Assembly (NCBI GenBank): GCA_005884765.1
Contig: VAZV01000132.1
Span: 124,001 to 188,000, forward strand
DNA from: Alphaproteobacteria bacterium
GTDB taxonomy: Bacteria; Pseudomonadota; Alphaproteobacteria; Rhizobiales; Xanthobacteraceae
Length of the DNA stretch: 64,000 bases
Direction: 5' to 3'
Below, piece after piece: positions 1 to 64,000 of this stretch. Below the pieces are notes generated by a model. That model was not told the DNA's origin and searched no databases. It saw only the letters and a list, made by a program, of their open reading frames with translations. Positions within the stretch are counted from its first letter, which is position 1. Each line of letters opens with the position of its first letter. Position numbers and translations under genes: made by a program.

Positions 1-1221
1 GTTCTTGCATTGCGATTTGAGGTCGGCGGGATCGAGCACCCAGGGCGTATCGGGATCGATCACAATTACGTCAGCGGGCGAGCCCGCGCGCAGCGTGCCG
101 CCGGGCAGGCCCAGCAATTCCGCCGGGCGCGTCGACATCGCCCGGATCAGTGTCTTGAAATCCAACTCGCCATTGTGGACCAGCCGCAATGCCGCCGGCA
201 GCATGGTCTGCAGCCCGACCGCGCCGGAGGCTGCCTCCGCGAACGGCAGCCGCTTGACCTCGACGTCCTGCGGATTGTGATCGGACATGATCACGTCGAT
301 CAGCCCCGAGGCGAGGGCCGCGACCAGCGCCTTTCGGTCGTCCTCGGTGCGCAGCGGCGGCGACAATTTCAGGAAGGTGCGATAGGGCCCGATATCGTTC
401 TCGTTCAGCGTGACGTGATTGATCGAGACCGAAGCCGAGACCTGCAACCCGGCATCGCGGGCACGCTTGAGAATATCCAGCGATTCGATGCAACTCAGCG
501 AGGCCGCGTGATAGCGGCCGCCGGAGAGCGCCACCAGGCGCATGTCGCGCTCCAGCATCACAGCCTCGGCGGCATCGGGGATGCCGGCAAGCCCAAGCCG
601 CGCGGCGAATTCGCCTTCGTTCATCACGCCTTCGCCGACCAGATTGGGGTCCTCGGTGTGGTGTACGATCAGCGCGTCGAAGTCGCGGGCGTAGGTCAGC
701 GCGCGGCGCATCACCTGCGCGTTGGTGACGCTCTTGTCGCCGTCGGAGAACGCCACCGCGCCGGCCGCCTTCAACAGCCCGATCTCGGTCATCTCCTGGC
801 CGAGCAGGCCCTTGGTGAGCGCCGCCATCGGGTGAATGTTGACGATGGCGGTGTCGCGGGCGCGGCGCAGCACGAAATCCACTGTTGCCGAATTGTCGAT
901 CACGGGCGAAGTGTCCGGCTGGCACACGATGGTGGTGATGCCGCCGGCCGCCGCGGCCTGGCTGGCGGATGCAAAGGTCTCGCGGTGGCTGGCGCCGGGC
1001 TCGCCGACAAAGGCGCGCATGTCGACCAGCCCGGGGGCTATGACCATGCCGGCGCAATTGACGATGTCGGTGCCCTCAGGCACGCCCGCCGCACCGATGC
1101 CGCGTCGCGCCTCGCGGATGACGCCGTCGGCGATCAGGACATCGCCAAGCCCGTCGAAATCCCGCGACGGATCGACCACGCGCGCGTTGGCAAGCAGGAT
1201 CGGGCGGCGATCGGTCAGCAT
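1..1221 (-). CDS. pyrC: Dihydroorotase-like protein PyrC (probably non-catalytic, PyrX type), 3' end beyond window
   Basis: The reading frame is open from ATG at 1221 to the window edge (407 codons), so the C-terminus is missing. It is a class I dihydroorotase homologue of the amidohydrolase fold, expected in pyrimidine synthesis. The strand after 'APGLVD' normally carries the HxH metal pair ('DxHxHxREPG'). Here it reads 'DMRAFVGEPG', with Arg69 and Phe71 in place of both histidines. The late 'DHAPH' motif reads 'DHNPQ'. Known non-catalytic homologues (PyrC'/PyrX) serve as structural partners of aspartate transcarbamoylase, and pyrB lies directly upstream with a 4-nt gap, so a scaffold role is inferred. 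An in-frame ATG at 1233 would overlap pyrB by 8 nt. An active dihydroorotase is presumably encoded elsewhere. Confidence 0.9.
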   Translation of the reverse strand, partial: MLTDRRPILLANARVVDPSRDFDGLGDVLIADGVIREARRGIGAAGVPEGTDIVNCAGMVIAPGLVDMRAFVGEPGASHRETFASASQAAAAGGITTIVCQPDTSPVIDNSATVDFVLRRARDTAIVNIHPMAALTKGLLGQEMTEIGLLKAAGAVAFSDGDKSVTNAQVMRRALTYARDFDALIVHHTEDPNLVGEGVMNEGEFAARLGLAGIPDAAEAVMLERDMRLVALSGGRYHAASLSCIESLDILKRARDAGLQVSASVSINHVTLNENDIGPYRTFLKLSPPLRTEDDRKALVAALASGLIDVIMSDHNPQDVEVKRLPFAEAASGAVGLQTMLPAALRLVHNGELDFKTLIRAMSTRPAELLGLPGGTLRAGSPADVIVIDPDTPWVLDPADLKSQCKN

Positions 1222-1225
1222 TCTG

Positions 1226-2179
1226 CTACGCATTTGGCAGGTTGCGGGCGAGCGCTTCCAGGACCGCCATTCGCACCGCCACTCCCATTTCCACCTGTTC
1301 GCGGATCAAAGACTGCGCTCCGTCGGCGACGATCGAATCGATCTCGACGCCTCTGTTCATCGGCCCCGGATGCATCACCAGCGCATCGGGCTTGGCGTAA
1401 GCGAGCTTCTTCTGGTCGAGGCCGAAGTAGTGAAAATATTCGCCCGATGACGGCACGAACGAGCCGTTCATGCGCTCGCGCTGCAGCCGCAGCATCATCA
1501 CGATGTCGGCACCGTTCAGCCCCTCGCGCATGTCGCGCGCGACCTCGACGCCCATCCGCTCGATGCCCGGCGGCAACAGCGTCGAGGGCGCAACCACGCG
1601 CACCCGTGCGCCCATCAGGTTCAGCAGCAGGATATTGGAACGCGCCACCCGCGAATGCAGGACATCGCCGCAGATCGCGATCACCAGCCCCTCGAGCCGG
1701 CCCTTGTTGCGGCGGATGGTCAGCGCATCCAAAAGCGCCTGGGTCGGATGCTCGTGGGCGCCATCGCCGGCATTGATCACGGAACCGTCGACCTTGCGCG
1801 CCAAAAGTTCCACCGCGCCGGAGGCATGATGGCGCACCACGAGGATGTCCGGATGCATGGCATTGAGCGTCACCGCGGTGTCGATCAGCGTCTCGCCCTT
1901 GCGCATGGAAGAAGAGGACACCGACATGTTCATGACGTCTGCGCCGAGCCGCTTGCCGGCGATCTCGAAGGAGGACTGGGTGCGGGTCGAGGCCTCGAAG
2001 AACAGGTTGACCTGGGTGCGCCCGCGCAACGAGGCACGCTTTTTGTCGATCTGCCGGTTGAGCTCGACATATTCTTCGGAGAGGTCGAGCAGGCCGGTAA
2101 TGTCGGCAGCCGAAAGCCCCTCTATGCCCAGCAGGTGCCGGTGACCGAGGACAAAGGTCGATTTCAATGCAGGGGTCAT
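1226..2179 (-). CDS. pyrB: Aspartate carbamoyltransferase catalytic subunit
   Basis: This 317-residue protein catalyses carbamoyl phosphate plus aspartate to carbamoyl-aspartate, the committed step of cytosolic pyrimidine synthesis. The carbamoyl-phosphate site 'STRT' is at residues 64-67, followed by 'HPTQALLD' near 144-151 and '[11 protein letters not shown]'. The length matches the family. The chosen ATG at 2179 begins 'MTPALKSTF'; the longer frame to 2305 lacks conservation. It is transcribed with the pyrC-like gene 4 nt downstream, consistent with a PyrB-PyrX complex. No pyrI-type regulatory subunit is visible. Confidence 0.97.
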
Positions 2180-2310
2180 TAAAGCGAGAGCTATAGGCGT
2201 GGATGGATGGCGGGGCAAGGGCCAACCGAGGGGTAAAAAGTTATCCCCCGGTAGTCGCCGTTCAGGGTAAATGCCAGATCGCAAAGCCTGCCCGCTTGGA
2301 CCCATCGACC

Positions 2311-3066
2311 ATGCACCATTTGAACCGGTTTGCTCCGATACTGTTAACTGCGCTGGCAGGGCCCGCGTGCGCGCAGGCCTTGCCCGGTGGTTTTGCGTAT
2401 CTGCGCGATATCGACCCGACGATCGTCCAGGACATCCGCTATGCCGGCTCGAACAATTTCGTCGGCCGGCCGCTTAAAGGCTATCCTGCCGCCGAATGCG
2501 TGGTGAAGCGCGAGGTTGGATCAAAGCTGAAAGCGATCCAGCAGGAACTTTCGCGGCAAAATCTGTCGCTGAAAATGCTGGATTGCTACCGGCCCGCGCG
2601 CGCTGTCGCGGACATGTGGGCCTGGGCGCAAAACGGCAAGGAGACGCCGGCCGGGCGGCGCTTTAATCCGGCGTTCGCGAAGGCCGATCTGTTCCGGCTC
2701 GGCTATATCGCCACTCATTCCGGCCATTCGACCGGCGCCGCCCTCGATCTGACCCTGGTCGATCTGAAGGCCGACAATTCGGCCGTCTTTGATCCCAACA
2801 AAGTGTATTCCGACTGCACCGCGCCCGCCGAGGCGCGGGCGCCTGAGGCGAGCATCGATATGGGCACCGGTTACGATTGTTCCGATCGGAAGTCGCATAC
2901 GGCAGCTCGCTCGATCACCCCGGAGCAGCGCCGCTGGCGCAACCTGCTTGTCGCCGCAATGGCACGGCAAGGTTTTGTGAACTATTCGAAGGAGTGGTGG
3001 CACTTTTCGCTGCCGGGCATAGGCGGGGCAGCCTATGATTTCCCGATAACGCCGCGCCGCCAGTGA
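2311..3066 (+). CDS. D-alanyl-D-alanine dipeptidase, VanX/DdpX-like (peptidase M15D)
   Basis: The 251-residue protein starts with a likely signal peptide (about residues 1-23, '[13 protein letters not shown]'), so it should act in the periplasm. It shows the M15 zinc-site motif '[10 protein letters not shown]' at 137-146 (ligands His139 and Asp146) and the catalytic 'EWWH' at 228-231. VanX-family enzymes cleave free D-Ala-D-Ala; outside vancomycin-resistance operons they salvage peptidoglycan-derived dipeptide. No vanHA or ddp transporter genes are adjacent, so resistance is not implied. ATG 2311 was chosen over the frame's earlier start because it places the signal sequence at the N-terminus. 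Confidence 0.88.
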
Positions 3067-3086
3067 CTCCCCAACAGGACCGGCCC

Positions 3087-4730
3087 ATGACCCATCCCGC
3101 ATTCGCAACCCACGAAGTCTTCAACCAGTCGCCGCCGTTCGAGGACGTCGATCTGTTCACGCTCGACATGCCGCTCTCGGAATCGATTGCCGCCAACGGC
3201 GCAGCCGCCGCCGCGCAGGAACTCTCGGAGTTCGGCAAGCACTGGGGGTCCGCTGCGATGGCCGCGCGCGGCCGCGCTGCGAATGAGAACACGCCAAAGC
3301 TGCGGAGCTTCGATTCCAGGGGCAACCGTCGCGACGAGGTCGAATTTCATCCTGCCTATCACGAATTGATGGCGCGGAGCGCTCATGCCGGCGTGCACAA
3401 TTCGACCTGGACCGCGCAGGGCAAGCCGGCCGGCGCGGCGGCCGAAGTGGTGCGCGCGGCGAAGTTCTATATCGCCTCACAGGTCGAGACCGGTCATCTC
3501 TGCCCGATCACCATGACGCGCGCGTCGGTTGCCGCACTTGCGGCGCAGCCGGATCTGCTCGCGAAGACGATGCCCGTGATCGCGACCCGCGCCTATGATC
3601 CAGGTTTTGCGCCGTGGTGGACCAAGCGCGGCATGACGCTCGGCATGGGCATGACCGAGAAACAGGGCGGCACCGACGTGCGCTCCAACATGACGCGCGC
3701 GGAACGCGACGGCAGCGCCTATCGCATCACCGGGCACAAATGGTTCATGTCGGCGCCGATGTGTGATGCGTTCCTGGTGCTGGCACAGGCCGACGAAGGC
3801 CTGACCTGCTTCTTCATGCCGCGCTTTGCGCCGGATGGATCGGTCAATGCGATCCAGTTCCAGCGGCTCAAGGACAAGCTCGGCAACCGCTCGAATGCCT
3901 CTTCCGAAGTGGAGTTCGTGGGCGCCTATGCGGAGCGCGTCGGCGAGGAGGGCAAGGGCATCCGCACCATCATCCAGATGGTGCAGTTGACGCGGCAGGA
4001 TTGCGCGATCGCCTCCGTCGGCCTGATGCGATCTGGACTTTCGCATGCGCTCCATCACGCAAGACATCGCAGCGTGTTCCAGAAGCATCTCGCCGATCAG
4101 CCGCTGATGCAGGCGGTGCTTGCGGACATGGCGCTTCACGTCGAGGCCTCGGTCGCGCTGGTGATGCGGCTCTGCCGCGCATTCGACCAGGCCCCCGAGG
4201 ATCCCGGCGAAGCCGCCTACATGCGGCTCCTGACACCGGCGATCAAATATTGGGTCTGCAAGAGCGCGCCGGGATTTCTCTACGAGGCGATGGAGTGCCT
4301 CGGCGGCAATGGCTACGTGGAGGAGGGGATTTTGGCCCGGCATTATCGCGAGTCACCCGTCAATGCGATCTGGGAGGGCTCGGGCAATGTGATGTGCCTT
4401 GACGTGCTCCGGGCGTTGTCGCGTGAGCCGGATGCGGCCACGGCGGTGTTGCAGGATATTGCCGAGCAAGCCAAGGGTTTGCCGGGTGGCGCTGAGGCCG
4501 TCGCATCGATCGCAAAGTCATTCCGCCGGCCGGACGGCGAGCGGGTGGCGCGGCTGGCGGTCGAAAAGCTGGCGTTGCTTGCCGCCGCCGCGGCACTCAA
4601 CAAGATCGCGCCGCATCATGCCGAGTTGTTCGCTGCCACGCGACTTGCCACGCCTCACGCCAGCATGTACGGCGCGGTCGATCTCGCCAATGACGATATC
4701 GAAGGCCTGTTGGCACGGGCGTTGCCGTGA
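3087..4730 (+). CDS. AidB-like acyl-CoA dehydrogenase family flavoprotein
   Basis: This 547-residue protein has the AidB layout: N-terminal 'THEVFNQSPPFEDVDLF', then 'CPITMT', 'GMGMTEKQGGTDVRSN', 'LKDKLGNRSNAS' and 'YRESPVNAIWEGSGNVMCLD'. Escherichia coli AidB is induced in the adaptive response to alkylation and binds FAD and DNA; its substrate is unsettled. The order of motifs and the length (E. coli AidB is 541 residues) make it AidB rather than a metabolic acyl-CoA dehydrogenase. ATG 3087 follows an 'agga'-type site; a GTG at 3063 overlapping the previous stop is an alternative. No ada or alkB gene is nearby, so a repair role here is unproven. Confidence 0.9.
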   Translation: MTHPAFATHEVFNQSPPFEDVDLFTLDMPLSESIAANGAAAAAQELSEFGKHWGSAAMAARGRAANENTPKLRSFDSRGNRRDEVEFHPAYHELMARSAHAGVHNSTWTAQGKPAGAAAEVVRAAKFYIASQVETGHLCPITMTRASVAALAAQPDLLAKTMPVIATRAYDPGFAPWWTKRGMTLGMGMTEKQGGTDVRSNMTRAERDGSAYRITGHKWFMSAPMCDAFLVLAQADEGLTCFFMPRFAPDGSVNAIQFQRLKDKLGNRSNASSEVEFVGAYAERVGEEGKGIRTIIQMVQLTRQDCAIASVGLMRSGLSHALHHARHRSVFQKHLADQPLMQAVLADMALHVEASVALVMRLCRAFDQAPEDPGEAAYMRLLTPAIKYWVCKSAPGFLYEAMECLGGNGYVEEGILARHYRESPVNAIWEGSGNVMCLDVLRALSREPDAATAVLQDIAEQAKGLPGGAEAVASIAKSFRRPDGERVARLAVEKLALLAAAAALNKIAPHHAELFAATRLATPHASMYGAVDLANDDIEGLLARALP

Positions 4731-4740
4731 AAGTCAGTTG

Positions 4741-5511
4741 ATGGATTCCCTCAATCCCGAACATCCGCCGGTCGCAGTAGCGCGGGTCGGACGCCGCCCT
4801 CTGGTCTGGAAGTTCTGGGGCACGGCGCTGTGGGGCCTTTTCATTTTTGCCGCGATGTTCATCGGACAAATCGCTGTCGTCGTCTGGTTCGTGCTGCGGC
4901 AAGGAGGGCCGATCGATGTTGCCACGGCGGTACATGTCGTCGGCGGCGGAATCACGATTTCACTGTCGGTGATTTGCGGCCTGCCGGCGGTGCTCGCCGC
5001 GCTGTGGCTTGCGATCCACGTCTCGCGCACGCCGTTCGCCGACTATCTCGCGTTGCGCAGGACCTCGTGGAAGAACCTTCTGATCGGCATCGCTGGCCTG
5101 TTCGTCGTGGTGTTGGGCTGGGACCTGTTGTCGCGCGCCACCGGGCGCGATGTCACTCCTGGATTCATGGTCGACGTCCTGAAATCGGCGCGCGACGACG
5201 GCGCGCTGTGGCTTCTGGTACTCGCTTTCTGCGTCGCCGCGCCGATCTCGGAAGAGCTGTTCGCGCGCGGTTTCCTCTATCGCGGCTGGTCGGAAACTTT
5301 CTTAGGACCTGGCGGCGCCGTCATCCTGTCGTCCATCGTGTGGACGGGGCTGCACCTGCAATATGATTGGTACTTTTTCGGCGAAGTCTTCTCGATCGGT
5401 CTTTTGCTCGGATACCTGCGCTACCGCTCTGGCTCGATCTGGCTGACGATCGTGCTGCACGGCCTCAACAATCTCGGCGCGGTGGTGCAGACGATCTGGC
5501 TGGCGGGTTGA
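4741..5511 (+). CDS. CPBP-family intramembrane metalloprotease
   Basis: The 256-residue multi-pass membrane protein has about six hydrophobic helices. The CPBP (Abi) signature is present: motif 1 'EELFARGFLYR' with the Glu pair at 171-172 and Arg176, motif 2 'VWTGLHLQ' with its His, and motif 3 'LHGLNNL'. Family members include prenyl-endopeptidases related to Rce1 and bacteriocin self-immunity proteins, but most bacterial ones have no known substrate. It starts 10 nt after the AidB-like gene and may be cotranscribed. No bacteriocin genes are visible. Confidence 0.88.
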   Translation: MDSLNPEHPPVAVARVGRRPLVWKFWGTALWGLFIFAAMFIGQIAVVVWFVLRQGGPIDVATAVHVVGGGITISLSVICGLPAVLAALWLAIHVSRTPFADYLALRRTSWKNLLIGIAGLFVVVLGWDLLSRATGRDVTPGFMVDVLKSARDDGALWLLVLAFCVAAPISEELFARGFLYRGWSETFLGPGGAVILSSIVWTGLHLQYDWYFFGEVFSIGLLLGYLRYRSGSIWLTIVLHGLNNLGAVVQTIWLAG

Positions 5512-5513
5512 TG

Positions 5514-6437
5514 TCAGGCCACCAGCGCAATGGCGATCGGCATCGTGATCGCCGCGAGGATGGTTTGCAGCGTGATGATTTGCGCAAGCAGCGGCGCGTC
5601 GCCGCCCATCTGCCGCGCCAGCACGTAAGCGCTTGACGACGCCGGCACCGCCGAGCAGGCGGTGACGATCACAAGATTCTGGCCCGACAGGCCGAACCAT
5701 AGCGCCAGCGCGACCGCCAGAACCGGCATCAGGATCAGCTTGAGGAAAACGCCAAGACCGGCCGCGGCGCTTGGACTAAACAGGCCATCGAGGTGCAGGC
5801 CGGCGCCGGTGACGAGCAAGCCGATCGCGAGCGAGGAGCGGCCCAGCGCATCAGCGACGTCATGCCAGATCCTTGGCAGCGGAACGTGCAGCACGTTGAT
5901 CGCCAATCCGATCGCGCAGGCCCAGATCAGGGGATTGCGGACCACGGTCATGACGATCGAGCGGATCGACCGTTTCTCGGTTGCCGCGTAGTGCGCCAGC
6001 ACGGCGACGCTGAAGACGTTGACCAGCGGAATGATCGCGACCATCGCGACCGACGCCAGCGCGAGGCCAGCGTCACCAAACAGATTTCCGGAGACGGCGA
6101 GCGCCACAAAGGTCTGCCAGCGCGTCGCGCCCTGGAAGATTGAGGTGAAGGCCGGACCGTCAATGTCCATTTTCGCGAGCAGCGGCCTTAAGCTGAGGCA
6201 CAACAGCGACATCGCCAGCGCCGAGAGCACCAGCGCGCCGCCGACGCCGGCGATCGGCACCCTGGTGAGGTCGGCCCTCACCAGTGTCTGGATCAAGAGC
6301 GCGGGAAACAGCACGTAATAGGTCAGCCGTTCCAGCCCGTGCCATTGTGTCTCCAGCCGCATCAGGCTGCGCTTGAGCGCGAAGCCAAACACGATCAGCA
6401 GGAATACCGGCAGCAGCGCCGCAATCACCACCGCCAT
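5514..6437 (-). CDS. AEC-family (auxin efflux carrier) transporter
   Basis: The 307-residue membrane protein has about ten hydrophobic segments and begins 'MAVVIAALLPVFLLIVFGF'. The two-half arrangement, the central charged loop and the C-terminal 'VTACSAVPASSSAYVLARQMGGD' are typical of bacterial AEC permeases, which move small organic acids such as malate or malonate, or amino-acid derivatives. The substrate cannot be read from sequence. It converges on the CPBP gene with stop codons 2 nt apart and starts 2 nt downstream of the ruvX stop, suggesting a ruvX-AEC transcript. Confidence 0.88.
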   Translation of the reverse strand: MAVVIAALLPVFLLIVFGFALKRSLMRLETQWHGLERLTYYVLFPALLIQTLVRADLTRVPIAGVGGALVLSALAMSLLCLSLRPLLAKMDIDGPAFTSIFQGATRWQTFVALAVSGNLFGDAGLALASVAMVAIIPLVNVFSVAVLAHYAATEKRSIRSIVMTVVRNPLIWACAIGLAINVLHVPLPRIWHDVADALGRSSLAIGLLVTGAGLHLDGLFSPSAAAGLGVFLKLILMPVLAVALALWFGLSGQNLVIVTACSAVPASSSAYVLARQMGGDAPLLAQIITLQTILAAITMPIAIALVA

Positions 6438-6439
6438 CG

Positions 6440-6922
6440 CTAGCGATCCGCGCGCAGCCTGGCGAGCCGGTCGAGCGCGCCCTGCAGGATGAAGATCGCG
6501 GCATGCTCGTCGATCACCTCCGCGCGCTTGGCCCTGCTCATGTCCAGGCCGATCAGTTCACGCTCGACGGCCGCGGTCGAGAGTCGCTCGTCCCACAACG
6601 CGATGGCAAGATCGGTGAGGCCAGAGAAATTGCGCGCGAAGGCGCGGGTGGACTGCGCCCGCGGGCCCTCACTGCCGTCCATGTTGATGGGCAGCCCCAG
6701 CACGAAGCCGACGGCGCTGCGTTCCTTCGCGATGGCAAGCAGCCGCGCCGCGTCCGATTTGAAGGCCTTGCGGTGCAACGTCTCCACCCCCGTGGCAAGC
6801 TTACGATCGGGATCAGAGACAGCGACCCCGATGGTTTTCGTGCCCAGATCGAGGCCGACCAGCGCGCCACGTTTGGGCCAGAGTGCGGCAGCTTCGATCA
6901 GCGGCAGGATGAGGGCAGGCAT
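6440..6922 (-). CDS. ruvX: Putative Holliday junction resolvase RuvX/YqgF
   Basis: The RNase H-like fold protein (about 160 residues) has the YqgF signature 'VGLDLGTKTIGVAVSD' near residue 22, 'VLGLPINMDGSEGP' in the middle, and 'WDERLSTAAVE' followed by 'DEHAAIFILQ' near the end. These supply the acidic active-site residues. In other bacteria YqgF is also linked to 16S rRNA 5'-end processing. ATG 6922 ('MPALILPL') is preferred over the in-frame ATG at 6937. It lies immediately upstream of the AEC transporter. Confidence 0.92.
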   Translation of the reverse strand: MPALILPLIEAAALWPKRGALVGLDLGTKTIGVAVSDPDRKLATGVETLHRKAFKSDAARLLAIAKERSAVGFVLGLPINMDGSEGPRAQSTRAFARNFSGLTDLAIALWDERLSTAAVERELIGLDMSRAKRAEVIDEHAAIFILQGALDRLARLRADR

Positions 6923-6977
6923 GGGACCGCATAACACGCAGCCTGGCGGTGACGCAAAGCCGCTGGGAGGGCGCTGG

Positions 6978-7538
6978 CTAACGGGATCGCCGGAGCCATT
7001 CTTCGCGCGTGATTTCCCAAATCTCCGTGGGAAGGCTACCCGATACGTAGTCCCAGTCCTCGGTCTTGATCATGCGCATGCCGCTGCGCTCGGAGATGCG
7101 GCGCGACGGCACGTTGGCGACGGCTTTTGGCGCGCGAAGAACGGGCCGTTCGAGAGTCTCGAACCAGTAATCGGTCACTGCCGAACTCGCTTCGGTCATC
7201 AATCCCTGACCCTGCCATTTGGGGGCGAGCCAAAAACCTCTGTTCTCGTTGAGCTTGTCGGACAGGCTGATCTCGCCGATCAACTGGTCAGGCATACTCT
7301 TGAGCCGGATCGACCAATGCCACTCCGCGCCCTGCTGCATCGCTGGAAGCGCCATGTCGCGAATGAACGTCAGGGCGCCGTCGGCCGGATAGGGCCATGG
7401 GACGCGGCTGGCCAGGAACCGTACGACTTCCCACTGCGGGAAAAGAGTCTGGATCGCCCCCGCGTCCGCAAGGTCCAACGGACGAAGAATCAGGCGAGGC
7501 GTAACCAAGATGGGAATCGCCGCGGACAGCACGGTCAC
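6978..7538 (-). CDS. GNAT-family N-acetyltransferase (RimJ/RimL-like)
   Basis: This roughly 186-residue protein opens 'VTVLSAAIPILVTPRLILR', the usual RimJ/RimL-type start. It continues with 'GEISLSDKLNENRGFWLAPKWQGQGLMTEA', spread over the acetyl-CoA binding strand and loop, then 'ANVPSRRISERSGM'. GTG 7538 is chosen because it forms a 4-nt GTGA overlap with the stop of the upstream lysR gene, indicating translational coupling. The substrate (a protein N-terminus or a small amine) is unknown. Confidence 0.85.
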   Translation of the reverse strand: MTVLSAAIPILVTPRLILRPLDLADAGAIQTLFPQWEVVRFLASRVPWPYPADGALTFIRDMALPAMQQGAEWHWSIRLKSMPDQLIGEISLSDKLNENRGFWLAPKWQGQGLMTEASSAVTDYWFETLERPVLRAPKAVANVPSRRISERSGMRMIKTEDWDYVSGSLPTEIWEITREEWLRRSR

Positions 7539-8437
7539 GCGACGGCGTGGCTGATGCGATCTGGCTTGTCCGCTGTCAGGCACGAAACAAAGCCGCTCAA
7601 TGCGCTGTATTGATGCGCGCTGCGGCGCGTAACGAAAAGTGTATCGACCCGCGACCTGGATGCATCGAGCGCATGCAGACGGATGCTCTCGCGCTGATCG
7701 CTGCGCTCGACCACGGCGCGCGGCAACAATGTGACGCCCATATCGGCGGCGACACAGCCGATCATGCCATCGAGCGTGCCCAATTCGAACCGCGCGGCCG
7801 AAGGCCAGCCAAATTCCGAAAACACCTGTTCGAGCCGCTGCCGGTAGGTGCAGCCGGTACGGAACACCAGCGCGGTCGGACCGGACTCGGCCGTACCGGC
7901 GCGCAAGCTTGCAAGGCTCGTCCATCGGTCCGCGGTGACCAGCACCAGCTCTTCGCGGAATGCAGCAATCGCGCTGAGTTCGGCGTGCTCGATCGGCCCT
8001 GCGACAAAGGCGCCGTCGAGCGTCCCGTCGAGCACCGCGGCGACCAGATCGGCTGTCGGTGCGGTCCGCAATGTCAATCGCACCGCGGGAAAACGCCGAT
8101 GAAATTCGGCGAGCAGCGATGGCAGCCGCACCGCGGCCGTCGTCTCCATCGAGCCGATCGCGAGCGGTCCTTTCGGTTCGCCATCGTCGCGCGCGGCCAG
8201 CACCGCTTCGCGCGCAAGCGCGGCCATGCGCTGGGCGTAAGGGAGCAGGCGGCGCCCCGCGCCGGTCAAGGTCATGCCGCGGCTGTGCCGCTCGAACAGC
8301 GCGGTGCCGATCTCGGCCTCGAGCGCCTTTATTCGCTGCGTGACGTTGGACTGCACCGTGTTGAGTTCATCGGCGGCGCGGGTAATCCCACCTGACCGCG
8401 CGACGGCCGAGAAGGTAACGAGATCGGTAAGCTCCAT
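7535..8437 (-). CDS. LysR-family transcriptional regulator
   Basis: This 300-residue protein has an N-terminal winged helix-turn-helix ('SGGITRAADELNTVQSNVTQ', residues about 16-35) and a C-terminal effector-binding domain beginning near 'GPLAIGSMETTAAVRLP'. The ATG at 8437 is preceded by 'ggtggagag'. It is divergent from two nitronate monooxygenase genes and translationally coupled to a GNAT gene. By the usual LysR arrangement it probably controls the divergent pair; the effector is unknown. Confidence 0.95.
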   Translation of the reverse strand: MELTDLVTFSAVARSGGITRAADELNTVQSNVTQRIKALEAEIGTALFERHSRGMTLTGAGRRLLPYAQRMAALAREAVLAARDDGEPKGPLAIGSMETTAAVRLPSLLAEFHRRFPAVRLTLRTAPTADLVAAVLDGTLDGAFVAGPIEHAELSAIAAFREELVLVTADRWTSLASLRAGTAESGPTALVFRTGCTYRQRLEQVFSEFGWPSAARFELGTLDGMIGCVAADMGVTLLPRAVVERSDQRESIRLHALDASRSRVDTLFVTRRSAHQYSALSGFVSCLTADKPDRISHAVA

Positions 8438-8469
8438 CTCTCCACCGTTTGTTTTTGGAGATGGCTGCG

Positions 8470-8494
8470 TTCTCAAGTATTCATTTTTCGAGAA
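8470..8494. promoter_or_regulatory. Possible LysR operator in the lysR/NMO intergenic region
   Basis: An interrupted dyad, 'ttctc' (8470-8474) and 'gagaa' (8490-8494) with a 15-nt spacer, lies between the divergent genes. LysR sites are typically short dyads with a T-N11-A core, so this is only a candidate chosen for position and symmetry. Confidence 0.35.
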
Positions 8495-8537
8495 TGATAG
8501 TTGAGCCTAATCTCGCTGTCCAGCTTGGAGGAGCGAC

Positions 8538-9536
8538 ATGCCGATCAGCACACCGTTATCAGCGCTTTTGGGCATCAAGTATCCGATCCTCTCTGCCCCA
8601 ATGGATGTGATTGCCGGCGCACGTCTCACGAGCGCGGTCAGCGGCGCGGGCGGTTTTGGAATTCTCGGCGGCGGCTACGGCGAAAGAACGTGGCTGGAGC
8701 AGGAGACCGCCAAGCTCAAGCGATGCGCAGTGCCGTTCGGCATCGGGTTCATCACCTGGAGTCTGGCAAAGCAGCCCGACCTTCTCGATATCGCGCTGAA
8801 CGCGCGCCCTCGCGCGATCATGCTTTCGTTCGGCGATCCCCAGCCGTTTGCGCCTCGCGTCAAGGCTGCGGGCGCGCTCCTGATCTGCCAGGTCCAAAAC
8901 GAAGACATGGCGCGGCAGGCGCTGAATGCCGGCGCCGAGGTTCTCGTCGCACAGGGTAGCGAGGCTGGCGGTCACGGCGCGTCGCGCACTACGATCGACA
9001 TTGTGCCGGCGATCGTCGATCTCGCGGCCGGCCGGGTGCCGGTGGTGGCCGCCGGCGGCATCGCCGACGGACGCGGATTGGCGGCGATGATGATGCTCGG
9101 CGCTGCCGGCGTGCTGCTTGGCACCCGCTTTTATGCCAGCGTCGAAGCCGACGGGGCAGAAGAGGCGAAGCAGCGAATCTGCGCCGCGACCAGCGGGAAC
9201 ACGGTTCGAAGCATAATCTTCGATCTCTCGCGCAACAATGTCTGGCCAGCGCCGTTTACCGGACGCTGCCTGATCAACGACCATGCCCGCCGCTGGATGG
9301 GACGCGAGGTCGAACTGCTGCAGAATGTGCGGGCCGTCGCGGCCGAATACGCGGCCGCCAAGGCCGCTGGCAATTTCGATGTCGCCGCTGTCATCGCCGG
9401 CGAAGCTGTTGGCCTGATCCATGACGTTCCCACGGCGGCCGAGATCGTCGGCCGGATCGTCACGGAGGCAGAGCAGATACTTCTCGGGCGGCGCAATTCC
9501 GCCACGGCTTCGCGGGCTGCTTCCGCGCCAACGTGA
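8538..9536 (+). CDS. Nitronate monooxygenase family protein (first of a tandem pair)
   Basis: The 332-residue FMN-binding TIM barrel has 'YPILSAPMDVIAGARLTSAVSGAGGFG' spread over the first strand and loop, 'AQGSEAGGH' (phosphate and catalytic-His region) and 'VVAAGGIADGRGLAAMMMLGAAGVLLGTRF' near the C-terminus, the hallmarks of 2-nitropropane dioxygenase/nitronate monooxygenases. These oxidise alkyl nitronates, but many homologues have other or unknown substrates. The strong site 'ttggaggagcgac' precedes ATG 8538. Its stop overlaps a possible GTG start of the next gene by 4 nt. Confidence 0.9.
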   Translation: MPISTPLSALLGIKYPILSAPMDVIAGARLTSAVSGAGGFGILGGGYGERTWLEQETAKLKRCAVPFGIGFITWSLAKQPDLLDIALNARPRAIMLSFGDPQPFAPRVKAAGALLICQVQNEDMARQALNAGAEVLVAQGSEAGGHGASRTTIDIVPAIVDLAAGRVPVVAAGGIADGRGLAAMMMLGAAGVLLGTRFYASVEADGAEEAKQRICAATSGNTVRSIIFDLSRNNVWPAPFTGRCLINDHARRWMGREVELLQNVRAVAAEYAAAKAAGNFDVAAVIAGEAVGLIHDVPTAAEIVGRIVTEAEQILLGRRNSATASRAASAPT

Positions 9537-9559
9537 TCATCCAACCGAACGAGCAAACC

Positions 9560-10636
9560 ATGTGGCCAGATCGCCGAATTATCGAGCTCTTCAAGACTGA
9601 ATTTCCGATCGTGCTCGCACCAATGGCGGGCGTGATGGACGCCGAACTCGTGATCGCGGCAGCGCAGGGCGGCGCATTGGGATCGCTGCCTTGCGCAATG
9701 CTGTCGGCCGAGAAGGCACGCGAGCAGGTCAACGTCATCCGCCAGCGCGTGTCCGCGCCGATCAACATGAATTTCTTCTGCCACAAGGCTGAAGATGCCG
9801 ACCCCAAACTCGAAGCAACATGGCGGCAGCGGCTGGCGCCCTATTACCGGGAGCTGGAGCTCGACCCGGCGGCGCCGGTCAACGCCGCCAATCGCGCGCC
9901 GTTCGATGCCGCATTTTGTGAGGTCGTCGAAGAGCTGAAGCCCGAGATCGTCAGCTTCCATTTCGGCTTGCCGGACCGGGCGCTGCTCAAGCGCGTCAAG
10001 GCGGCCGGCTGCATCGTGATGTCGTCGGCAACCATCGTGAAGGAAGCGATCTGGCTCGAGGAGAACGGTGCCGACGTCATCATAGCGCAGGGTGCCGAAG
10101 CCGGCGGCCATCGCGGCATGTTCCTGACCGATAATATTGCCGAACAGCCCGGCACGTTCGCGCTGGTGCCGCAGGTGGTCGATGCCGTGAAGGTGCCGGT
10201 GATTGCCTGCGGAGGGATCGCCGACGGGCGCGGCATAGCAGCGGCATTCGCGCTGGGTGCCGCGGGCGTGCAGATCGGGAGCGCCTATCTGCGCTGTCCG
10301 GAATCAAAGGTGAGTGCTCCGGCACGGACTGCACTCGCCCAGGCGCGGGACGATTCCACGGTCATCACCAACGTTATGACCGGACGCCCGGCGCGCGGGA
10401 TCGCCAACCGCGTGATGCGCGAGGTCGGGCCGATGTCGCCGGATGCCCCGGCCTTCCCCCATGCGGCCACCTCGCTTGCGCCTCTAAAGGCGGCAGCGGA
10501 AAAGCTCGGCAAGGTCGATTTCACCAATCTCTGGGCGGGGCAGGCGGTGCGGATGGGGCGCGAAATGCCGGCAGCCGAGCTCACCCGGGCCTTGGCCGGC
10601 GCCGCACTGGCACGGCTGAGCCAGATGGCCGGCTGA
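9560..10636 (+). CDS. Nitronate monooxygenase family protein (second of a tandem pair)
   Basis: This second FMN TIM-barrel protein (358 residues from ATG 9560, 'MWPDRRIIELF') has 'FPIVLAPMAGVMDAELVIAA', 'IIAQGAEAGGHRGMF' and 'VIACGGIADGRGIAAAFALG'. It is only distantly similar to its neighbour, so the pair is not a recent duplication. A GTG at 9533 would give a 4-nt coupling overlap with the upstream gene and nine extra residues; ATG is preferred because conserved sequence starts there. The substrate is unknown. Confidence 0.9.
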   Translation: MWPDRRIIELFKTEFPIVLAPMAGVMDAELVIAAAQGGALGSLPCAMLSAEKAREQVNVIRQRVSAPINMNFFCHKAEDADPKLEATWRQRLAPYYRELELDPAAPVNAANRAPFDAAFCEVVEELKPEIVSFHFGLPDRALLKRVKAAGCIVMSSATIVKEAIWLEENGADVIIAQGAEAGGHRGMFLTDNIAEQPGTFALVPQVVDAVKVPVIACGGIADGRGIAAAFALGAAGVQIGSAYLRCPESKVSAPARTALAQARDDSTVITNVMTGRPARGIANRVMREVGPMSPDAPAFPHAATSLAPLKAAAEKLGKVDFTNLWAGQAVRMGREMPAAELTRALAGAALARLSQMAG

Positions 10637-10702
10637 GACACCTCCCAGCGGTTGCGGCGCAAAAGCGGCGTCTGCTATACGGCAGGCTGATTTTTCCGCT
10701 CG

Positions 10703-10740
10703 AGGCCCTATATTCAAGGCCCTGTATAAGGCCCCTATAT
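10703..10740 (+). repeat. Three near-direct 'aggccct(a/g)tat' repeats before gatC
   Basis: Copies of the motif begin at 10703, 10717 and 10729 and end one base before the gatC start codon. They occupy the expected promoter/leader region. Function is unknown; they could be a protein-binding array or a leader feature. Confidence 0.5.
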
Positions 10741-10741
10741 C

Positions 10742-11029
10742 ATGTCCGTTGACGCCGCCACTGTCCGTCGTATCGCCCATCTTGCGCGCATCGCGGTCGC
10801 CGATGCCGAAGTTTCGCACTTACAAGGCGAGCTGAACGCGATGCTGGCGTTTGTCGAGCAGTTGTCGGAGGTCAACGTCGAGGGGGTTGAGCCGATGACG
10901 TCGGTCATGCCGATGGAGATGAAAAAGCGCGCCGACGTGGTCAATGACGGCGAGATTGCCGACGATATCGTCAAGAACGCGCCTGCCACCGACAACCATT
11001 TCTTTCTGGTGCCGAAGGTCGTCGAATAG
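10742..11029 (+). CDS. gatC: Asp-tRNA(Asn)/Glu-tRNA(Gln) amidotransferase subunit C
   Basis: The 95-residue GatC starts '[19 protein letters not shown]', the standard N-terminal helix, followed by '[22 protein letters not shown]' in outline and the late '[12 protein letters not shown]'. GatC wraps around GatA and GatB and stabilises the amidotransferase that makes Gln-tRNA(Gln) and/or Asn-tRNA(Asn). Length and ends match the family. It heads the gat locus. Confidence 0.97.
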
Positions 11030-11109
11030 CATGGCGTTTTCGAGCGAAGTGGGTACCGGTTCGCGCTGAAGAAAACGCGTCAAACAAAAGAGCCCTGAGA
11101 GAAAGTCCG

Positions 11110-11322
11110 ATGTGTCTGCTCTGCGACGATGAAAAGGCCTACCAGGCCTATATGAACTATCTCGACGCGATGGAGCGGCAGGGCAATGCCGCCGATCCCA
11201 ACACGATCCTAGGCGCCGTGCTCGATCAGCTCGAGGCCGCCGACAAGGCGCGTGCCAGCCAAGATGACCCGGCCAACGACAAGGCATTGTCGCCGTTCTT
11301 CTGTAGCCCGATCAATAAATGA
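11110..11322 (+). CDS. Small CxxC-starting hypothetical protein coupled to gatA
   Basis: The 70-residue acidic, helical protein starts '[18 protein letters not shown]', with a CxxC pair at residues 2 and 5 and a third Cys near the end ('FFCSPINK'). Its stop overlaps the gatA start in an ATGA, and 'gagagaaag' precedes its own ATG, so it is clearly translated as part of the gat transcript. I do not recognise a domain. The N-terminal CxxC could bind metal or an Fe-S cluster only if the C-terminal Cys or a partner completes the site. Confidence 0.8.
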
Positions 11323-12791
11323 CCGATTTGACATCGCTGACGCTCGCCGAGGCTCGCACCGGCCTCGCGAACAAGACGTTCACGTCGCTTGAACTGACCG
11401 ACGCCCACCTCAAGGCGATTGAGGCTGCGCGCGCGCTCAACGCGTTTGTGCTGGAAACGCCCGATCGCGCCCGCACCATGGCGCGCGAGGCGGATGCCAG
11501 GATCGCAGACGGCACGGGTGGACCGCTCGCCGGCATTCCGCTGGGGATCAAGGATCTGTTCGCCACCAAAGATGTGCGCACCACCGCGTGCTCAAAGATC
11601 CTGGACAATTTTGTGCCGACTTACGAATCCACCGTCACCTCGCAGCTCTGGCGCGACGGCGCGGTGATGCTCGGAAAACTCAACAATGACGAGTTTGCGA
11701 TGGGCTCGTCGAACGAGACCTCCTGCTTCGGTCCCGTCACTAATCCGTGGCGGCGCGAGGGCTCTAATACCACGCTGGTGCCGGGCGGCTCCTCGGGCGG
11801 CTCGGCGTCCGCCGTGGCGGCGTTGCTGTGCATGGGCGCGACCGCGACCGATACCGGCGGTTCGATCCGCCAGCCCGCGGCGTTCACCGCGACCGTCGGC
11901 GTGAAGCCGACTTACGGGCGCTGCTCGCGTTGGGGCATCGTGGCGTTCGCGTCTTCGCTCGATCAGGCCGGGCCGATCGGCCGGACGGTGCGGGACGCCT
12001 CGATCCTGATGCGCTCGATGGCGGGTCACGACCCCAAGGACACCACCTCGGTCGATCGGGAGGTGCCGGACTTTGAGGCCGCGATCGGAAGGTCCGTCAA
12101 AGGCATGAAGATCGGTCTTCCCAAGGAGTATCGCCTCGACGGCATGCCCGCCGAAATCGAAAAGCTCTGGTCTGAGGGGGCCGCCTGGCTCAAGGCCGCC
12201 GGTGCCGAGCTCGTCGATATCTCGCTGCCGCACACCAAATACGCGCTGCCGGCCTACTATATCGTCGCACCTGCGGAAGCTTCTTCGAATTTGGCACGCT
12301 ATGACGGCGTGCGTTACGGTTTGCGCGAGCCCGGCCGCTCAATTGGCGAAATGTACGAGCAGACTCGCGGCGAGGGCTTTGGCGCGGAGGTGCGCCGCCG
12401 CGTCATGATCGGCACCTATGTGCTGTCTGCCGGATACTACGACGCTTATTACCTGCGGGCGCAAAAGGTCCGCACGCTGATCAAGAAGGATTTTGAGGAC
12501 TGCTTTGCCAAGGGAGTCAACGCGATCCTGACGCCGGCGACCCCTTCGGCGGCATTCGGCATCGGCGAGAAGGGCGCTGATCCCGTGGAGATGTACCTCA
12601 ACGACATCTTCACGGTGACTGTGAACATGGCGGGGCTGCCCGGGATCGCCGTTCCCGCCGGCAAGGACGCGCAGGGCTTGCCGCTCGGCCTGCAACTGAT
12701 CGGCCGCCCATTCGACGAAGAGACGCTGTTCTCGCTCGGTGAAGTGATCGAGCAGGCGGCGGGGCGGTTCACGCCGCCAAAATGGTGGTGA
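11319..12791 (+). CDS. gatA: Asp-tRNA(Asn)/Glu-tRNA(Gln) amidotransferase subunit A
   Basis: This 490-residue amidase generates ammonia from glutamine for tRNA-dependent amidation. The amidase-signature triad is visible: Lys78 in '[10 protein letters not shown]', and the Ser-rich region '[17 protein letters not shown]' followed by '[13 protein letters not shown]' (about residues 150-190). Length is normal. It starts in a 4-nt overlap with the CxxC small gene and ends overlapping the next small gene's region. Confidence 0.98.
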
Positions 12792-12793
12792 AC

Positions 12794-13090
12794 ATGGCCG
12801 ACTTCAAAGCCAGCCTCTCGAATGCGGCACCCGCGTCTGATCTCGCGCCGCCGCTAGCCGCTTTGTGGTGGGCCGCAAAGGGCAACTGGGACCAGGCGCA
12901 CAAGATCGTCCAGGATGAGGGTGACGCAAACTCCGCCTGGGTCCATGCATACCTGCACCGCGTCGAAGGCGACCTCGGCAATGCCGGCTACTGGTATCGG
13001 CGAGCTGGAAAGCCGGTGGCGAAAGATCCGCTGCAAGACGAATGGGAACGGATCGTGTCAGCGCTGACGGGTGGGCACGCCGCCCATTGA
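12794..13090 (+). CDS. Conserved hypothetical protein downstream of gatA
   Basis: A 98-residue soluble protein whose core reads 'ALWWAAKGNWDQAHKIVQDE', then 'WVHAYLHRVEGDLGNAGYWY' and 'RRAGKP'. The repeated helix pattern resembles a short TPR-like helical hairpin. Bases just before ATG 12794 read 'ggtggtgaac', a usable ribosome site inside the gatA end; ATG 12782 is an alternative. I do not know a function. The tight linkage suggests cotranscription with gatA. Confidence 0.82.
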   Translation: MADFKASLSNAAPASDLAPPLAALWWAAKGNWDQAHKIVQDEGDANSAWVHAYLHRVEGDLGNAGYWYRRAGKPVAKDPLQDEWERIVSALTGGHAAH

Positions 13091-13099
13091 CAGAAATAC

Positions 13100-13125
13100 A
13101 GTGTGTGTATAAATATACACACACT
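13100..13125. promoter_or_regulatory. 12-bp inverted repeat, probable autoregulatory operator
   Basis: A perfect palindrome with arms 'agtgtgtgtata' and 'tatacacacact' and a 2-base spacer lies 15 nt upstream of the next ATG, in otherwise AT-rich sequence that can supply a -10 element. Such dyads in front of a two-gene toxin-antitoxin operon are the usual site of autorepression. That role is inferred. Confidence 0.75.
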
Positions 13126-13140
13126 TTATTCGAGGATAAA

Positions 13141-13575
13141 ATGTCAAAATACGAGCCTTTGGAGCGCTTTCTCCGCGGCCAGCGCGCCGATGAAGTCCCG
13201 ATCACTTTCACTGAGATCGAACGGATACTTGGCGCAAAGCTCCCCAATTCAAAATCTAATCGGGCTTGGTGGAGCAACAATCCAAATAACAACGTTATGA
13301 CTCTTGCCTGGCTCAATGCTGGTTACTTGACCGAAAAGGTCGATTTAAAGAACCATCGAGTCGTGTTCCGCCGGATCGGGAAGGATCAAGTGGGTCCATT
13401 GAGCGACGAAGATCGAAAGCGTCTTGCTCGCAGCAAGCGTTCGTATGGCGATGACGGCGTCAAGCAAACACGCCATCCACTGTTTGGATGGATGAAAGAT
13501 TCGGTCAGTATTCCAGCTGGTGTTGATCTGACCGAACCAGCCGATCCAGAGTGGGCCGATCAGCTCGACAGATGA
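13141..13575 (+). CDS. DUF7662-like protein, candidate antitoxin of a PIN toxin
   Basis: This 144-residue protein contains 'KYEPLERFLRGQ', 'ITFTEIERILGAKLP', 'NRAWWSNN' and 'WLNAGYLTEKVDL...VVFRR', the pattern I know as DUF7662 (name from memory, no search run). The domain occupies about residues 1-80; the rest is a charged tail. Its stop overlaps the ATG of a PIN-domain gene (ATGA), and a perfect palindrome lies in front, so it occupies the antitoxin slot. Its GC content is lower than the flanking gat genes, suggesting horizontal acquisition. DUF7662 is not, to my knowledge, an established antitoxin fold. Confidence 0.75.
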   Translation: MSKYEPLERFLRGQRADEVPITFTEIERILGAKLPNSKSNRAWWSNNPNNNVMTLAWLNAGYLTEKVDLKNHRVVFRRIGKDQVGPLSDEDRKRLARSKRSYGDDGVKQTRHPLFGWMKDSVSIPAGVDLTEPADPEWADQLDR

Positions 13576-13988
13576 AGCCGCCGCTGCTTCTCGATACCTG
13601 CGCGGTGATCTGGATTTCCAACGATCAGCCCATATCGCCCGAGGCGGAGGAAACGATTGAGGAGACGCTCCGCGCGGGCGAACTCGCGTTTGTTTCACCG
13701 ATTACGGCGTGGGAAATTGGTCTGCTGGTATCGCGCGGTCGCGTGAGATTGAACATGTCGCCGCAGCTTTGGTTTGATCGGATGCTAACGGCACCCGGAA
13801 TTGCTCTTGCCAACATGTCTCCTGCGGTTTTAATCGCGTCGTCTTTCTTGCCGGGAAATCCGCCGCGCGACCCGGCCGACCGCATCATCGCCGCCACAGC
13901 GCGCGAATATGGATACCGGCTAATCACGCGAGACCGACCGCTACTTGCTTACGGCGAAGAAGGTCATCTGCAGGTCGTTACCTGCTAA
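13572..13988 (+). CDS. PIN-domain ribonuclease, VapC-type toxin
   Basis: A 138-residue PIN protein starting 'MKPPLLLDTCAVIWI', with the first acidic residue Asp9. 'SPITAWEIGLLVSRGRV' gives the central Glu, and 'PPRDPADRIIAATA' and 'LITRDRPLL' give the remaining acidic residues. PIN toxins cleave RNA (tRNA or rRNA) with Mg2+. ATG 13572 overlaps the upstream stop by 4 nt. It sits between gatA and gatB, splitting the amidotransferase locus. Confidence 0.88.
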   Translation: MKPPLLLDTCAVIWISNDQPISPEAEETIEETLRAGELAFVSPITAWEIGLLVSRGRVRLNMSPQLWFDRMLTAPGIALANMSPAVLIASSFLPGNPPRDPADRIIAATAREYGYRLITRDRPLLAYGEEGHLQVVTC

Positions 13989-14006
13989 CCACGAACACGG
14001 ACCGAT

Positions 14007-15491
14007 ATGACCGTACCCGTCAAAACATCAAAACTGATCAAAGGCACCACCGGCGATTGGGAAGTCGTGATCGGCTTGGAGGTCCATGCCCAGGTCACCT
14101 CGAACTCAAAATTGTTCTCGGGCGCGTCGACCGCCTTCGGCGGCGAGCCGAACAGTCATGTTTCGCTGGTCGACGCCGCGATGCCGGGCATGCTGCCCGT
14201 CATCAACGGGGAATGCGTCCGCCAGGCGGTGCGCACCGGATTGGGCCTGAATGCCAAGATCAACCGGCGCTCGGTGTTCGATCGCAAGAACTATTTCTAT
14301 CCGGATTTGCCGCAGGGCTATCAGATCAGCCAATACAAATCGCCGATCGTGGGCGAGGGCGAGATCGTCGTCGAGCTCGAGGGCGGCAAATCCGCCACCG
14401 TCGGCATCGAGCGGCTGCATCTGGAACAGGACGCCGGCAAGTCGCTGCACGACCAGCGGCCAGACGTGTCGTTCGTCGACCTCAACCGCTCCGGCGTCGC
14501 CTTGATGGAGATCGTCTCCAAGCCCGACATCCGCGACGCCGATCAGGCCAAGGCCTACGTGACGAAGCTGCGCTCGATCCTGCGCTATCTCGGCACTTGC
14601 GACGGCGACATGGAGAAGGGGAACTTGCGCGCCGACGTCAACGTGTCCGTCCGCAAGCCAGGCGGACCGCTTGGCACCCGCTGCGAGATCAAGAACATGA
14701 ACTCGATCAATTTCATCGGCCAGGCGATCGAATATGAGGCGCGGCGCCAGGTCGAAATCATCGAGGACGGCGGCGCGATCGAGCAGGAAACCCGGCTGTT
14801 CGATCCCAACAAGGGCGAGACCCGCTCAATGCGCACCAAGGAGGAGGCGCACGACTACCGCTATTTTCCGGATCCCGACTTGCTGCCGCTGGAATTCAGC
14901 GAAGCCTATGTCGAGGAATTGAAGGCCGGGCTGCCGGAACTGCCGGACCCGAAGAAGGCCCGTTTCATGTCCGAGCTTGGGCTGTCGCCCTATGACGCCG
15001 GCGTGCTGGTGGCCGAACGCGAGAGCGCCGACTTCTATGAAACCGTGCTGGAGAACCTCGCCCACCAGGTTCGCGACGGCAAGCTCGCCGCCAACTGGGT
15101 GATCAATGAATTATTCGGGCGGCTCAACAAGGAAGGCCGGGACATATCGGCATCGCCGGTTTCCGCCCCGCAGCTTGCGGCGATCGTCGATTTGATCGGC
15201 GAGGGCACTATCTCCGGCAAAATCGCAAAGGACCTGTTCGAGATCGTCTGGACCGGGGGTGGCGACCCGCGCGCGCTGGTCGAGGCGCGCGGTATGAAAC
15301 AGGTCACCGACTTGAGCGCCATCGAAAAAGCGGTCGACGACATCATATCGGCCAATCCAGACAAGGTCGCGCAAGTCAAAGCCAAGCCGGCGGCGATCCA
15401 ATGGTTTGTCGGCCAGGTGATGAAGTCGTCCGGCGGCAAGGCCAACCCGCAAGCCGTCAACGACCTGCTCAAGTCGAAGCTCGGCATCTGA
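14007..15491 (+). CDS. gatB: Asp-tRNA(Asn)/Glu-tRNA(Gln) amidotransferase subunit B
   Basis: The 494-residue GatB activates the tRNA-bound side chain and recognises the tRNA. It contains '[20 protein letters not shown]', '[18 protein letters not shown]', '[11 protein letters not shown]' and '[13 protein letters not shown]', and a C-terminal YqeY-like tail domain ending '[13 protein letters not shown]'. It is complete and of normal length. It begins 18 nt after the PIN gene, so the toxin-antitoxin insertion may affect its transcription. Confidence 0.98.
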
Positions 15492-16044
15492 TCGTGTCAA
15501 CATGGTGGCCGCGTCATCGGCGCTCACCCGCGTGATCGCGCGCGCCGATCCTCGATGGCGCGCCAAAATTCATCGCCCGCGATGAGACCGCGTTTCCGAA
15601 TCGGTTCCGGCGATTCGTCCGAAAATTCGGTTTTGCCGAGGGAAGATGAGGCGCCAAGCCGTTAAGCATGAAAATTTTTTGATTGCCAAAATTGGCGACT
15701 CAGAGTCCGCGCAACACCCTTCCGGACGGCATCGGCGAGCCGCGGTCATATCATGCGTGTCTCAAGCGATCGGAGCGCGAGCGAAGGAAATGCCTGCGGT
15801 GCAATCGCTTCCTGCAATGTTGACTTTCGCCGACGTCCATCATGCGCGCGTTTTCCGTTTCGTTTGCCGCGCGCGTCATCGCGTTGTCGGTCATCACACC
15901 GCGCGCGCTCTCACGCCGGTGCGTCAATACTTCCTTAAGCTGGAAGCTGTTTTTTTCGGCGTGTTGGTGTATTCGGGATGTAGTGCATCTCGATTCCCGA
16001 GTGCACGCAGCGATTAAGCCATCTCACTACATCAGGAGGGCACT
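15492..16044. other. Intergenic stretch between gatB and the Lys/Ala peptide gene
   Basis: No supported gene was found in 553 nt; the short frames here lack ribosome sites and family features. The last 80 nt contain a small dyad ('tcggga' at 15973-15978 and 'tcccga' at 15995-16000) about 45 nt before the next ATG, which may belong to that gene's promoter. Confidence 0.5.
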
Positions 16045-16137
16045 ATGGCTAAGAAAGCCAAGAAGGCAAAGAAGGCGAAGAGCGCAGTGAAGAAGACTGC
16101 GAAGAAGACCCGCAAGGTCGCCAAGAAGAAGAAGTAA
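16045..16137 (+). CDS. 30-residue Lys/Ala-rich histone H1-like peptide
   Basis: ATG 16045 follows a strong 'caggaggg' site and opens a 30-residue frame starting 'MAKKAKKAKKAKSAVKK' and ending in a run of four lysines. About half the residues are Lys and the rest mostly Ala, like the C-terminal tails of eukaryotic H1 and of bacterial HU or AlgP-type proteins. Such a peptide would bind nucleic acid non-specifically. A GC-rich stem follows the stop. Bradyrhizobia carry similar stand-alone basic peptides as far as I recall. Translation is inferred from the ribosome site and the strict codon pattern. Confidence 0.78.
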   Translation: MAKKAKKAKKAKSAVKKTAKKTRKVAKKKK

Positions 16138-16155
16138 GTCTCGCTTGACGCAACA

Positions 16156-16175
16156 GCCGGCGGCTTGACGCCGGC
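16156..16175 (+). terminator. GC-rich stem-loop after the Lys/Ala peptide gene
   Basis: A 7-bp stem 'gccggcg'/'cgccggc' with a 6-nt loop lies 18 nt after the stop codon. No T-run follows, so it may stabilise the mRNA or act as a weak terminator. Confidence 0.4.
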
Positions 16176-16795
16176 ACGTCATTAGAGCGCGCAACGACAG
16201 TTTGCTCCCGCAGATTTCGATGTGACAGCTCTAATCGACGAAAGAGGGTGTCGGCGAGACATCAGGTCAACGGCGGGACCGTATTTCGATGAGAAACCGG
16301 TCCGGCAGAAGAAACAAGTTTCTTCGTTCGGTGCGGATCCCTTGCGTCCGCAATTTCACCTTAGGCCCCTGGCCTCTTGTGAAATCTGGTCCTGACGTGT
16401 TCGCCGACGCCCTCGCTCCAATCGCCGAGGCCGCGTCCGGCGTTTTGGGTTCCCGACACCCAGCAACCATCCCCCGGCATCGTGATTTCATGCGCGCAGC
16501 GCCGTCGCGGCGTTTCTCCGCAATGGTTATCGTTCTGCGAAATCGGAAGGTAAACCGTCTTTCACGATTGCACGGCAAGCCCGGCAAAATAAGGGATTGC
16601 GGAATTTCGCAGCCGCTTGCGCCACTCTCGCGTTTACACCCCGTTCATCGCGAACCTTAAACTGCCCTTCAAATTTGATCGGTCATGATCGCCTCAACAA
16701 GCCGGCAAACGGCGTGGGGTCATAAGGGGCGTAACAAGTGGGCAGGGGCCGCACTCGCAGGAAGCAGGGCGGCGAACAACAAAAAGGAGACGGGG
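16176..16795. other. Intergenic stretch, nothing recognised
   Basis: Open frames of up to 123 codons exist on both strands, but they are Arg/Ser/Pro-rich and have neither ribosome sites nor recognisable domains. I see no RNA gene here. Confidence 0.45.
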
Positions 16796-17059
16796 ATGTT
16801 TCAGGGGTATATCGATCTGGATAGCGCAATGCCGGTGGCGACCGCTATCCCTGACGTGCTGTTCGAGCGCGGTTTGTATTGGGCGAGCGGGCGCTCCGGC
16901 GTCGTCAATCTTGTCGCCGCGCACAAATGGTTCAACCTGGCGGCGTTGAAGGGCCGCACGGACGCGATCGCGATGCGACGCGAGGTTGCCGAGATGATGT
17001 CGGAGGCCGAGATCGCCGCAGCCCAGCGCGACGCCCGCACCTGGATGACGGCGCACTGA
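16796..17059 (+). CDS. Small Sel1-repeat-like protein
   Basis: This 87-residue protein has one degenerate Sel1/TPR-like unit, 'LFERGLYWASGRSGVVN' followed by 'VAAHKWFNLAALKGRTDA', then a helix 'REVAEMMSEAEIAAAQRDAR'. ATG 16796 follows 'aaaaggagacgggg'. Sel1-type units mediate protein contacts. The single-repeat size is common for rhizobial hypothetical proteins annotated this way. Function unknown. Confidence 0.82.
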   Translation: MFQGYIDLDSAMPVATAIPDVLFERGLYWASGRSGVVNLVAAHKWFNLAALKGRTDAIAMRREVAEMMSEAEIAAAQRDARTWMTAH

Positions 17060-17210
17060 GCGCACTCTGATCCGTACATCGGTCCGATTGCAAGATGCGA
17101 GCGGCTTACGGCAATCGTCTGGTCAAACCCACGTCGCAAATGATAGCGTAGCTTCGCTCGTTCGAACTAGAGTGGGGCTGGTAGACGTGGTGTCCGAGCC
17201 AGAACATCCG

Positions 17211-17903
17211 ATGACGCTGACGTTTCGCTGCCCCAGGGAATTGGAGGGAATACTGCCGCCGCCGATCCCGGCGGCATCCGGCTTGCCCGCCTGGTTCAAG
17301 GCGATGCCGCAACAGACGTTCAACGCCATCCTTTCGCGGGAACACGACACCGTGAAGCGCTGTCCGCCATTCGTCGACGCCATGACATCAGGCTTTTTGA
17401 TTCCACTGATCTGTGATGTGAGGGTCGAGAACGGCGAGTTCACCTGGGACTACGAGCTGCCGCCGGGCGGAGAATCCGGCTTTGTGCGCTCGCCGATCGG
17501 GCTCCACGACGCCAGCCAGGTCACGGGTACGCCATTGTTCGATGCCGACCGGTTCCTGATCAAATTCCATAATCTCTGGACGATCGAGGCGCCGGACGGC
17601 TACTCGCTATTGTTCACGCATCCGGTCAATCGTTTCGACCTGCCTTTCAGCACGTTGACCGGTTTGGTCGATTGTGACCACTACCACGACGCCTGGATTC
17701 ATTTCCCGGCGCGCTGGCACGATGCGAATTTCAACGGCGTGCTGCCGAAGGGCACGCCGGTCGCGCAGTGTATTCCGGTCAAGCGGGAAAACTGGGTGGT
17801 GCGCACCGCTGTCTTCACCGACGAGGAGACGCAGCGGGCGCACGATGTTACCAATGCGATTTTTCGCGAGAAGGGCGTCTATCGCCGGCAGTTCCGGTCT
17901 TAG
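17211..17903 (+). CDS. Conserved hypothetical protein
   Basis: From ATG 17211 the protein has 230 residues and starts 'MTLTFRCPRELEGILPPPIP'. It contains 'GLPAWFKAMPQQTFN', 'FTHPVNRFDLPFSTLTGLVD' and 'KRENWVVRTAVF'. The composition is that of a soluble beta-rich protein with conserved Trp, His and Pro. I do not recognise its family and assign no function. The frame is open further upstream (to 17088), so the start is uncertain. It converges on the TPR gene with a 4-nt overlap of the ends. Confidence 0.75.
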   Translation: MTLTFRCPRELEGILPPPIPAASGLPAWFKAMPQQTFNAILSREHDTVKRCPPFVDAMTSGFLIPLICDVRVENGEFTWDYELPPGGESGFVRSPIGLHDASQVTGTPLFDADRFLIKFHNLWTIEAPDGYSLLFTHPVNRFDLPFSTLTGLVDCDHYHDAWIHFPARWHDANFNGVLPKGTPVAQCIPVKRENWVVRTAVFTDEETQRAHDVTNAIFREKGVYRRQFRS

Positions 17904-18751
17904 TTCTTTTCGACGTGCAGGAATTTCGCGGCGGCGCTCGGCCGCAGGAAGAAACGGCCGTGCGGGGCGGCGGCGAGCGCCACGATCGCCGGTCCGGCCA
18001 GTTGCGCCGAGCCGTGCGTCGCCGCACGCAGCGTCGTTTCTGCCGCGTCGCGCTCACCCATTTCCAGGAGGCATTTGCCGAGGCTGATCCGTGTCGCGGC
18101 ATCGTCCGGCTGAAGCGCCAGTGCGCGCCGATAGAGATCGGCGGCGGCGGCATATTCGCCATCGAGCGCCATCACCTTGGCCAGCGCGAGCAGAACATCA
18201 TGTCGCGTCGGCGCCGCCGCCAGCACCTGCGAAAACAAGGCGCGCGCTTTGGCGCGGTCATTACGGTTGGCATGAAGATGCCCAAGCGCCACGCGCAGAT
18301 CGAGGACGTCAGGCGTAAGCGCCAGTCCGCTTTCGAGCACTGCAATGCCCTCGTCAAAGCGTCCCAGTTTACGCAGTTGGCCGCCGAGTTCGATGAACGC
18401 CGGCGGGAACGGTGGCCGCCGTGCCGTCGTGTGACGCAGTTGTTTCAACGCCTCATCGCTCCGCCCGGCAGCGGCTAGCGCGGCGCCAAGCAGGGTTTCG
18501 ATCGCCGGCTCGTTGCCGCGCCGCGCCGCCTTCTGCAAGGGATCGATCGCTTCGTCGGCACGGTTCTGCATCACAAGCGCACGTCCGAGAACGTCTGCTG
18601 CGACAATATTACCTCGGTTCGACTTCAACACATCCAACGCGAGGCGCTCTGCCTCACTGAAGCGCTGCATCCGCAACGCGAGGATCGCTCTTTCAAGCGC
18701 TGGATTGCTCGGGCTGGGCCGTTCGGCAAATGGAGGCGGGCGCTTCGACAT
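17900..18751 (-). CDS. Tetratricopeptide-repeat protein
   Basis: A 283-residue protein built of about six TPR units, for example 'FSEAERLALDVLKSNRGN', 'ADEAIDPLQKAARRGNEP', 'SDEALKQLRHTTARRPP', 'FDEGIAVLESGLALTPD' and 'YAAAADLYRRALALQPDD'. There is no signal peptide or transmembrane helix, so it is probably a cytoplasmic scaffold. The partner is unknown. The C-terminal 30 residues after the repeats have no recognised fold. Confidence 0.88.
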   Translation of the reverse strand: MSKRPPPFAERPSPSNPALERAILALRMQRFSEAERLALDVLKSNRGNIVAADVLGRALVMQNRADEAIDPLQKAARRGNEPAIETLLGAALAAAGRSDEALKQLRHTTARRPPFPPAFIELGGQLRKLGRFDEGIAVLESGLALTPDVLDLRVALGHLHANRNDRAKARALFSQVLAAAPTRHDVLLALAKVMALDGEYAAAADLYRRALALQPDDAATRISLGKCLLEMGERDAAETTLRAATHGSAQLAGPAIVALAAAPHGRFFLRPSAAAKFLHVEKN

Positions 18752-18901
18752 TGGTCTCGACGACAGGTTGAGCTGGTAAGCTCAATGGTTATCACGAAAT
18801 GGGGCGTTGGAGGTGAGGGTGGCCACGACCGATGATGATGAGAACTATCTCTACGCCATAGCCCTTTGATACGCCGCCACCGAAGACTTTTTGCAATTCG
18901 A

Positions 18902-18990
18902 TCAGCCTTTGGCTTTCGTCCAATCCTCGGTTCTCAGGGGTTTCGGAACTCGCGAGAATGCCTTGTCGCGCGTCACGAGGCTGGCGCCAG
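18902..18990 (-). pseudogene. C-terminal remnant of a vapC PIN toxin
   Basis: Read on the minus strand, this stretch encodes 'GASLVTRDKAFSRVPKPLR' followed by 'TEDWTKAKG' and a stop, the end of a VapC toxin (the 'TRD' acidic motif and the 'EDW' tail). The N-terminal two-thirds of the gene, including the first PIN aspartate, are absent. It lies directly downstream of a decayed vapB, as expected for one broken operon. Confidence 0.8.
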
Positions 18991-18994
18991 CGCC

Positions 18995-19235
18995 TCAAAG
19001 GGATCGATCCTGCGGTTGCTGGTTCCGGTCGGCCCGTTCCAAAAAGTCACTGGATACGTCGCCCTCGCCGTATAGTTCGAACAAGCCATCCCATGAATCG
19101 GGCTTGCGCGAGAGGATGACGTCGCCGGTCTTGGAATCGCGACGGACGAACACCTCCCGTCCCTCGAAATTCCGCGGGCAGCCTGACGGCCTGGCTGCGG
19201 CCCGTGGTGAAGAGCTTGGCGGTTTTCACTCCCAT
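18995..19235 (-). pseudogene. Frameshifted vapB antitoxin gene
   Basis: The minus-strand frame starts '[20 protein letters not shown]', the classic AbrB/SpoVT-type VapB opening, behind an 'aggaggag' site. After 'AEFRG' one extra G shifts the frame. In the next frame the usual VapB sequence resumes ('[18 protein letters not shown]', then '[13 protein letters not shown]') and runs to TGA at 18995. Restoring one base would give about 80 residues. The gene is therefore a recent pseudogene, or a sequencing error, though the adjacent vapC is deleted as well. Confidence 0.85.
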
Positions 19236-19254
19236 AGCCTCCTCCTTTTGCTCC

Positions 19255-19292
19255 GATAGCTATCATGTGTAGATATCTATCAAGGTATCTAC
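19255..19292. promoter_or_regulatory. Dyads between divergent toxin-antitoxin loci
   Basis: Between the decayed vapB (minus) and the intact antitoxin (plus) lie a perfect 10-bp palindrome 'gatagctatc' (19255-19264) and an inverted repeat 'gtagata'/'tatctac' (19269-19275 and 19286-19292). Both fit VapB-type autoregulatory operators; which locus each serves is unclear. Confidence 0.55.
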
Positions 19293-19365
19293 CCGTAGCC
19301 AGCACGCACCCTTGCGCCCCTTTGCATTTTCCGGTAACATTTCCGGAAATAAGGAGCTTGCGACA

Positions 19366-19650
19366 ATGGCCAATAAAGCAAAATCCCCCCTCCGAAATCA
19401 CCGTGCGCGCATGGAGCGCCGGGGTTTCGTGCGGGTTGAGGTCAACGTCCGCAAGGAAGACGCGAGCCTTGTTCGCCGTGTTGCTTCTGCCTTATCCGAT
19501 CCCTCGCGCCAAGCCGAGGCGCGCAAGATTCTTCGACAACGTTTTGCCGAGCCGCCCAAGGTGAGTCTGAAGACGCTACTTGCATCCGCGCCGCTCGACG
19601 GGATCGATCTCGACCGCAGCCGCGAGTTTGGTCGTGAAGTCGATCTGTGA
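19366..19650 (+). CDS. Antitoxin-like partner of the downstream PIN toxin
   Basis: The 94-residue basic protein starts 'MANKAKSPLRNHRARMERRG'. It has a short strand 'FVRVEVNVRKEDASLVRRVA' suggestive of a ribbon-helix-helix DNA-binding element, and a C-terminal tail that would bind the toxin. ATG 19366 follows 'aaggagcttgcgaca'. Its stop overlaps the GTG start of the PIN gene by 4 nt. Position and size identify it as the antitoxin; the family name is uncertain. Confidence 0.82.
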   Translation: MANKAKSPLRNHRARMERRGFVRVEVNVRKEDASLVRRVASALSDPSRQAEARKILRQRFAEPPKVSLKTLLASAPLDGIDLDRSREFGREVDL

Positions 19651-20081
19651 GCTACCTGATCGATACGAACATCATTTCCGAGGTCCGAAAGGGCTCCCGT
19701 TGCGACGCACATGTGTCCGCCTGGTACGCGTCTATCGCTGACGAGGATATCTTTCTGAGCACGCTTGTCCTTGGTGAAATCCGCAAGGGTGTTGAACTTG
19801 CACGCGCGCGGGATTCCGGCAAGGCAGCGGCGCTCGAAAGCTGGTTGCAAGAGGTAGAGGCCGCGTTCGACGGGCGCGTGCTTGGCATCGACAACGCTGT
19901 GTCCGATCAATGGGGCCGCATGAGCGCCATTAGACCTGTCCCGGCTATCGATGGCCTGCTCGCGGCGACTGCACTAACCCATGGCTTGATCCTGGCGACA
20001 CGCAATGATCGCGATGTCGCCGGCCTAGGCGCAACAGTGCTCAATCCGTTTAGATTCGCCGAGAATCATCACCGATCGTAA
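19647..20081 (+). CDS. PIN-domain toxin (VapC/FitB-like)
   Basis: A 144-residue intact PIN ribonuclease: 'SYLIDTNIISEVRKGSR' (Asp6 and the Glu), 'STLVLGEIRKGVELAR' (central Glu), 'PAIDGLLAATA' and 'ATRNDRDVAGLG'. The GTG start overlaps the antitoxin stop. The 'IISEVRKG' and 'LGEIRKG' forms are nearest to FitB-type VapC. All acidic active-site positions are present, unlike the decayed vapC 700 nt upstream. Confidence 0.9.
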   Translation: MSYLIDTNIISEVRKGSRCDAHVSAWYASIADEDIFLSTLVLGEIRKGVELARARDSGKAAALESWLQEVEAAFDGRVLGIDNAVSDQWGRMSAIRPVPAIDGLLAATALTHGLILATRNDRDVAGLGATVLNPFRFAENHHRS

Positions 20082-20145
20082 CGTCGGCAGCGTTCGGATA
20101 GTGTGTCGCATCATTGCGTGGAGGCGGGCTGGACATTTTGAGCGA

Positions 20146-20239
20146 TGGCGGAGACGGAGGGATTCGAACCCTCGATAGGGCTTTACAACCCTATAACGGT
20201 TTAGCAAACCGCCGCCTTCAGCCACTCGGCCACGTCTCC
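20146..20239 (-). tRNA. tRNA-Ser (anticodon GCU)
   Basis: A complete class II tRNA on the minus strand. The acceptor stem is 'ggagacg'/'cgtctcc'; 'tggctgaaggc' lies in the D arm, the anticodon loop reads 'ttgctaa' in a 'cggtt/aaccg' stem, the variable arm is long, and 'ggttcgaatcc' forms the T arm. CCA is encoded. The long variable arm and anticodon GCU assign it to Ser (AGC/AGU codons). Confidence 0.97.
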
Positions 20240-20956
20240 AACACGGCCGATATGCCTGACGTGGCGGCGGCCCGCAAGCGGCGATTCTGTGCGCCTTAAC
20301 GCGCACGGCGCGGTCGGCTACTCCGGGTTTTACCGGTGCTCTCACTCTCAACGCTTGCCCACCCCCCTGCGTCGCAAGGCATGCGATCGCTCACACGGCG
20401 TATCGAATCTCAAAATCCTCCTGCACAACCCAACTGCGCCGGGAACCGGCATCATTGTCATGCAATGAGTCGCGCTATTTGCCGGCTCGTCGGCGGTATT
20501 GCGGGCGTGATGGAATCGCTGCGCCGCTTGTTCGATTCGCGACGTGTCGAGTGCGCGAAGGAGAAAACCTGCCGGACAAGCTGCCTGCGCAGTGATCTCG
20601 GGGGCAAATGCAGCAAATCAATAATACCGTTGTATAACAATACGTTGCGAGGAAAGCCCGGTCACGCCTGCGTGCTATTTGTGCAACACCCTTCCAAAAA
20701 CGCCTCGGCGCGCATCGCGTGAAGCGGTTCCTTTATTGCGTGTACATGGACCTTCGGTAATTGTGATGTTGCGACGGAGGGGGGCATCCCGAGGTCGTCC
20801 CGTTTTTAGGTGGTTCGCTTAAGTCCCTCGCGTTCATGCGGGAGTGTCCGAAGGCGCGAAGCGGCTAAGCGGTGTTTGGGGACAAGGGAACCAACCTTAG
20901 GGTACTTCACCCAGCGGATCCGGAACCTTCCCTTTAGAGCAACTTGGAGGTTTAAC
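20240..20956. other. Intergenic stretch upstream of the porin
   Basis: No supported gene in 717 nt. An unconvincing 128-codon frame (20336-20722) has neither ribosome site nor family similarity. The last 200 nt presumably hold the porin promoter and leader. No tRNA fragment that could mark an attachment site was seen. Confidence 0.5.
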
Positions 20957-22573
20957 ATGAAGATGGTTAAGAGCCTACTTCTCGGCTCAGCGGCGGGTTT
21001 ACTCGCCATGGGCGGAGCACAGGCGGCCGATCTTCCCGTAAAGGCCAAAGCGGTCGAATACGTGAGGATCTGCTCTCTGTATGGTGCCGGATTCTTCTAC
21101 ATTCCGGGTACCGATACTTGCATCAAGCTGGGTGGTTATCTGCGCGCCGACCTGACGATCAACGGCGGTATCTACGACGGCCCGTTCTGGAACGGTGAAG
21201 GCGGCATCCGCGACCGGTATGCGAACTTCTACAACGACCGTTCGCGTTTGGCGCTGACCATCGATACCCGCACCGCGACGGAATACGGCGTTGTCCGCAC
21301 CTTCGGCCAGGCCGACTTCCAGTTCTCGAGCTTCGGTTCGACCAGCAGCATCGGCGTTGCCGCGAGCGTCAACCCCGGTGCAACGCAGGGCCAAGTCAAC
21401 AACGACACGGCAGGCAACGGCTACGTCGCGGTTGAATTTGCGTTCGTCCAGTTCGCAGGTTTCACCTTCGGTAAGTCCGCTTCGGCCTACGCCACGCCGT
21501 GGCATGGCTATCCGGGCAACAACACCTCGTTCCTGACCGGCACTTACGACTCCGTCACTGGTATCAACAACATCCAGTACACCTGGCAGTTCGGTAACGG
21601 TGTGTCGGCGACGTTGGGTATCGACGAGAGTGGCGCCCAGGCCTTCAATCGCACGCAGATCATCAACGCGGTCGGAACTGGGCAGCTTGGGAATACCGTG
21701 CTCGGAGCTTCTGGTGGTAATATCGGCTTCAGCGGTGCGGCGAGCTCGTTCATCACCGGTGTTGGCACGGCGTACGGCGGCAACAGCGTTCCCGACTTTG
21801 TCGGCAATGTGAGGGTCGATCAGGCTTGGGGTCTGTTCCAGATTTCGGGCGCGATCCACGACAACCATGCCGGATACTTCACCAACGCCAACGATGTCGG
21901 AACGACGTTCAACAACGGCCAGAACCAGGCTGGCGCTGTGAACTTCGGCCATCCCGACGACAAATACGGCGGGGCCGTGATGGCGGCGTTGCAGATCAAG
22001 AACATCCCGACCGGTGCCGGCGACGACATCAAGATGTCAGGGTCCTGGTCGTTGGGTGCATCGCATTACGTCCTGGGCACCAGCTCGCCGGATCCGTCTT
22101 CGTTCGACATCTATAAGGGCACCAGGTTCGCCATGGGCGTCGTGACGGACTCGATCTACTCGGGCACCAGCGTATCCAATGGCAACGTTGCGACGCAGCT
22201 GCAACTGACCCGCGGTTGGGGCTTCCAGGGTGCGTTCAACCACAACTGGGATCCCTACTGGTCGACCAGCTTGTTCGGCGGCATCGCCGGGCTGAGCTAC
22301 AACCAGACTGCTAAGCAGTTGTACTGCAACACCTACGTGGCCAATGCCGGTATCGCCGTTCGCGGCGGCGGCGTGACCTCCGGCGGTGGCACCGGCGGTG
22401 TCTTCGGCGCAGGTTCGATTTGCGATCCGGGCTTTACGATCTCCGAAATCGGCCTGGTCACTCGCTGGACCCCGGTCAAGAACCTGACGTTCAGCGCCGA
22501 AGTGCTGTACGCCTACCTGAAGACCAATATGTCGGGTACGATCACCGGCGCGCCAACAGCACGACTTCGCTGA
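20957..22573 (+). CDS. Outer-membrane porin (Porin_2 family) with frameshifted C-terminus
   Basis: The 538-residue precursor has a signal peptide 'MKMVKSLLLGSAAGLLAMGG...AQA' and then 'ADLPVKAKAVEYVRICSLYG', the standard opening of rhizobial trimeric porins. Alternating beta-strand sequence fills the rest. ATG 20957 follows 'ttggagg'. The frame ends '...SGTITGAPTARLR'. The correct last strand ('STTSLNLRVQRNF', with the terminal Phe needed for outer-membrane assembly) is present just downstream but in another frame. Compared with the partial copy at 27 kb, 46 nt net are missing here. The protein may be poorly assembled, or the site may be a sequencing or assembly error. Confidence 0.9.
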   Translation: MKMVKSLLLGSAAGLLAMGGAQAADLPVKAKAVEYVRICSLYGAGFFYIPGTDTCIKLGGYLRADLTINGGIYDGPFWNGEGGIRDRYANFYNDRSRLALTIDTRTATEYGVVRTFGQADFQFSSFGSTSSIGVAASVNPGATQGQVNNDTAGNGYVAVEFAFVQFAGFTFGKSASAYATPWHGYPGNNTSFLTGTYDSVTGINNIQYTWQFGNGVSATLGIDESGAQAFNRTQIINAVGTGQLGNTVLGASGGNIGFSGAASSFITGVGTAYGGNSVPDFVGNVRVDQAWGLFQISGAIHDNHAGYFTNANDVGTTFNNGQNQAGAVNFGHPDDKYGGAVMAALQIKNIPTGAGDDIKMSGSWSLGASHYVLGTSSPDPSSFDIYKGTRFAMGVVTDSIYSGTSVSNGNVATQLQLTRGWGFQGAFNHNWDPYWSTSLFGGIAGLSYNQTAKQLYCNTYVANAGIAVRGGGVTSGGGTGGVFGAGSICDPGFTISEIGLVTRWTPVKNLTFSAEVLYAYLKTNMSGTITGAPTARLR

Positions 22574-22593
22574 ACCTGCGCGTTCAGCGCAAC
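22022..22593 (+). repeat. Porin 3' segment, repeat copy 1
   Basis: The last third of the porin gene is repeated in direct orientation at 26923-27541 with high identity, including silent positions. The copies differ by a 46-nt net gap near the end and by scattered substitutions. They bracket the GH1 remnant and two serine hydrolase genes. Confidence 0.88.
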
Positions 22594-22629
22594 TTCTGAT
22601 CCCGATCGTTTAACGACGATCCAAGCGAA

Positions 22630-22658
22630 CCCCCGGCGGGAAACCACCGGGGGTTTTT
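22630..22658 (+). terminator. Rho-independent terminator of the porin gene
   Basis: Stem 'cccccgg'/'ccggggg' with a 10-nt loop, followed by five T. It lies 56 nt after the frameshifted stop and 35 nt after the stop of the undisturbed frame. Confidence 0.92.
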
Positions 22659-22682
22659 CTTTGAGCGGCCCTTGATAGCTAG

Positions 22683-23923
22683 ACCCATACGCATGGGACG
22701 ATCTCCGATCACAGCAACGCCGACACCGCGACCGACCATTATCATCTTTACAGGGAAGACGTTCAGTTGATGAAGGCACTGGGCGCAAAGGCCTATCGGT
22801 TTTCGATTGCCTGGCCGCGTGTCTTCCCTGAGGGTGCCGGCACACCAAAGCCAAAGGGCCTCGATTTCTACGACCGGCTGCTGGATGAGCTGTTGGCGAA
22901 CGGCATCGAGCCCTTTGCGACGCTGTATCATTGGGACCTGCCCGAAGCGCTTCAGGATCGCTTCGGCGGCTGGACCTCCCGCGACACCTCGAAGGCCTTT
23001 GCGGACCATGCAGCCCATGTCGCGACGCATTTGAGCGACCGCGTAAACCACTTTTTCACCATCAACGAATGCTCCAGGCACGTACACCTCGGTCACGGAG
23101 AAGGCGCCGATGCCCCCGGTCTCAAATTATCCAGGTCGGGACAAAATCAGGTTCGTCACAACATCGCGCTGGGACACGGTCTTGCGGTGCAGGCGATCCG
23201 GGCGCACGCAAAGGCCGGCACCAAAGTCGGTCCGGCTGAGAATGCCGTGAGCTGTATTCCCGCCGTTGAAACACCGGCAAACATCCGCGCCGCCGAGATC
23301 GCGACGCGTGAACTCAATGCCGGTTATCTGACCCTGATGCTGGAGGGGAAATATACCGATGCATATCTTGCCCAAGCCGGCAACGATGCGCCGAAATATG
23401 CGGCCGAAGATTTGCGCATCATTTCGTCGCCGATCGATTTTGTCGGGCTGAATGTTTACACGCCCGACCATTACGTGGTTGCAGCCGACAACGAACGCGG
23501 CTTCACGCTCGCGCCGTTTCCCGCATCGTTTCCGCACATGAAGGCGGGCTGGCTACGGCCCGGCCCCGAGGCGATCTACTGGGTGCCGCGCCACGTCGCG
23601 CGAAACTGTGGAACGTGAAATCGATCTATATCACCGAGAATGGAACGTCGGGGAGCGACCAGCCGGCCGCGGACGGCACCGTCTATGACGTGGATCGTAT
23701 CATGTACCTGCGCAATTATTTGACGCAGTTGCAGCGCGCGACCGCCGACGGCGTGCCCGTGCTTGGGCATTTTCTGTGGGGCCTGATGGACAATTTTGAA
23801 TGGGCCGATGGATACGAACAGCGCTTTGGCCTGTACCACGTCGATTTCGCCACCAAGCGCCGTACCCCCAAGCTGAGCGCATCGTTCTATCGGGAGACGA
23901 TCGCGCGAAACGCGGTGGCGTGA
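22683..23923 (+). pseudogene. GH1 beta-glucosidase, truncated and frameshifted
   Basis: The reading frame begins without a start codon at 'THTHGTISDHSNADTATDHY', equivalent to about residue 55 of a GH1 enzyme, so the N-terminal catalytic-barrel start is missing. It continues through 'GAKAYRFSIAWPRVFPEG' and the acid/base region 'FFTINE', whose following segment is degenerate. A one-base loss near 23605 shifts to a second frame that carries the nucleophile motif 'YITENG' and 'HFLWGLMDNFEWADGY' and ends 'ETIARNAVA'. The two parts together make a clear GH1 beta-glucosidase, now inactive. Confidence 0.9.
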
Positions 23924-23934
23924 TACGGAATTCG

Positions 23935-25233
23935 TCAATCCTTGCGCTGGCCCTTGCCCAGCGCCTCAAACATCATCGTCTTCAGCGTCAGTTGAATCCG
24001 TCCACCCTGGGTGTGGGACATCACCATGAAGATACCGAACATGTCGTCCACGGGATCGACAAAATAGAAGCTGCCGCCGGCGCCGTCCCAGCGATACTCG
24101 CCGAGCGGCCAGGTGGTGCCCGGCGGTGGCGAGGTGCGGACGGCAAAGCCAAGACCGAAGCCGCTGGTCGGGCCCGGAAAATAGAAGGGGTCATGGATGA
24201 TCCCGGTCTCCGGCCCGATTTGATCCGACGTCATCAGCGCGACGGTCTCGGGCTTGAGGTACCACTTGCCGTCCAGCTTGCCTCCGTTCAGTAGCATTTG
24301 CAGGAAGCGGGCGTAGTCCCCAATCGTCGAGACCAGGCCCGAGCCGCCGGATTCCCAGCGCCGCGGCAATGTCGGATCCCTGACTCCGGCCACTCGGAAG
24401 CGGTCGACAGGAAATGGCTTGGCGATGCGCGGCCACTTCACTTGATCCGCGACGTAATACGCGGTCTCGGACATGCCGAGCGGATCGAACAGTCTCTGCT
24501 TTTCGAATTGAAACAGCGTCTGCCCCGAGGCCACCTCCACGACACGGCCGAGCACGTCGGTTGAATGACTGTAATTCCAGCGCGTCCCGGGCTGGTCGGC
24601 GAGCGGCAGTACCGCAATCCGGTCGGCGAATTCGGCGTTATCGAAATCGCCTGCGTACAATTGGGGATTGGCATAGAGTTTCGTCACCGCCGCCTCGCCG
24701 AAGAAGCCGTAAGTGATACCCGACGTGTGCCGCAGCAGATCCCTGATCGTGATGGGGCGCTTCAACGGCTCGAGCTTGAGCGGATATTTTCCCGCTTCAT
24801 CGGAAAGATCGACGCCGACTTTGGCATCGGCAAAGGAGTGAATGTACTTCGATACGGGACCGTCGAGGGCCAGCTTGCCGTCGTCGACCAGCATCATCGC
24901 GGCGACCGAGGTGACGGCCTTTGACATCGAATAAATCTGGAAAATCGTGTCCGGCGTCATCGGTTGCCCGGTGTCGGGGTCCCGCACGCCGAAATTTTCA
25001 AAATAGACCGGCTTGCCGTGCTGCTGGATCAACAGAATGGCGCCGGGAATCTTGCCGGTCGCGACTTCGTTGCGAACCTCGTCGCCGATACGGTCAAGCG
25101 CCGCGCGTGAGAAGGTTGGCGCGTTCGGCGCTTTCGGCTCGGCTCGCACCGCGTTCAGCCGACCGGCGGCCAGGAGAATGGCCAGGACAACAAGGTAGCG
25201 CCCTGCGGCGCCGTTAGTTCTCCATCGCTTCAT
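23935..25233 (-). CDS. Serine hydrolase, beta-lactamase class C/esterase family (second of tandem pair)
   Basis: The 432-residue protein has an N-terminal signal peptide (hydrophobic residues about 13-28). The catalytic 'SMSK' is at 102-105, a Tyr motif 'YSHS' lies near 215, and a third-motif-like 'DGAGGSF' is C-terminal. This fold includes class C beta-lactamases, D,D-peptidases and esterases (EstB-like); the 'Y-x-H' in place of 'Y-x-N' argues for esterase rather than penicillinase. It overlaps the start of its neighbour's 3' end by 20 nt, so the two are cotranscribed. It converges on the GH1 remnant. Confidence 0.88.
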   Translation of the reverse strand: MKRWRTNGAAGRYLVVLAILLAAGRLNAVRAEPKAPNAPTFSRAALDRIGDEVRNEVATGKIPGAILLIQQHGKPVYFENFGVRDPDTGQPMTPDTIFQIYSMSKAVTSVAAMMLVDDGKLALDGPVSKYIHSFADAKVGVDLSDEAGKYPLKLEPLKRPITIRDLLRHTSGITYGFFGEAAVTKLYANPQLYAGDFDNAEFADRIAVLPLADQPGTRWNYSHSTDVLGRVVEVASGQTLFQFEKQRLFDPLGMSETAYYVADQVKWPRIAKPFPVDRFRVAGVRDPTLPRRWESGGSGLVSTIGDYARFLQMLLNGGKLDGKWYLKPETVALMTSDQIGPETGIIHDPFYFPGPTSGFGLGFAVRTSPPPGTTWPLGEYRWDGAGGSFYFVDPVDDMFGIFMVMSHTQGGRIQLTLKTMMFEALGKGQRKD

Positions 25234-26497
25234 AGACGAGCTGCTTCAGGGTTCGCTGGACGCGCTGACGCTCCGAAGGTGTCTGCTCCAGTATCACGAA
25301 GAACATGTCCTGCTTGCGGTCGACCACCAAATAGCAGCCGCTGGCGCCGTCCCATTTCAGTTCGCCCAGCGATCCCGGCGGCGGCGGCTTGGCGTTACCG
25401 GGATCGGTGCGCACGGCAAACCCAAGCCCCATGCCGAAGCCGTCACCGGGAAAATAGAAATAATCCCGCTCGACACCGGAGCCCTTGCCGATATGGTCCG
25501 ATGCCATCAGTTCGAACGTCTTCGGGCTGAGATAGGTCTTGCCCTCAAACGTCCCGCCATTGAGCAGCATCTGCGCAAAGCGCGAAAAGTCCGACATGGT
25601 CGAAACCATGCCGCCGCTGGCGGATTCCCACTTCTGGCGAACCTCAGTCCTGTATTCGCGGCCGACCCGGAAATTACTGTCGTTCGGCACCGGCTGGGCG
25701 AGCCGCTGCAGCCTCTCCGGTTCGGTGACGAAGAAGCCGGTGTCGGTCATGCCGAGCGGATCGAGCAGCTTTTCCCGCTCGATCTCGAGCAATGATTTTC
25801 CGGACACGATCTCCATGATCCGTGCCAGGATGTCGGTGGAATGGCCGTATTGCCAGAGCGCTCCCGGCTGGTTGTGCAGCGGCAGCTTGGCGATCCGCTC
25901 GGCGAATTCGGCAAGGTCGAAATCGCCCGAATAGAGATTTGCCGCCGCGTAAGCCTTGCGCACCAGACTGTCGCCATAGAAGCCATAGGTGATGCCGGAG
26001 GTATGACGCATCAGGTCAAGAATGGTGATAGGCCGGGTCAGCGGCACCAGTTCGAGCGTCTTGGTGCCGTCCTCGGCCTTGTTCTCCACACCGACCTTCA
26101 TATTTACGAAGGAGGGAATGTACTTCGAGACGGGATCGTCGAGCTTGATCTTTCCGTCCTGGATCAACTGCATCGCCACAACGGAGGTGATCACCTTGGT
26201 CAGCGACGACAGGCGGAAGATGGTCTTGTCCGTGATCGGCGTCTTGGACACCGCGTCCTGCACGCCGAAGGTCTCGTGATAGACCTCCTTGCCGCGCTGC
26301 CGGATCAGGACATTTGCGCCCGCGATCTTGCCTGTCGCCGCCTCGTTCTTGAAGAACTCGGTTATCTTCGCAAGCTTGTCCTGATTGAAATGCGCTCCGG
26401 CGGGAATATCGAAGGTGCCTTCGGCGTGGACCGGCGGCGCGGCCGCCAGCATCAGCGCGCCACAGGCGAGTGCACGCAGCAACAGATCCGAATTCAT
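25214..26497 (-). CDS. Serine hydrolase, beta-lactamase class C/esterase family (first of tandem pair)
   Basis: A 427-residue paralogue of the downstream gene. The signal peptide is 'MNSDLLLRALACGALMLAAA' with cleavage after 'VHA'. The catalytic 'SLTK' is at 98-101, the 'YGHS' motif in the middle, and 'DGASGCY' near the end. ATG 26497 is preceded by a strong 'ggaggggg' site; the frame continues upstream to 26800 without conservation. Shared blocks such as 'LMRHTSGITYGF' (here) and 'LLRHTSGITYGF' (neighbour) show an old tandem duplication. The substrate is unknown. Confidence 0.9.
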   Translation of the reverse strand: MNSDLLLRALACGALMLAAAPPVHAEGTFDIPAGAHFNQDKLAKITEFFKNEAATGKIAGANVLIRQRGKEVYHETFGVQDAVSKTPITDKTIFRLSSLTKVITSVVAMQLIQDGKIKLDDPVSKYIPSFVNMKVGVENKAEDGTKTLELVPLTRPITILDLMRHTSGITYGFYGDSLVRKAYAAANLYSGDFDLAEFAERIAKLPLHNQPGALWQYGHSTDILARIMEIVSGKSLLEIEREKLLDPLGMTDTGFFVTEPERLQRLAQPVPNDSNFRVGREYRTEVRQKWESASGGMVSTMSDFSRFAQMLLNGGTFEGKTYLSPKTFELMASDHIGKGSGVERDYFYFPGDGFGMGLGFAVRTDPGNAKPPPPGSLGELKWDGASGCYLVVDRKQDMFFVILEQTPSERQRVQRTLKQLVYEAMEN

Positions 26498-26922
26498 TGG
26501 ACCCCCTCCGGAATTCGGAGGGAGTGTAACCCACGCGTCAGTCCGCACAAGGGCTGCCGAAGCGTCCAATACCTCTTCGTGCAGCACGTCTCCCGCGTAA
26601 ACTGCTGTCTCTCCATGGTCCACCTCCTGCTTCATAAAACAACTAACTCGGTATCTTCTGAACCGGGTGCAGATCACAAATGGATTGCACAGGCCGAGCG
26701 TTGGCACGAGCTTGAGCGAGCGCAGGCCTCGTGGCGCAAGCAGAAGAGACCACTTCAGCAGTCGATGCACGCAGGCCCGATGACAACGCAACAGCGCCAA
26801 CTCGGTTAAGGTTTACGCTGCACGGCACCCTTAGATGCGGTTAGCTGATTCCATGCCTTTCCGGGTCGATCCTCTCGAACAGTCGACTTGATCGGCACTG
26901 CGAAGAACTCATTTCCGTTCTC
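26498..26922. other. Intergenic stretch between serine hydrolase and porin fragment
   Basis: 425 nt with no supported gene. It holds the promoter and leader of the minus-strand hydrolase pair. The right end marks the breakpoint where porin homology abruptly begins. Confidence 0.5.
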
Positions 26923-27541
26923 GACGACATCAAGATGTCAGGGTCTTGGTCGTTGGGCGCATCGCATTACGTGTTGGGAACCAGCGCGGCGGATCCGTCT
27001 TCGTTCGACATCTATAAGGGCACCAGGTTCGCCATGGGCGTCGTGATGGGCTCGATCTATTAGGGCCTCAGCACATCCAACGGAAATGGTGTGACGCAGC
27101 TGCAACTGACCCGCGGCTGGGGCTTCCAGGGTGCGTTCAACCACAACTGGGATCCGTACTGGTCATCGAGCTTGTTCGGCGGCATCGCCGGGCTCAGCTA
27201 CAACCAGACCTCCAAGCAGCTCTACTGCAACACCTACGTGGCCAACGCTGGCGTCGCCATTCGCGGCGGCAGCGTGACCTCCGGCGGTGGCACCGGCGGT
27301 ACCTTCGGCGCGGGTTCGATTTGCGATCCGGGCTTTACGATCTCCGAAATCGGCCTGGTCACTCGCTGGACTCCGGTCAAGAATCTGACGTTCAGCGCCG
27401 AAGTGCTGTACGCCTACCTGAAGACCAATATGTCGGGCACGATCACCAGTACGCCGTCTTCGGCTCTGCTGCTGGCCGCCACGACCTATAACTTCGGCAA
27501 CAACAGCACGACTTCACTGAACCTGCGCGTTCAGCGCAACT
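26923..27541 (+). pseudogene. Porin fragment (copy 2 of the repeat)
   Basis: Homologous to the last third of the porin upstream, starting in the middle of a strand ('DDIKMSGSWSLGASHYVLG') with no start codon. An in-frame TAG occurs at 27061-27063 ('GSIY*GLST'). After the final strand 'TSLNLRVQRN' the homology stops one residue before the expected terminal Phe, and unrelated sequence follows to a stop at 27585. It cannot yield a porin. Confidence 0.92.
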
Positions 27542-27581
27542 CGTTGCGCCATACGAACGCGAGCCTCGGAAGGAGCGGCAA

Positions 27582-28019
27582 ATGACCAGGCTTGGGATGA
27601 TTATGCTCTGCTCCCTGCCTGTGCTGGCAACCTCCGCCGCAGCCGACAATCTGATTGAGCCGGGGGAATGGAAGGCAACTGCAACTACCGCCGTGAACGG
27701 CGCAGCCACGCCGCCGCAGGCCAAGGCGCGCTGCCTCACGCCAGATCAGGTGGCCGACGTTACCAAGACGTTTGGGCCAGTATCCCGCACCGTCAACTCG
27801 ACCTGCGAACAACCGGAATATGAGAGGACCGGGCGAACCCTGAAATGGCGCCTGCAATGCCGGGGCCAGCTTGATGTGGATGTCACCGGCAATTTCAACT
27901 TCGACACTCCGCTACACTACACGGCGACCATCACCTCCAAGAGCCGGATGGCGGGTTCATTGATCAGCAACGTGAAGACGGAATTGGAAGGTGAACGGGT
28001 CAGCGACTGTCAGCAGTGA
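27582..28019 (+). CDS. DUF3617 family exported protein
   Basis: A 145-residue protein with a signal peptide 'MTRLGMIMLCSLPVLATSAA'. It has the DUF3617 pattern 'IEPGEWKATATT', 'CLTPDQVADVTK', a Cys-rich middle ('STCEQPEYE', 'WRLQCRG') and a final 'VSDCQQ'. Paired cysteines suggest a disulfide-bonded periplasmic protein; the function of the family is unknown. ATG 27582 follows 'ggaaggagcggcaa'. Its promoter region abuts the porin fragment. Confidence 0.88.
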   Translation: MTRLGMIMLCSLPVLATSAAADNLIEPGEWKATATTAVNGAATPPQAKARCLTPDQVADVTKTFGPVSRTVNSTCEQPEYERTGRTLKWRLQCRGQLDVDVTGNFNFDTPLHYTATITSKSRMAGSLISNVKTELEGERVSDCQQ

Positions 28020-28043
28020 TGGATTGACGGTGCGCCGGCGCGC

Positions 28044-30353
28044 CTACTCCACGCTGCCGCGGTGCAGGTCCGCCTCGATCTGCAGCCGCGTTCCGCCGCC
28101 GAACCGCGCGCGATAGACCTGCAGGTTCTCCATGATCCGCTGCACGTAGTTGCGGGTCTCTGCGAACGGAATGAGCTCCACCCAATCGACCGCGTCGACC
28201 TTGGGATCGCGCGGATCGCCGTAGCGGTCGATCCATTTCTTGACGCTGCCGCGGCCGGCATTATAGGCGGCAAAGGTCATGATGTAGGAGCCGCGGTAGT
28301 CCTCGAGCAGGCCACCGAGCTCGGCAGCCCCCAGCGCGACGTTGTAGACCACGTCCGTCTTCATCCGGGCGAGATCAAAGCCGACGCCGGCCCGCTTGCA
28401 GACGTAGCGGCCCGCATCCGGCGTCACCTGCATCAACCCGTAAGCCTGCGCCGCCGAGACGTCGGCTGGATTGAACGCGCTCTCCTGCCGCGCGATCGAG
28501 AAGATGACGCTCTTTTCGACTTCGGGTCCGATCGCCCTAAAGGGCGGAATGCCGGTCACCGGATAGGCGTAGAAATCGAACGGCAATCCGCGATTGAGCG
28601 CAGCCTTGCCGACGAGCAGCATGCCGCGCGCGTAGCCGTAGCGCGAGGCTACTTCGCCCAAGCCCACCAGCGCATCCGGATCGCCGTTTTCCCCCATATC
28701 GGCAAAGATCGGGATCGCGATGTCGCGCTCGTCGAGATCGAACAGCAACTGCACCGCGCGAACGATCTCGAGCCGTTCGACGCCGCGGACGCGCGCGGTG
28801 GGCGCGTCGTTCAATTCGAGCTGCGGCATCCCGAGCTTGGCGCGCGCCAATTGGCCGTAATAGCTGGTCGATTGTTCCGCCGCCGCGGCGTAGGCGGCGC
28901 GGGCCTCCTGGGAGCGTCCGGCGGCTTCGGCGGCACGGCCCTGCCAGTAACCGGCGCGCGCCAGCGTCGTCGGGTTGACGCTGCCAACGCCGATCCGGGC
29001 GAAATGCTGCGCCGCCAATGCCGGATCGGCGAGGAAACGCAGCGCGATCCAGCCCGCCGTGAATTCCTGCTCGGTCTTGTAGATGTCGCGCGTGGGCAGC
29101 GCCGCGTCGCGTGCGATCAGGTATGCGGTGCGGTGTTCGCCGCTATCGATCATCTTGCGCGCCAGCAGGCGCCGTTCGATCCACCATTCGTCGAGATTGT
29201 AGAGCCGGGCAGGGTCCCTCGGCGCGCTCAGCATGAGCCCCGCTGCCTCCGCGAATTTCTCTTCGCGGCGGAGCAGTTGGATCTTGCTGAAGATATAGCC
29301 GGCGTCGCTATGCAGCTCGTGCGGAACCGCATCGAGCAATGCGCGGGTATTGGGAGCTTTCTTGTAAGCCGCAATCCGTGCCTTCGCCAACGCGACATAG
29401 CCGGCACCGAGCCGTTTTGCAGCGCGCAGGGCGGCTTCGTGCTCGCTGCCATACAGCAACAAGTCCATTCGCGCCTTCTGGTCGCCCGCCGTCAGCAATG
29501 CGCCGAACAGCTCGAGCGCGGCGTTCTCGGTATCCTCCGACATCGCATCGTTGCGCCAGGCTTCGCGCACCAGGCGTTCGGCATTGGTGCGGTCGCCGCG
29601 CGCGAGCATTGCCCGCGCCAGCGCGAAGCGGCCTTTGGCCGACAATGGCGATTCGCTTTCGAACCACGACCATACGACCGCATCCTCGCGGTGGTCGTCC
29701 CACAGCGCCGCCTCGAGGCGGCGGCGCAGGAAGGTCTGCGAAGGCCAGCTTGGATTGGCCGATATGAAGGCGCGGTAGCGCTCGACGCTCGCGTTGTTAT
29801 TGTCGCTGCGCAGGATGATCCACTCCGCAAGCTTCCTTGCGACCGGATCGGATATCGTGGCCTCGATTTGGGTGGCGTCGTCAGGCTTATGTTGGCGGAT
29901 CAGCTCGATGACGTTCTCGATCGCGTCGGTATCGGCCTTCGAGGTCGACGACGTCGCGGCCACCGCGGCTGGCGCCACCTGTTTGCGCAGCGGCAGAGCA
30001 GGGGCCGCGCGCGGGCGGGGCGGCAAAACGGGCGCGATCGCCGGGGCCGGTGTGGGGCCGGGCCCTGTCTCCCTGGCGATGGGGGTCAGGACCGGCGCTG
30101 CCGCCGTTGCCACGGCCGTCATCTTGCCGGGCGTGCTCTTGCTGACGGTGACCCTGTTGGCTGTAGAGTTGGGCACCAAATTGCGTGCGATCGGCCGCGG
30201 TTTTGGCAGGGGAACCTTGGGCTTGGCGGCCCAGGCATTCGTCGCCAGCGCCGATAAACCCACCGCCAGCGTCAGGGTGGTGGCCAAGGCGGTCGATCGC
30301 AACGCGGCTGCGCGGACAAGGCGGTTCACGGCGTTCCTTAGCTTGCGAATCAT
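28044..30353 (-). CDS. slt: Soluble lytic murein transglycosylase (Slt70-like)
   Basis: The 769-residue periplasmic enzyme cleaves the MurNAc-GlcNAc bond of peptidoglycan to a 1,6-anhydro product. It has an N-terminal signal/anchor segment (to about residue 42), a Pro/Ala-rich linker, a long helical superhelix (TPR-like, about 150-560), and a C-terminal goose-lysozyme-type domain. That domain shows 'RQESAFNPADVSAAQAYGLM' with catalytic Glu, 'QVTPDAG' and 'TFAAYNAG'. Divergent from dapA. Confidence 0.95.
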   Translation of the reverse strand: MIRKLRNAVNRLVRAAALRSTALATTLTLAVGLSALATNAWAAKPKVPLPKPRPIARNLVPNSTANRVTVSKSTPGKMTAVATAAAPVLTPIARETGPGPTPAPAIAPVLPPRPRAAPALPLRKQVAPAAVAATSSTSKADTDAIENVIELIRQHKPDDATQIEATISDPVARKLAEWIILRSDNNNASVERYRAFISANPSWPSQTFLRRRLEAALWDDHREDAVVWSWFESESPLSAKGRFALARAMLARGDRTNAERLVREAWRNDAMSEDTENAALELFGALLTAGDQKARMDLLLYGSEHEAALRAAKRLGAGYVALAKARIAAYKKAPNTRALLDAVPHELHSDAGYIFSKIQLLRREEKFAEAAGLMLSAPRDPARLYNLDEWWIERRLLARKMIDSGEHRTAYLIARDAALPTRDIYKTEQEFTAGWIALRFLADPALAAQHFARIGVGSVNPTTLARAGYWQGRAAEAAGRSQEARAAYAAAAEQSTSYYGQLARAKLGMPQLELNDAPTARVRGVERLEIVRAVQLLFDLDERDIAIPIFADMGENGDPDALVGLGEVASRYGYARGMLLVGKAALNRGLPFDFYAYPVTGIPPFRAIGPEVEKSVIFSIARQESAFNPADVSAAQAYGLMQVTPDAGRYVCKRAGVGFDLARMKTDVVYNVALGAAELGGLLEDYRGSYIMTFAAYNAGRGSVKKWIDRYGDPRDPKVDAVDWVELIPFAETRNYVQRIMENLQVYRARFGGGTRLQIEADLHRGSVE

Positions 30354-30556
30354 TCAATCGCTTAAGCTTCAGGTCTATTTGATTGAATCTGCGGGCAAAA
30401 TACTTATTCCCCCGGGGACCTTAGGTCTCTGCGCCATGACAGCGGCAAAATCGCGGCTGGATCAATAGTCCAGCCTTTCGCCGAACCGTCTGACCCGGTA
30501 TGAATTGATGTATCCAGCACAAGAAGCGCCGCGAACCACGCGTTTGGAGGAAGTCG

Positions 30557-31447
30557 ATGGCAGCCAAGACGAAATTCCGGGGATCCTTCACCGCCTTGGT
30601 CACGCCCTTCAAGAACGGCTCGCTCGACGAAGCGGCCTTCCGGTCGCTCGTGAACTGGCAGATTGCCGAAGGCACCCACGGCCTTGTGCCGGTGGGCACG
30701 ACCGGCGAAAGCCCGACCGTGAGCCACGACGAGCACAAGCGCGTGGTCGAGTGGTGCGTCGAGGAGGCCAAGGGCCGCGTTCCCGTGATCGCAGGTGCCG
30801 GCTCAAACTCGACCAAGGAGGCCATCGATCTGGCCGAGCACGCGGAAAAGGCCGGCGCCGACGCGGTGCTGGTGGTGACGCCCTATTACAACAAGCCGAC
30901 CCAGGAAGGCATGTACCAGCACTTCAAGGCGATCAACGACGCGATCGGTATTCCCATCATCATCTACAACATTCCGCCGCGCTCGGTGATCGACATGTCG
31001 GTTGACACCATGAAGCGATTATTCGAGTTGACGAACATCGCAGGCGTCAAGGACGCGACCGCCAGCATGGTGCGGGTGTCGCAGCAGCGCGCCGCGATGG
31101 GCGAGGATTTCAACCAATTGTCGGGCGAGGACGCCACCGTGCTCGGCTACATGGCGCATGGCGGTCACGGCTGCATCTCGGTAACCTCCAACGTCGCGCC
31201 GCGGCTGTGCTCCGAATTCCATATTGCCTGGCAGAAGGGCGACCTCGCCACGGCGCTGAAGGTGCACGACAAGCTGATGCCGCTGCACACCAATCTGTTC
31301 ATTGAAAGCAATCCCGCGCCGATCAAGTACGCGCTGTCGCTGCTTGGCAAACTGGAAGAGAAGCTGCGCCTGCCGATGGTGCCGGTATCCGAGCCGACGC
31401 GCGTCGCCGTGCGCAGCGCGATGGTGCATGCCGGCCTGATCAATTGA
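30557..31447 (+). CDS. dapA: 4-hydroxy-tetrahydrodipicolinate synthase
   Basis: The 296-residue enzyme condenses pyruvate and aspartate semialdehyde in the lysine/diaminopimelate pathway. Visible features are '[10 protein letters not shown]', the Tyr motif '[16 protein letters not shown]' and the Schiff-base Lys in '[10 protein letters not shown]'. Length is normal. 'ggaggaagtcg' precedes ATG 30557. mscL and smpB follow in the same direction. Confidence 0.98.
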
Positions 31448-31499
31448 TTTTGTCCGCATCGCGCATTCTTCGCCTGGCGAACGAACAGAGGGTTCTAAC

Positions 31500-31916
31500 G
31501 TGCTGAAGGAGTTTCGCGAATTCGCGATGAAGGGCAATGTCGTCGACCTCGCGGTCGGCGTCATCATCGGCGCGGCCTTTGGCGCGATCGTCAATTCGCT
31601 GGTCGGCGATGTCATCATGCCGATCATTGGCGCGATCACCGGTGGGCTCGATTTCTCCAACTACTTCACGCCGCTGTCGAAGGCGGTCACCGCCGGCAAC
31701 CTGGCGGACGCGAAAAAGCAGGGCGCGGTGCTGGCCTGGGGCAATTTCCTGACCCTGACCTTGAATTTCCTCATCATCGCCTTCGTGCTGTTCATCGTCA
31801 TCCGCCTCATCAACAAGCTCAAACGCCGTGAAGAGGCGGCTGCTGCCGCGCCGCCGAAGCCGGCGCGCGAGGTCGAACTGCTGACCGAGATCCGTGATCT
31901 CCTGAAGAAGGCTTGA
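31500..31916 (+). CDS. mscL: Large-conductance mechanosensitive channel
   Basis: The 138-residue inner-membrane channel opens on hypo-osmotic shock. The N-terminal amphipathic helix and first transmembrane segment are characteristic ('[20 protein letters not shown]', then '[20 protein letters not shown]'). The second segment is '[20 protein letters not shown]', and a charged cytoplasmic helix ends the protein. The start is GTG 31500. Only 1 nt separates its stop from the smpB start. Confidence 0.97.
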
Positions 31917-31917
31917 A

Positions 31918-32391
31918 GTGGCCGAAAAGAATGAGCGGGCGATCAAGGTGGTCGCCGAAAATCGCAAAGCGCGTTTCAATTATGCAATCGAGGACACGAT
32001 CGAGGCCGGCATTGCGTTGACGGGCACCGAGGTGAAGTCGATCCGCAACGGCAAGACCACGATTGCTGAATCCTACGCCGATTCCAAGGATGGCGAGATT
32101 TGGCTGATCAACGCCAATATTCCCGAATATTTGCAGGCCAATCGCTTCAATCACGAGCCGAAGCGGCCGCGGAAGCTGTTGCTGCACAAGAAGCAAATCA
32201 ATAAATTGATGGGCGCCGTCGATCGCGAGGGCATGACGCTGATCCCGCTCAAGCTTTATTTCAACGAGCGCGGCCGCGCCAAGCTGTTGCTGGCGGTGGC
32301 CAAGGGCAAGAAGCTGCACGACAAGCGCGAGAGCGAGAAGAAGCGCGATTGGAGCAGGGAGAAGGGCCGCCTGCTACGGGCGAGGGGGTAA
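31918..32391 (+). CDS. smpB: SsrA (tmRNA)-binding protein
   Basis: The 157-residue SmpB delivers tmRNA to stalled ribosomes. Motifs are '[19 protein letters not shown]', '[13 protein letters not shown]', 'LLLHKKQI' and '[20 protein letters not shown]', with a basic C-terminal tail. The start is GTG 31918. The ssrA gene itself is not in this window. Confidence 0.97.
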
Positions 32392-32393
32392 TT

Positions 32394-32510
32394 CGTCATT
32401 GCGAGCCAACAGGTCGCGCGAATGCGTGCCCGATGACAGGCTCCGCGAAGCAATCCATCTGGGATTGCAACGATTGGATTGCTTCGTCGCAAGTGCTCCT
32501 CGCAATGACG
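32394..32510. repeat. Long imperfect palindrome, 'cgtcattgcgag' type (copy 1)
   Basis: The element starts 'cgtcattgcgag' and ends 'ctcgcaatgacg'-like, with internal inverted segments 'gaagcaatcca' and 'tggattgcttc'. A second copy in the opposite orientation lies at 52135-52247. It is the kind of intergenic REP-like element common in Bradyrhizobium genomes. It sits just after smpB and may terminate that transcript. Confidence 0.85.
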
Positions 32511-32529
32511 ATCGTTGGAGAACGAGGCT

Positions 32530-33105
32530 ATGAACCAAAAAAACCTGCTTGAAGTCGACTGGAGCAAGATCCCGGCGCCGACCGATGATGGCGCCGCGGC
32601 GCATCTCGAGGGCATGACGCTTCCGCCGGTCAGCCTGATCGCCACCGACGACACCTCGGTGAGGTTGTCGGCGCTGCCGGGCCGCACCGTGGTGTTCGCC
32701 TATCCCAGAACCGGCGAGCCCGGCAAGATCAGCATTGTCGACGACTGGGACATGATCCCCGGCGCGCGCGGCTGTACCCCGCAGACCTGCGCCTTCCGCG
32801 ACCTGTTTGCCGAACTGAAGGCCGCCGGCGCCGCGCATGTGTTCGGCCTGTCGACGCAGAGCAACGCCTACCAGGCCGAGATGGCCGCGCGATTGCATCT
32901 GCCGTTTCCGGTGCTGTCGGATGAAAAGCTCGCCCTGACCAGCGCGCTCGATCTGCCGACCATGGAGGTGGCGGGATTGACCCTGATCAAGCGGCTTGCA
33001 TTGATCATCGACAATGGGCGGATCACGCATGTGTTCTATCCGGTGTTCCCGCCCGACCGGAATGCCGGCGATGTGCTGGCATGGCTGAAGGAGAATCCGG
33101 TTTAG
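32530..33105 (+). CDS. AhpC/TSA-type peroxiredoxin-like protein
   Basis: This 191-residue thioredoxin-fold protein carries 'RGCTPQTCAFRD' (peroxidatic Cys with a second Cys four residues on) in the position of the BCP/peroxiredoxin active site. It also has 'VFAYPRTGEPG' and 'PFPVLSDEKLALTSALDLP'. It probably reduces hydroperoxides. ATG 32530 follows 'gagaacgaggct'; a TTG at 32515 is possible. The reductant is unknown. Confidence 0.88.
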   Translation: MNQKNLLEVDWSKIPAPTDDGAAAHLEGMTLPPVSLIATDDTSVRLSALPGRTVVFAYPRTGEPGKISIVDDWDMIPGARGCTPQTCAFRDLFAELKAAGAAHVFGLSTQSNAYQAEMAARLHLPFPVLSDEKLALTSALDLPTMEVAGLTLIKRLALIIDNGRITHVFYPVFPPDRNAGDVLAWLKENPV

Positions 33106-33117
33106 ATTCGTCAAACC

Positions 33118-33801
33118 CTAATCCAAATCCGCTCTCACCTTGGCAAACACGCCGCGAAACATCTTTGGGGTCAACACGCCCGTGTTGGTGTTGTAGCGCG
33201 AGCAGTGATAGCTGTCGTAGAGTTTGAGAGCGCCGGCCCGATGCATGGCACCATGCGCAAACGGCGCCGCCGAGCCGCGAAGGCTCAGCGTCTTTGCGAC
33301 GGAATCATGCGCAATTCGTCCAAGTGCTACGATCGCACGCAATCCGGGCATGGTCGCAATCGTCATGGCCAGGAATGGCCGGCAGGTATTGATTTCCGCC
33401 GGCAGTGGCTTGTTCTGCGGCGGTACGCACCGCACCGCATTGCTGATCCGGCAGCCGACCAGCTTTAGCCCGTCGTCCGGCCGCGCGTGATAGGCGCCGT
33501 GCGCGAAACCATACTCGAGCAGCGTGGCATAGAGGAGGTCGCCGGCGAAATCGCCGGTGAAAGGCCGCCCGGTGCGATTGGCGCCCTGCAAGCCCGGCGC
33601 GAGCCCCACGATGAGCAATTGCGCGTCAGGGTCGCCAAAGGACGGCACCGGCCCGTTGAACCATTCCGGTTCACGTACCCGCGCCTCCTTGCGGAAGACC
33701 GCAAGCCTCGGACAAAGCGGGCAATCTCGATCGGGCTCGGAGGAGGTAGACGCAGCGCCCGTCGGCGCCGGGTCGTTCTTACTCCTCGAAATCGTCGTCA
33801 T
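33118..33801 (-). CDS. Type-5 uracil-DNA glycosylase (UdgB-like)
   Basis: A 227-residue family 4/5 uracil-DNA glycosylase. The N-terminal 'CPLCPRL' begins the Fe-S cysteine set, then 'LLIVGLAPGLQGANRTGRPF', 'NAVRCVPPQNKPLPAE' and 'YHCSRYNTNTGVLTP', the family 5 active-site pattern. These enzymes remove uracil and other deaminated bases. Its start region overlaps the end of the NYN gene by 23 nt, which indicates one transcript. Confidence 0.92.
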   Translation of the reverse strand: MTTISRSKNDPAPTGAASTSSEPDRDCPLCPRLAVFRKEARVREPEWFNGPVPSFGDPDAQLLIVGLAPGLQGANRTGRPFTGDFAGDLLYATLLEYGFAHGAYHARPDDGLKLVGCRISNAVRCVPPQNKPLPAEINTCRPFLAMTIATMPGLRAIVALGRIAHDSVAKTLSLRGSAAPFAHGAMHRAGALKLYDSYHCSRYNTNTGVLTPKMFRGVFAKVRADLD

Positions 33802-34408
33802 CGCCCCTCGGCGCCATGGTGGTGGCGCGGTGCAGGAATTGCGGCGCGTGATGGCGTGGCTCGCGCGGAGCCGGGCGCTCGGATGGATCGCGGCCGAGCT
33901 TGGATTGCAGCTCGACGAGGTCAGTGAAAACGTCGGCCTGACGTCGCAGCTCGTCGGCGATCATCGGTGGCTGGCTGGAAATCGTCGAGATCACGGTGAC
34001 GCGGACGCCACGGCGCTGCACCGCTTCGACCAGCGAGCGGAAGTCGCCGTCACCGGAAAACAGCACCATTTGATCGATATGCTCGGCGAGTTCCATGGCA
34101 TCGACGGCGAGTTCGATGTCCATATTGCCCTTCACCTTGCGGCGGCCGCTCGCGTCGATGAATTCCTTGGTCGCCTTGGTGACGACGGTGTAGCCGTTGT
34201 AATCGAGCCAGTCGATCAAGGGGCGGATCGACGAATATTCCTGATCTTCAATGATCGCGGTGTAGTAGAACGCGCGCAATAGCGTGCCGCGGCTTTGGAA
34301 TTCCTTGAGCAGGCGCTTGTAGTCGATATCGAAACCGAGCGTCTTGGCGGTTGCATAAAGGTTGGCGCCATCGATGAAGAGCGCGATCTTGTTGGTCGTG
34401 GGTGACAT
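33779..34408 (-). CDS. NYN-domain (LabA/DUF88-like) ribonuclease
   Basis: The 209-residue protein begins 'NKIALFIDGANLYATAKTLG', the NYN motif with its first acidic residue. It continues 'WLDYNGYTVVTKATKEF', 'KVKGNMDIELAVDAMEL' and 'VLFSGDGDFRSLVEAVQRRG', supplying the conserved acidic cluster of a PIN-like nuclease. The C-terminus is a charged disordered tail ending 'DDDDFEE'. Cotranscribed with the downstream DNA glycosylase gene. The RNA substrate is unknown. Confidence 0.92.
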   Translation of the reverse strand: MSPTTNKIALFIDGANLYATAKTLGFDIDYKRLLKEFQSRGTLLRAFYYTAIIEDQEYSSIRPLIDWLDYNGYTVVTKATKEFIDASGRRKVKGNMDIELAVDAMELAEHIDQMVLFSGDGDFRSLVEAVQRRGVRVTVISTISSQPPMIADELRRQADVFTDLVELQSKLGRDPSERPAPREPRHHAPQFLHRATTMAPRGDDDDFEE

Positions 34409-34759
34409 TCAGTCTCTCGCGAAGTTGTTGGTAGCCTTTTTGTTCGGCGCGGCGGCCGCAGACCCGCGCATTTCGATGTACCGCCAATCCCCCAATTGGA
34501 TTGGTCCCGGACAGACACTACCGGAGATTGGGGAAGTCAGGGCAATAAAGGTATAGTTTTGGCGACGCAATGAAGCGTTTTCTTGTCCAAAGCCGTGTCC
34601 TGCGGTTTCGGACGCTCCGGCCCATGAAGCCCTGTAAAGCGGGTTAGCAGAGCGCCTAGCCGAGGCCAAATCACAAATTGGTCTTGCGAAACGCCTCCGA
34701 CACCTATAACTAGCGCGCATAACCAACATATTCGGTCCCAATTAACGGAGCGACAGGCG

Positions 34760-35152
34760 ATGGCGCGCGTCACCGTGGAAGATTGCATCGACAAGGTCGA
34801 CAACCGGTTTGACCTGGTTCTATTGGCCGCTCACCGGGCCCGGATGATTTCGTCCGGCTCACAACTTACGATTGATCGAGATAATGACAAGAACCCGGTC
34901 GTGTCGCTACGGGAAATTGCTGACTCGACCATTTCCCCCGAAGATTTGCGCGAGGAGTTGGTCCACTCCCTGCAGAAATTCGTCGAAGTCGACGAGCCTG
35001 AGCCCGATACCGTGCCTTTGATCGGCTCGTCCGGCGCCAGCGTCGATGCCGACGACACCGAGGTTGCGGTCGAGCGCATGACCGAGGAGGAGCTTTTGAA
35101 GGGCCTCGAAGGCCTGGCGCCGCCCGAAGAGCAGCCCGAAGAGGACGAGTAA
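34760..35152 (+). CDS. rpoZ: RNA polymerase omega subunit
   Basis: A 130-residue omega subunit: '[20 protein letters not shown]', '[13 protein letters not shown]' and '[12 protein letters not shown]' are the conserved core. The C-terminal half is an acidic extension typical of alphaproteobacteria. Omega helps RNA polymerase assembly and contributes to ppGpp binding, fitting with rel immediately downstream. A strong terminator follows. Confidence 0.97.
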
Positions 35153-35196
35153 ACCCCTCCCGGCGTGGCGGCCGTTCCAGCCACACCCGATTTACC

Positions 35197-35230
35197 AAAG
35201 GCCCGGACATTTGTCCGGGCCTTTGCTTTT
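35197..35230 (+). terminator. Rho-independent terminator after rpoZ
   Basis: A 13-bp perfect stem ('aaaggcccggaca'/'tgtccgggccttt') with a short loop, then a T-rich tail 'tgctttt'. It separates rpoZ from rel. Confidence 0.92.
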
Positions 35231-35366
35231 ACGTCAGCTTTCATGGTTACCATGGAACGCCGCGGGCCGCGCGGAACGCATTCCGGCTGTCTCCAATTTG
35301 ATCGGAGGATCGCCTATTTGGCGTTAGACTGCGCGTCCGTGGTCCGGGATTGAGGGCAGTGATCCG

Positions 35367-37661
35367 ATGGCGTATTGGCGCCGCAGCCAACCGCAGATGC
35401 AGGCCTCGACCGAATCGGTCGCCGTGGCGCCGTCGTCGTCTGCGCCGGTGAGGACGGCCAAGTCGCCGCGTCCGCGCATGATGCGGCAATATGACCTGGT
35501 TGAGCGCGTCCGGTCCTATAACCCCGATACCAACGAGGATCTGCTTAACCGCGCCTATGTCTATGCCATGAAGGCGCACGGCTCGCAGACCCGCGCCTCC
35601 GGCGATCCCTATTTTTCGCACCCGCTCGAGGTCGCGGCGATCCTCACCGGGCTGAAGCTCGACGACGCCACCATCGTCGCCGCGCTGCTGCACGACACCA
35701 TCGAGGACACCGAGGCGACCCGCGCCGAGATCGATCAGATTTTCGGGCATGAGATCGGCGCGCTGGTCGACGGCCTGACCAAGCTGAAGCGGCTGGAATT
35801 GGTCTCCCGCGAGGCCAAGCAGGCCGAGAACCTGCGCAAGCTCCTGCTTGCGATCGCCGACGACGTCCGCGTTCTCCTGATCAAGCTCGCCGACCGCCTG
35901 CACAACATGCGCACCCTGGAATTCGTGGCCCCGGCGTCGCGGCACCGCATCGCCGAGGAGACGCTCGACATCTACGCGCCGCTTGCGGGGCGCATGGGCA
36001 TGCAGGAGATGCGCGAAGAATTGGAAGACCTTTCCTTCCGCACCCTCGATGCGGAAGCCTATGCGGTCGTGACGCAGCGGCTTGACGCGCTGGCCGAGCG
36101 CAACCGCAACCTGATCGGCGAAATCGAGAGCCAGCTCTCCAAGAACCTTCGCAACAACGGATTGGCCGCGCGCGTCTACGGCCGGCGCAAGCAGCCGTTT
36201 TCGATCTGGACCAAGATGGAGCGCAAGTCGGTCGGTTTCGAGCAATTGTCCGACATCTTCGGGTTCCGCGTCGTGATGAACGATCTGGAGGCCTGCTATC
36301 GCGCGCTCGGCGTCGTGCACACCACCTGGCCGGTCGTGCCCGGCCGTTTCAAGGATTACATCTCGACGCCCAAGCAGAACGATTACCGTTCGATCCACAC
36401 CACCGTGATCGGCCCCGGCAACCAGCGCGTCGAATTGCAGATCCGCACCGAGGAAATGGACAAGATCGCGGAATTCGGCATCGCCGCCCATGCCTTCTAC
36501 AAGGACGGCGTCGGTTCGCCGACCGAATTGTTGAAGCGCGAGTCCAATGCCTTTGCCTGGCTGCGTCACACCATCGGGATATTGTCGGAAAGCGCCAATC
36601 CGGAAGAGTTTCTGGAGCACACCAAGCTCGAGCTGTTCCACGACCAGGTGTTCTGTTTCACCCCGAAGGGCAAGCTGATCGCGTTGCCGCGGCACGCCAA
36701 CGTGATCGATTTTGCCTACGCTGTTCATACCGACGTCGGCAACAGCGCGGTGGGGTGCAAAGTCAACGGCAAATTCGCGCCACTGTCATCGGAATTGACG
36801 AACGGCGACGAGGTGGAGGTCTTGACGTCGGAGGCGCAGTCGGCGCCGCCCTCGGCCTGGGAATCGCTGGCGGTGACCGGCAAGGCGCGGGCGGCGATCC
36901 GGCGCGCGACGCGCACTGCCGTGCGCGATCAATATGCGGGGCTTGGCCGGCGCATCGTCGAGCGCCTGTTCGAGCGCGCCAAGATCGAATACGCCGACGA
37001 TAAGCTCAAAGGGGCGCTGCCACGGCTTGCGCGGGCCTCGATCGATGACGTAATGGCGGCCGTCGGGCGCGGCGAGATGAAGGCTTCCGACGTCGCCCGC
37101 GCGATGTATCCCGACTACAAGGAGGAGCGGGTCGCGCGCTACGGCGCCAAGAAGAGCCTTGCGGTCAAGCTCAAGTTGAAATCTCCGCCGGAGCCGCCCC
37201 GCAGCCCCTCGGCAATCCCGATCCGCGGCATCAATTCGGATTTGCCGGTCAAGTTCGCGCCGAACGGCGGCGCGGTGCCCGGCGACCGGATCGTCGGGAT
37301 CGTGACCGCGGGCGAGGGCATCACCATCTACCCGATCCAGTCGCCGGCGCTGAAGGATTTCGAAGAGGAACCCGAACGCTGGCTCGACGTGCGCTGGGAC
37401 GTCGATGAAACCACGCCGCAGCGCTTTCCGGCCCGGATCATGGTCGACAACGTCAACGAGCCGGGCAGCCTCGCCCAGGTGGCAACCGTGATCGCCGAGC
37501 ACGACGGCAATATCGACAATATCAGCATGAGCAGGCGCTCGCCTGATTTCACCGAACTCACGATCGATCTCGAGGTCTATGACCTGAAGCATCTCAGCGC
37601 TATTATCAACCAGTTGCGCGCCAAAGCCGTCGTCGCACGGGTCGAACGCGTCAACGGGTAA
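35367..37661 (+). CDS. rel: Bifunctional (p)ppGpp synthetase/hydrolase
   Basis: The 764-residue stringent-response enzyme has an HD hydrolase domain ('ALLHDTIEDTEAT', 'KLADRLHNMRTL'), a RelA/SpoT synthetase domain with the 'RFKD' motif that marks bifunctional (RxKD) enzymes ('GRFKDYISTPKQNDYRSIHT'), a TGS domain starting near 'DQVFCFTPKGKLIALP', and a C-terminal ACT domain. The single Rel of alphaproteobacteria makes and degrades the alarmone. ATG 35367 gives a 37-residue extension before 'MMRQYDLVERV'; ATG 35478 is an alternative. Confidence 0.97.
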   Translation: MAYWRRSQPQMQASTESVAVAPSSSAPVRTAKSPRPRMMRQYDLVERVRSYNPDTNEDLLNRAYVYAMKAHGSQTRASGDPYFSHPLEVAAILTGLKLDDATIVAALLHDTIEDTEATRAEIDQIFGHEIGALVDGLTKLKRLELVSREAKQAENLRKLLLAIADDVRVLLIKLADRLHNMRTLEFVAPASRHRIAEETLDIYAPLAGRMGMQEMREELEDLSFRTLDAEAYAVVTQRLDALAERNRNLIGEIESQLSKNLRNNGLAARVYGRRKQPFSIWTKMERKSVGFEQLSDIFGFRVVMNDLEACYRALGVVHTTWPVVPGRFKDYISTPKQNDYRSIHTTVIGPGNQRVELQIRTEEMDKIAEFGIAAHAFYKDGVGSPTELLKRESNAFAWLRHTIGILSESANPEEFLEHTKLELFHDQVFCFTPKGKLIALPRHANVIDFAYAVHTDVGNSAVGCKVNGKFAPLSSELTNGDEVEVLTSEAQSAPPSAWESLAVTGKARAAIRRATRTAVRDQYAGLGRRIVERLFERAKIEYADDKLKGALPRLARASIDDVMAAVGRGEMKASDVARAMYPDYKEERVARYGAKKSLAVKLKLKSPPEPPRSPSAIPIRGINSDLPVKFAPNGGAVPGDRIVGIVTAGEGITIYPIQSPALKDFEEEPERWLDVRWDVDETTPQRFPARIMVDNVNEPGSLAQVATVIAEHDGNIDNISMSRRSPDFTELTIDLEVYDLKHLSAIINQLRAKAVVARVERVNG

Positions 37662-37668
37662 ATGACCC

Positions 37669-37774
37669 TTCCTCATGGTGAGGAGCGCGCTCTTGCGTGC
37701 GTCTCGACCATAGGACCACATTGCTCTCATCCTTCGAGATGCGGCCGAGTCGCCGCTCCTTAAGGAATGAGGAC
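37669..37774. repeat. Intergenic palindromic repeat, 'cctcatggtgaggagcgc' type
   Basis: The segment contains 'cctcatggtgaggagcgc', a central 'cgtctcgacc', 'catccttcgaga' and a closing 'gccgctcct...gaatgagga'. Each half pairs with the other imperfectly. It resembles a family of intergenic repeats frequent in Bradyrhizobium and Rhodopseudomonas (from memory). It lies in the rel-pdxJ gap. Confidence 0.7.
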
Positions 37775-37801
37775 CTGTTCTACTGCAAGGTTTGCCGAAA
37801 G

Positions 37802-38575
37802 ATGGCTATGGTCACTCCTCCTCCGCTGCGTCTCGGAGTTAATGTCGATCACGTCGCCACCCTCCGCAACGCCAGGGCGGGGATGAGCCCGGATCCTGTG
37901 CGCGCGGCGCTGGTCGCGATCGAGGCGGGCGCCGATGGCATCACCGCGCACCTGCGGGAAGACCGCCGGCACATCCGCGACCAGGATATGGCGCGCCTGA
38001 AGGCCGAAATCTCAAAGCCGCTGAATTTCGAGATGGCTGCGACCGCCGATATGCTGCGGATATCGCTGGCCACCAAACCTCATGCCGTGTGTCTAGTGCC
38101 GGAACGGCGCGAGGAGCTGACCACCGAGGGCGGTCTGGACGTTGTCGGCCAGCACAATGCACTGGCACCCTCCATTGCCAAATTGAACGACGCCGGGATA
38201 CGGGTGTCGCTGTTCATCGCCGCAGACCCGCGCCAGATTGAAATGGCCGCCAGGTTGCGCGCGCCGGTGATCGAAATTCACACCGGCGCCTGGTGCGACG
38301 CCGTGGCCGACGGCCACGTGGACAAGGCCGAGGCCGAATGGCTCCGTATCGTGGATGGCAGCAAGCTCGCCCGCTCGGCCGGGCTCGAGGTGCACGCCGG
38401 TCACGGGCTCGATTATGTGACCGCGGAGAAGATCGCGAGCCTGCCGGAAATCGTCGAGCTCAACATCGGCTATTACATGATCGGCGAGGCGCTGTTTGTC
38501 GGCCTTGGCGAGACGGTCCGGACGATGCGCGCTGCGATGGATCGCGGCCGTGAACATCTTGCGGGCCGGGCATGA
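37802..38575 (+). CDS. pdxJ: Pyridoxine 5'-phosphate synthase
   Basis: The 257-residue TIM-barrel enzyme joins 1-deoxyxylulose 5-phosphate and 3-amino-1-hydroxyacetone phosphate in vitamin B6 synthesis. Motifs: '[17 protein letters not shown]', '[12 protein letters not shown]', '[18 protein letters not shown]' and 'VHAGHGLDY'. ATG 37802 or 37808 ('MVTPPP'). It starts the pdxJ-acpS-lepB-rnc-era-recO run and overlaps acpS by 4 nt. Confidence 0.97.
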
Positions 38576-38991
38576 TCATCGGCATCGGCTCCGACTTGAT
38601 CGATATCCGCCGTGTCGCCAAGGTGATCGAGCGCCATGGTGACCGTTTTCTGGATCGCATCTTCACCGACGCCGAACGGGCGCGCGCCGCCCGCCGCGCC
38701 AAGAGCGAGAAAATGGTGGTCGCGACCTACGCCAAGCGGTTCGCGGCCAAGGAAGCCTGTTCCAAGGCGCTCGGCACCGGAATCCGGCGCGGGGTCTGGT
38801 GGCGCGACATGGGCGTGGTCAACCTGCCGGGCGGACGGCCGACCATGCAGCTGACCGGCGGGGCGCTGGCGCGGCTTTTGTCCCTGACGCCGCAAGGCCA
38901 TCAGGCGCGGATCGATCTTTCCATCACCGATGATTGGCCGATGGCGCAAGCCTTCGTCATAATTTCGGCGGCCCCGGCAGGCAATTCGTGA
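38572..38991 (+). CDS. acpS: Holo-[acyl-carrier-protein] synthase
   Basis: A 139-residue AcpS transfers 4'-phosphopantetheine to ACP. '[20 protein letters not shown]' gives the metal-binding Asp8, and '[17 protein letters not shown]' gives the second acidic motif. The ATGA overlap with pdxJ shows coupling. Confidence 0.97.
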
Positions 38992-39025
38992 CGCGGCGGC
39001 GGAGTCGGTCCGGGCATGACTAAAA

Positions 39026-39048
39026 AATCCATTATATATCAATGGATT
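39026..39048. repeat. AT-rich inverted repeat before lepB
   Basis: Arms 'aatccatt' and 'aatggatt' with a 7-nt loop 'atatatc', in a strikingly AT-rich patch between acpS and lepB. It could be a promoter/operator element or part of a terminator; no T-run follows directly. Confidence 0.4.
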
Positions 39049-39260
39049 GTGAAGTTTTGATGGGGCCGTTGATTGCGCGTCTGCGAACAACCGTCTAAAA
39101 CGCGAGAGCTATTCAGCCTAGGGCTGCTCCGGAGGTTGCGCCGGAATTGGCTCTCACGATCAGGATCAGGACCAATTCCTTGACGCGAAGCGGCGCGCTA
39201 TTCGCGTAAGGAAGACGTTCTGCCACCGCGCGGGCGGTTGCCAGGGGAATTGGGAAAGCG

Positions 39261-40022
39261 ATGAGCGTGACGTCCGGAACAAAATCTGAGAGCGGCCTCG
39301 GCGAAACCATCCGCGTCGTCATCCACGCCCTGTTGATTGCGCTGGTGATCCGTACCTTTCTGTTCCAGCCTTTCAACATTCCATCGGGATCGATGAAGGC
39401 AACGCTCCTGGTCGGCGACTATCTGTTCGTCTCGAAATATTCCTACGGATACAGCCACTACTCCATTCCGCTGTCGCCGCCTTTGTTCTCGGGGCGGATT
39501 TTCGGTTCGGAACCGTCACGCGGCGACATCCTCGTGTTCCGCCTGCCGAAGGATGATTCCACCGACTACATCAAGCGCGTGATCGGGTTGCCCGGCGATC
39601 GCATCCAGATGAAGGAAGGGCTGCTCTACATCAACGACACCCCGGTGAAACGCGAGCGCCTCAGCGACTTCATCGGTGAGGACCCTTGCGGATCCTCCGA
39701 CGCGACCGCAAGGGTCAAGCGCTGGAAGGAGACGCTGCCGAATGACGTCAGCTACGAGACGCTCGATTGCGTCGATAACGGCTTCTACGACAACACCAAT
39801 GTCTACACCGTGCCGCCCGGTCATTTCTTCATGATGGGCGACAACCGCGACAACTCGACCGACAGCCGCGTGCTGTCGGCGGTCGGCTACGTGCCGTTCG
39901 AGAATATCGTCGGCCGGGCGCAAATGATCTTTTTCTCCGTCGCCGAGGGCGAACACGCCTGGATGTTCTGGCGCTGGCCCACGGCGGTGCGCTGGAATCG
40001 CATCTTCAAAATCGTGCGATGA
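39261..40022 (+). CDS. lepB: Signal peptidase I
   Basis: The 253-residue membrane protease removes signal peptides of secreted proteins. One N-terminal transmembrane helix (about residues 18-36) is followed by 'FNIPSGSMKATLLVGD' (catalytic Ser44), 'DYIKRVIGLPGDRI' (catalytic Lys) and 'FFMMGDNRDNSTDSR'. Its stop overlaps the rnc start in an ATGA. Confidence 0.98.
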   Translation: MSVTSGTKSESGLGETIRVVIHALLIALVIRTFLFQPFNIPSGSMKATLLVGDYLFVSKYSYGYSHYSIPLSPPLFSGRIFGSEPSRGDILVFRLPKDDSTDYIKRVIGLPGDRIQMKEGLLYINDTPVKRERLSDFIGEDPCGSSDATARVKRWKETLPNDVSYETLDCVDNGFYDNTNVYTVPPGHFFMMGDNRDNSTDSRVLSAVGYVPFENIVGRAQMIFFSVAEGEHAWMFWRWPTAVRWNRIFKIVR

Positions 40023-40843
40023 ACGACGAAACGCCTGATATCCGCCCCGCGACAAGACCAGGCGACGCAAGTCCGCAGGCTGAGCCCGTGGGCGAAGGTA
40101 AGGCGGTGAAGAGGAAGCGCAGCAAAGTGAGCGCAAAGGCGGCCACCGCCGCGCTCGAAGCGCGCATCGGGTACAAATTCGCCGATCCCACCCTGCTTGC
40201 GACCGCCTTCACCCATGTTTCGGCGCTGAAACCGACACGCAAACGCGGCGACAAGCGCGGCGACAGCTACCAGCGTCTCGAATTCCTTGGCGATCGTGTG
40301 CTCGGGCTTGTTGTCTCCGACATGCTCTATCGCGCGTTCCCGAATGCCGACGAGGGCGAGTTGTCGAAACGGCTCGCCGACCTCGTGCGCAAGGAGAGCT
40401 GCGCCGACGTCGCGAAGCTTTTGGGGCTTGCCGACGACATCAAGCTTGGCGCGGTGGGTGCCGGGGCGAGCGCGCGCTTGCGCAAGTCCGTGCTCGGCGA
40501 CATCTGCGAGGCGGTGATCGGCGCGATCTTTCTCGACGGCGGCTACGCCGCCGCAGCGGAGTTCGTCACGGGCAACTGGACCGAGCGGATGCACAAGCAC
40601 CGGCGTCCGCTGCGCGATCCCAAGACCATGCTGCAGGAATGGGCCCAGGCCAAGGGCCTGCCGACGCCGGTATATCGCGAGATCGAGCGCACCGGGCCGC
40701 ATCACGATCCGCAATTCCGCGTTGCGGTGGATTTGCCGGGGTTCGCGCCGGCCGAAGGCATCGGCGGCAGCAAGCGTGCCGCCGAGAAGGTCGCTGCTTC
40801 CGTTATGATCGAGCGCGAAGGCGTCGGCGGCAATGACCGCTGA
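40019..40843 (+). CDS. rnc: Ribonuclease III
   Basis: This 274-residue double-strand-specific RNase has 'YQRLEFLGDRVLGLVVSDML' (signature helix) and 'DICEAVIGAIFLDGGY' (second acidic site), followed by a C-terminal dsRNA-binding domain from about residue 200 ('DPKTMLQEWAQAKGLPTP'). A basic N-terminal extension of about 40 residues precedes the catalytic domain. It overlaps lepB by 4 nt and era by 11 nt. Confidence 0.97.
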   Translation: MNDETPDIRPATRPGDASPQAEPVGEGKAVKRKRSKVSAKAATAALEARIGYKFADPTLLATAFTHVSALKPTRKRGDKRGDSYQRLEFLGDRVLGLVVSDMLYRAFPNADEGELSKRLADLVRKESCADVAKLLGLADDIKLGAVGAGASARLRKSVLGDICEAVIGAIFLDGGYAAAAEFVTGNWTERMHKHRRPLRDPKTMLQEWAQAKGLPTPVYREIERTGPHHDPQFRVAVDLPGFAPAEGIGGSKRAAEKVAASVMIEREGVGGNDR

Positions 40844-41762
40844 AGTCTCCGACAAGGCCGCGCCCGCCGGCACGCGCTGCGGCTTCGTCGCGCTGATCGG
40901 CGCGCCCAATGTCGGCAAGTCGACGCTGGTCAATGCCTTGGTCGGCTCCAAGGTCACCATCGTCTCGCGCAAGGTGCAGACGACGCGGGCGCTGATCCGC
41001 GGCATCGTGATCGAAAACAACGCTCAAATCATCCTGGTCGATACGCCCGGCATCTTTTCGCCGAAGCGGCGGCTGGACCGCGCCATGGTGTCGACGGCCT
41101 GGAGCGGGGCGCATGACGCCGATCTTGTCTGCGTGCTGTTGGATGCCAAGGCCGGCCTCGATGAGGAGGCCGATGCCATCCTGAACAAGGTGGCTGGCGT
41201 CGATCACGAGAAGATCCTGGTCATCAACAAGATCGATCTGGTTGCCCGCGAAAAGCTGCTGGCGCTGGCGAAGACGGCCAATGACCGCCTTCGCTTCGCG
41301 GGGACCTTCATGATTTCCGCGCAATCAGGCGATGGCGTCGACGATTTGCGGCGCAGGCTTGCGGAAATGGTGCCGCAAGGGCCGTTTCATTACCCCGAGG
41401 ATCAGATGTCGGACGCGCCGATGCGGCATTTGGCGGCCGAGATCACGCGGGAAAAGATTTTTCGTCAGCTGCATCAGGAATTGCCGTATCAGTCGACCGT
41501 CGAGACCGATAGCTGGACCGAGCGCAAGGACAAGTCCATCCGCATCGAGCAGACCATCTTTGTCGAGCGCGAAAGCCAGCGCAAGATCGTGCTTGGCAAG
41601 AATGGGTCCACCATCAAGTCGATCGGCGCGGATGCGCGCAAGGAAATCGCGGAGATCACGGGCGTTCCCGTGCATCTGTTCCTGTTCGTCAAGGTGCGCG
41701 AGAACTGGGGCGACGATCCCGACCGCTACAGGGAAATGGGACTGGAATTTCCCAAACAATAA
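40833..41762 (+). CDS. era: GTPase Era
   Basis: This 309-residue Ras-like GTPase binds the 3' end of 16S rRNA and assists 30S maturation. Walker A 'GAPNVGKST' is at 23-31, followed by 'LVDTPGIFSPKRRLDRAM', 'NKIDLV' and a C-terminal KH domain ('RKIVLGKNGSTIKSIGADAR'). It overlaps rnc, the conserved gene pair. Confidence 0.98.
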   Translation: MTAEVSDKAAPAGTRCGFVALIGAPNVGKSTLVNALVGSKVTIVSRKVQTTRALIRGIVIENNAQIILVDTPGIFSPKRRLDRAMVSTAWSGAHDADLVCVLLDAKAGLDEEADAILNKVAGVDHEKILVINKIDLVAREKLLALAKTANDRLRFAGTFMISAQSGDGVDDLRRRLAEMVPQGPFHYPEDQMSDAPMRHLAAEITREKIFRQLHQELPYQSTVETDSWTERKDKSIRIEQTIFVERESQRKIVLGKNGSTIKSIGADARKEIAEITGVPVHLFLFVKVRENWGDDPDRYREMGLEFPKQ

Positions 41763-41786
41763 AAAAAGGGATGAACGGCGTTTTCG

Positions 41787-42167
41787 ATGAATGTGCCCAA
41801 AAACGTGCTGTGGTTCGAAGTGCTGCTCTATCTGTCGCTGACGCTCGATGCGCTGTCGGTCGCGTTTCAGGACCGCACGCCGAGCGCCGAGGTGGGCGAG
41901 CAGATGATCATGGCCGCGACCCTTACGGCCGGCGGCCTGATCCTGCTCCTGGTCTATTTCGTCCGGCTGGCTGCGCGGCGGCGCAAGAACTGGCCGCGTT
42001 GGGTGCTGGCGGCGGCCCTGGTGCTCTCCGTCATCTCGCTGGTGCAGATCATCGGCGACAACGGTATGGAACTCGATAGTGGCATCGAGATCGTATCCTG
42101 CGCACTGACCGCGGCAGGGCTATATTTCTCCTTCACCGGCGATGCACAGGGCTGGTTCAACGCGTAA
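41787..42167 (+). CDS. Small integral membrane protein of unknown function
   Basis: A 126-residue protein with four hydrophobic segments ('VLWFEVLLYLSLTLDALSVA', 'AATLTAGGLILLLVYFV', 'WVLAAALVLSVISLVQIIG' and 'GIEIVSCALTAAGLYFSF'). It lies 24 nt after era and 40 nt before recO in the same direction. I do not recognise a domain name or a function. Confidence 0.85.
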   Translation: MNVPKNVLWFEVLLYLSLTLDALSVAFQDRTPSAEVGEQMIMAATLTAGGLILLLVYFVRLAARRRKNWPRWVLAAALVLSVISLVQIIGDNGMELDSGIEIVSCALTAAGLYFSFTGDAQGWFNA

Positions 42168-42207
42168 GCACGCTGCGCGTTTTGGCGGAATCCTGTAATC
42201 TGCCCCC

Positions 42208-42957
42208 ATGGAATGGACCGACGACGGCATTGTGCTGGGGGTGCGGCGGCATGGCGAATCCTCCGCCATCGTCGAACTTTTGACGCGCGGTCACGGCCGG
42301 CATCTCGGGCTGGTGCGCGGTGGATCCGCTTCGCGGATGCGGCCCCTGCTGCAACCAGGAAACAGCGTGCGCGCAGTGTGGCGGGCGCGGCTCGACGAGC
42401 ACCTCGGCACCTATGCGGTTGAAGGCACGCGATTGCGCGCGGCGAGCTTGCTGGCGTCCGCGCACGCGGTCTATGGCGTGACGCATCTGGCCTCATTGGC
42501 GCGGTTGTTGCCGGAACGCGATCCGCACCAGGACATCTACGAGAGGCTGGCGCACACGCTCGATGATTTCGACGAGGCCGGCGAAGCCGCGGTTCATCTC
42601 GTGCAATTCGAGCTTGCGATGCTGGCCGAACTCGGCTTCGGGCTCGACCTGGAAAACTGCGCCGCGACCGGGGCGACTTCAGACCTCGTGTATGTGTCGC
42701 CCAAATCCGGCGGCGCGGTCTCACGTTCGGCCGGCGAGCCCTGGCGCGACCGGCTGTTGCGGTTGCCGGGCTTCCTGCGCGAAGGCGAAGCGGGCGGAAA
42801 TGGCTGGTCGGATCAGGATTTGCAGGATGGTTTTCGGCTCACCGGACTGTTTTTGCTGCGCCATGTGCTGGAACCGCGCGGACAGGGCCTTTCCGACGCC
42901 CGGGAGGGTTTTATCAACGCGGTGACGCGACAAAGGGCGAAGGTGGGCTCGATCTAG
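42208..42957 (+). CDS. recO: DNA repair protein RecO
   Basis: The 249-residue RecO loads RecA at gaps together with RecF and RecR. The N-terminal OB-fold starts '[20 protein letters not shown]' with '[16 protein letters not shown]', and a helical domain follows to the end. Length and position after era are standard. Confidence 0.95.
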
Positions 42958-43094
42958 CCGAGACCCGATCCCAGGGCCGGCACTTTACCGCCGGAACGAC
43001 GCTGCAAAGTTTCCTCAAGCCCGCCATCATTTCGAACGGGGACGCATGGCACGGTACTATCGAAGGTTGTTCGGGGTTGCGTGGAGTGGGTGCC

Positions 43095-43274
43095 ATGGAG
43101 GCTGATCTTCAAACCAAAGTAGCGAAATACGAGAGCAAGGCCGCCAAGTGCAAAGAGTGGGCTGAGCAGGCGAAAGAAGGGCCTCAGCGCGCCCTGTATG
43201 AGGGCCTTGCCGGCTACTACGACGAACTGGCAACGGACTTCCGGCAGGTCATCGCCAAGCGGAAGTCGGCCTAG
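43095..43274 (+). CDS. Small helical hypothetical protein
   Basis: A 59-residue, strongly charged helical protein starting 'MEADLQTKVAKYESKAAKCK' and ending 'FRQVIAKRKSA'. Many Lys, Glu and Ala at heptad-like spacing suggest a helical hairpin. It is a frequent small gene in bradyrhizobia as far as I recall; no function is known. ATG 43095 is chosen; a TTG at 43077 is possible. Confidence 0.7.
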   Translation: MEADLQTKVAKYESKAAKCKEWAEQAKEGPQRALYEGLAGYYDELATDFRQVIAKRKSA

Positions 43275-43400
43275 CGGACAAAGCAGGCCGGGTCGTTTGT
43301 GGCCGCGGGAGCGCGGCTTGCCAAAGGCGCGTCTCGGGGACGGGACGGATGCCCCGATTCGCGCCTTGCCGGAGCAACAATCAGCGTTTAACCCGGAGCC

Positions 43401-45653
43401 ATGGGAAAAGCACTGATTCCGCCTGAGCCGGCTGAAATTCACGAGGTTCCGCTGCGCGATGCGCTGGAAGAGCGCTATCTCGCCTACGCGCTCTCGACCA
43501 TCATGCATCGCGCGCTGCCCGACGCGCGTGACGGTCTAAAGCCGGTGCATCGGCGCATCCTCTACGGCATGCGTCTGCTGCGCCTTGATCCGGGCGGGCT
43601 TCCCAAGAAATCGGCCAAGATCGTCGGCGAAGTAATGGGCTCGTACCATCCGCACGGCGACCAGGCGATCTATGACGCCATGGTGCGTCTCGCGCAGGAT
43701 TTCTCCTCGCGCTATCCGCTGGTCGACGGTCAGGGCAATTTTGGCAATATCGACGGCGATAACCCGGCCGCGATGCGCTACACCGAGGCCAGGCTGACGG
43801 ACGTCGCCCGGCTGCTGCTGGATGGCATCGACGAGGACGCGGTTGAGCTGCGGCCAACCTATGACAACAGCGGCAAAGAGCCGGTGGTGCTGCCCGGCGG
43901 CTTCCCGAACCTGCTCGCCAACGGCTCGCAGGGCATCGCGGTCGGCATGGCGACCTCGATCCCGCCGCACAACGCCGCCGAGCTTTGCGACGCTGCGCTG
44001 CACCTGATCGAGAAGCCGCAGGCCAAATCGCGCGCGCTTCTGAAATGGGTCAAGGGGCCGGATTTTCCGACCGGCGGCATCGTCGTCGATTCCAAGGAAT
44101 CAATCGCGGAGGCCTATGCCACCGGGCGCGGCTCGTTCCGCACCCGCGCCAAATGGGTGCAGGAAGAGGGCGCGCGCGGCACTTGGATCATCGTCGTCAC
44201 CGAGATCCCGTGGCTGGTGCAGAAGTCGCGATTGGTCGCGAGGATCGCCGAGCTCTTGAACGAAAAAAAGCTGCCGCTGGTTGCCGACGTCAGGGACGAA
44301 TCCGCCGAGGACATCCGCCTCGTGATCGAGCCGAAGTCGCGCACGGTCGATCCCGAATTGATGATGGAATCGCTGTTCCGCCTGACCGAACTGGAAAGCC
44401 GCATTCCGCTGAACCTCAACGTCCTGATGCAGGGCAAGGTGCCCAGGGTCGTCGGCCTTGCCGAGTGCCTGCGCGAATGGCTCGACCATCTGCGTGACGT
44501 GCTGGTGCGCCGCTCGAATTTTCGCAAGAGCCAGATCGAGCACCGGCTTGAGGTGCTCGGCGGCTATCTGATCGCGTATCTGAACCTCGACAAGGTGATC
44601 AAGATCATCCGCACCGAGGATGAGCCGAAGCCGGTGCTGATCAAGACCTTCAAGCTCACCGACATCCAGGCCGATTCCATCCTCAATATGCGCCTGCGCA
44701 ATTTGCGCAGGCTCGAGGAAATGGAGATCAGGACCGAGGACAAGAACCTTCGCAACGAATTGAAAAGCGTCAAGGCGCTGCTCGCCTCCGAGGCCGAGCA
44801 ATGGTCCAAGGTGGGCGAGCAGGTCCGCAAAGTCCGCGATATGTTTGGGCCGAAGACGCCGCTCGGCAAGCGCCGCACCCAATTTGCCGACGCGCCCGAG
44901 CACGATCTCGCCGCCATCGAGGAGGCCTTTGTCGAGCGCGAGCCGGTCACCGTCGTGGTCTCGGAGAAAGGCTGGGTACGGACGCTTAAAGGTCATGTCG
45001 CCGATCTCTCGGGGCTTACCTTCAAGACTGACGACAAGCTCGACCAGGCGTTCTTCGCCGAGAGCACCTCGAAGCTGTTGTTGTTTGCCACCAACGGCAA
45101 ATTCTATTCGCTGGACGTGGCCAAACTCCCCGGCGGGCGCGGCCATGGCGAGCCGATCCGGATGTTCGTCGACATGGACCAGGATGCGGCGATCGTCTCG
45201 CTGTTCGTCAACAAGGGCGGCCGCAAGTTCCTGATCGCAAGCGGCGAGGGCCAGGGCTTTGTCGTCAACGAGGACGATTGCGTCGGCAATACCCGCAAGG
45301 GCAAGCAGGTGCTCAACGTCGAGATGCCCAACGAAGCCCGCGCGATTGCGACGGTCGCGGGCGACACCGTCGTGGTGATCGGCACCAACCACAAGATGGT
45401 GCTGTTTCCGCTCGATCAGGTGCCGGAAATGGCGCGCGGACGCGGCGTGCGGTTGCAGAAATACAAGGACAGCGAATTGTCCGACGTGGCCGTGTTCGAT
45501 TCCAAGGCCGGCCTCACCTGGAAGGATTCCGCCGGGCGCGAGCAGAGCATGACCCTGAAGGAATTGTCCGACTGGCGCGGCAACCGCGCCGACGCCGGCC
45601 GTCTCGCCCACGGCCTGCCGAAGTCGAACAAGTTTGGAAGGGGCGTGGAGTGA
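43401..45653 (+). CDS. parC: DNA topoisomerase IV subunit A
   Basis: A 750-residue type IIA topoisomerase subunit that decatenates replicated chromosomes. '[20 protein letters not shown]' and '[20 protein letters not shown]' frame the quinolone-determining region, and the catalytic Tyr lies in '[10 protein letters not shown]'. A C-terminal beta-propeller covers about residues 500-750. The parE partner is not in the window. Confidence 0.97.
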
Positions 45654-45907
45654 GGGGTGCGGGCCGCGCCGCGCCCAAATCGCTCCGGGGAGCGCCGCCG
45701 GCTGCACGCGTAACGGTGGGTATCGCCAGACGGCGCGATGGAGTAATGTCTCCTGTCTCCGCTGATCGCGCCAGCCTCTGATCGCTATCGCGTTGCGGTG
45801 GCGTGGCCAGCCGGGAGGGGTGCCGACTTCCCGCAGCTCCCAATGGATTGCGGCGGCGATATGGATTGCGACGACGGAAAGCAAAAGCCGTAGCTTGCAG
45901 TCTGACG

Positions 45908-46324
45908 TCAGACCGCCGCGATGGCCTCGATCTCGATCAGGAAGTCCGCCCCATACAGCTTCGACACCTCGACCAGCGTCACGGCGGGTGCGGCGGGCGG
46001 CGTGACCGAAGCAAAGAAGGTGTTGCGTGCCTCGCGATAGGGCCCGAGGTTGTTCATATCGGTCAGGAACACCGTCAGCTTGACCAGATTGGCTGCGGTG
46101 CATCCGCTGGCTCGTAGGGCGATGGCGAGGTTGCGAAACACCTGCGCCGCTTGCGTAGCAAAATCGCCCTTGCCGGCGACGTTGCCGTCGCGGTCGAGCG
46201 CGGTCTGGCCCGCAATGAAGATGATCCGGCTGGCGGCTACCTCAACGATTTGCGAGTAGCCCGGCGGCGTGCCGAGTTCGGGCGGATTGATGCGGGTGAT
46301 CGACGGACTTGCAGCGTTCGGCAT
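45908..46324 (-). CDS. RidA/YjgF-family protein
   Basis: A 138-residue protein with 'IIFIAGQTALDRDGNVAGKG', 'VFRNLAIALRASGCTAANLV' and 'PAVTLVEVSKLYGADFLIEI'. RidA proteins hydrolyse reactive enamine/imine intermediates. The canonical RidA Arg (usually in 'RxxV') is replaced by the stretch 'PAVTLVEV', so this belongs to a different Rid subfamily. It is the last gene of a minus-strand group below the MFS gene. Confidence 0.9.
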   Translation of the reverse strand: MPNAASPSITRINPPELGTPPGYSQIVEVAASRIIFIAGQTALDRDGNVAGKGDFATQAAQVFRNLAIALRASGCTAANLVKLTVFLTDMNNLGPYREARNTFFASVTPPAAPAVTLVEVSKLYGADFLIEIEAIAAV

Positions 46325-46354
46325 GTTCGGACTTTCCGTTGGGCGGCCGGAACT

Positions 46355-46546
46355 TCAGTTGCGCGGCGCCGAGATCGGTGGCGGGCCGAGGCCGACGGGC
46401 TTTTTCGGCTTCAACATGCCGGCGTAGAACGACAATCCCCAGACCAGGACCAGGCAGATCAGATAGACCGTGTAGGCCTGCGGCGGCGTCGTGGCCCACT
46501 GCAGGAAGCTCTTGGGCTTTTGTGGAGGGCCTTTTTCGTTTTCCAT
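46355..46546 (-). CDS. Small single-span membrane protein
   Basis: The 63-residue protein has one transmembrane helix ('VYLICLVLVWGLSFYAGM') and Pro/Lys-rich ends ('PQKPKSFLQ', 'KPKKPVGLGPPP'). ATG 46546 ('MENEKGPP') is chosen; an extended frame to 46612 is less likely. It lies between the MFS and RidA genes. No function is known. Confidence 0.72.
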   Translation of the reverse strand: MENEKGPPQKPKSFLQWATTPPQAYTVYLICLVLVWGLSFYAGMLKPKKPVGLGPPPISAPRN

Positions 46547-46608
46547 GGCGTCGTTTTGCTTGAAACGCTCAAGGAAAGAAAGGCCAAATCCGCGTCGCGG
46601 ACGCAGCC

Positions 46609-47766
46609 TCACCTCTTGCGCGACCGCTCGTGCAACAACAGCAGCGCCAAGAGCGCGGCAAGGCTGAGGCCGGACGACACGATCAGGATACGGCTTCCCA
46701 TGCTGTCTATCAGCAATCCGAAGGCGAGCGGTGCCGCGGCCTGCGCCATCCGCGCCGGCGCACCGATAATGCCGAGGCGATAGGCGTAATTCTGCGGGCC
46801 GAAGATCGCGAGCGGCAGCGTGCCGCGCGCGATTGTCAGGATACCATTGCCGGCGCCATGAAAGATCGCAAACGCGCTCGCCGCGCCGCCGCCGACGATC
46901 GCGACAATAATCGCGCCGAGCGGATGCGTCAGGCAGGCAAGTCGGGTGGACGCCAGCGGATGATAGCGGCTGAGCAAGCTCGCCTCGACGATGCGGGCGG
47001 CAACCTGCGCCGGCCCAATCAGCGCGCCGGCCGCGACCGCCTGCACGGAGGTCGCGCCGGCCGCTTCCAGGATGCGAGGAAAATGCGCCGCCATGGCGCC
47101 GGTGACGCTCCAGGCCGCAGCAAAGGCGAACGCCAGCAGGATCATGGTCCGATCGATCGGAATGTGCGGTTTAACCGGCGTTTGCGTCGCCGCTTTCGCC
47201 CCCTTCACGGCCGGCAGCATCAGGAAGTTGATCGGCAGGCCAATCAGCACATGCGCGGCCGCCCAAGCAAAGCAGGTGTCGCGCCAACCGATGCTCTCCA
47301 GTCCCCAGGCCGTCAGCGGCCATCCGACTGTCGAAGCAAAACCCGCGATCAACGTAATGCCGGTGATCGCGCCACGCGCGGCATTGCCGTAGATACGGCC
47401 AAGCGCGCCAAAGGCCGCGTCGTAAAGGCCAAATCCCATACCGATGCCGAGCAGCAACCAGGCTGTGACCAAGAGCGTAATCGAATGCGTGAGGCCGAGC
47501 AGGGCCAACCCGGCGGCAAGCGTCAAATTGGAGATCGACAGCACCTGGCGTCCGCCGACCAGATCGATCTGCCGCCCGACTCGCGGACCGAGCAGCGCCG
47601 AAATCACCAGCGAGGCCGAGAATGCCGCAAATATCCAGTTCGAGGAAACGCCGAGATCGCGCGCGATCGGATCGGCCAGGATGGCCGGCAAATAATAGCT
47701 GGAGGCCCACGCCAGCGTTTGCGTCGTCCCGAGCGCCAGAATGATCGGAAGCTGGCGCCCGCTCAT
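46609..47766 (-). CDS. MFS transporter divergent from the ars genes
   Basis: A 385-residue, 12-helix major facilitator ('LPIILALGTTQTLAWASSYY' at the start, 'GPRVGRQIDLVGGRQV' as the loop 2-3 motif). ATG 47766 is chosen; a TTG at 47790 is possible. It is divergent from arsR with only 69 nt between, so both promoters probably share one ArsR operator. MFS proteins next to ars genes include arsenite or organoarsenical exporters (ArsK, ArsJ, ArsP groups). An arsenic role is inferred from position only. Confidence 0.88.
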   Translation of the reverse strand: MSGRQLPIILALGTTQTLAWASSYYLPAILADPIARDLGVSSNWIFAAFSASLVISALLGPRVGRQIDLVGGRQVLSISNLTLAAGLALLGLTHSITLLVTAWLLLGIGMGFGLYDAAFGALGRIYGNAARGAITGITLIAGFASTVGWPLTAWGLESIGWRDTCFAWAAAHVLIGLPINFLMLPAVKGAKAATQTPVKPHIPIDRTMILLAFAFAAAWSVTGAMAAHFPRILEAAGATSVQAVAAGALIGPAQVAARIVEASLLSRYHPLASTRLACLTHPLGAIIVAIVGGGAASAFAIFHGAGNGILTIARGTLPLAIFGPQNYAYRLGIIGAPARMAQAAAPLAFGLLIDSMGSRILIVSSGLSLAALLALLLLHERSRKR

Positions 47767-47824
47767 GGCATTCCCATCATTCGACGACAATAGCCCAGCT
47801 TGACCGCGGGAGTATATTTCTATA

Positions 47825-47842
47825 ATTCCAGATATATGGAAT
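47825..47842. promoter_or_regulatory. Candidate ArsR operator at the arsR start
   Basis: Inverted repeat 'attcca'-6 nt-'tggaat' overlapping the arsR start codon (ATG 47836), inside the 69-nt divergent region. Autoregulation by binding near the start is typical of ArsR repressors; the site is unproven. Confidence 0.5.
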
Positions 47843-48204
47843 CCGAGCAGGCCATTCTCGCGCTCGCCGCACTTGCGCAGTCAACCCGACTGGAAGTGTT
47901 CAGGCTCTTGGTGAAGCACGAGCCGGACGGCCTCGCGGCCGGCGACATCGCGAGGGAACTCGCGGTTCCGCAAAATACCCTGTCATCGCATCTATCGATC
48001 CTGTCCCGCGCAGGGCTTGTGTCGGCGCAGCGGTTTGGCCGCTCGATCATCTATCGTGCCGAGCTCGGTCGCCTTCAGTCAGTTGTGCTGTTCATGCTCA
48101 GGGATTGCTGCGACGGAAGGCCCGAAATATGCGCACCGCTGATTGAAGGCCTCGCGCCTTGCTGTCAGCCCAAATCGAAATCGAAGAGAAGGGTCCATGT
48201 CTGA
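47836..48204 (+). CDS. arsR: ArsR-family repressor (arsenite-type)
   Basis: The 122-residue winged-helix protein has 'LAQSTRLEVFRLLVKHEPDG' and the recognition region 'VPQNTLSSHLSILSRAGLV'. C-terminal cysteines ('RDCCDGRPEICAPL' and 'LAPCCQPK') are positioned as in ArsR types that bind As(III) through C-terminal Cys groups rather than the helix-3 site. Its stop overlaps the arsC start by 8 nt. Confidence 0.93.
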   Translation: MESEQAILALAALAQSTRLEVFRLLVKHEPDGLAAGDIARELAVPQNTLSSHLSILSRAGLVSAQRFGRSIIYRAELGRLQSVVLFMLRDCCDGRPEICAPLIEGLAPCCQPKSKSKRRVHV

Positions 48205-48724
48205 GCGCATCTACAACGTTCTGTTCCTCTGCACCGGAAACAGCGCCCGTTCGGCTCTGGCGGAATCGATCCTGCGCAAGGATGGCCGCAACCATTTTCG
48301 CAGTTTCTCCGCCGGCAGTCAGCCGAAGGGGACGGTGAATCCGTTTGCCATCAAGGTTTTGCAAAGCCTCGACTACCCGACAGACAACTTGCGCTCGAAA
48401 AGCTGGCAGGAATTCGCAAACTCCGATGCGCCGGTGATGGATTTCGTTTTCACGGTTTGCGACAATGCGGCCGGCGAAGCCTGTCCGGTATGGCCGGGCC
48501 AGCCAATGACCGCGCATTGGGGCGTGGAAGACCCTGCCGAAGTCGAGGGAACCGACATCGAGAAGGAAGCGGCGTTCGTCGCAGCATTCCGCTATCTCAA
48601 GAACCGGATCGCGATCTTCACCAGCCTGCCGCTGGGGAGCATCGATCGGCTGTCGCTCGGCACCAGGTTGCGTGATATCGGCCGCATCGCTGGCGCGACA
48701 TCCGGCCGAGAAAAGGCCAGCTGA
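48197..48724 (+). CDS. arsC: Arsenate reductase, low-molecular-weight phosphatase type
   Basis: A 175-residue LMW-PTP-fold protein: the P-loop 'LFLCTGNSARS' carries nucleophile Cys12 and Arg18. Then come 'FSAGSQPKG' and 'VFTVCDNAAGEACPVWPG' with the resolving cysteines, followed by a C-terminal extension. It would reduce arsenate to arsenite. It overlaps arsR and touches aqpS by 1 nt, forming arsR-arsC-aqpS. Confidence 0.93.
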   Translation: MSERIYNVLFLCTGNSARSALAESILRKDGRNHFRSFSAGSQPKGTVNPFAIKVLQSLDYPTDNLRSKSWQEFANSDAPVMDFVFTVCDNAAGEACPVWPGQPMTAHWGVEDPAEVEGTDIEKEAAFVAAFRYLKNRIAIFTSLPLGSIDRLSLGTRLRDIGRIAGATSGREKAS

Positions 48725-49440
48725 TGCAAAAATTCGATTTGCCGCGCCGCCTGGCGGCGGAGGCGCTCGGCACGGCGCTACTGGTCGCAACCGTGGTCGG
48801 CTCCGGCATCATGGCGGAAACCCTGACCAAGGATATCGCGCTCGCGCTGCTCGGCAACACGCTTCCGACCGGCGCGATCCTGGTGGTGCTCATCACCATT
48901 CTCGGGCCGATATCGGGCGCCCATTTCAATCCGGCTGTGTCGCTCATCTTTGCGTTAAAGCGCGATCTGACCCCGCGCGAGGCGCTCGCATATGTGGCGG
49001 CGCAGATCGCCGGCGGCATTGCCGGCACCATCATGGCGCATGCGATGTTCGCATTGCCGCTACTCGATGCGTCGCTGAAGGCACGAACCGGTGGCGCGCA
49101 ATGGTTTGCCGAAGCTGTCGCGGCGTTTGGCTTGATCGCGACCATTCTTGGCGGCATCCGCTTCGAGCGCGCGGCCGTGCCATGGCTCGTCGGCCTCTAC
49201 ATCACGGCGGCCTACTGGTTCACGTCGTCGACATCGTTTGCCAATCCCGCAGTGGCGATCGCGCGATCGCTGACCAACACCTTCTCCGGAATTCGGCCTG
49301 TGGACCTGCCGGGGTTCATTGCCGCCGAGCTCTGCGGCGCGGTGATCGCGCTGATGGTGATGGGTTGGCTGCTGCGCGCGGGTGCTCCAATTGCATCTTA
49401 TGTCAAGGAGAACGGCGAGGTGGCCACGCGAAGATCGTGA
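48724..49440 (+). CDS. aqpS: Aquaglyceroporin of an ars operon (AqpS-like)
   Basis: A 238-residue MIP channel with six helices and two NPA boxes ('GAHFNPAVSLIF' and 'SFANPAVAIARSL'). In rhizobia, AqpS in an ars operon lets arsenite made by ArsC leave down its gradient, replacing an ArsB pump. The last 12 residues ('YVKENGEVATRRS' region) fall inside the first unit of a tandem duplication, so the tail may be recent. Confidence 0.93.
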   Translation: MQKFDLPRRLAAEALGTALLVATVVGSGIMAETLTKDIALALLGNTLPTGAILVVLITILGPISGAHFNPAVSLIFALKRDLTPREALAYVAAQIAGGIAGTIMAHAMFALPLLDASLKARTGGAQWFAEAVAAFGLIATILGGIRFERAAVPWLVGLYITAAYWFTSSTSFANPAVAIARSLTNTFSGIRPVDLPGFIAAELCGAVIALMVMGWLLRAGAPIASYVKENGEVATRRS

Positions 49441-49579
49441 GCTTTGCCCCAAGCTTCCGTCCGATGCGATTGCGCGGCATAATGGCGTATGTCAAAGAGA
49501 ACGGCGAGGTGGCCACGCGCGCAAGATCGTGAGCTTTGCCCCAAGCTTCCGTCCGACGCGATTGCGCGGCATAATGGCG
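49399..49579 (+). repeat. Tandem direct repeat, units of 89 and 92 bp
   Basis: Unit 1 (49399-49487) and unit 2 (49488-49579) are nearly identical ('tatgtcaa(g/a)gagaacg' start, 'cgcggcataatggcg' end). They differ by a 3-nt 'cgc' insertion and a few substitutions. The array spans the aqpS stop and ends at the cyclase start codon. It is a recent local duplication. Confidence 0.93.
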
Positions 49580-49580
49580 T

Positions 49581-50840
49581 ATGGACCTCACCCCCCGCCT
49601 CAATCTGATGAACTGGCTGGTCAGCCAGGGTCTTACCGGTCTGCCCGAGAACGAAGTGCTCCGCGGCTTCTGCGAACGCTGCCGCGCCGAGGGCCTCGAC
49701 TTGTCGCGCGGCCTCGTCTTCATCGATACGCTGCATCCGATCTACGAGGGTCGCGGGTTTCGCTGGAACGACGTCGAAAGCAATGAGGGCGACACTTTCG
49801 AATATGGGTCGACCAGCGATGGCGACGCCGCAAAGAACTGGCGCCGCTCGACCTTCTTTCACATGCTCGAACACGGCCATGACGAGATGAGCATCAATCT
49901 CGCCGATTGCGCTTGGCTCGATTTCTCCGTGATCGATGAACTCGCCGCCAAGGGGCATCGCCATTTCGTCGCATTCGTGCACCGCTTCGGCGAGACCGGC
50001 GCGCTCGGCCAGATGGACTGCTTCTATTCCTACTGGCTGACCCGGCGCGCCGCCGGCTTCACCGAAGCGGAGATGTCAGCGCTGCGCGACCTGGTGCCGA
50101 TCCTGGGGCTTGCGATCAAATCGGCCGCCCAGGTCGATATCGTGCGCACGCTCGGCCGCGTCTATCTCGGGCGCGATGCGTCGGAGCGGGTGCTGCACGG
50201 GCGCATCTCGCGCGGCGTCACCGAGCGGATCGATGCGGTACTGTGGTTCTCCGATCTGCGCGGTTCGACCGCGATCAGCGAAAGCATCGGCCCCGGCGAG
50301 ATCATTCCGTTCCTCAACGATTATGCGCAGGCTTCGATCGATGCCATTCATGATGCCGGCGGCGACGTGCTCAAGCTGATCGGCGATGGCGTGCTCGCGA
50401 TGTTCACCGGCGACGACATGGCCGCCTCGCGGCGGTCCGCGCTGGCTGCCGAGCATCAATTTCGAAAGAACATCATCACCCTCAATGCCCGCCGCGCGAA
50501 GGAGGGCAGGCCGGTCACGTCGGCCTATATCGGCCTGCATGTGGGCGAGGTCTATTACGGCAATATCGGCAGCGAAGACCGGCTCGATTTCACCGTCGTA
50601 GGTCCGGCCGTCAACGAGGTCAGCCGGATCGCGTCGATGTGCCGGTCGATCGATCGCGATTTGCTGGCTTCAATGGAATTCCGTGCCGGGCTCGACACGA
50701 CCGGCCGCCGCTATCTGGTCTCGACCGGCCGCTACGCCTTGCGCGGCATCGGCCGCGCCCAGGATCTTTATACGCTCGATCCCGATATCGCCTCGAGCGA
50801 ACCGGTCACCGGCAGCTATGAGCGTTATCTTGCGAGTTAG
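49581..50840 (+). CDS. Class III adenylate/guanylate cyclase
   Basis: This 419-residue protein has an uncharacterised N-terminal half of about 200 residues ('ARLN...NEVLRGF', 'WRRSTFFHMLEHGHDEMS') and a cyclase domain from about residue 205. The domain shows 'VLWFSDLRGSTAISE' (metal Asp), 'GGDVLKLIGDGVLAMF' (second metal Asp) and 'GLHVGEVYYGNIGS', and a following 'VGPAVNEVSRI'. It makes cAMP (or cGMP). The N-terminal part probably senses a signal. ATG 49581 lies at the end of the tandem repeat. Confidence 0.93.
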   Translation: MDLTPRLNLMNWLVSQGLTGLPENEVLRGFCERCRAEGLDLSRGLVFIDTLHPIYEGRGFRWNDVESNEGDTFEYGSTSDGDAAKNWRRSTFFHMLEHGHDEMSINLADCAWLDFSVIDELAAKGHRHFVAFVHRFGETGALGQMDCFYSYWLTRRAAGFTEAEMSALRDLVPILGLAIKSAAQVDIVRTLGRVYLGRDASERVLHGRISRGVTERIDAVLWFSDLRGSTAISESIGPGEIIPFLNDYAQASIDAIHDAGGDVLKLIGDGVLAMFTGDDMAASRRSALAAEHQFRKNIITLNARRAKEGRPVTSAYIGLHVGEVYYGNIGSEDRLDFTVVGPAVNEVSRIASMCRSIDRDLLASMEFRAGLDTTGRRYLVSTGRYALRGIGRAQDLYTLDPDIASSEPVTGSYERYLAS

Positions 50841-52063
50841 CGTTGGGCGCTGGCTTTCGTACGCAGCGCGTACAGCCCCACCGCGAGAGTCGAGGCGGCC
50901 GTCAGCACGATGCCGAGCGCGAGCATCGCCTCGTGGGACACGGTCGCCGCGAGCCAGACCCCGATCGCCGCGCCCATCATCTGCCAGAAGCCGAGCAGCG
51001 CGGAAGCAGCACCTGCCTTCTCACCGAATGGAGAAAGCGCTTGCGCGGTGCCGAGCGGATTGACGATGCCCATGCCGAGCAGGAATACGCTCATGGCTGC
51101 AAGGAACGGCAGGAAGGTCGGGGTGAACAGCGATACCAGGAGGATCGCGAGGCTGCCGGCCGCGGCCGCCAGCAGGCCGCCTTGGATCGAACGGTCCAAC
51201 CCGAAGCGCGGCGCCAGCTTGGTTGCCAGCATTCCCGCCGCGAATACGATCATCACGGTGCCTGCGAAGAACAGTCCGAGCTCGATCGGCGAAAAATGCA
51301 ATCCCTCGATCAACACCCGCGGCGCCGCCGAGAACATCGCGAACAATCCGCCCATGATGAGGCTGACCGTCGCCGCCGGTATCAGGAAGCGGCGATCGGC
51401 GATCAGCTTGACGTAGTTCCCGGTGATGGCGGCGGGATTGAGCGGTATCCGCGTCGAATGGTGGGTTTCGCCGAACACCCATTCGTAAGCGATGGCGCTT
51501 GCGGCAGCGAACGCGCCGACAAAGGCGAATTCGGCGCGCCAGCCGAAAATGTGGTCGAGCGCGCCGCCGAGCAGCGGCGAGAAGCCGGGCGCTGCCGCCA
51601 TCGCGATCATGATCAGCGCCATCGCGCGCGCGAGCGCCGTGCCGGAGAAGAGATCTCGGGCGATGGCGCGCGACAGCACCGAGGTCGCGCAAGCGCCCGC
51701 GGCCTGGATCACGCGGCCGGTCAACAGGCTCGGCAGATCAGTGGCAAGGCCGCACCAGATGCTGCCGGCCATGAACACCACAAAGCCCGTCAATACCGGC
51801 CAGCGCCGGCCATAGCGATCCGAGATCGGCCCGACCACGAGCTGGCCGAGCGCGAAGACCGCGAGAAATACCGTGATCGCCGAAGTGACGGCCGCGCTCG
51901 ACACCTTCAGCGACGCCGCCATCTGCGGCAGCGAGGGCAGCAGGATGTTGGTGGCGAGCGTTCCCGTCGCCGCCAACGCCGCAAGCACGGCGATTTCCGA
52001 CGCGGTTGAGGAAGTCTCCGAACGCCGCGCTGCTGAGATCGAGGGTGCGGTCTGGTCGGTCAT
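50837..52063 (-). CDS. Bcr/CflA-type MFS drug exporter
   Basis: A 408-residue 12-helix permease. Helix 1 to the loop 2-3 motif reads 'NILLPSLPQMAASL', then 'GQLVVGPISDRYGRRWPVL' and 'AIARDLFSGTALARAMAL', the Bcr/CflA pattern for bicyclomycin/chloramphenicol-type exporters. ATG 52063 is chosen; the longer frame runs into the REP-like element. It converges on the cyclase gene with a 4-nt overlap of ends. Confidence 0.92.
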   Translation of the reverse strand: MTDQTAPSISAARRSETSSTASEIAVLAALAATGTLATNILLPSLPQMAASLKVSSAAVTSAITVFLAVFALGQLVVGPISDRYGRRWPVLTGFVVFMAGSIWCGLATDLPSLLTGRVIQAAGACATSVLSRAIARDLFSGTALARAMALIMIAMAAAPGFSPLLGGALDHIFGWRAEFAFVGAFAAASAIAYEWVFGETHHSTRIPLNPAAITGNYVKLIADRRFLIPAATVSLIMGGLFAMFSAAPRVLIEGLHFSPIELGLFFAGTVMIVFAAGMLATKLAPRFGLDRSIQGGLLAAAAGSLAILLVSLFTPTFLPFLAAMSVFLLGMGIVNPLGTAQALSPFGEKAGAASALLGFWQMMGAAIGVWLAATVSHEAMLALGIVLTAASTLAVGLYALRTKASAQR

Positions 52064-52134
52064 GGCGGCTCCCGTCTGATTTAGTATGACGACTATCATA
52101 TAAAACCGGGCGGAAAGCGTCAATAATGGCAAGC

Positions 52135-52247
52135 CGTCATTGCGAGGAGCAAAGCGACGAAGCAATCCAGTCTTTTTGGGTGCTGGATTGCTTCGCGGAG
52201 CCTGTCATCGGGCGCGCATTCGCGCGACCCGTTGGCTCGCAATGACG
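52135..52247. repeat. Long imperfect palindrome, 'cgtcattgcgag' type (copy 2)
   Basis: Inverted relative to the copy at 32394-32510 and sharing 'cgtcattgcgag', 'gaagcaatcca', 'ctccgcgaagcaatcca'-type and 'cgatgacaggctccgcg' blocks in reverse order. It lies between two MFS genes. Confidence 0.85.
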
Positions 52248-52249
52248 AT

Positions 52250-53509
52250 TCAACAGGCCCGCAGCACCGTCGGACCGTCTCCCACCATCTCCGGTTGCCG
52301 CGCTAGCGACACCGCGGGCGACATCAGGATCACCAGCGCCTGCGCTCCAAAGATGATGACGGCGAGATAGAGGCACGCCTCCGCGCCAAACAGCCCGCCA
52401 ACGATGGCGCCGAGCGCGGAGCCGAGCGGGCGAGCGCCATAGCTCATGATGTTGATCGCGGACACCCGCCCGAGCAGCCGCGGCGGCGTCACCGATTGCC
52501 GCAGCGTCGTGGTCGAGATCACCCACAGGATCGGGCCGACGCCGAGCAGGAAGAAGCTAAGCCCTGCAAGCCACGGCGAACGGATGAAGACGGTCAAGGC
52601 CATGACCACCGCCGCGACAAAACCGGTCACCGGCCCGAGCCCGATCACAGTGCCGAATTGCAGGCGTTGCATCACCCGTGTCGCCACCAGCGCGCCGACC
52701 ACCATGCCGATGCCGTACATCGCGAGCACCGTACCGATGCCGGATGCCGAGAGACCGAAACGCCGTACCGCATAAGGCACGAAAACCGCGAGCGTAACGA
52801 ACCATCCGGTGTTGAAGACGAACTGGGTAACGAACACCGGTCGCAGCAGCGCGTGATGGAACACGAACGCGGCGCCTTCCCGGATCTCCTGCAAGGGATG
52901 ACGCCGCGGCGCGGGTGCGCGCGCCGGCTCGTAGATCCCGGACAACAGCGCGACTGCGATGACCGACAGTGCCGCAGCGAATCCAAACGCCGGCGCGGCG
53001 CCCAGCCATCCGACCAGCACGCCGCCAAGGGCCGGCCCGCTGGCAAAGGCGATGGTGCGCGCGAGTTCAATCCGCGCGTTGGCGGCGGGCAAAAGCCGCG
53101 GCGGCACCAGGGAGGGCACCAGTGCGGGAGCGGCGACGCTGTAGGCGACCGTGCCGCATACCGCGACAAAGCCTGCCAGGGCGAGCAAGGGTAGCGTCAG
53201 CAGGCCAAGCCAGATCAGCAGCAGGATGCCGGCAAGCGATGCCGCGCGTAGCGCCTCGGAGCCCGCCATCAGCCAGCGCCGCGAGATGCGGTCGGCGAGT
53301 AGCCCTGCCGGGATCGCAAACAGGATAAAGGGCAAGGTCAGCGCGGTCTGGAGCGCCCCGGTTTGGCCTTCACCGACGCCAAGCAGGAGCACCGCAACGA
53401 TGGGAGCCGCGGCAAGCGCGATCTGCTCGGCGGATTGGGCGGCAAGGTTGGACCACGCGAGGCGGTTGAAGGTTGCGGGGAGATGGGGCGTGTCGTCGGA
53501 GGCGTACAT
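52250..53509 (-). CDS. MFS transporter, EntS/DHA3-like
   Basis: A 419-residue 12-helix transporter ('RLAWSNLAAQSAEQIALAAA' at the start, 'PAGLLADRISRRWLMAG' loop, 'APALVPSLVPPRLLPAANAR' central region), a pattern seen in EntS/DHA3-group exporters. The substrate is unknown. Its stop is adjacent to the REP-like element; its start faces the mntH promoter region (53510-53704). Confidence 0.88.
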   Translation of the reverse strand: MYASDDTPHLPATFNRLAWSNLAAQSAEQIALAAAPIVAVLLLGVGEGQTGALQTALTLPFILFAIPAGLLADRISRRWLMAGSEALRAASLAGILLLIWLGLLTLPLLALAGFVAVCGTVAYSVAAPALVPSLVPPRLLPAANARIELARTIAFASGPALGGVLVGWLGAAPAFGFAAALSVIAVALLSGIYEPARAPAPRRHPLQEIREGAAFVFHHALLRPVFVTQFVFNTGWFVTLAVFVPYAVRRFGLSASGIGTVLAMYGIGMVVGALVATRVMQRLQFGTVIGLGPVTGFVAAVVMALTVFIRSPWLAGLSFFLLGVGPILWVISTTTLRQSVTPPRLLGRVSAINIMSYGARPLGSALGAIVGGLFGAEACLYLAVIIFGAQALVILMSPAVSLARQPEMVGDGPTVLRAC

Positions 53510-53658
53510 CGGATTTCCCTCGGCTGAGTTCCGTTGGCGATTTCAGCGAACGGTCGATTGGCTGCCAATGTCGGCCCTAAACGCCGCCAAACCCACCCGA
53601 TTGCCGACAAGACCGGGCATGACCGGCCAGCCCACTAACCGACCTGCTTCAGATGCAG

Positions 53659-53675
53659 TTGCAAATGAGTTGCAA
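53659..53675 (+). promoter_or_regulatory. Mur/Fur-type operator of mntH
   Basis: The dyad 'ttgcaa'-atgag-'ttgcaa' lies 30 nt before the mntH ATG. It resembles the manganese-responsive (Mur) boxes of rhizobia, where Fur-family Mur represses mntH when Mn is abundant. In Bradyrhizobium japonicum mntH is known to be Mn-regulated through a Fur protein. Binding here is inferred from similarity and position. Confidence 0.72.
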
Positions 53676-53704
53676 TAAAAGAGATTATCCCCCATGCTTA
53701 GAAG

Positions 53705-55084
53705 ATGGACGCACGATCTACCGGTTTGACCTCTGATTCCGTGCCCGCCGCCGCCGGGCCGCTGGCCCCGCCGGGCTGGCGCGGCGAACGCGGCGAGCCG
53801 TCGCTGGCGGGCATGTTCGCCTCGGTGCGGACGGCCAAAGGAGGTTCATTCTGGCGCAAGCTGCTGGCGTTCCTCGGCCCCGGCTATCTCGTCGCCGTCG
53901 GCTACATGGACCCCGGCAACTGGGCGACCTCGCTCGCCGGCGGCTCCAAATTCGGTTACGCGCTGCTAACGATTGCGATGTTGTCCAACTTGATGGCGAT
54001 CGTGCTGCAATCGCTGTGCACGCGGCTCGGCGTCGGCGCCGGCCGCGACTTAGCCCAAGCTTGCCGCGATTCCTTTCCACGCTGGGTCTCGTGGCCGCTG
54101 TGGCTGTCGGCGGAAATCGCAATCACCGCGACCGACCTTGCCGAGGTGATCGGCACCGCGATCGGGCTCAACCTCCTGTTCCACATTCCCCTCGAGATCG
54201 GCGTTGTCATCACGGCGGCCGATGTGTTCCTGATCCTGGCGCTGCAAGCGTTCGGCTTCCGTTGGATCGAAGCCTTTGTGGTCGCGATGCTCGGGGTAAT
54301 CGCGGCCTGCTTTGCGGTGCAGATCGCGCTCGCCGATCCCGATTGGGGCGCGGTGATCAAAGGCTTTGCGCCGACTTCGGACATCCTGCGCAACCGCGAG
54401 ATGCTCTATCTCGCGCTCGGCATTTTGGGCGCGACGGTGATGCCGCATAACCTCTATCTGCATTCCGGCCTGGTGCAGACGCGCGGCTACGGCGATAGCC
54501 TCAAGGAAAAGCGCGAGGCGATCACGCTAGCGACCATCGATTCCTCGATCGCGCTGTGCCTTGCGCTCGTGATCAATGCCTCGATCCTGATCCTGGCGGC
54601 GGCGACGTTCCATCGCGCCGGGAAAACGGACGTCGCCGAGCTCGATCAGGCGCACGCGTTTCTGGCGCCGCTGCTCGGATCGACGCTGGCGCCGACATTG
54701 TTTGCGATCGCGCTTTTGTGCTGCGGGCTGAACTCGACCATCACCGCGACATTGTCGGGCCAGATCGTGATGGAGGGTTTTCTCAATATACGGATCGCGC
54801 CGTGGCTGCGGCGGCTGGTGACGCGCATGATCGCGATTCTGCCTGCGGTGGTGGTGACGATCTGGGCCGGCGAGAAGGCGACCGGGCAACTCTTGATCCT
54901 GAGCCAGGTGGTGCTCAGCCTGCAACTGCCGTTCGCGGTGGTGCCGCTCGTCATGTTCACCGCCAGCCGCCCCAAGATGGGCCCGTTCGTGGCGCCGCGC
55001 TGGCTCACGGTATTGGCGGCGCTGACCGCGGCTCTCATCATCGTGCTGAATGCGAAGCTGGTGTGGGATTATTTGAGTGGGTGA
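53705..55084 (+). CDS. mntH: NRAMP-family manganese transporter
   Basis: A 459-residue, 11-helix proton-coupled metal importer. The helix 1 metal motif 'DPGNWAT' is at 69-75, and the helix 6 '[20 protein letters not shown]' motif is present; both coordinate Mn(II). It is expected to be the main Mn2+ importer, as in B. japonicum. A palindromic repeat follows directly after the stop. Confidence 0.97.
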
Positions 55085-55087
55085 TCC

Positions 55088-55167
55088 GTAGCCCGGATGA
55101 GCGAAGCGACATCCGGGGATGACATCCCGACGAACTCCCCGCATGTCGCTGTGCTCATGCGCGCTAC
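55088..55167. repeat. Palindromic element after mntH
   Basis: Arms of about 30 bp: 'gtagcccggatgagcgaagc...atccgggg' and its near reverse complement 'cccc...gctcatgcgcgctac'. It belongs to a repeat type I know as common in Bradyrhizobium intergenic regions and could end both the mntH and bpt transcripts. Confidence 0.8.
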
Positions 55168-55177
55168 AAACTTGCGC

Positions 55178-55954
55178 TTAATCCTGCGGCTCGCTCGGCA
55201 CTTCGCCTGAGGCGTCGATGCGCAGCCAGCCTGAAGGTGCAAGCCGCTGCTGCGGCAGGAAGCGGCCCTTGTAGTCCATCTTTTTCGAGCCCTCGATCCA
55301 GTAGCCGAGATAGACGTAAGGCAGTCCCTGCCGGCGCGCGCGGGCAATGTGGTCGAGGATCATGAAGGTGCCGAGGGAGCGGCCTTCCTCCGACGGTTCG
55401 AAGAACGAATAGACCATCGACAGCCCGTCGCTGAGCACATCCGTCAGCGCCACCGCCACCAATTCCTCGCCGCGGCCGGCGATGCCGCTGTCGGCGCCGC
55501 GCCTGCGGTATTCGATGATGCGGGTCTCGACGTGGCTGTCCTCCACCATCATCGCGTAATCGAGCACCGTCATGTCCGCCATGCCGCCATGGCGATGTCG
55601 GGCGTCGAGGTAGGCGCGGAACACCGAATACTGCTCCGAGGTCGGCACGGCACTGCGCTGTTCGCCGGATATGTCGGCATTGCGGGCCAAGACTTTCCTG
55701 AAATTGCGCGAGGGCCGGAACTCATTGGCGATGACGCGTACGGAGACGCAGGCGCGGCACTGGTCGCACGCCGGCCGGTAAGCGATCGACTGGCTGCGGC
55801 GGAAGCCGCCATGGGTCAGGAGGTCGTTGAGATCGCCTGCTTTTTCGCCGACCAGGTGCGTAAACACCTTGCGCTCATGCCGACCCGGCAGATACGGGCA
55901 GGGCGAGGGTGCCGTCAGGTAGAACTGAGGGGTATCACGCGAGTGCTGGGTCAA
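55178..55954 (-). CDS. bpt: Leucyltransferase Bpt/Ate (N-end rule)
   Basis: A 258-residue aminoacyl-tRNA-protein transferase: '[18 protein letters not shown]', '[16 protein letters not shown]' with its Cys set, and C-terminal '[20 protein letters not shown]'. Bpt attaches Leu to N-terminal Asp/Glu for ClpS/ClpAP degradation. The start is TTG 55954 (no nearby ATG), which gives the usual '[13 protein letters not shown]' opening. Confidence 0.93.
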
Positions 55955-56036
55955 GGAACTTCGACAGCCTCCAAGGGCGAAGCGGAGAAATAAGCATCGC
56001 GCCGCAGAGCTTAACGGTCAATCGGTTTCAATAAAG

Positions 56037-56582
56037 TCAATACGGACGCGCGGCCGGCGCAACCTGGGAGCGAACCGAATTGTTGATCACTACCGTTCCC
56101 AGCACGATATCGTGTAGCAGCCGCCTACGGCCGTTGAACAACCCGACCAAGAGCACCAGCGGCGACAATACCGAGATCGAAATCCAGAACAGCACCGCGT
56201 GCATGGCACCGAGCAGGAAATAGCCTGGCGCGCCATACCAGGTGCGCAGTTCCAGATCCATCACGCGCATGCCAAGGGTAGCGGAATGCGGTCCGCCCAG
56301 CGACGCGCCGTAGTAAAGAAGCGCCCAAATGATCGAGGCCGGCGACACCAGCCAGAACAGCATCCAGCCAAGGCCGAGCGTGACGATGCCGAACACGGCA
56401 ATAAAGAGGACCGCCAGTACGACGGGTATGGAAAGCACGATGAGGTCAATCAGGAACGCGATCACCCGCCGCGTCAGCACGCCGCGGAACAATTCCGGCT
56501 GCAACCAGGGATCGAACGCATGCGGCGGCACACGGGCGTCGTTCCGCCAGCCATTTCCGTCACTATTACCGGAATAAGACAT
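56037..56582 (-). CDS. RDD-family membrane protein
   Basis: A 181-residue protein with an N-terminal cytoplasmic stretch. The RDD domain starts 'LTRRVIAFLIDLIVLSIPVV', with Asp in helix 1, and carries 'SATLGMRVMDLELR' and a C-terminal 'RRRLLHDIVLGTVVIN'. Four hydrophobic helices are visible. Function is poorly known; some RDD proteins act in ion exchange. ATG 56582 follows 'ggaggactgaga'. Confidence 0.88.
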   Translation of the reverse strand: MSYSGNSDGNGWRNDARVPPHAFDPWLQPELFRGVLTRRVIAFLIDLIVLSIPVVLAVLFIAVFGIVTLGLGWMLFWLVSPASIIWALLYYGASLGGPHSATLGMRVMDLELRTWYGAPGYFLLGAMHAVLFWISISVLSPLVLLVGLFNGRRRLLHDIVLGTVVINNSVRSQVAPAARPY

Positions 56583-56797
56583 TCTCAGTCCTCCAGATTG
56601 TGCATTCGCACCGCTGGAAATGGGAACAAGGTGCGGCCCTGCCAAGGCTGCAGAGCCATTAACTGGCGGAAATATTCCGGCAAAACCGCGGGCAAGCGCC
56701 GTTGCTCGCCGTCCAGGCGAACATTAGAAACGAGCGACTTGCGGGGAAGCGACTGCGCCGGGCACCTGCCACCCATGCCGCCGCCGAAGAGGGACAC

Positions 56798-57424
56798 ATG
56801 AGCAAAGAGGTGGAGGTAAGCTGCCGCTGTGGGGAGGTTCGCGGGGTGGTAGCGAACGCGTCGCCGCGGAAGGTCAATCGCGTGGTCTGCTACTGCGACG
56901 ACTGCCAGGCGTTTGCGCACCAGCTCGGCCGCGGCGATCTGCTCAATGCGCAGGGAGGCACCGACATCATCCAGGTCGCGCCTGCATCGCTCACTTTCGT
57001 GCGGGGACAGCACCGTATCGCGGGATTGCGGCTGTCATCGAAAGGGCTGTTCCGATGGCATACGACCTGCTGCAACACGCCGGTCGGCAATACGCTCGGC
57101 CCCGCGATCCCCTTCATTGGCATCGTCGCGCAGGCCTTCGATTCAAACCCGCAGCGCGTGGATAGCGTGTTCGGCGCGCCGATCGGCGCGATCCTTGGAC
57201 AATATGCGATCGGGGAGGCGCCGACGGGCTCCACCGGCATCAACCTGTCGCTCGTGCTACGCGCGATCATCAAGGTACTCGGCTGGCGGCTGCGCGGGCG
57301 GGCCTGGCCGCACCCGTTCTTCCAGCCGAAGACGCGCGAGCCGATCTATCCGCTGACTGTGCTGGCGCAGGAGCAGCGCGAGGCGCTGCGCCAGTATTGT
57401 GGTCCGCATCCGGTGGCGGGATGA
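56798..57424 (+). CDS. DUF6151 family protein (GFA-like zinc-binding)
   Basis: The 208-residue protein has a cysteine pattern resembling glutathione-dependent formaldehyde-activating (GFA-fold) proteins: 'VEVSCRCGEVRG', 'VVCYCDDCQAFAHQLG' and 'HTTCCNTPVGNTL'. This gives CxC, CxxC and a CC cluster that would bind zinc. Its C-terminal half is not recognised. I know this size and order as DUF6151 (name from memory). Function unknown. Confidence 0.78.
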   Translation: MSKEVEVSCRCGEVRGVVANASPRKVNRVVCYCDDCQAFAHQLGRGDLLNAQGGTDIIQVAPASLTFVRGQHRIAGLRLSSKGLFRWHTTCCNTPVGNTLGPAIPFIGIVAQAFDSNPQRVDSVFGAPIGAILGQYAIGEAPTGSTGINLSLVLRAIIKVLGWRLRGRAWPHPFFQPKTREPIYPLTVLAQEQREALRQYCGPHPVAG

Positions 57425-57447
57425 AGGCTATTCGCCCTCCTCATTCG

Positions 57448-58605
<1,158 letters not shown>

Positions 58606-58657
58606 TCATGACTGACCCTCATGAATGCCTATATTCGGACCACGAACGGCCGCCCGC

Positions 58658-59116
58658 ATGTCTGACACCCAAACACGCGATCCGCGCGACGGTGCCATGT
58701 CGGTGGAGGCGCTTTCGTCTGAACGCGTTGAAACCGACGATAATGCGTGGACGCGGCGGCTGGTGCTGTTCCTGCGCGTCATGGCCGTGGTCTCGATCCT
58801 CAAGGGTCTCTACCACTGGGCCCAGGTGACGGGCTTTATCGGCGGCGAAGAGGAAGCCTTCGAGAACCAGGCGATGGCCTGGCAGGCCGCTACCGTCTAT
58901 TTCGCGGTGATTGAACTGGTCGCCGCCGTCGGACTGTGGCTCGCGACGCCCTGGGGCGCGGTGGTGTGGTTGACGACCGTGGTGTCGATGGCGGTGATCG
59001 AACTGATGTTTCCGGGAATCTACGGCGGCAGTCTGATGGTGGTGGCATTTGAAGTCATCATGCTGGCGGCCTACTTGGTGCTGGCCTGGATGGCAGCGCG
59101 CGAACGCCCGCCATAG
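58658..59116 (+). CDS. DUF6163-like integral membrane protein
   Basis: A 152-residue protein starting 'MSDTQTRDPRDGAM'. After 'NAWTRRLVLFLRVMAVVSIL' it has four hydrophobic helices. A conserved 'WQAATVYFAVIELVAAVGLW' and 'SMAVIELMFPGIYGG' suggest a known rhizobial DUF (DUF6163 from memory). Function unknown; it starts near the hemB region but on the opposite strand. Confidence 0.8.
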   Translation: MSDTQTRDPRDGAMSVEALSSERVETDDNAWTRRLVLFLRVMAVVSILKGLYHWAQVTGFIGGEEEAFENQAMAWQAATVYFAVIELVAAVGLWLATPWGAVVWLTTVVSMAVIELMFPGIYGGSLMVVAFEVIMLAAYLVLAWMAARERPP

Positions 59117-59491
59117 CGATGACGAATTCCGGGGCGTGCGAAAAGATCACGCGCTATCGTCTCAAATTTTCGGCGGTTTCGGCGGTAACCTTCTGGTCAC
59201 CTTAAGCCGGCGGTCACACCGGTTACGCAGACGTTTCGAATTCCAACCGCGGGTGTTTTGGAATGCGACAATGGGTGCAGACGAAGCGTGAACACGGGGC
59301 TCTCAATGTCAATGAAGAGTTGCGAGAAGTCCTTTGTTCACGGGCTTAATCCACGATTCACTGTCTTAAATTCATTCTCTCTTTATTGTCTTATTTAAGC
59401 TGATCTTCAAATGCCCCCCTTAAGTTGTGGCTATCAGGCGGGACAAAAGTTTCGTCGAATAAGTCGATAAAACGACTATAGGGGAAGTGTC
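59117..59491. other. Intergenic region upstream of ldtR
   Basis: 375 nt without a gene. It contains a small inverted repeat 'agtcg'/'cgact' (59462-59466, 59473-59477) 14 nt before the ldtR start, which could be an autoregulatory site, and an AT-rich promoter-like stretch around 59340-59400. Confidence 0.5.
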
Positions 59492-60007
59492 ATGATGAAA
59501 GCCGTTGCGACGGCGGCGGAAGCCGCTGAACATGCTCCCGGCCAGGCGCCGGTGCAGCCGCTCTATCTCGAAGCCTTGACTCTGGTGGAGCGACTGCATC
59601 GCCGCCTGCTCGATGTCATCAAGGATGAATTCGATCGCCGCGGCCGTGCCGACATCAATTCGGTGCAGGCGCTGCTGCTCTATAACATCGGTGACAAGGA
59701 ATTGACCGCGGGCGAACTGCGCACGCGCGGCTACTACCTGGGCTCCAATGTCTCCTACAATCTGAAGAAGCTCGTCGAGCTCGGTTTTCTCGACCATCAG
59801 CGTTCGCGCGTTGATCGCCGCTCGGTCCGCATCCGTCTGACCGCACAGGGCCAGGAAATCCGCCGCATCGTCGATGCGCTTTATCAGAAGCACGTCAAGA
59901 CGGTGGAGCAGGTCGGTGGAATCTCGAATGAAGAGTTCGCGACGCTGAACAAGTCGCTGCACCGGCTCGAGCGGTTCTGGACCGACCAGATCCTGTACCG
60001 CCTCTGA
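59492..60007 (+). CDS. ldtR: LdtR-type MarR-family regulator
   Basis: The 171-residue winged-helix regulator has 'EALTLVERLHRRLLDVIKDE', 'LLYNIGDKELTAGELRTRGY' (helix-turn-helix) and 'LGSNVSYNLKKLVELGFL', and a typical wing 'RVDRRSVRIRLTAQG'. In Liberibacter and Sinorhizobium, LdtR controls an L,D-transpeptidase gene and osmotic-stress traits. The start 'MMKAVA' follows 'ggggaagtgtc'. Confidence 0.9.
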   Translation: MMKAVATAAEAAEHAPGQAPVQPLYLEALTLVERLHRRLLDVIKDEFDRRGRADINSVQALLLYNIGDKELTAGELRTRGYYLGSNVSYNLKKLVELGFLDHQRSRVDRRSVRIRLTAQGQEIRRIVDALYQKHVKTVEQVGGISNEEFATLNKSLHRLERFWTDQILYRL

Positions 60008-60099
60008 GATTTTCGAGGCTTAAATCAAGGGCCAAGCCGGCCAAAGCAACAAGACCGGCAGCCATTGAAGCAGCCTCTGGAAAAAACCACGCTTCCCCA

Positions 60100-60141
60100 A
60101 GCGCATCGGCCGGTTTTCCGGTCCGGTGCGCTTTGCTTTTT
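60100..60141 (+). terminator. Terminator after ldtR
   Basis: A GC-rich hairpin ('aagcgcatcggccgg'/'ccggtccggtgcgctt' with 'tttt' loop, one mismatch and one bulge) followed by a T-rich tail 'tgctttttg'. It lies about 90 nt after the ldtR stop. Confidence 0.75.
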
Positions 60142-60236
60142 GTGGAAAAACAGGCTCAATTTCCGGGATTGGAACTTATTCTCGGCGTCTGCTTTATCAG
60201 GGCGCAGTGAAAGTTTTCGAAAAGGGTATTGGGATC

Positions 60237-60461
60237 ATGCTGGTCGAGCGCGGACTGCAGGTGATGAATGTCGAGGTGGTGGGCGATGCCTACGCCATCG
60301 CCTCGAACTATCTGCGCCGCTCCGGCGCACTTCCCGACAATCTTGTCACCGACGACCGCCTGCTCGGACTGATCGTGCAGATGTTTCGCCGCGGCGAATT
60401 CAACAGGCTCAGGCTCGCCAATCTGGCGATCGCCAAATTCGAAGCCGGCGAGCACGCCTGA
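60237..60461 (+). CDS. Small hypothetical protein, conserved in appearance
   Basis: A 74-residue protein starting 'MLVERGLQVMNVEVVGDAYA', with a later 'FRRGEFNRLRLANLAIAKFE'. It is well ordered and codon use is uniform, unlike the frames around it. A GTG at 60207 would add ten residues. It ends 2 nt before the GTG of the next small gene, so they form a pair. No function is recognised. Confidence 0.65.
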   Translation: MLVERGLQVMNVEVVGDAYAIASNYLRRSGALPDNLVTDDRLLGLIVQMFRRGEFNRLRLANLAIAKFEAGEHA

Positions 60462-60463
60462 CG

Positions 60464-60700
60464 GTGGCGGAGCCATCCATCGAAGCGGCGATCGACCGCA
60501 TCATGCAGATCTATGATCTGTTGATGGACCGCTCCGCTGCGGCGAGCGCAGAAGCACGCGCGAAGGTGACCAAATACGTCGGCACGCTGTTCGAAGCTGG
60601 CGAGACGGATACCCATCGCCTCACCGTGTGCGGGCTCACCTATCTGCGTCAGCTCGACGGCAGCAACGATCCGGTCAAGGCCGGATATACGGGGCTGTAG
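60464..60700 (+). CDS. Small hypothetical protein (GTG start)
   Basis: A 78-residue helical protein, 'MAEPSIEAAIDRIMQIYDLL' (start GTG) and 'EARAKVTKYVGTLFEAGETD', ending 'DPVKAGYTGL'. It follows the preceding small gene by 2 nt and is probably cotranscribed. No domain is recognised. Confidence 0.68.
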   Translation: MAEPSIEAAIDRIMQIYDLLMDRSAAASAEARAKVTKYVGTLFEAGETDTHRLTVCGLTYLRQLDGSNDPVKAGYTGL

Positions 60701-60756
60701 GGGCATCCATGTCCTCGCCTTGCATGCCTTGTCTTGCATGTCTTGCCTGCGCTGCC

Positions 60757-61309
60757 TCAGGGCGCTGCAGAGCCGCGCTTCGGCCGGCGGACGGCTCTTA
60801 CCTTGCCGCTGCGTCCGCCTCCGCAGAAGAACTGATCGCCGCCATCGGACTCGAGCCCCGAAACGCCCACGCCGGGCGGCATTTCGAGCCTCTCCAGGAC
60901 CTCTCCCGTTTGCGGATCCACCCGCCTCACGTCGCTCTCGTCACCTTCCCAGGTGCCGTGCCAGAGCTCACCGTCGCTCCAGGTGACCCCGGTGACGAAG
61001 CGATTGGAGGCCGGAGTCGCGGCCGCCGCCGGGTGCGGGAATCGTGGCGAGCACGTGGCCGGTCTTCGGATCGATCTTCTGGATGCGATCCTCGGCGATC
61101 TGAAACAGGTGCTTACCGTCGAAGGCCGTTCCGGCATGGGCTGCGATGTCGATCGAGCGCAGTGTCTTCCCGCTCGCCGGATCAAGCGCGATCAGTCTGT
61201 CTCCAGCGGCAAACCAGACCTTTTCCCCGTCATAGGTGAGCCCATTGACGCTGTCGACACCCGGAAAGGGTCCATACTCACGCACAATTTCGGCCGCTGA
61301 TCGTTTCAT
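60757..61309 (-). pseudogene. Beta-propeller protein gene with an internal deletion
   Basis: The minus-strand frame starts 'MKRSAAEIVREYGPFPGVDS' and shows propeller repeats ('DGEKVWFAAGDRLIALDPAS', 'FQIAEDRIQKIDPKTGHV'). After 'ATIPAPGGGRDSGL' it breaks, and the homologous sequence resumes in another frame at 'SNRFVTGVTWSDGELWHGTW' through 'VRRVDPQTGEVLERLEM'. The missing middle, about 30 residues, would be one repeat; the join also shifts the frame. The blades resemble quinoprotein or glutaminyl-cyclase-type propellers; the exact family is uncertain. Confidence 0.8.
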
Positions 61310-61344
61310 GCTTCGCTCCTGAGAATTCGTTGGCGCTTTGCATC

Positions 61345-62565
61345 CTAGCCATTGGGCAGCGGGGCGGGGAGTAACAAGGTCGTCGTGAATCCGCCCACCG
61401 GCGGGGTCAGCCAGCGACGTGCGCGCGCGCGACCGAACGACTGCACCTTGCCGGTTGCCGCAAGCTGCTCGAGCGCCCGCTGCACGCTGCGCTGGCTCGT
61501 TCCGAGCGCAAGCGCCAGCGCCGAGCTCGACCACGATTCACCGTCTCCGAGGAAGGCGAGCACCGCCGCGTGCTCGTCTTCGACTGTTGGTGCCAGCACG
61601 ACAACATCGCATCCGCCGCGCGGCACCAGCACGAACCCCTGGTCCGTCGCGCTGATACCCGCGATTGTCCGAAGCGCCGCGCGAAGCCGCCCGACTTCGA
61701 CGCGCAAGCGCGCGCGATGCGATTCATCGGCGAGCTTACCCCGGAACGCGCGGGCGATCAGCGTAGCCCTCGACACGTCGCCGGGCCACGCCGCGCCTAG
61801 CGCGCGGGCGAGCGTGAACAACACCGGACGGGTTGTAAGCGAGACCGCCTTGCGTGCGTCACGCACCATGTAACGGCACGCGTCCACGACAAGCGCGCCC
61901 GACGCCAGTAGCGCCTCAACCTCTTCGAGCAGGAGAAGTCGCTCCTCGCCGCGCGCCGTTGCGCGCGCTGCGGGCGTGTTCAGGACCAGCGATGCGCTTT
62001 CAACCTCCGCCGCGAGCGCAGGGATACGGGCCTCGCGCGCGGCGCGCTCGGCCCGAGCGAGTGCCGCGCGCGCCGCCTTGGTCCGCAGGCGTCGCATCGC
62101 GATTCCCGCAACGACCAGCTCGTGAGCCGCTCTCGAGGCGGGCGGGAAGGGCGCGGGGTCGAGTTCGGCAAGCCTGCGCTCGGCCTCGTCGAGGCGCCCG
62201 ATCAGGAGCAGGCGGCGGACCTCGAGATAGCGCGCATGCGCGGCGTTTACCTGGTCGCCGTGCGCTTCGAGCGTCGCCCGCGCCGCGTCGAGCGTCTTCG
62301 CGGGCCAGGTGAGGTCGCGCGAGGCGAGTGCGATCTCAGCCTCGGCGACGATGCACCTCGCGCGGGCCACCGCCTCCCTCGGGCCGAAGCCGCGCGCCGC
62401 GCTGCGCAGCAGAGCCTTTGCGCGAGCGAGATCGCCGAGCTGCGCCATCGCGATGCCCCGCAGCGCGAGCGCAGGCGCGTCGTCGCGCAGCGCGACCCGT
62501 TTGAGCGCGCCAAGGGGGTCACCGGCTGCGAGCGCACGCGCGGCCGCCGTGATCAGCGAGTCCAT
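61345..62565 (-). CDS. TPR-type winged-helix transcriptional regulator
   Basis: The 406-residue protein has an N-terminal set of TPR-like helical repeats ('ALRGIAMAQLGDLARAKALL', 'RYLEVRRLLLIGRLDEAERR') and a C-terminal DNA-binding part. That part has 'ALIVARAFRG'-type and 'SHRARLRVEVGRLRAALRTI' segments of an OmpR/BTAD-like winged helix and a last helix-turn-helix 'ALALGTSQRSVQRALEQLAA'. It lies 36 nt upstream of the decayed propeller gene on the same strand, so it may have regulated that gene. The effector is unknown. Confidence 0.8.
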   Translation of the reverse strand: MDSLITAAARALAAGDPLGALKRVALRDDAPALALRGIAMAQLGDLARAKALLRSAARGFGPREAVARARCIVAEAEIALASRDLTWPAKTLDAARATLEAHGDQVNAAHARYLEVRRLLLIGRLDEAERRLAELDPAPFPPASRAAHELVVAGIAMRRLRTKAARAALARAERAAREARIPALAAEVESASLVLNTPAARATARGEERLLLLEEVEALLASGALVVDACRYMVRDARKAVSLTTRPVLFTLARALGAAWPGDVSRATLIARAFRGKLADESHRARLRVEVGRLRAALRTIAGISATDQGFVLVPRGGCDVVVLAPTVEDEHAAVLAFLGDGESWSSSALALALGTSQRSVQRALEQLAATGKVQSFGRARARRWLTPPVGGFTTTLLLPAPLPNG

Positions 62566-62697
62566 GCGAATCCCGCCACACTTGTCACTCCCACCCTCCG
62601 ATCGCCGCTCCTAATCTATCACACGACGACAAACCGACGCGCCAGGGCACAGGTACACATTTGTTCCTAATTGCGCTTTCTCACGAGGCAACACACT

Positions 62698-63048
62698 ATG
62701 AAGAAAATGCAAGGATCGAAGAACTCCCCGCCGATCTTTATCGGCAGGTGGACGCCCAGGATCTTATTTTCTCTCGGAGAAAAGCCTCATCGACACGGGG
62801 AATTGCGCCGCCGTGTCGGAAACGTTTCGCAGCGCATGCTTACCCGATCCCTTCGAAATCTCGAATCCACAGGGCTCGTCGCCAGGCGCGTGACGAGCTC
62901 AAGGACCGTTGCTGTCGAATATTCCTTGACCCAACTGGGAAGGACAATCATCGCCCCACTCGCAGGCATGTGCCGCTGGGCGAAACGATACAGCAGGGCT
63001 GTAACCGCTGACGTGCACCTGCCGGAGGCGCACGAGGCTGCTCGGTGA
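62698..63048 (+). CDS. HxlR-family transcriptional regulator
   Basis: A 116-residue winged-helix protein: 'FIGRWTPRILFSLGEKPHRH', 'RVGNVSQRMLTRSLRNLEST' and 'VAVEYSLTQLGRTI', the HxlR pattern. It lacks the N-terminal Cys that some redox-sensing members carry. It lies 55 nt upstream of a DUF899 gene in the same direction and is the likely regulator of the pair that follows. Confidence 0.87.
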   Translation: MKKMQGSKNSPPIFIGRWTPRILFSLGEKPHRHGELRRRVGNVSQRMLTRSLRNLESTGLVARRVTSSRTVAVEYSLTQLGRTIIAPLAGMCRWAKRYSRAVTADVHLPEAHEAAR

Positions 63049-63103
63049 TCAAGAACTCCGGCAACGAACGACGAACACAGCCGAAGAAAAGGAGACAAGA
63101 GCG

Positions 63104-63883
63104 ATGACGACACATCAGACCGACCGAAAAGGCGAACAGCCCGCAATGCGCACACCACCGATCGTGTCGCGACAGGAGTGGGAGGCTGCGCGCGAGCAAT
63201 TGCTCGTGAAGGAGAAGGCCCAGATGCGGGCTCGTGACGCGCTCGCGGCCGAACGCCGGCGGATGCCGTGGATGGCCGTCGAGAAGGCGTACCAATTCGA
63301 GGGACCCCAAGGCAAGGTGAGCCTGCTCGACCTGTTCGAGGGCCGACGTCAGTTGATCGTCTATCGCGCCTTCTTCGAGCCCGGGGTTTTTGGCTGGCCC
63401 GAGCATGCCTGCCGCGGCTGCTCCCTGGGCGCCGATCAGGTCGCCCATCTCGCCCATCTGAACGCCCGCGACACGACCCTTGTGTACGCCTCACGGGCGC
63501 CGCAGGCGGACATCGCGCGCCTGAAGGCGCGGATGGGCTGGGAGATGCCCTGGTACACCATCACCGACAGCTTCGACGCCGATTTCGGCGTGGACCAGTG
63601 GCACGGCCACAACGCATTCATCCGCGACGGCGACAAGGTGTTCCGCACCTACTTCATCAACAACCGCGGCGACGAGGCGATGGGGACCACGTGGAGCTAC
63701 CTCGATATAACGGCGCTCGGCCGCCAGGAGATTTGGGAGGATTCGCCAGAGGGCTACCCCCAGACCCCGCCATACAAGTGGTGGAACTGGCACGACAACT
63801 ACGAGGCCGAGGTTTCGCCGCACCCGAAGTGGGTCGAGGTGTCCGATGCTGGAGAAGCCGCATTCCGAAAGCGCGACGCGTAG
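63104..63883 (+). CDS. DUF899 family thioredoxin-like protein
   Basis: A 259-residue protein: 'PPIVSRQEWEAAREQLLVKE', 'AERRRMPWMAVEKAYQFEGP', 'CRGCSLGADQVAHLAHLNAR' and 'YTTYFINNRGDEAMG'-type segments ('FRTYFINNRGDEAMGTTWSY') mark DUF899. The fold is thioredoxin-like, with a 'CRGC' pair in the redox position. Function unknown; a second DUF899 gene follows. Confidence 0.9.
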   Translation: MTTHQTDRKGEQPAMRTPPIVSRQEWEAAREQLLVKEKAQMRARDALAAERRRMPWMAVEKAYQFEGPQGKVSLLDLFEGRRQLIVYRAFFEPGVFGWPEHACRGCSLGADQVAHLAHLNARDTTLVYASRAPQADIARLKARMGWEMPWYTITDSFDADFGVDQWHGHNAFIRDGDKVFRTYFINNRGDEAMGTTWSYLDITALGRQEIWEDSPEGYPQTPPYKWWNWHDNYEAEVSPHPKWVEVSDAGEAAFRKRDA

Positions 63884-63915
63884 AACCCAAAGGCCGTCTA
63901 GCAACGGAGAGCACC

Positions 63916-64000
63916 ATGAACGCCATTATGCAGAATGAACCTGCAGCACCCAAGATAGTCGACCGGAGCACCTTCCAGGCGGAGCTGGACGCACTGCGCG
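63916..64000 (+). CDS. DUF899-like protein, cut by window edge
   Basis: The 28 visible residues ('MNAIMQNEPAAPKIVDRSTF', then 'QAELDALR') match the N-terminus usual for a second DUF899 group. ATG 63916 follows 'cggagagcacc'. The rest is beyond the window. Confidence 0.75.
   Translation, partial: MNAIMQNEPAAPKIVDRSTFQAELDALR

Follow-up and report, generated by a model that had tools for sequence, protein, structure and literature searches.

Comparison with described systems

The closest described counterparts of the locus analyzed here are the recombination-driven hotspots reported in 2017 (PMC5635113), which share with it a variable interval between conserved flanks, differing cargo and mosaic divergence. 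Our case differs in being one locus in one genus, outside the statistics of that study, and in having a multi-copy porin as border gene, while some of the long intervals found here carry transposase or recombinase-like genes, as in genome G259. A second parallel is the IS-mediated deletion and duplication in symbiosis islands of Bradyrhizobium, where large changes are flanked by directly oriented pairs of IS copies (PMC8692435). Common to both are the bacterial group and the presence of an IS at the end of a rearrangement, whereas the present locus has a single 87-bp IS end, fused to the leader of the gene hydB in a way that is common to another genome, G176. No paper on this porin-slt interval was found among the matches listed in our literature search.

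Layout of the locus

The window, i.e. the whole stretch of 64,000 nucleotides that was analyzed, lies within contig C115 of a 6.65-Mb draft genome in 312 contigs. Its closest named porin loci belong to Bradyrhizobium, with a best protein identity of 59% in a comparison from which records of the own genome were possibly omitted. From left to right, the locus consists of a tRNA-Ser gene, porin 1, a hairpin, a GH1 gene, the hydrolase genes hydA and hydB, an IS3-type end, a 246-bp piece, a porin tail, a DUF3617 gene, slt and dapA. Since no listed match in relatives spans the junctions, the cassette is found elsewhere in relatives, and GH1 and both porin segments are damaged, we consider it quite likely that the locus is a recombination scar, the product of an ordinary lineage-specific insertion. 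It is not a built system, nor is it a new one. Between two conserved sides, tRNA-Ser-porin and slt-dapA, a 4.0-kb piece of a genus-wide GH1/esterase cassette would have been taken in, accompanied by fragments of mobile DNA.

The initial annotation had described a direct repeat of the last third of the porin, bracketing a 4.3-kb segment, and this was confirmed by repeat search and alignment. About 4.26 kb of DNA separate the nearly full porin 1 (20957–22573, plus strand, PF02530) from the copy of the porin end (26922–27541, plus strand). The repeat search paired positions 22021–22320 with 26922–27221 (90% over 300 bp without gaps, spacing 4901) and positions 22554–22594 with 27501–27541 (98%, spacing 4947); a loss of 46 bp close to the end of porin 1 accounts for the difference of 46 between the two spacings. 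The 620-bp porin tail and porin 1 align over 574 shared columns with 91.8% identity, which is far above chance. The abrupt start of porin homology was also borne out, with its position corrected from 26923 to 26922.

Behind porin 1, the former porin 3' end and a terminator-like hairpin (22574–22663, plus strand) are conserved in relatives and form the left junction. Porin and terminator homology stops at 22662–22663, and beyond 17–20 bp of unmatched filler (22664–22683) BLAST homology to intact GH1 starts at 22684, in agreement with the truncated GH1 gene that had been described as starting abruptly behind the porin terminator. The hairpin, with its run of U, has a folding z-score of -2.84; it is missing from the list of a consensus terminator scan, and a promoter and terminator scan gave counts close to those of shuffled sequence. 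On the right-hand side the porin tail is joined at 27541 to the leader of the DUF3617 gene (27582–28019, plus strand, recognized by a family match), which is followed by the conserved right border, the lytic transglycosylase gene slt (28044–30353, minus strand, recognized by a family match and in relatives), and by dapA, which begins at 30557.

As for the tRNA-Ser(gct) gene (20146–20239, minus strand), next to which the rearranged block had been placed, the adjacency stands, but only as that of a left neighbor, with no duplicate of its 3' end elsewhere in the window. Its vicinity could suggest that an element integrated site-specifically at tRNA-Ser. This is very improbable and, by the absent second tRNA end, largely refuted: a search of the 64-kb window with a 25-base pattern of the tRNA 3' end, allowing up to 3 mismatches, gave no second copy, the insert lies 5' of the tRNA gene, and no integrase was found among the three insert genes scanned.

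Also beside tRNA-Ser, at 19312–20081, are a PIN-domain toxin-like gene (PF01850) and a small upstream gene. Among 29 stretches compared, some of them from other loci, the PIN gene occurs only in G006 (L069).

Genes and origin of the insert

The first gene of the insert is a GH1 beta-glucosidase pseudogene (22684–23923, plus strand; PF00232, E 8.7e-64). Its counterpart in G176, the nearest genome compared, is an open frame of 482 codons that scores above the cut-off for TIGR03356 (GH1 beta-glucosidase), and relative to this frame about 85 first codons are absent and the reading frame is broken near 23.6 kb. The two serine hydrolases recognized in the initial annotation, hydA (23935–25233) and hydB (25214–26497), both on the minus strand, are indeed both members of PF00144, as indicated by full-length domain matches and solved relatives; almost full-length matches to PDB 4ivi were obtained for hydB (E 3.7e-136) and hydA (E 2.2e-133), while no NCBIfam equivalog reached the cut-off for either. 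We take the carboxylesterases represented by PDB 4ivi and 4ivk to be family VIII. With these, hydA and hydB share the near-full-length match and PF00144, and they differ from them in forming two adjoining paralogues beside GH1. Both are open frames that differ by about 1% from G176. For hydA the dN/dS against G176 is 0.26, and hydB, with 2 synonymous and 9 non-synonymous changes, on its own gives no sign of constraint. The pair may, as far as the reading frames tell, still be functional.

Positions 22684–26672 match contig C311 of G176 with 98.5% identity, C311 not being the contig that carries the porin in that genome. With the five best candidates scored per genome, the cassette could be aligned almost end to end, at 85–87%, in at least five of 35 genomes of the same genus. 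In G176, the gene ahead of GH1 encodes a 628-aa product that matches GH17 weakly (29.5 bits against a cut-off of 28.2), and a GH17-like gene adjoins the cassette genes in seven out of eight further loci compared with G176; it is lacking in the G259 stretch, and the cassette genes are more widely spaced in G177 and G132. This neighbor is absent from the window insert, the closest match to it within the own genome (67%) being located elsewhere, and for the rest of the cassette the own genome gave distant matches only, with no GH1 head at high identity. Because the GH17-like neighbor and the GH1 start are missing here and present in relatives, the insert is, judging from these comparisons, a cut piece of a genus cassette that resides elsewhere in relatives and has been placed here. 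Its left cut would fall inside GH1, the remainder of which would have been joined to the porin terminator. No donor molecule for the insert was found.

Two features at the right-hand side had been omitted from the initial annotation, namely the IS3-type end (26590–26676, minus strand) and the 246-bp piece (26677–26922). The IS3-type end, 87 bp in length, presumably comprises the terminal repeat and the start of orfA. The full element measures about 1.24 kb and is multi-copy in G259; NF033516 identifies the large ORF of the element as an IS3 family transposase. Both the window and G176 have the hydB leader fused to the IS3-type end, with the sequences diverging beyond the IS tip, so the IS end may be older than the insertion. 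On this side, the last third of a porin would have become attached to the IS3 remnant of the cassette and the 246-bp piece. A plasmid search matched the IS end alone, in four records: the match on a plasmid of Bradyrhizobium sp. Ash2021 (NZ_CP100605.1) is annotated as an IS3 family transposase, and among the matches of about 80% on Candidatus Manganitrophus plasmids two are annotated as Tn3 family transposase and one is unannotated.

A composite transposon, with IS copies at both ends, was considered and rejected, the 87-bp end being single and on the right side only. The 246-bp piece matches one place in G025 with 94% identity (C1:5206495–5206744), with partial matches of 78–80% at G025:C1:7523901–7524029 and G000:C37:50162–50277. 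The ORF overlapping it in G025 belongs to no family in NCBIfam, and an RNA element was rejected after a search of Rfam, with E values up to 1 allowed, had given no match.

State and history of the porin copies

A porin query matched three places in the own genome, and no orphan porin head was among them. The initial annotation had proposed to look for two full porin genes; at this locus, porin 1 is nearly full, and the second copy is only a 3' third. Porin 1, the tail and a third porin on contig C86 have pairwise identities of 91.8, 90.3 and 89.2%. The 46-bp loss in porin 1, relative to both the tail copy and C86, causes a frame shift, whereby the C-terminal stretch and the final Phe, present in C86, are lost. 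The tail copy is interrupted by an in-frame TAG and continues into the DUF3617 leader without a stop and terminator of its own. Loss of the last strand keeps a porin from assembling, and the porin segments at this locus probably make no normal porin. The C86 porin, situated at another locus, is a whole, undamaged and close copy, and can presumably stand in for the damaged ones.

With a 312-contig draft and three similar porins, it could be argued that C115 is an assembly artefact in which unlinked pieces were joined via similar porin ends, and chimeric joins or stray contigs are possible both in this draft and in that of G176 (620 contigs, 3% contamination). We hold such an artefact to be improbable, as the porin copies differ by 8–11%, both foreign junctions connect porin to non-porin DNA rather than to another porin copy, and the outer flanks are both the expected neighbors.

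The porin at the tRNA-Ser locus of G176 (L207, 8255–9810) lacks about 142 bp and is frame-shifted as well. The porins of this locus are consequently broken in both genomes as assembled.

Identity to G176 changes in steps along the locus: it is 95% around the tRNA and porin head, drops to 79% over the remaining porin, and amounts to 81% for DUF3617 and 97–98% for slt. Correspondingly, dS against this single genome was 0.007–0.05 for the cassette, 0.08 for the end of slt adjoining DUF3617 (198 codons) and 0.72 for DUF3617 itself. In either our own genome or G176, the stretch from the porin interior to slt thus probably has a history different from that of the DNA on both sides; the same picture would result from a stray contig in the draft of G176.

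A porin tree was built with 41 rows from 34 hand-picked loci and the window. Six genomes contributed porins from two loci, and in three of these the porins grouped by genome, with support of 93/89 (under the star limit) for the trio of the own genome, 100/97 for the G252 pair and 100/98 for the dw_78 pair; two genomes, G177 and G132, kept the types apart, and the tree did not settle the placement in one MAG. The tandem pairs grouped by genome in two out of five cases (URHD0069 and one MAG), those of B. jicamae and B. lablabi did not, and one was left without clear placement. The G252b porin has the gene context of C86. This points to an exchange between porin copies in a subset of the group, the own genome included.

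The porin-slt interval in relatives

The usual order in relatives is porin, optionally DUF3617, slt and dapA. To describe the interval we used 43 porin-slt loci, distinct by slt 3' sequence and taken from best hits to slt or porin, which makes them no random sample; porins were counted at 35% identity or more inside the fetched stretch, and for a further nine out of 52 distinct slt loci, two of them G176 contigs, the stretch contained no porin, so that they were excluded. The interval measures at most 2 kb in 35 of the 43 loci and between 2.5 and 11.3 kb in the other eight, so that conserved flanks are indeed combined with variable cargo. In G252, tRNA-Ser is followed, after other genes, by one porin and then by DUF3617 and slt. 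G176 has tRNA-Ser, one deletion-bearing porin and DUF3617 on contig C446, and slt on other contigs, with other neighbors.

The comparison with relatives called for in the initial annotation revealed the same arrangement in no other genome among the matches listed. Both junctions were queried against 265 genomes of the genus, the own one included, with the two best candidates scored per genome, and none of the matches listed in other genomes spanned a junction, all being one-sided. What had been proposed as an event between two porin copies stands as regards the insertion, since in relatives DUF3617/slt come after the porin and the cassette resides at other places, and falls short as regards two full tandem porins, since a single crossover with DNA containing a porin end only gives the same structure. 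We infer recombination among similar porin copies, either a tandem pair or an incoming porin end, combined with end joining, and the order of events likewise. The two versions are detailed forms of the recombination scar and share its likelihood between them.

According to the first version, the cassette replaced DNA of a tandem pair, beginning directly behind porin 1 and reaching into porin 2 over two thirds of its length. Two full copies are plausible because two porins precede slt in five of the 43 loci, namely those of B. jicamae, B. lablabi (in which one porin is split into two matches), URHD0069 and two MAGs, with spacings of 275 to 375 bp in the MAGs and 3.4 kb in URHD0069. The likeness between tail and porin 1, which about equals the likeness of either to C86, also fits this version. 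Against it, G176 and G252, the nearest compared genomes with this porin type, have one porin there, and we would put replacement in a tandem pair at somewhat short of an even chance.

The second version, in which an incoming porin 3' end with the cassette recombined by a single crossover with the sole resident porin, predicts the order that was found, i.e. full porin, cargo, porin tail. A comparable configuration exists in the same interval of G031 (L076, 3581–9815), next to the porin, where the cargo is bracketed by slt and a 256-bp copy, 89% identical, of the slt 3' end. In the family scan this cargo consisted of two sulfatases, a HAD hydrolase and an FGE-type enzyme. Among the matches listed, however, a porin end beside GH1 occurs in no other genome, and a search for a switch point (crossover) along the aligned porin copies gave no signal. 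The single crossover is hence a tentative reading, rather on the unlikely side.

Whichever version of the recombination scar is preferred, we take the window as a putative further case of recombination at the porin-slt interval. It is conceivable, if doubtful, that this interval in Bradyrhizobium is a capture site, where cargo would recombine via the 3' end of a border gene (porin or slt) and leave a duplication of that end behind. The cases behind this are two, the porin tail here and the slt tail in G031, with G033 lacking cargo. At the level of single bases, the locus shows how a multi-copy outer-membrane gene family may serve as a landing place for foreign cassettes and be damaged in the process. 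What could be extended is the finding of duplicated gene ends on either side of cargo in this interval across the genus; if it is true for the genus as a whole, the end-duplication footprint would be a simple marker of cargo gain in such intervals.

Cargo families were scanned in G031, G259 and G176, and other loci were seen as ORFs only. In G033 (L082, 5412–5573), a second slt 3' end lies beside slt, with 55 bp identical and no intervening cargo. An FGE-type gene is found near slt in G176 (C546, L219, 4859–5848), and the region near slt in G259 (L221, 6598–10266) contains a sulfatase and a Mutator-type transposase.
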